Origin: Desulfobacterales bacterium
Lineage (GTDB): Bacteria; Desulfobacterota; Desulfobacteria; Desulfobacterales; JAFDCJ01
Assembly (NCBI GenBank): GCA_029939875.1
Contig: JAOZSC010000051.1
Span: 1-10,613, forward strand
Direction: 5' to 3'
DNA: 10,613 nt
The translations under genes were made by a program, and so were the position numbers. This document shows positions 1 through 10,613 of this stretch, piece after piece. Position 1 is the stretch's first letter; every line of letters starts with the position of its first letter. The notes below the pieces were generated by a model. That model had not been told where the DNA came from. It did not search any database and worked only from the letters and a program-made list of their open reading frames with translations.

Positions 1-191
1 TCGCTTACATGACGCCTCCTTTTGGCTATAACCTCTTTCTGATGAAGGCCATGGCACCCAAAGAGGTTTCCCTGGCGGATATCTACCGCTCGATCATCCC
101 TTTTGTGCTGGTTATGATGGTCGGTTTAGTCCTTGTTATGATGTTTCCCGAAATTGCCCTGTGGTTGCCCAATTTATATTTTGGAAGATAA
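1..191 (+). CDS. dctM: TRAP transporter large permease (DctM-like), 3' end only
   Basis: The reading frame is open at the left edge of the window and ends at TAA 189-191, so only the last ~63 residues are visible. The sequence AYMTPPFGYNLFLMKA is the conserved C-terminal signature of the TRAP-T large membrane subunit (DctM/SiaM family), which moves carboxylates across the inner membrane using a sodium gradient and a periplasmic binding protein. One last membrane segment is visible (IIPFVLVMMVGLVLVMMFPE), followed by the short tail typical of the family (WLPNLYFGR). The small permease and the binding protein would lie outside the window to the left. The next gene starts 15 bp downstream and is probably in the same operon. 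The substrate cannot be told from this fragment. Confidence 0.87.
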   Translation, partial: AYMTPPFGYNLFLMKAMAPKEVSLADIYRSIIPFVLVMMVGLVLVMMFPEIALWLPNLYFGR

Positions 192-206
192 AATCAGGAC
201 ATAAAA

Positions 207-734
207 ATGAAACTATCAAACATCCAAATTAAAAAAATCCTGTATGCAACCGACCTGTCGGAAAGCGCGGTTCACGCCTTTTCCTATGCAATCAGTTTGG
301 CCAATATGTATGGCGCCGGCATTACGATCCTGCATGTGCTGACCGAATTTCCCGAGGAAAGATTCATATCGAGCATGATCCCTCCGAGCACATGGAAAGC
401 GATCAAAGAACAGAATTATTCCAAAGCCCGGGATGAGCTGATTGGCAAGAAAAGGGAGCCTGCGGCTTTAAAGGATGTTCTCCAGGCATTTTCCGAGGAG
501 GTAAAGGCCAATTCGAAAGATCAGAGCTTTGCCACTGACGAAATTTTAATAAAAGGCGGAGCGCCTGCTGAAACGATCGTTCAAACGGCAAAAGAACGGG
601 ATTGTGATCTCATCGTCATGGGAACCCGCGGCCAGGGGATTCTCGCCAAGGTCCTGATGGGCAGCACTGCCAAATGGGTGGTCCAGCATTGCCCTATCCC
701 GGTTTTGGTGATACGGTTGCCCCAATCCGGATAA
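207..734 (+). CDS. UspA-family universal stress protein (ATP-binding type), TRAP-associated
   Basis: This is a 175-residue single-domain Usp protein. The N-terminal strand IKKILYATDLSESA (residues 8-21) is the usual Usp start. The C-terminal nucleotide-binding motif is complete: G139-x2-G142-x9-G152-S153, within GTRGQGILAKVLMGSTAKWVV, followed by CPIPVLVIR. It is therefore expected to bind ATP, unlike the UspA/C/D group lacking this motif. It is a little longer than a minimal ~145-residue Usp because of a charged stretch at about residues 50-108. An AGGA precedes the ATG with suitable spacing, and the gene follows dctM by 15 bp. TRAP operons often end with such a gene; in Halomonas TeaABCD the Usp protein TeaD modulates the transporter. 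A similar regulatory role here is inference. No strong terminator follows; the gene converges on the synthetase operon about 100 bp away. Confidence 0.93.
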   Translation: MKLSNIQIKKILYATDLSESAVHAFSYAISLANMYGAGITILHVLTEFPEERFISSMIPPSTWKAIKEQNYSKARDELIGKKREPAALKDVLQAFSEEVKANSKDQSFATDEILIKGGAPAETIVQTAKERDCDLIVMGTRGQGILAKVLMGSTAKWVVQHCPIPVLVIRLPQSG

Positions 735-831
735 ACCGGAAAATGCCTAAAATTGTATCCCATCAAAAACTGTCCGCCGCCATCGGTTTAGCGACCGAAG
801 TTAAATGGGCCTATCAGACCCGCCTGCCATT

Positions 832-2292
832 TCACTGCTTGGAGTGGATCTTTTCACTCAGCTGTTGGTAACGCACCAGGGCGGCCATAGCCCGGGCCGC
901 CCGTTGGGGGGCCGGCAGTACCACAATACCGTGTTCCAACAGTGTCCGGACAAACAGGTCGTTATATTCCTGAAATGTGAAACCGATCAGCGGCTTTTGA
1001 TGCTTTTCTATCAAGTCGGTCAACGCCCGGGATTGATCGGTAAAAAGTTTTTCAGTCAGCTGCGGAATCTGGTCATCAGAGACCCCCATGTCCTGCATGG
1101 TGCGTCGGATGCTCTGGCTGGGAGCCAGAAAATAAATCAGCAGCCCGTCGGCATTTTCGGCACCGAGAAGGATATCGGGAATGGCGGCAAAATAATCCAA
1201 CGGATTTTTGGCAAAAGTCAGATCAACCGGATTGCTCACACTGCCGGTGTGGGGCACCAGCGGTGCAAGCTGCTGCCGCGTTGGCACAAGAATCGACGGC
1301 AGCTCCAGACCCGAACGGCTGCAAGCGTCAGCCGCTGCCGCACCAGGCCCCCCCGAGTGGGTCTGGACAATTATTCGCTTGCCCCCGGGCCGGGGGCAGG
1401 CTCCCAGGGCCCAGCAAAAATCAAACAGCTCGGTGATGGAATTAGCGCGGATCACACCGCTTTGTCGAAATACACCGTCATAAAGGGCATCCGGGCCAGC
1501 CAGGGCGCCGGTGTGCGAAAAGCCGGCGCGCTTGCCTGCCTCGGAGCCGCCGGCATAAAAAGCGACCACCGGCTTGTGGGGGACAATTGCCCGGGCCGTC
1601 TCGATAAAAGCCCGACCCCGCCGGATAGTTTCCACGTACAACCCGATCACCCGTGTATGGGGACAGGCCGCCAGGTACTGCATGCACTCGACGATATCCA
1701 CCCGGGCCTCGTTGCCAACGCTGATGCCGGCGGAAAACCCCAACCCGAAGCGTCGCAGGTATCCAAACATCTGGGTAATCAGGCTGCCGCTCTGGGACGC
1801 CAGACCGATGAATCCAGCCTGGCCCTCAAACGGCAAAAACGTCATATTGAATTTGTGGTGGGGATTGGCGACTCCAAGGCAATTGGGTCCCAGAAAGCGA
1901 ATGCCGTATCGGTCGGCCACCGCCAGCAATCGCTTTTCCAGCTCCGCCCCCGATCCACCGACTTCCTTGAACCCGCCGGAAACCACAATGGCATGTCTGA
2001 TCCCTTTCTGGCCGCATTCTTCCATTACCTGGGGTACGACTTCAGTAGGCAGCACCATCACCGCCAGGTCGGGAATTTCGGGCAGATCCTGCACGCGTTG
2101 ATAGGCCACAAGATCCAGCACCTTCTTTTCCCGTGGGTGAATCGGATAAATGGAACCTTCAAATCCTAAAGATTTCAGCGAATTCAGCTGGTTGGTCCCC
2201 ATGGAGGAAAACCGGTTGGAAGCACCGAAAAAAGCGATGCTGCGCGGATTTATGATACGATACAACGGGCTTTCTTTGATATTATTGACCAT
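832..2292 (-). CDS. NDP-forming acyl-CoA synthetase, alpha (CoA-binding, phosphohistidine) subunit
   Basis: 486 residues from the chosen start. Order of domains: CoA-binding Rossmann domain (about 12-150, with NPRSIAFFGAS and FLGPNCLG), then two succinyl-CoA-synthetase-like domains (about 155-470). The phosphorylated histidine is H260 in SHTGALAG, Glu221 in GLYVETI is its likely partner, and SGGPG (313-317) and NPVD (354-357) are further family motifs. The family converts acyl-CoA + ADP + Pi to acid + CoA + ATP, or the reverse, as AcdA/ACD alpha. The acyl substrate cannot be read from the sequence. A longer frame begins at 2325, but the ATG at 2292 has a GGGGAG ribosome site just upstream, gives the usual N-terminus (PLYRIINPRSIA) and overlaps the beta gene by only 11 bp, which suggests translational coupling. 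The usual fused arrangement is split here into two genes, beta first. A long frame on the opposite strand over this gene is a shadow. Confidence 0.9.
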   Translation of the reverse strand: MVNNIKESPLYRIINPRSIAFFGASNRFSSMGTNQLNSLKSLGFEGSIYPIHPREKKVLDLVAYQRVQDLPEIPDLAVMVLPTEVVPQVMEECGQKGIRHAIVVSGGFKEVGGSGAELEKRLLAVADRYGIRFLGPNCLGVANPHHKFNMTFLPFEGQAGFIGLASQSGSLITQMFGYLRRFGLGFSAGISVGNEARVDIVECMQYLAACPHTRVIGLYVETIRRGRAFIETARAIVPHKPVVAFYAGGSEAGKRAGFSHTGALAGPDALYDGVFRQSGVIRANSITELFDFCWALGACPRPGGKRIIVQTHSGGPGAAAADACSRSGLELPSILVPTRQQLAPLVPHTGSVSNPVDLTFAKNPLDYFAAIPDILLGAENADGLLIYFLAPSQSIRRTMQDMGVSDDQIPQLTEKLFTDQSRALTDLIEKHQKPLIGFTFQEYNDLFVRTLLEHGIVVLPAPQRAARAMAALVRYQQLSEKIHSKQ

Positions 2293-2986
2293 TTTGCTCC
2301 CCGCCCAAAACCACCAGGGCATCAACGGCCACCACCCGCCCAGCAGGATCGATAATCATGGGATTGATGTCAATTTCGGCCACCGCCCCGTGATCGAGAC
2401 CGATCTGCCCTAACGCCATAAGAGCGGTACAAATGGTTTCGCTATCCGCGGCGGCCTGCCCCCGAAAATCGTCCAGGATGGCACTGGAGCGCAGCTCACT
2501 GAGCATGTCCAGGGCTTCGATGCGATCAAAAGGTGCCACCCGGAACACGGTATCGTTGATGATCTCGGTCATGATCCCGCCCAGGCCGAACATGACGCAG
2601 GGGCCGAACTGCGGATCACGGCTCAGCCCCAGGACCACCTCCCGTTGCCCGGCAATCATTTCCTGGACCAGGACGCCTTCGAGGTCAAGATCAATGGCCG
2701 TAACAATGCGCTGATAAGCCTCGCGCAGTTCGGACTCATCCCGGATCCCCAGGGCGATGCAGGCCGCTTCGGTTTTGTGCATCAACTCCGGCGAACAGGC
2801 CTTGAGCACCACCGGATACCCGATGGCGTCAGCGGCCGATACGGCGTCAGTGAAGTTTTGGACCAGGGTTTCCTGGGTCACCGGAATGCCATAGGCGCGC
2901 AACAATTGTTTCGAGGTGTATTCGGACAGGGCCCGTTGCCTTTTATCCAATGCGGTTTTTATAAGATCCATGGATTCTATCATCAT
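2282..2986 (-). CDS. NDP-forming acyl-CoA synthetase, beta (ATP-grasp) subunit
   Basis: 234 residues, the normal size for the separate beta (AcdB-type) subunit, consisting of one ATP-grasp domain. Visible motifs are LLRAYGIPV (28-36), PVVLKACSPELMHKTE (58-73), VLVQEMI (105-111), GPCVMFGLGGIMTEI (128-142), and the metal-binding end AEIDINPMII (203-212). H70 in the SPELMHK segment matches the position reported as a second phosphohistidine in archaeal ACD beta subunits. Odd point: the glycine pair that normally follows HK(S/T)(D/E)xGGV is replaced by alanines (KTEAACIAL). Two adjacent ATGs (2986 and 2983) follow an AAGGAA; the second has the better spacing, so the true start may be one codon later. 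It binds nucleotide and, with the alpha subunit encoded immediately downstream, should form the cytosolic heteromeric enzyme. The hydrolase gene lies 75 bp upstream on the same strand. Confidence 0.9.
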   Translation of the reverse strand: MMIESMDLIKTALDKRQRALSEYTSKQLLRAYGIPVTQETLVQNFTDAVSAADAIGYPVVLKACSPELMHKTEAACIALGIRDESELREAYQRIVTAIDLDLEGVLVQEMIAGQREVVLGLSRDPQFGPCVMFGLGGIMTEIINDTVFRVAPFDRIEALDMLSELRSSAILDDFRGQAAADSETICTALMALGQIGLDHGAVAEIDINPMIIDPAGRVVAVDALVVLGGEQNGQ

Positions 2987-3030
2987 CGGGTTCCTTACAA
3001 GTGACTGAAAATTGTCGATTGAATATTGAC

Positions 3031-3052
3031 TATTGTATGCTTTAGTACAATA
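3031..3052. promoter_or_regulatory. Perfect inverted repeat upstream of the synthetase genes (candidate operator)
   Basis: TATTGTA, then 8 nt, then TACAATA: two perfect 7-base arms lying 45 bp before the beta-subunit ATG, in the 75-bp AT-rich gap after the hydrolase gene. One arm reads TACAAT on the - strand, so a -10 hexamer could overlap it, but no good -35 sits at the right distance. There is no T-tract, so it is not an intrinsic terminator. It could be a binding site for a TetR/GntR-like dimer or a weak internal promoter; no regulator gene is in the window. Confidence 0.35.
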
Positions 3053-3061
3053 AACAAAATT

Positions 3062-4033
3062 TTATTTTACGAGGGCATACAATGTCATGCCGTTCTCACT
3101 GTAGCGGGTCAACTTCCCCTCTTCTTCCAGATATCGCAAATGTGAAATGGCCTCTCCGGTGGCAAACCACCGCTGGGCCACCGGGAACTGGTCCCAGGAT
3201 TCATAGGAAATATCCCAGGTCATGCGGGATGCCACCAGAAAGGCATTCAGAGGACCATTTTCCAGCAGAATCAGCACCTCGTCCAACCGGTCAGCGTGGT
3301 GCTGCTTGAGCTCATCGATGCGCAACCGATGATCCTTGATGAGCCGTCGGTGTCCGGGCAGGGTGAGCGCTACCGGCAGGTGATATACCTTGTCGAGGCT
3401 GGCCAAATAATATTTAAGCGGGTTTTGCCCATCCGACCAGCATTGAATATTGGGGGTGATGTCGATTAGAATGTGATCGCCGGCCACCAGAATTTTTTTA
3501 TCCGGTTCATAAAGACAGGTGTGCCCCATGGTGTGACCGGGGGTTGCAACGCACTGGAAGTGGTAATCACCCACATGAATTGCATCTCCATCTTCGAGGA
3601 CCTTCAGTTCCGGGATCCAATCCGAACCGTATTTGGCTCCGGGATGTTTGTCCAGGGCCGCGCGCAACTCATCTTTGGGGAATCCGTTTTGGCCGGCATA
3701 ATTGATCATTTCATCAAAGCCTTCCCAGGACTCGATCAGCTCTTTTTCCGGCCGGCTGAAAAAAACATCGCTGGATTCCGTTGCCAGCCGGCCTACAAGA
3801 CCGAAATGGTCCGCATGCAGATGGGTAATGAAAAAATCGGTTTTTGCCAGGTCAATACCAATTTTTTTTAGTCCCCTCTGCATGGCATCAAAGCATTCCG
3901 TGCGGTTTAACCCGGTATCGATGATCAGATTTCTTTCAGCATCCCGTATCACGTAAGAGTTCAGATATTTCAGCGGGCTTTCCGGCAGTGGGATTTTCAC
4001 CCGAAACAAGTTGGGAAATATTTCTTCGCACAT
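3062..4033 (-). CDS. Metallo-beta-lactamase-fold hydrolase with C-terminal helical (winged-helix-like) domain
   Basis: 323 residues, soluble, no signal peptide. All metal ligands of a two-metal MBL-fold hydrolase are present: H71-L-H73-A-D75-H76, H167 (TPGHTMGH), D186 (VAGDH) and H228 (LPGHRR). A C-terminal helical region (about 240-323, with AISHLRYLEEEGKLTR) resembles the LACTB2/BaeB type rather than glyoxalase II. These proteins hydrolyse thioesters, phosphodiesters or lactone-like bonds; the substrate is not evident. Its place ahead of the two acyl-CoA synthetase genes on the same strand suggests acyl-CoA or acyl-thioester hydrolysis (inference). The ribosome site is weak (GGA about 10 nt before ATG), but the start agrees with the family N-terminus (IFPNLFRVKIPLP). 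An intrinsic terminator about 110 bp upstream separates it from citrate synthase, so it probably begins its own transcript. Confidence 0.88.
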   Translation of the reverse strand: MCEEIFPNLFRVKIPLPESPLKYLNSYVIRDAERNLIIDTGLNRTECFDAMQRGLKKIGIDLAKTDFFITHLHADHFGLVGRLATESSDVFFSRPEKELIESWEGFDEMINYAGQNGFPKDELRAALDKHPGAKYGSDWIPELKVLEDGDAIHVGDYHFQCVATPGHTMGHTCLYEPDKKILVAGDHILIDITPNIQCWSDGQNPLKYYLASLDKVYHLPVALTLPGHRRLIKDHRLRIDELKQHHADRLDEVLILLENGPLNAFLVASRMTWDISYESWDQFPVAQRWFATGEAISHLRYLEEEGKLTRYSENGMTLYALVK

Positions 4034-4053
4034 AATCGTGAGTCCGCGCCTAT

Positions 4054-4076
4054 AAACGCTAGATTCACTAGCGTTT
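4054..4076. promoter_or_regulatory. Perfect 9-bp inverted repeat just upstream of the MBL hydrolase
   Basis: AAACGCTAG, loop ATTCA, CTAGCGTTT: a perfect 9-base hairpin or palindrome beginning 21 bp before the hydrolase ATG on the - strand. It contains two CTAG tetramers, uncommon in many bacterial genomes. In DNA it could be an operator; in the - strand transcript it would fold directly ahead of the weak ribosome site and could limit translation. T-runs beside it are short in both directions, so an intrinsic terminator is less likely. The function is not known. Confidence 0.45.
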
Positions 4077-4101
4077 TACTTGAAAATTACTAGGGTTAAA
4101 G

Positions 4102-4139
4102 ACGCCCACGCTTAGCGCAAAGAGCAGAGCGCAGGGCGT
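4102..4139. repeat. Imperfect self-complementary GC-rich element
   Basis: Outer arms ACGCCC (4102-4107) and GGGCGT (4134-4139) are perfectly complementary, and the interior carries repeated GCGC/AGCGC units (4115-4118 and 4129-4132) and the small palindrome CGCTTAGCG. It directly abuts the A-run of the citrate synthase terminator. It resembles short extragenic GC-rich repeats but only one copy is in this window, so its repeat status cannot be judged. It could also be a second-stage hairpin behind the terminator. Confidence 0.3.
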
Positions 4140-4161
4140 AAAAAAAGCGGATTCCATCCGC
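4140..4161 (-). terminator. Intrinsic terminator after citrate synthase / TPR remnant
   Basis: On the - strand: GCGGAT, loop GGA, ATCCGC, followed at once by seven T. A perfect 6-bp GC-rich stem with a T-tract is a textbook Rho-independent terminator. It lies about 50 bp after the end of the TPR-like remnant and about 110 bp before the hydrolase, so it ends the citrate synthase transcript and separates it from the hydrolase-synthetase operon. Confidence 0.82.
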
Positions 4162-4213
4162 CAAGCATCCTGCAATAGATGATTCAATGGTAAAAGTCAA
4201 CTGTGATTCAAAA

Positions 4214-4480
4214 TCAGTTCTGTTCCGGGAGGGATTTGCGGGCCACCCTGGCCTCGATAGAATCAGGATATTTTCGGCAGATCAGCTGCAGGCACTGGTT
4301 GCGCTTGGCTGTCATGCCCTTCTGGCGGTAAGCCCGGGCGAGCTTCAATAGCGATGTTGGAATTCCCTGTAAATCCGGTATCTTTTTTAGCAACAGAGCC
4401 AAAATTTTTGCTGCATTTTCCAGATTTCCGGTAGCCGAGCAGATGGTGCTTAACTGTACGTAAAGCTTAAGGTATTTTAG
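4214..4480 (-). pseudogene. TPR-like C-terminal remnant, in frame directly after the citrate synthase stop
   Basis: From the codon after the citrate synthase TAG (4481-4483), the same frame stays open for 88 codons to a TAA at 4214-4216. The translation looks like real protein: two TPR-like units, the first around residues 6-34 (ATGNLENAAKILALLLKKIPD), the second around 43-75 (SLLKLARAYRQKGM ... CRKYPDS), then EARVARKSL. There is no ATG or GTG start in this frame. The only usual alternative is a TTG at 4402 (which would give 62 residues), with no ribosome site before it. The simplest reading is the 3' end of a larger TPR gene left after a deletion. Other readings are a small protein from the TTG, or a C-terminal extension of citrate synthase made by amber readthrough. 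It lies ahead of the shared terminator and so should be transcribed with citrate synthase. Confidence 0.5.
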
Positions 4481-5788
4481 CTATCTTTCATTGATGGGAA
4501 CATATCGGGTTTCTTCGGGTCCCGTATAAATCTGTCGCGGCCGGCAAAGCTTCCAGTTGGGATCGTCTATGCTTTCCTTCCACTGGGCAATCCATCCCGG
4601 AAGCCGGCCGATGGCGAACATCACCGTGAACATGTTGGTGGGAATTCCAATGGCGCGCAGAACGATGCCGCTGTAAAAATCAACGTTGGGATAAAGATGG
4701 TGCTCAATGAAATAATCATCCCGCAACGCAATTTCTTCCAGTTCCTGGGCCACATCCAATAGGGGATCTGAAATCTTGAGTTTTTTCAGCAGTCGGTGAC
4801 AAACCTTTTTCATGATCTTCATGCGCGGATCAAAGGTCTTGTAAACCCGGTGGCCGAATCCCATCAGCCGGAAGGGGTCATTTTTGTCCTTGGCCCTCTC
4901 AATCACCCGGGCCATGTTGTTGTCCTCGGCGATATGGCTTAGCATTTCAATGACGGCCTGGTTGGCCCCGCCGTGCAGCGGCCCCCAGAGAGCGGCAATG
5001 CCGGCGGAAATAGCACTGTACAGATTCACCCGGGCGCTGCCGACCACGCGCACCGCAGTGGTCGAACAGTTCTGTTCATGGTCGGCATGCAAAATCCAGA
5101 AAACATTCAAGGCGGTGGTAACCACTTTGTCAATCCGGTAGGGTTTGACCGGCGAATCGAACATCATGTTCAAAAAGTTGTCGCAGTACGCCAGATCGGG
5201 CCTCGGATAAACGACCTTGTGGCCCCGGGAAATCTTGTAGGACATGGCGGCCATGGTCCGGATTTTGGACAGCAGGCGGGTGACGGTCCGGTTAATTTCC
5301 TCTTCCAGGTTCTGAATTTCCGGGTAAAAACTTCTCAAAGCATTGACCATGCCTGACAAAATTCCCATGGGATGGGAAGAGCGGGGAAAGTTCTCATAAA
5401 ACGCCCGCATATCCTCATGCACCAATGAATTGTCATTGAGCAGCACCGAAAAGCTCGTCAGCTCCGATCGGGAGGGCAGCCTGCGGTTGATCAACAGGTA
5501 AGACGTTTCAATAAACGTGGAATTTTCGGCCAGCTCTTCCACCGGGATGCCCCGGTAGCGTAAAATTCCCTTTTCTCCGTCCATGAAGGTTATGTCGCTG
5601 GTGCAGGCACCGGTGTTGGCATAGCCGGGATCCAGCGTGATCAATCCGGTTTCCCTGCGCAGCGCCGAGATGTCGATGGCTTTTTCGCCTTCCGTGCCCT
5701 CAATGACCGGAAGCCGGTGCTCTTTGTCGCCGTAAATGAATTTTACAAATTCCTTCATTGCACCTTTTTCTCCGATCCGATTATTCAT
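4481..5788 (-). CDS. gltA: Citrate synthase (type I, GltA-like)
   Basis: 435 residues, the usual length for bacterial type I citrate synthase (E. coli ~427). It condenses acetyl-CoA and oxaloacetate to citrate and CoA in the cytosol. All catalytic residues are visible: H272 (GPLHGGAN), H313 (GFGHRVYK) and D370 (NVDFYSG), plus the oxaloacetate-binding HADHEQN (234-240) and the C-terminal RPRQIYTG. The length and N-terminal beta domain (about 12-50) fit the hexameric gram-negative form. Two starts are plausible: the ATG at 5788 (AGGA 4 nt upstream), or residue 11 at 5758 (MKEFVKF), which has AAGG and GGAG upstream; the longer form is kept. The stop is TAG, and the frame remains open after it for 88 codons. 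The gene is divergent from an unrecognised gene across a 139-bp gap. In anaerobes of this group it serves the oxidative or reversible TCA cycle; the direction cannot be inferred here. Confidence 0.96.
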   Translation of the reverse strand: MNNRIGEKGAMKEFVKFIYGDKEHRLPVIEGTEGEKAIDISALRRETGLITLDPGYANTGACTSDITFMDGEKGILRYRGIPVEELAENSTFIETSYLLINRRLPSRSELTSFSVLLNDNSLVHEDMRAFYENFPRSSHPMGILSGMVNALRSFYPEIQNLEEEINRTVTRLLSKIRTMAAMSYKISRGHKVVYPRPDLAYCDNFLNMMFDSPVKPYRIDKVVTTALNVFWILHADHEQNCSTTAVRVVGSARVNLYSAISAGIAALWGPLHGGANQAVIEMLSHIAEDNNMARVIERAKDKNDPFRLMGFGHRVYKTFDPRMKIMKKVCHRLLKKLKISDPLLDVAQELEEIALRDDYFIEHHLYPNVDFYSGIVLRAIGIPTNMFTVMFAIGRLPGWIAQWKESIDDPNWKLCRPRQIYTGPEETRYVPINER

Positions 5789-5877
5789 GAGGTCCTGCCC
5801 AACTTTTCATAATTTTTATACGAATACCGGTCAAAGGTCAAGAATGCGTTGCAATTTCCACCAACTTTCAGTAACAA

Positions 5878-5906
5878 TTGCTTAATATTTTTGCTACACG
5901 TATCAA
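5878..5906 (+). promoter_or_regulatory. Candidate sigma70-like promoter for the 262-residue gene
   Basis: TTGCTT (5878-5883), 17-nt spacer, TATCAA (5901-5906) on the + strand. This gives a predicted start of transcription near 5913, just ahead of the AAAGGAG ribosome site at 5915-5921. Both boxes are moderate matches only (3/6 and 4/6), so this is tentative. The 139-bp divergent gap must also hold the citrate synthase promoter, for which I see no convincing match. Confidence 0.35.
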
Positions 5907-5927
5907 AACGGCTGAAAGGAGCCCCCC

Positions 5928-6716
5928 ATGTCGTTTAAGGAAAACCTGCTTAAAAAAATTCAGATCGACCAGCTCACCCAAACCGTGCTGCAATCCATCG
6001 GGGCACCGGACAGTGGGCTGAAAATCGACAGGAACACCATGCGCAGTCTGCTGGAAATGAGCCCCTATGAATACCGAAAAGTGCGGGACCTTGATCTGTA
6101 TATCCGCAAAGACGAAGGGCAAAAAGACAAAATTCTGGTGCTCGACAACGAACTGCCGATTTACCGCACCACGGTGGACGATGTGGCCATGCGCAAAAGC
6201 CCTTACACCAAGGAAATGGTAAAAATTCGCAACATCATCAAAATACTGAAAGACTCCGATGTTAAAATCAGCATCAAGCAAGACTCGGTTAAAGCCATTC
6301 AAAAAGAATGCATCGAACAGCTGGATCTGTCTTATAATGAGGCCGACATCGAACAGATCGCCCGGGAAGGTGCGGCGGCAATGGAAAACGGGTATGCCGA
6401 GGGTGTGAAAGAAAGCCTGCTGCTGTTTGCCGACCTGCTGGGCTATCAACCGCCGCCCAAGGCCTTTGACATCAGGCACCGTGAAATTTACGGCACCCTG
6501 ACTTCCAAAGAAGCCGGCGAAATGCTTTTTGGTCCCACGGTCATCTACAGTCTGATTGACAACAGCTTAAAACTGATTGAGGAGCCCATCAGCAGTTTCG
6601 ACAAACCGAAACTGGAATTCTTTCAACAGGTGGCGGCCGGAAAACAAAAAGCATCCGTGGAAGGTGCCGAAACGTTTGAGTACCTGAAAAAGGTTGTGGT
6701 CAACAAAGTTGTCTGA
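5928..6716 (+). CDS. Unrecognised soluble protein, 262 residues
   Basis: I do not recognise this protein. It starts at an ATG 6 nt after a strong AAAGGAG ribosome site and ends at TGA. It is charged, mostly alpha-helical in appearance, and has no signal peptide, membrane segment or cysteine cluster. Visible segments: an N-terminal helix (FKENLLKKIQIDQLTQTVLQ), a short acidic/basic region with YIRKDEG (58-64), a central helical stretch KSPYTKEMVKIRNIIKILKD (90-109), an Ala/Gly-rich helix followed by LLLFADLLGYQPPP (164-177), and a C-terminal FGPTVIYSLIDNSLKLIEEP (201-220). The codon use and coherent frame argue that it is a real gene. It stands alone, divergent from citrate synthase and convergent with the kinase-like gene. 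No function is proposed. Probably a lineage-restricted conserved hypothetical. Confidence 0.82.
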   Translation: MSFKENLLKKIQIDQLTQTVLQSIGAPDSGLKIDRNTMRSLLEMSPYEYRKVRDLDLYIRKDEGQKDKILVLDNELPIYRTTVDDVAMRKSPYTKEMVKIRNIIKILKDSDVKISIKQDSVKAIQKECIEQLDLSYNEADIEQIAREGAAAMENGYAEGVKESLLLFADLLGYQPPPKAFDIRHREIYGTLTSKEAGEMLFGPTVIYSLIDNSLKLIEEPISSFDKPKLEFFQQVAAGKQKASVEGAETFEYLKKVVVNKVV

Positions 6717-6746
6717 AAAAGTCGTACGAATAATTCAGAGTTTAAG

Positions 6747-6779
6747 AAAAAAAACGCTGCCCCGGTGACTCCCGGGTGC
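6747..6779 (-). terminator. Probable intrinsic terminator of the SulP / kinase-like operon
   Basis: On the - strand: GCACCCGG, loop GAGTCA, CCGGGGC (a 7-bp GC stem with one bulged A), then AGCG and eight T. The gap of four bases between stem and T-tract makes it less than perfect, but its place about 40 bp after the kinase-like stop codon fits. The + strand side has no T-tract, so it would not end the convergent 262-residue gene efficiently. Confidence 0.62.
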
Positions 6780-6816
6780 CTTCTGCAACCATCGGCGACA
6801 GGCGGTTGTACCCGCT

Positions 6817-7638
6817 CTACCGGAAGCTCTCCACGGCCTGGCGGAAAATGTCGTTGATAATGTGCACCTGCACTTCCTTTACGCCCGGGATCTTTTCCGC
6901 CAGCGCTTTGACGGCCGCGGTCTTTTTTTGCTTCTCGCGTTTCAGCCCTCCGGTTTCCACCACCACTTTGCCGCCGTCGGCTTCCACGCGCACATCCGGA
7001 AATTGTTCCATTAATGCTGCGCGCACCCGGCTGCCCAGCTCCCAGTCCTGCAAGCACTTCAGGGAGTAAGTCATGGGTTTAAAGCGGCGGTGGTCCACCG
7101 TATCGGTGATAATCCGCACGGCCTCGTCGGCGTCGATCTGACCCAGATTAATCACCAGGTCGTAGTGAGAGGGATCGGTCTCGTCCACCTTGAACGCATC
7201 CAGAGACCAGCGCCTGGCGAATTTCTCCCGGTTTTTTGCCTTTTTTCTGCTGCGCCGCGACACATCCGCTGGTGAGACCTTCCCGCCGACCCGGCCCCCG
7301 GAACTCGCAAGAATGCGCACCTTGAGAACGTGGGAGACACCGTGAACATAGAGATGGGCGCTCAAACCGTGGCAGACCACTTGGTCCTGCAATAATTCCC
7401 CCAGAACCGCCTCCTGAATGTAGGCCAGGCACCGATCCCGCAACTTGGTGGAAATTCCCATAAAAGACGGGGTCTCATCCAGGGCCATGATCAGCTTCGC
7501 TTCCTCAATACCATACCGGTTGGCCACTGCCGGCAGAATTTCCCGGTCCAGATAGCGGTATCCAAGGGCTTGCGCCGACTTTTCACCGATCTTGCGGCCC
7601 CTGCGGTAAGAATCTGACGAGATGACGACAATGGACAT
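6817..7638 (-). CDS. Cytidylate kinase-like family protein with degenerate P-loop and C-terminal BON-like domain
   Basis: 273 residues. Residues 1-185 follow the cytidylate kinase-like (Cytidylate_kin2) pattern: an opening beta strand, ALGYRYLDREIL (24-35), VVCHGLSAHLY (87-97), VRILA (107-111), the Arg/Lys-rich lid SRRSRKKAKNREKFARRW (127-144), and YDLVINLGQIDADEAVRII (159-177). Where the family has a Gly-rich P-loop (SR..GSGG..I), this protein has SSDSYRRGRKIGEK (7-20), so the GSGG core is missing. Phosphate binding may be altered or lost. Residues about 199-262 look like a BON domain (PDVRVEADGGKVVVETGG ... IPGVKEVQVHI), a fold linked with membrane or phospholipid association and sometimes with regulation. 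The gene follows the SulP stop by 15 bp with an AAAGGGG ribosome site, so it is almost surely co-transcribed and may act on or with the transporter (inference). The stop is TAG, and a terminator follows. Confidence 0.82.
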   Translation of the reverse strand: MSIVVISSDSYRRGRKIGEKSAQALGYRYLDREILPAVANRYGIEEAKLIMALDETPSFMGISTKLRDRCLAYIQEAVLGELLQDQVVCHGLSAHLYVHGVSHVLKVRILASSGGRVGGKVSPADVSRRSRKKAKNREKFARRWSLDAFKVDETDPSHYDLVINLGQIDADEAVRIITDTVDHRRFKPMTYSLKCLQDWELGSRVRAALMEQFPDVRVEADGGKVVVETGGLKREKQKKTAAVKALAEKIPGVKEVQVHIINDIFRQAVESFR

Positions 7639-7653
7639 AGCTTGATCCCCTTT

Positions 7654-9789
7654 TTAATTGGGTTCTATCCGGCAGTAGGTCATCAGGGGACAGGCGTCCT
7701 CCTCGCCGTCCCGGTGCGCTTTTTCGTGGGCAGCTGTAATCGCCTTTTCCATGGTCGCGTGGATGTGATCCTCGCCGATTTTCTCCGGAAAATGGGTGCG
7801 CTTGAAGACCTTCATGACAGCCTCGTTCACACCGCTCAGCGATACGTCGATTCCTGCGCTGCGGATTCTGTCCACAAGCAAAGATAATGCCTCCTCACCC
7901 GACGCGTCAATATCATTAATGCCGTTGAACACGAGAATAATGTGCTTGAGCTCCTTTTTGCTGGCCATCAGATCCATGATCTGATCTTCCATGTAGCTGG
8001 CGTTGGCAAAAAAAAGTGGGCCATCGAACCGTACCATGGCCATATATCTGCATTCCTTGAGCCCGTGAGCGATACAATCCCGCAGGGACTGGTCCTGGGC
8101 CCTGGAAAGCGTGGCGATGGTGGGGCGCATGCTCTTGTACAGAAACACCATCAGCGAAAGCCCCACTCCGACCATGATGCCCCGGTCCAGCTCCGGCGCA
8201 ACGAGTAAGGTGATGACAAAGGTGATGATTGAAATAGCACCGTCATACCACTGGGTTTGCCAGGCATGAATGAAGCCCGAGACATTGACCAGCCCGATGA
8301 CGGCCATCATGATGACCGCAGCCAGCACAGCCTGGGGCAGGTAGTATAAAAGCGGGGTGAAGAACAAAAGCACAATGACCACAATCAGGCTCGTAAAAAC
8401 GCTGGAAAGCCCGGAAACCGCTCCGGCCTGCAGATTGACGGCCGACCTGGAAAAAGAGCCCGACGTCGGATAACTTTGGCCGAAGGAGCCGCAGATATTG
8501 GCCAATCCCTGCCCGATCAGTTCCTGGTTGGGATCCAGGCGCTGGCCCGTCTTGGCAGCCATGGCCTTGGCAATGGCAATGGCCTCCATAAACCCCAGCA
8601 GTGAAATAATGACAGCATAGGGAAACAGCCTGAACACCACCTTGAGATTAATGTCCGGAACCGTCAAGGCGGGCACCCCCTGGGGAATGGCGCCGACCAC
8701 CGCCCCGCCGCCCATCAGCATGAGATTGTCCGTCTTAAGCAATTTGTTGCCCACCTTGATCCGCCAGGTGCGTCCGTCACTGTGGACCCCTGGCGGGATT
8801 TCCTTTTTCGAGTAAAACCGAAAACGACCGTCGCTCTGCTCCACCCCGGTCAACAGGTAGCGCCTGATTTTTTTTCGATATACATGGGCCTCATCTTTAA
8901 TGCGTTCCAGGTTGAGCATCAGGATGCTGGCACGGTGTTCGGCGGTCAGCACGGCCACGATGTCATGGGCGCGGTGGGCACTTTCCAGGGCCAGGTTCAC
9001 TTCGGTTTGCTCCTCGGCAAACTTGGATATGTTGTCCACTGTTTGATTGAAATGCGCGATTAATTGCCTGAGTTCACCGGACTGAATGGCCTCAATGCCC
9101 GTTGTGGTGTTATGCTGAAAACCGGTGGCCCAGGAGATGATCGTGGTCACGGCCACCGCCGCCAGAACATTCGGAATTTTGGGCGATATCCACCGGAGTC
9201 CATACATGATCCCGAATGCCAGGGCGCCCATCAACAGGGTGGGCCAGTGGATATAGTGCACAGCGGCCTGGGCCACCCGCCAGATGGTCTCGTAATGGTG
9301 GTGCTGGCCCTTATCCACGAAAACACCGAATAACTTGGATAGCTGGGAGGAGGCGATGATCAGAGCCGCGGCATTGGTAAAGCCGTTGACCACCGGATGC
9401 GAGAGGAAATTGACCACCAGGCCGAGTCTTAACACGCCGAGGCTGAATTGGAAGGCACCCACCATCAGGGCCAGCAAAACGGCATACATGATGAAGCCTT
9501 CGCTGCCGATGGCGGCCAGGGGTTCCAGGGAGGCGGCGGTCATCAAAGAAACAATGGCCACCGGTCCTGTGGCCAGCTGGCGGCTGGAGCCGAAAAGTGC
9601 GGCTATCATGGGTGGCAGAAAAGAAGCATAAAGCCCATAATAGGCGGGAAGCCCCGCCAGTTGGGCATACGCCATGGACTGAGGGATGAGCACCAACGCG
9701 ACCGTTATTCCCGCCAGCAGGTCAATTCTCAAAGAATTCAGGCCATAGCCTTCGAACCAGTTTAAAAACGGAAACACGCGTTTTATCAT
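7654..9789 (-). CDS. SulP/SLC26 family anion transporter with STAS domain and a large insert
   Basis: 711 residues; typical bacterial SulP proteins are ~550-600. The membrane domain carries the SulP signature LPAYYGLYASFLPPMIAALF, then GSSRQLATGPVAIVSL (about residues 47-82). It continues with LSHPVVNGFTNAAALIIASSQL (129-150) and the second half from about 380, including GFMEAIAIAKAMAAKTGQRLDPNQELIGQGLANICGSF (399-436 region). The STAS domain is at about 575-690 (NGINDIDASGEEALSLLVD in its nucleotide-binding-like loop). Between the two membrane halves, residues ~224-362 form a hydrophilic stretch with helices and basic residues (HVYRKKIRRYL), where other SulPs have a short connector before IPxGLP. 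By the known 7+7 topology this loop should face the periplasm (inference). The substrate may be sulfate or bicarbonate (BicA-like); the divergent carbonic anhydrase favours inorganic carbon. AAGGG lies 6 nt before the ATG. First gene of a two-gene operon. Confidence 0.93.
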   Translation of the reverse strand: MIKRVFPFLNWFEGYGLNSLRIDLLAGITVALVLIPQSMAYAQLAGLPAYYGLYASFLPPMIAALFGSSRQLATGPVAIVSLMTAASLEPLAAIGSEGFIMYAVLLALMVGAFQFSLGVLRLGLVVNFLSHPVVNGFTNAAALIIASSQLSKLFGVFVDKGQHHHYETIWRVAQAAVHYIHWPTLLMGALAFGIMYGLRWISPKIPNVLAAVAVTTIISWATGFQHNTTTGIEAIQSGELRQLIAHFNQTVDNISKFAEEQTEVNLALESAHRAHDIVAVLTAEHRASILMLNLERIKDEAHVYRKKIRRYLLTGVEQSDGRFRFYSKKEIPPGVHSDGRTWRIKVGNKLLKTDNLMLMGGGAVVGAIPQGVPALTVPDINLKVVFRLFPYAVIISLLGFMEAIAIAKAMAAKTGQRLDPNQELIGQGLANICGSFGQSYPTSGSFSRSAVNLQAGAVSGLSSVFTSLIVVIVLLFFTPLLYYLPQAVLAAVIMMAVIGLVNVSGFIHAWQTQWYDGAISIITFVITLLVAPELDRGIMVGVGLSLMVFLYKSMRPTIATLSRAQDQSLRDCIAHGLKECRYMAMVRFDGPLFFANASYMEDQIMDLMASKKELKHIILVFNGINDIDASGEEALSLLVDRIRSAGIDVSLSGVNEAVMKVFKRTHFPEKIGEDHIHATMEKAITAAHEKAHRDGEEDACPLMTYCRIEPN

Positions 9790-9832
9790 AACCAGCCCTT
9801 ACAGTTTCTTTATCTTTTTCGTTTTATTTACA

Positions 9833-9848
9833 GGGCCGTCAACGGCCC
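9833..9848. promoter_or_regulatory. Short GC-rich hairpin in the sulP leader
   Basis: GGGCCG, TCAA, CGGCCC: a perfect 6-bp GC stem with a tetraloop (TTGA on the - strand), 43 bp before the SulP start codon. No T-tract follows it on the - strand, so it is unlikely to terminate transcription there. It may be a stabilising stem or part of an alternative fold in the SulP 5' leader. On the + strand it is followed by GTTTCG, which is also weak. Confidence 0.45.
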
Positions 9849-9886
9849 GTTTCGATTATGCATCGTTTCTTTGCCCGGGATTGGCT

Positions 9887-9923
9887 AAAAAAAAAGATCC
9901 TATCGTGGACAGTATCTTTTTTT
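9887..9923 (-). terminator. Intrinsic terminator inside the sulP upstream region
   Basis: On the - strand: AAAAAAAGAT, one A/G mismatch, CTGTC, loop CAC, GATAG, ATC, then nine T. The inner 5-bp stem uses one G.U pair that exists only in the - strand RNA; on the + strand the same position is an A.C mismatch, so the hairpin favours the - strand. It sits about 25 bp after a predicted start of transcription and about 97 bp before the SulP ATG, on the same strand as SulP. It is therefore either an attenuator for sulP or the 3' end of a small RNA. Its AT-rich outer stem makes efficiency uncertain. Confidence 0.6.
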
Positions 9924-9946
9924 ATAAGGAGATTTGCTTTATTACC
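9887..9946 (-). ncRNA. Candidate ~60-nt leader RNA or small RNA upstream of sulP
   Basis: The strong - strand promoter at 9953-9981 and the terminator ending near 9887 define a potential RNA of about 60 nt (9946 down to 9887). Its 5' part contains AAGGA-like bases (around 9945-9952) that can pair with TCCTT (9926-9930), which could compete with the terminator stem. It matches no riboswitch class I can recognise. If transcription continues past the terminator, the rest is a ~157-nt leader of the SulP operon. The ends are predicted, not observed. Confidence 0.3.
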
Positions 9947-9952
9947 GCATCC

Positions 9953-9981
9953 TTTATAAAAATATGACCCGATAAAGTCAA
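9953..9981 (-). promoter_or_regulatory. Strong sigma70-type promoter for the sulP operon / leader RNA
   Basis: On the - strand: TTGACT (9981-9976), a 17-nt spacer, TATAAA (9958-9953). Both boxes match the consensus at 5 of 6 bases with optimal spacing, the best promoter match in the window. Transcription would begin near 9946. It lies in the 320-bp gap (9790-10109) between the divergent SulP and carbonic anhydrase genes; the remainder of that gap on the + strand shows no convincing promoter for the carbonic anhydrase gene. Confidence 0.62.
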
Positions 9982-10109
9982 GCCTTTTCACCCCAAAATC
10001 GAAGGCGGCCCGCAAAAATAATTGTGCCGATGCTAAAAACATGATATTTACTGCTTCTTTATACACGCCAGGCAATTTAATTCATTGTTTTTCCGGAAAG
10101 GAGACCCAT

Positions 10110-10613
10110 ATGGAACTGCTGAAAGAAATTCAATCCGTTTTTGCGAAGGCCGAGGTGGCCCGCATTTATTTTGGCAACCAGAACATCCTCCTGGAGCAGC
10201 AATATGGCTTCACACCCGGCAATACCCGCTTTGCAGAAGGTGGCTGTTGCGATGAAATCAATGAACTGGAGTACCGGTTGATGGAAAACTATTGGGGTGA
10301 GCGTTTTAAGTTTGGCGGACTGGCGGGTTACTGTCACGGCGGCAAAACCGGCTTGATGGCGGTTGCCCACCACATTCCGGAAGCCGACGGGCAAAAAAAC
10401 CTGCTGCTGTTGGCCGGACCCCACATCGGATTTCACCGGGGACAATGGGGAAAAGTTCCGCGCAAAGGCCAGACTGGGATCACCGCCTCATGCGGTTCGC
10501 TGGCAACCGTGCTGCAGACCGGCTACGCAGCCATCTGTGAAAAATCCGACGATCGGCTGGACCGCCAACAGCAAAGCGTTGAGCAGTTGCTGCTGCCTTA
10601 CCTGGAAAAATGA
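10110..10613 (+). CDS. LCIB/LCIC-family (theta/beta-like) carbonic anhydrase
   Basis: 167 residues from the ATG at 10110, which follows AAAGGAG (10097-10103). A longer frame from 10041 adds 23 unlike residues with no ribosome site and is rejected. The sequence follows the limiting-CO2-inducible protein B/C carbonic anhydrase pattern: YGFTPGNT (32-39), a Cys-x-Asp-Glu segment (C46-C47-D48-E49), WGERFKFGGLAG (62-73), GKTGLMAVAHHIPEADG (78-94), GPHIG (103-107), R118 with GQ, and ASCGS (126-130). Expected zinc ligands are C46, H105 and C128, with D48 as part of the catalytic dyad. The family hydrates CO2 reversibly in the cytosol; Chlamydomonas LCIB works in CO2 concentration. It is small, a single domain. 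It is divergent from a SulP transporter across 320 bp, pointing to a shared inorganic-carbon role (inference). The last bases of the window are its TGA, so it is complete. Assignment from remembered motifs, without alignment. Confidence 0.82.
   Translation: MELLKEIQSVFAKAEVARIYFGNQNILLEQQYGFTPGNTRFAEGGCCDEINELEYRLMENYWGERFKFGGLAGYCHGGKTGLMAVAHHIPEADGQKNLLLLAGPHIGFHRGQWGKVPRKGQTGITASCGSLATVLQTGYAAICEKSDDRLDRQQQSVEQLLLPYLEK

What the first reader, a model, noticed from the sequence alone, without database searches (positions are those of the whole stretch)
6817..10613. Possible inorganic-carbon module: SulP + kinase-like/BON protein divergent from an LCIB-type carbonic anhydrase
Seen: a SulP/SLC26 transporter, a 15-bp-spaced kinase-like/BON gene and a divergent LCIB-motif protein share one control region. 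Known: SulP members include bicarbonate transporters (BicA), some SulPs are fused or adjacent to carbonic anhydrases, and LCIB works in algal CO2 concentration. Inference: this is a bacterial bicarbonate uptake/CO2 recapture unit, in what looks like an anaerobe without carboxysomes, where it could feed carboxylases or Wood-Ljungdahl enzymes. The third partner, a kinase-like protein with a BON domain, is not a known part of such modules. Sulfate uptake remains the alternative.
Basis: partly seen in the sequence, partly recalled or inferred. Interest (0 to 1): 0.72.

Follow-up and report, generated by a model that had tools for sequence, protein, structure and literature searches.

The report
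Sulfate-type transporter beside LCIB carbonic anhydrase
A sulfate-reducing bacterium carries a sulfate-type membrane transporter with a regulator-like partner and, facing the other way, a carbonic anhydrase of the algal LCIB type; related carbonic anhydrases turn up beside another family of anion transporters in distant relatives, hinting that sulfate uptake and bicarbonate handling may be linked.

Summary
The three genes are real. SulP (711 aa) fits the sulfate-type 'group Ci' described for sulfate reducers (about 710 aa, long insertion, AYYGLY), not BicA (133 bits, cut-off 880). The host genome has dsrA. Of 33 group-Ci loci examined, 28 have a Cytidylate_kin2 ('KIN') gene directly downstream and 23 a histidine kinase: the 'third partner' is the usual one, here short, without receiver domain or Walker-A lysine. 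LCIB is a genuine LCIB_C_CA gene, cut by the contig end; the intact 239-aa P0062 folds like PtLCIB4. SulP-LCIB linkage is rare: 3 of 7 strict-LCIB genomes found among 389 of the class. Elsewhere in the phylum LCIB lies directly downstream of a DASS anion symporter in 6 of 9 genomes, 2 of 3 families. Best reading: a sulfate/anion-transport module with an attached cytosolic carbonic anhydrase, perhaps coupling sulfate uptake to HCO3-/H+. A bicarbonate-uptake module is not excluded; feeding of Wood-Ljungdahl enzymes is unsupported (no CdhC found, genome 80% complete).

The parts
6817..7638 (-). KIN: Cytidylate_kin2-like protein, 273 aa, with C-terminal BON-like part; degenerate P-loop (no Walker-A Lys); lacks the receiver domain of the ~408-aa KIN usual in relatives
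7639..7653 (.). 15-bp gap between SulP stop and KIN start, with a purine-rich ribosome-binding-like sequence
7654..9789 (-). SulP/SLC26 anion transporter, 711 aa, group-Ci-like (sulfate-type): D23, Q37, Y41, AYYGLY 49-54
   Evidence: criteria from PMC5840216
8707..9114 (-). long insertion region in SulP (about residues 226-361), where matches to other SulPs break
9889..9923 (-). terminator-like hairpin in the SulP leader (-11.5 kcal/mol, z -3.9), conserved in L007
   Evidence: not among the hits of the terminator scan
9953..9981 (-). promoter-like TTGACT-17-TATAAA reading toward SulP, conserved in L007
   Evidence: read by eye; not among the hits of the scan
10110..10613 (+). LCIB-type beta-carbonic anhydrase gene, cut by the contig end; intact relative P0062 is 239 aa
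5928..6716 (+). u262, conserved unknown; with citrate synthase it also lies near the SulP operon in L092, L094, L096 (other side) and L097 (same side as here)
4481..5788 (-). citrate synthase, syntenic neighbour of the SulP locus

Best explanation
This is the sulfate-type (group Ci) SulP locus of a dissimilatory sulfate reducer, rebuilt in one lineage: SulP keeps a cytoplasmic KIN (kinase-like/BON-like) partner but lacks the neighbouring histidine-kinase/receiver genes, and a cytosolic LCIB-type beta-carbonic anhydrase gene sits divergently at its promoter side. SulP brings in sulfate; KIN, with a degenerate nucleotide site, regulates the transporter or its expression rather than acting as a CMP kinase; LCIB interconverts CO2 with HCO3- and H+ next to the transporter, supplying or removing the ion that moves with or against sulfate (SO4/HCO3 exchange, or buffering of proton-coupled uptake). 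Shown: gene identities, conserved SulP-KIN order, predicted LCIB fold and conserved active-site-type residues, recurrent LCIB-transporter linkage. Inferred: sulfate as substrate, carbonic anhydrase activity, functional coupling. Speculative: HCO3-/H+ as the coupling ion.
For: SulP: BicA model 132.9 bits (cut-off 880), while a SulP of the same order (L155) scores 465 on it; length, insertion and P-to-A in PXYGLY match group Ci of PMC5840216. dsrA present. KIN within 300 bp downstream in 28 of 33 group-Ci loci (305 bp in L101), HK further downstream in the same direction in 23 of 33; KIN pairs also follow CitMHS/Na_sulph_symp transporters in 5 loci, and KINs precede other SulPs in 2. u262/citrate synthase near the SulP in 4 other loci. 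LCIB: PF18599 118.7 bits; model of P0062 matches PtLCIB4, TM 0.82. LCIB-SulP proximity in G000, G006 and G053. LCIB directly downstream of DASS in 6 of the 9 non-window genomes over the PF18599 cut-off (all 3 DASS proteins scanned pass TIGR00785), with an HK 42% identical over 526 aa to the SulP-operon HK in one.
Against: Only 3 of 7 strict-LCIB genomes show SulP near LCIB, two of them one genus. 30 of 33 group-Ci stretches lack LCIB. TIGR00815 does not separate substrates: E. coli DauA scores 501 on it, the window 441; among solved structures prestin ranks second to SULTR4;1. The tree lacked Rv1739c, PA1647 and BicA, used only those stretches of SULTR4;1 that aligned to the window protein, and has one weak inner node (0.46, joining group Ci plus SULTR4;1 to the L139-L143/L145 group). 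PMC5840216 reports that P-to-A in PXYGLY reduced membrane trafficking of a plant transporter (though with higher affinity) and that no SulP is essential for sulfate transport in D. vulgaris. DASS-linked LCIBs carry an Arg between Cys and Asp (CRDE), the column of the PtLCIB4 S47R mutant, so they may not work like the window's CCDE form. No substrate was tested for these transporters in anything I read.
Confidence: 0.42

Rival explanations
1. Coincidental neighbours: a sulfate-type SulP-KIN pair and an independent housekeeping carbonic anhydrase that share an intergenic region in one small clade.
For: No SulP near five other LCIB loci with 4-21 kb of sequence, nor within 1.5 kb in 30 LCIB or LCIB-like loci (the short G053 stretch among them stops before its SulP); 30 of 33 group-Ci stretches have no LCIB; no canonical beta-CA (PF00484) found in G000, so LCIB could simply be the cell's CA.
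Against: LCIB 2.6 kb from a group-Ci SulP in a different family, with KIN/HK genes on the other side; DASS-LCIB pairs in two other families; L073 has LCIB directly behind cl6, the gene divergent from SulP in four same-genus genomes and two others.
Confidence: 0.28
2. Inorganic-carbon uptake module: the SulP (and the DASS elsewhere) move bicarbonate, and LCIB traps or releases CO2 for carboxylases.
For: LCIB acts in algal CO2 capture (PMC9614477, passages); the SulP family includes BicA; LCIB recurs next to two unrelated transporter families; one DASS-LCIB host is Thermodesulfobacterium.
Against: SulP is far from BicA and sulfate-type by several criteria; close group-Ci relatives without LCIB are widespread in this order; CdhC not found in the genome, which is 80% complete.
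Confidence: 0.22
3. LCIB is a non-catalytic or conditionally active CO2/bicarbonate-responsive subunit that regulates the transporter, perhaps taking over from the histidine-kinase/receiver genes that are missing in the window.
For: Algal LCIB has shown no measured activity in vitro (PMC5876011 and PMC9614477, passages); the window has u262 where relatives have HK genes; L007 cannot be judged, its contig ends inside KIN.
Against: The window-type LCIB has a small residue (CCDE) where wild-type PtLCIB4 has Ser, and all the conserved Cys/Asp/His; PtLCIB4 appears active (PMC9614477, passage).
Confidence: 0.08

Closest known systems
SulP group Ci of sulfate reducers (Marietou et al. 2018, PMC5840216)
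   Same: about 710 aa, long insertion, PXYGLY with P to A, conserved Asp/Gln/Tyr; close relatives widespread in this order
   Different: here with a short KIN, without HK/receiver genes, and divergent from LCIB; in the paper's main text 'cytidylate', 'histidine kinase' and 'carbonic anhydrase' occur 0 times
LCIB/LCIC beta-carbonic anhydrases (PtLCIB4, PDB 5b5y; 6kfs; 9vzj)
   Same: PF18599, same predicted fold, conserved Cys/Asp/His/Cys; no signal peptide visible by eye
   Different: in a sulfate reducer beside a sulfate-type SulP; activity untested
BicA bicarbonate transporter
   Same: same SulP superfamily
   Different: scores 133 of the 880 bits required; sulfate-type features instead
SulP-carbonic anhydrase fusions (recalled, Rv3273-like; no call)
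   Same: a SulP coupled genetically to a carbonic anhydrase
   Different: separate divergent genes and the LCIB subtype instead of a fused canonical CA
DASS family (TIGR00785) symporters of other Desulfobacterota
   Same: also paired with LCIB genes, with similar HK/receiver genes in some
   Different: unrelated transporter family (recalled); LCIB directly downstream on the same strand, CRDE form

Membership tests
LCIB_C_CA beta-carbonic anhydrases | PF18599 above curated cut-off | tested here: met
   118.7 bits, cut-off 25
LCIB_C_CA beta-carbonic anhydrases | conserved Cys, His, Cys and Asp of the active site | tested here: met
   C46, D48, H88, C128 invariant and H105 at least 90% over 52 sequences; all invariant in A4. 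Which of them bind the metal is inferred from the beta-CA pattern of two Cys and one His (PMC5876011, passage)
LCIB_C_CA beta-carbonic anhydrases | LCIB fold | tested here: met
   model of P0062, pLDDT 89; PtLCIB4 TM 0.82, E 1.6e-15; the intact relative was modelled, not the cut window ORF
LCIB_C_CA beta-carbonic anhydrases | carbonic anhydrase activity | not testable with these tools
   needs enzyme assay
SulP/SLC26 transporters | Sulfate_transp and STAS domains, TIGR00815 over cut-off | tested here: met
BicA bicarbonate transporters | NF050096 over its cut-off of 880 bits | tested here: not met
   132.9 bits; the highest of ten other SulPs scanned, L155, reaches 465, itself below the cut-off
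SulP group Ci (sulfate clade C) | about 710 aa with long insertion | tested here: met
   711 aa, matches to other SulPs break at about 220-361
SulP group Ci (sulfate clade C) | PXYGLY motif with A or S for P | tested here: met
   AYYGLY, residues 49-54 (criterion)
SulP group Ci (sulfate clade C) | groups with Rv1739c and PA1647 in a tree | not tested
   reference sequences not at hand; the tree places it with SULTR4;1 (1.00) and apart from DauA, SLC26Dg and the BicA-like pair (0.965)
SulP group Ci (sulfate clade C) | transports sulfate | not testable with these tools
   needs uptake assay
Cytidylate kinase (CMP kinase) | P-loop with Walker-A lysine (GxxxxGK[ST], recalled) | tested here: not met
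   SDSYRRGRK in the window KIN; KIN-A type has GSYSKGKE
BON domain proteins | PF04972 over cut-off | tested here: inconclusive
   17.4 bits, cut-off 27; predicted secondary structure compatible
SulP-carbonic anhydrase fusions | one polypeptide | tested here: not met
   separate divergent genes

The most novel reading that the evidence does not exclude
LCIB-type carbonic anhydrases are dedicated partners of sulfate-type anion transporters of two unrelated families (SulP group Ci and DASS) in sulfate reducers of several lineages, so that sulfate uptake is coupled to CO2/bicarbonate, for example as sulfate-bicarbonate exchange drawing on respiratory CO2.
Probability: 0.27. Interest if true: 0.8.

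Novelty: new variant of a known kind. Interest (0 to 1): 0.58.

Why it matters
How sulfate reducers import sulfate is an open question (PMC5840216, abstract and sections 20 and 24). A conserved SulP-KIN-histidine-kinase gene order and a DASS-LCIB pair give concrete regulators and a concrete accessory enzyme to test. If LCIB couples sulfate uptake to bicarbonate, it ties the first step of a major anaerobic respiration to carbon chemistry, and gives bacterial LCIB proteins a role outside CO2-concentrating mechanisms.

Tried and rejected
Wood-Ljungdahl feeding: CdhC not found in G000; at 80% completeness this is weak. LCIB as replacement of the canonical beta-CA: Pro_CA absent in 7 of 7 strict-LCIB genomes against presence in 108 of 389 class genomes; by chance about 0.72 to the 7th power, or 0.10, so not significant; of the 6 same-genus genomes without LCIB 2 have Pro_CA. 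A known RNA element in the SulP leader: no Rfam match in the window at E <= 1. Viral relatives of LCIB: none confirmed in viral contigs. SulP or KIN within 1.5 kb of 30 LCIB or LCIB-like loci: none (G053's SulP lies beyond its short stretch). The ~400-aa LCIB400 family: of 15 loci fetched, DASS on 2 (L181, L182), CBS without DASS on L183, neither on the other 12; Pfam match marginal (23.0 and 25.7 bits, cut-off 25) and absent for the L182 protein, so not counted as support. The CitMHS transporter of the KIN pairs scores 107.9 on TIGR00785, below its cut-off of 198.6, so it is not filed as DASS.

Literature, listings only unless said otherwise: SulP with LCIB, 24 papers, 10 listed, by title on algae, plants or CO2-concentrating mechanisms; LCIB with sulfate-reducing, 0; cytidylate kinase-like with sulfate, histidine kinase and operon, 0; cytidylate kinase with SulP, 21 papers, 8 listed, none on topic by title; SulP with carbonic anhydrase, fused, bacteria and sulfate permease, 8 papers, not opened; limiting CO2-inducible with sulfate, 1 paper, algal. 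These cover only the open-licence PMC library.

The promoter scan of the region found 6 sites against 2.3 expected and the terminator scan 8 against 5.2; neither lists the TTGACT-17-TATAAA site or the leader hairpin, which were read from the alignment.
Full report
What is in the window. The window is one whole contig (C435, 10,613 bp) of a 3.04-Mb, 515-contig assembly that is 79.7% complete. The finding's genes are SulP 7654-9789(-), KIN 6817-7638(-) and LCIB 10110-10613(+). SulP and KIN are 15 bp apart. LCIB ends on the last base of the contig; its relative in the same genus, G006, reads on past the same point, and P0062 in the protein collection is identical over the first 166 residues and continues to 239. 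The short form is therefore most likely a contig-end effect; a real premature stop is not excluded. A search of the window's genome with a full-length LCIB found no other match.

The host. dsrA is present at 618.1 bits, cut-off 392.85, which fits a dissimilatory sulfate reducer; the records of G053 and of the same-genus G006 are titled 'Desulfobacterales bacterium' (L070, L076). No CdhC and no canonical beta-CA were found; both absences are weak at this completeness.

The SulP is sulfate-type. Pfam and TIGR00815 (441 bits) are over their cut-offs; the BicA model gives 132.9 of 880 and DauA 231.8 of 614 bits. In a calibration on ten other SulPs (E. coli DauA and nine from the order) DauA scores 1010 on its own model, L153 and L158 score 496 and 491 on it, and L155 scores 465 on BicA, these last three below the cut-offs. 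TIGR00815 does not separate substrates, since DauA scores 501 on it. The best solved relative is the plant sulfate transporter SULTR4;1, 322 bits, followed by a prestin (271); the transmembrane-only BicA chain has 89. PMC5840216 (abstract and sections 12, 16, 20 and 24 read; other passages seen by term search) describes a SulP group Ci in sulfate reducers: about 710 aa, an insertion of about 90 aa, mostly A or S for P in PXYGLY, within the clade of the sulfate transporters Rv1739c and PA1647. The window SulP has 711 aa, a break between residues about 220 and 361 against other SulPs and AYYGLY. A tree of 34 sequences joins it with 11 other group-Ci sequences (0.99) and SULTR4;1 (1.00), apart from DauA, SLC26Dg and the BicA-like pair (0.965); the next node, joining them to the L139-L143/L145 group, is weak (0.46), the SULTR4;1 and SLC26Dg entries are partial, and Rv1739c, PA1647 and BicA itself were not available.

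The kinase-like partner is the rule, not the exception. Of 58 genomes searched, 46 have SulP matches and 51 KIN matches. Of 40 stretches examined, 33 hold a group-Ci SulP; in 28 of the 33 a KIN gene starts within 300 bp downstream on the same strand (in L101 it starts 305 bp away; the others without are L102-L105), and by my count of the printed rows a histidine kinase of one family follows in the same direction in 23 of 33, several contigs ending too early to tell. The usual KIN is about 408 aa; the two of these scanned end in a receiver domain. The window and L007 are the only two of the 33 whose KIN is of the short type. Its best relative outside the genus (56%) lies behind KIN-A and a CitMHS/Na_sulph_symp transporter in G033; such KIN pairs follow such a transporter in 5 loci (L108-L112) and KINs precede other SulPs in 2 (L149, L150). 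KIN is therefore tied to several putative anion transporters. Its P-loop is degenerate and its model matches NMP/shikimate-kinase-like folds, so a regulatory, pseudokinase-like role is my inference. Citrate synthase and u262 lie near the SulP operon in L097 on the same side as in the window, and in L092, L094 and L096 on the other side, which suggests that this is the orthologous SulP locus, shortened and with LCIB added. In four same-genus genomes (L092, L094-L096) and two others (L097, L101) the gene divergent from SulP is cl6, about 411 aa, without Pfam match in the one scanned.

The carbonic anhydrase. LCIB_C_CA at 118.7 bits. Over 52 sequences C46, D48, H88 and C128 are invariant and H105 nearly so. 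The model of P0062 (pLDDT 89) matches PtLCIB4 with TM 0.82, and LCIB, LCIC and canonical beta-CAs lower down. The residue between Cys and Asp is C47; the PtLCIB4 S47R mutant in the PDB changes exactly this column. What that mutation does I recall only vaguely and do not rely on. Algal LCIB itself has shown no measured activity in vitro, while PtLCIB3 and 4 appear active (PMC5876011 and PMC9614477, passages).

How far the linkage goes. A profile of four LCIBs found 7 strict members (over 350 bits) in 389 class genomes, plus 14 weak ones. SulP lies near LCIB in 3 of the 7: G000 and G006 (divergent) and G053 (2.6 kb apart, three ORFs between, with KIN, HK and receiver genes on the far side of SulP). 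It is absent from the available sequence of the other four (4.4, 5.4, 15.6 and 20.7 kb) and of a SAR324 locus (18 kb). In one of these, L073, cl6 lies directly upstream of LCIB on the same strand, which links LCIB to the SulP neighbourhood indirectly; the contig ends inside cl6. A further case is likely from equal contig length and source (P0046 with P0123). P0060, a 79%-identical LCIB on a 95-kb contig, has no partner of that contig length in the list of the 120 best SulPs, which is unresolved.

An unexpected parallel. In a sample of 395 phylum genomes, 10 exceed the PF18599 cut-off, one being the window's. In 6 of the other 9 (families f99 and f109) LCIB lies directly downstream of a DASS symporter, 71-72% identical between the families in the two pairs compared; the three DASS proteins scanned pass TIGR00785. 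CBS, receiver and histidine-kinase genes accompany it in some; the HK scanned has a dCache domain and is 42% identical over 526 aa to that of the SulP operon. The remaining 3 genomes, one genus, have no DASS beside LCIB; G472 has a CitMHS transporter about 2.1 kb away. PMC5840216 describes a highly conserved DASS group Ci with thermodesulfobacterial members (section 16); whether these DASS belong to it was not tested. The five LCIBs of this group that I aligned differ from the window by an invariant R in CRDE (one of the five, L178, is not DASS-linked).

Control region. The 320-bp divergent region is conserved with G006 and holds a TTGACT-17-TATAAA site (9981-9953, minus) and a terminator-like hairpin (9923-9889; z -3.9) in the SulP leader. 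This suggests attenuation of SulP; no LCIB promoter was identified.

Verdict. Observation confirmed. Interpretation partly supported: the carbonic anhydrase is real and LCIB genes do recur beside anion transporters, but the transporter is sulfate-type and its usual neighbourhood lacks LCIB. My own estimates: SulP moves sulfate 0.7; LCIB is an active CA 0.75; functional coupling 0.5; HCO3-/H+ as coupling ion 0.3.

Noticed in passing
L171-L175, L179: DASS symporter directly upstream of LCIB in other lineages of the phylum, including Thermodesulfobacterium sp. TA1, with CBS, receiver and histidine-kinase genes in some; the four DASS-linked LCIBs aligned (L171, L172, L173, L175) have CRDE instead of CCDE.
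   Followed up: partly
window 9889-9923 (-): Terminator-like hairpin between a promoter-like site and the SulP start, conserved in L007; a possible attenuator without Rfam match.
   Followed up: partly
L092, L094-L097, L101 (cl6); L073:3-1148: Conserved ~411-aa unknown protein (no Pfam match in the one scanned), divergent from SulP in four same-genus genomes and two others, and directly upstream of LCIB in L073.
   Followed up: partly
L010:5951-7081 and L181-L195: A ~375-400-aa family with marginal LCIB_C_CA match; in G020 near a TSUP-like transporter, its partner gene and a histidine kinase similar to that of the SulP operon.
   Followed up: partly
G000:C49 (L114): KIN with receiver domain (409 aa) and a histidine kinase of the SulP-operon family lie on another contig of the window's genome without SulP beside them.
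   Followed up: partly
window 832-2986 (-): ADP-forming acyl-CoA synthetase split into alpha-like and beta-like genes, near a universal stress protein and an MBL hydrolase.
   Followed up: no
L071:8676-9878: A protein that looks by eye like a MOT1-type molybdate transporter, beside ABC-transporter-like genes, about 3 kb from LCIB in SG8_13; not scanned.
   Followed up: no
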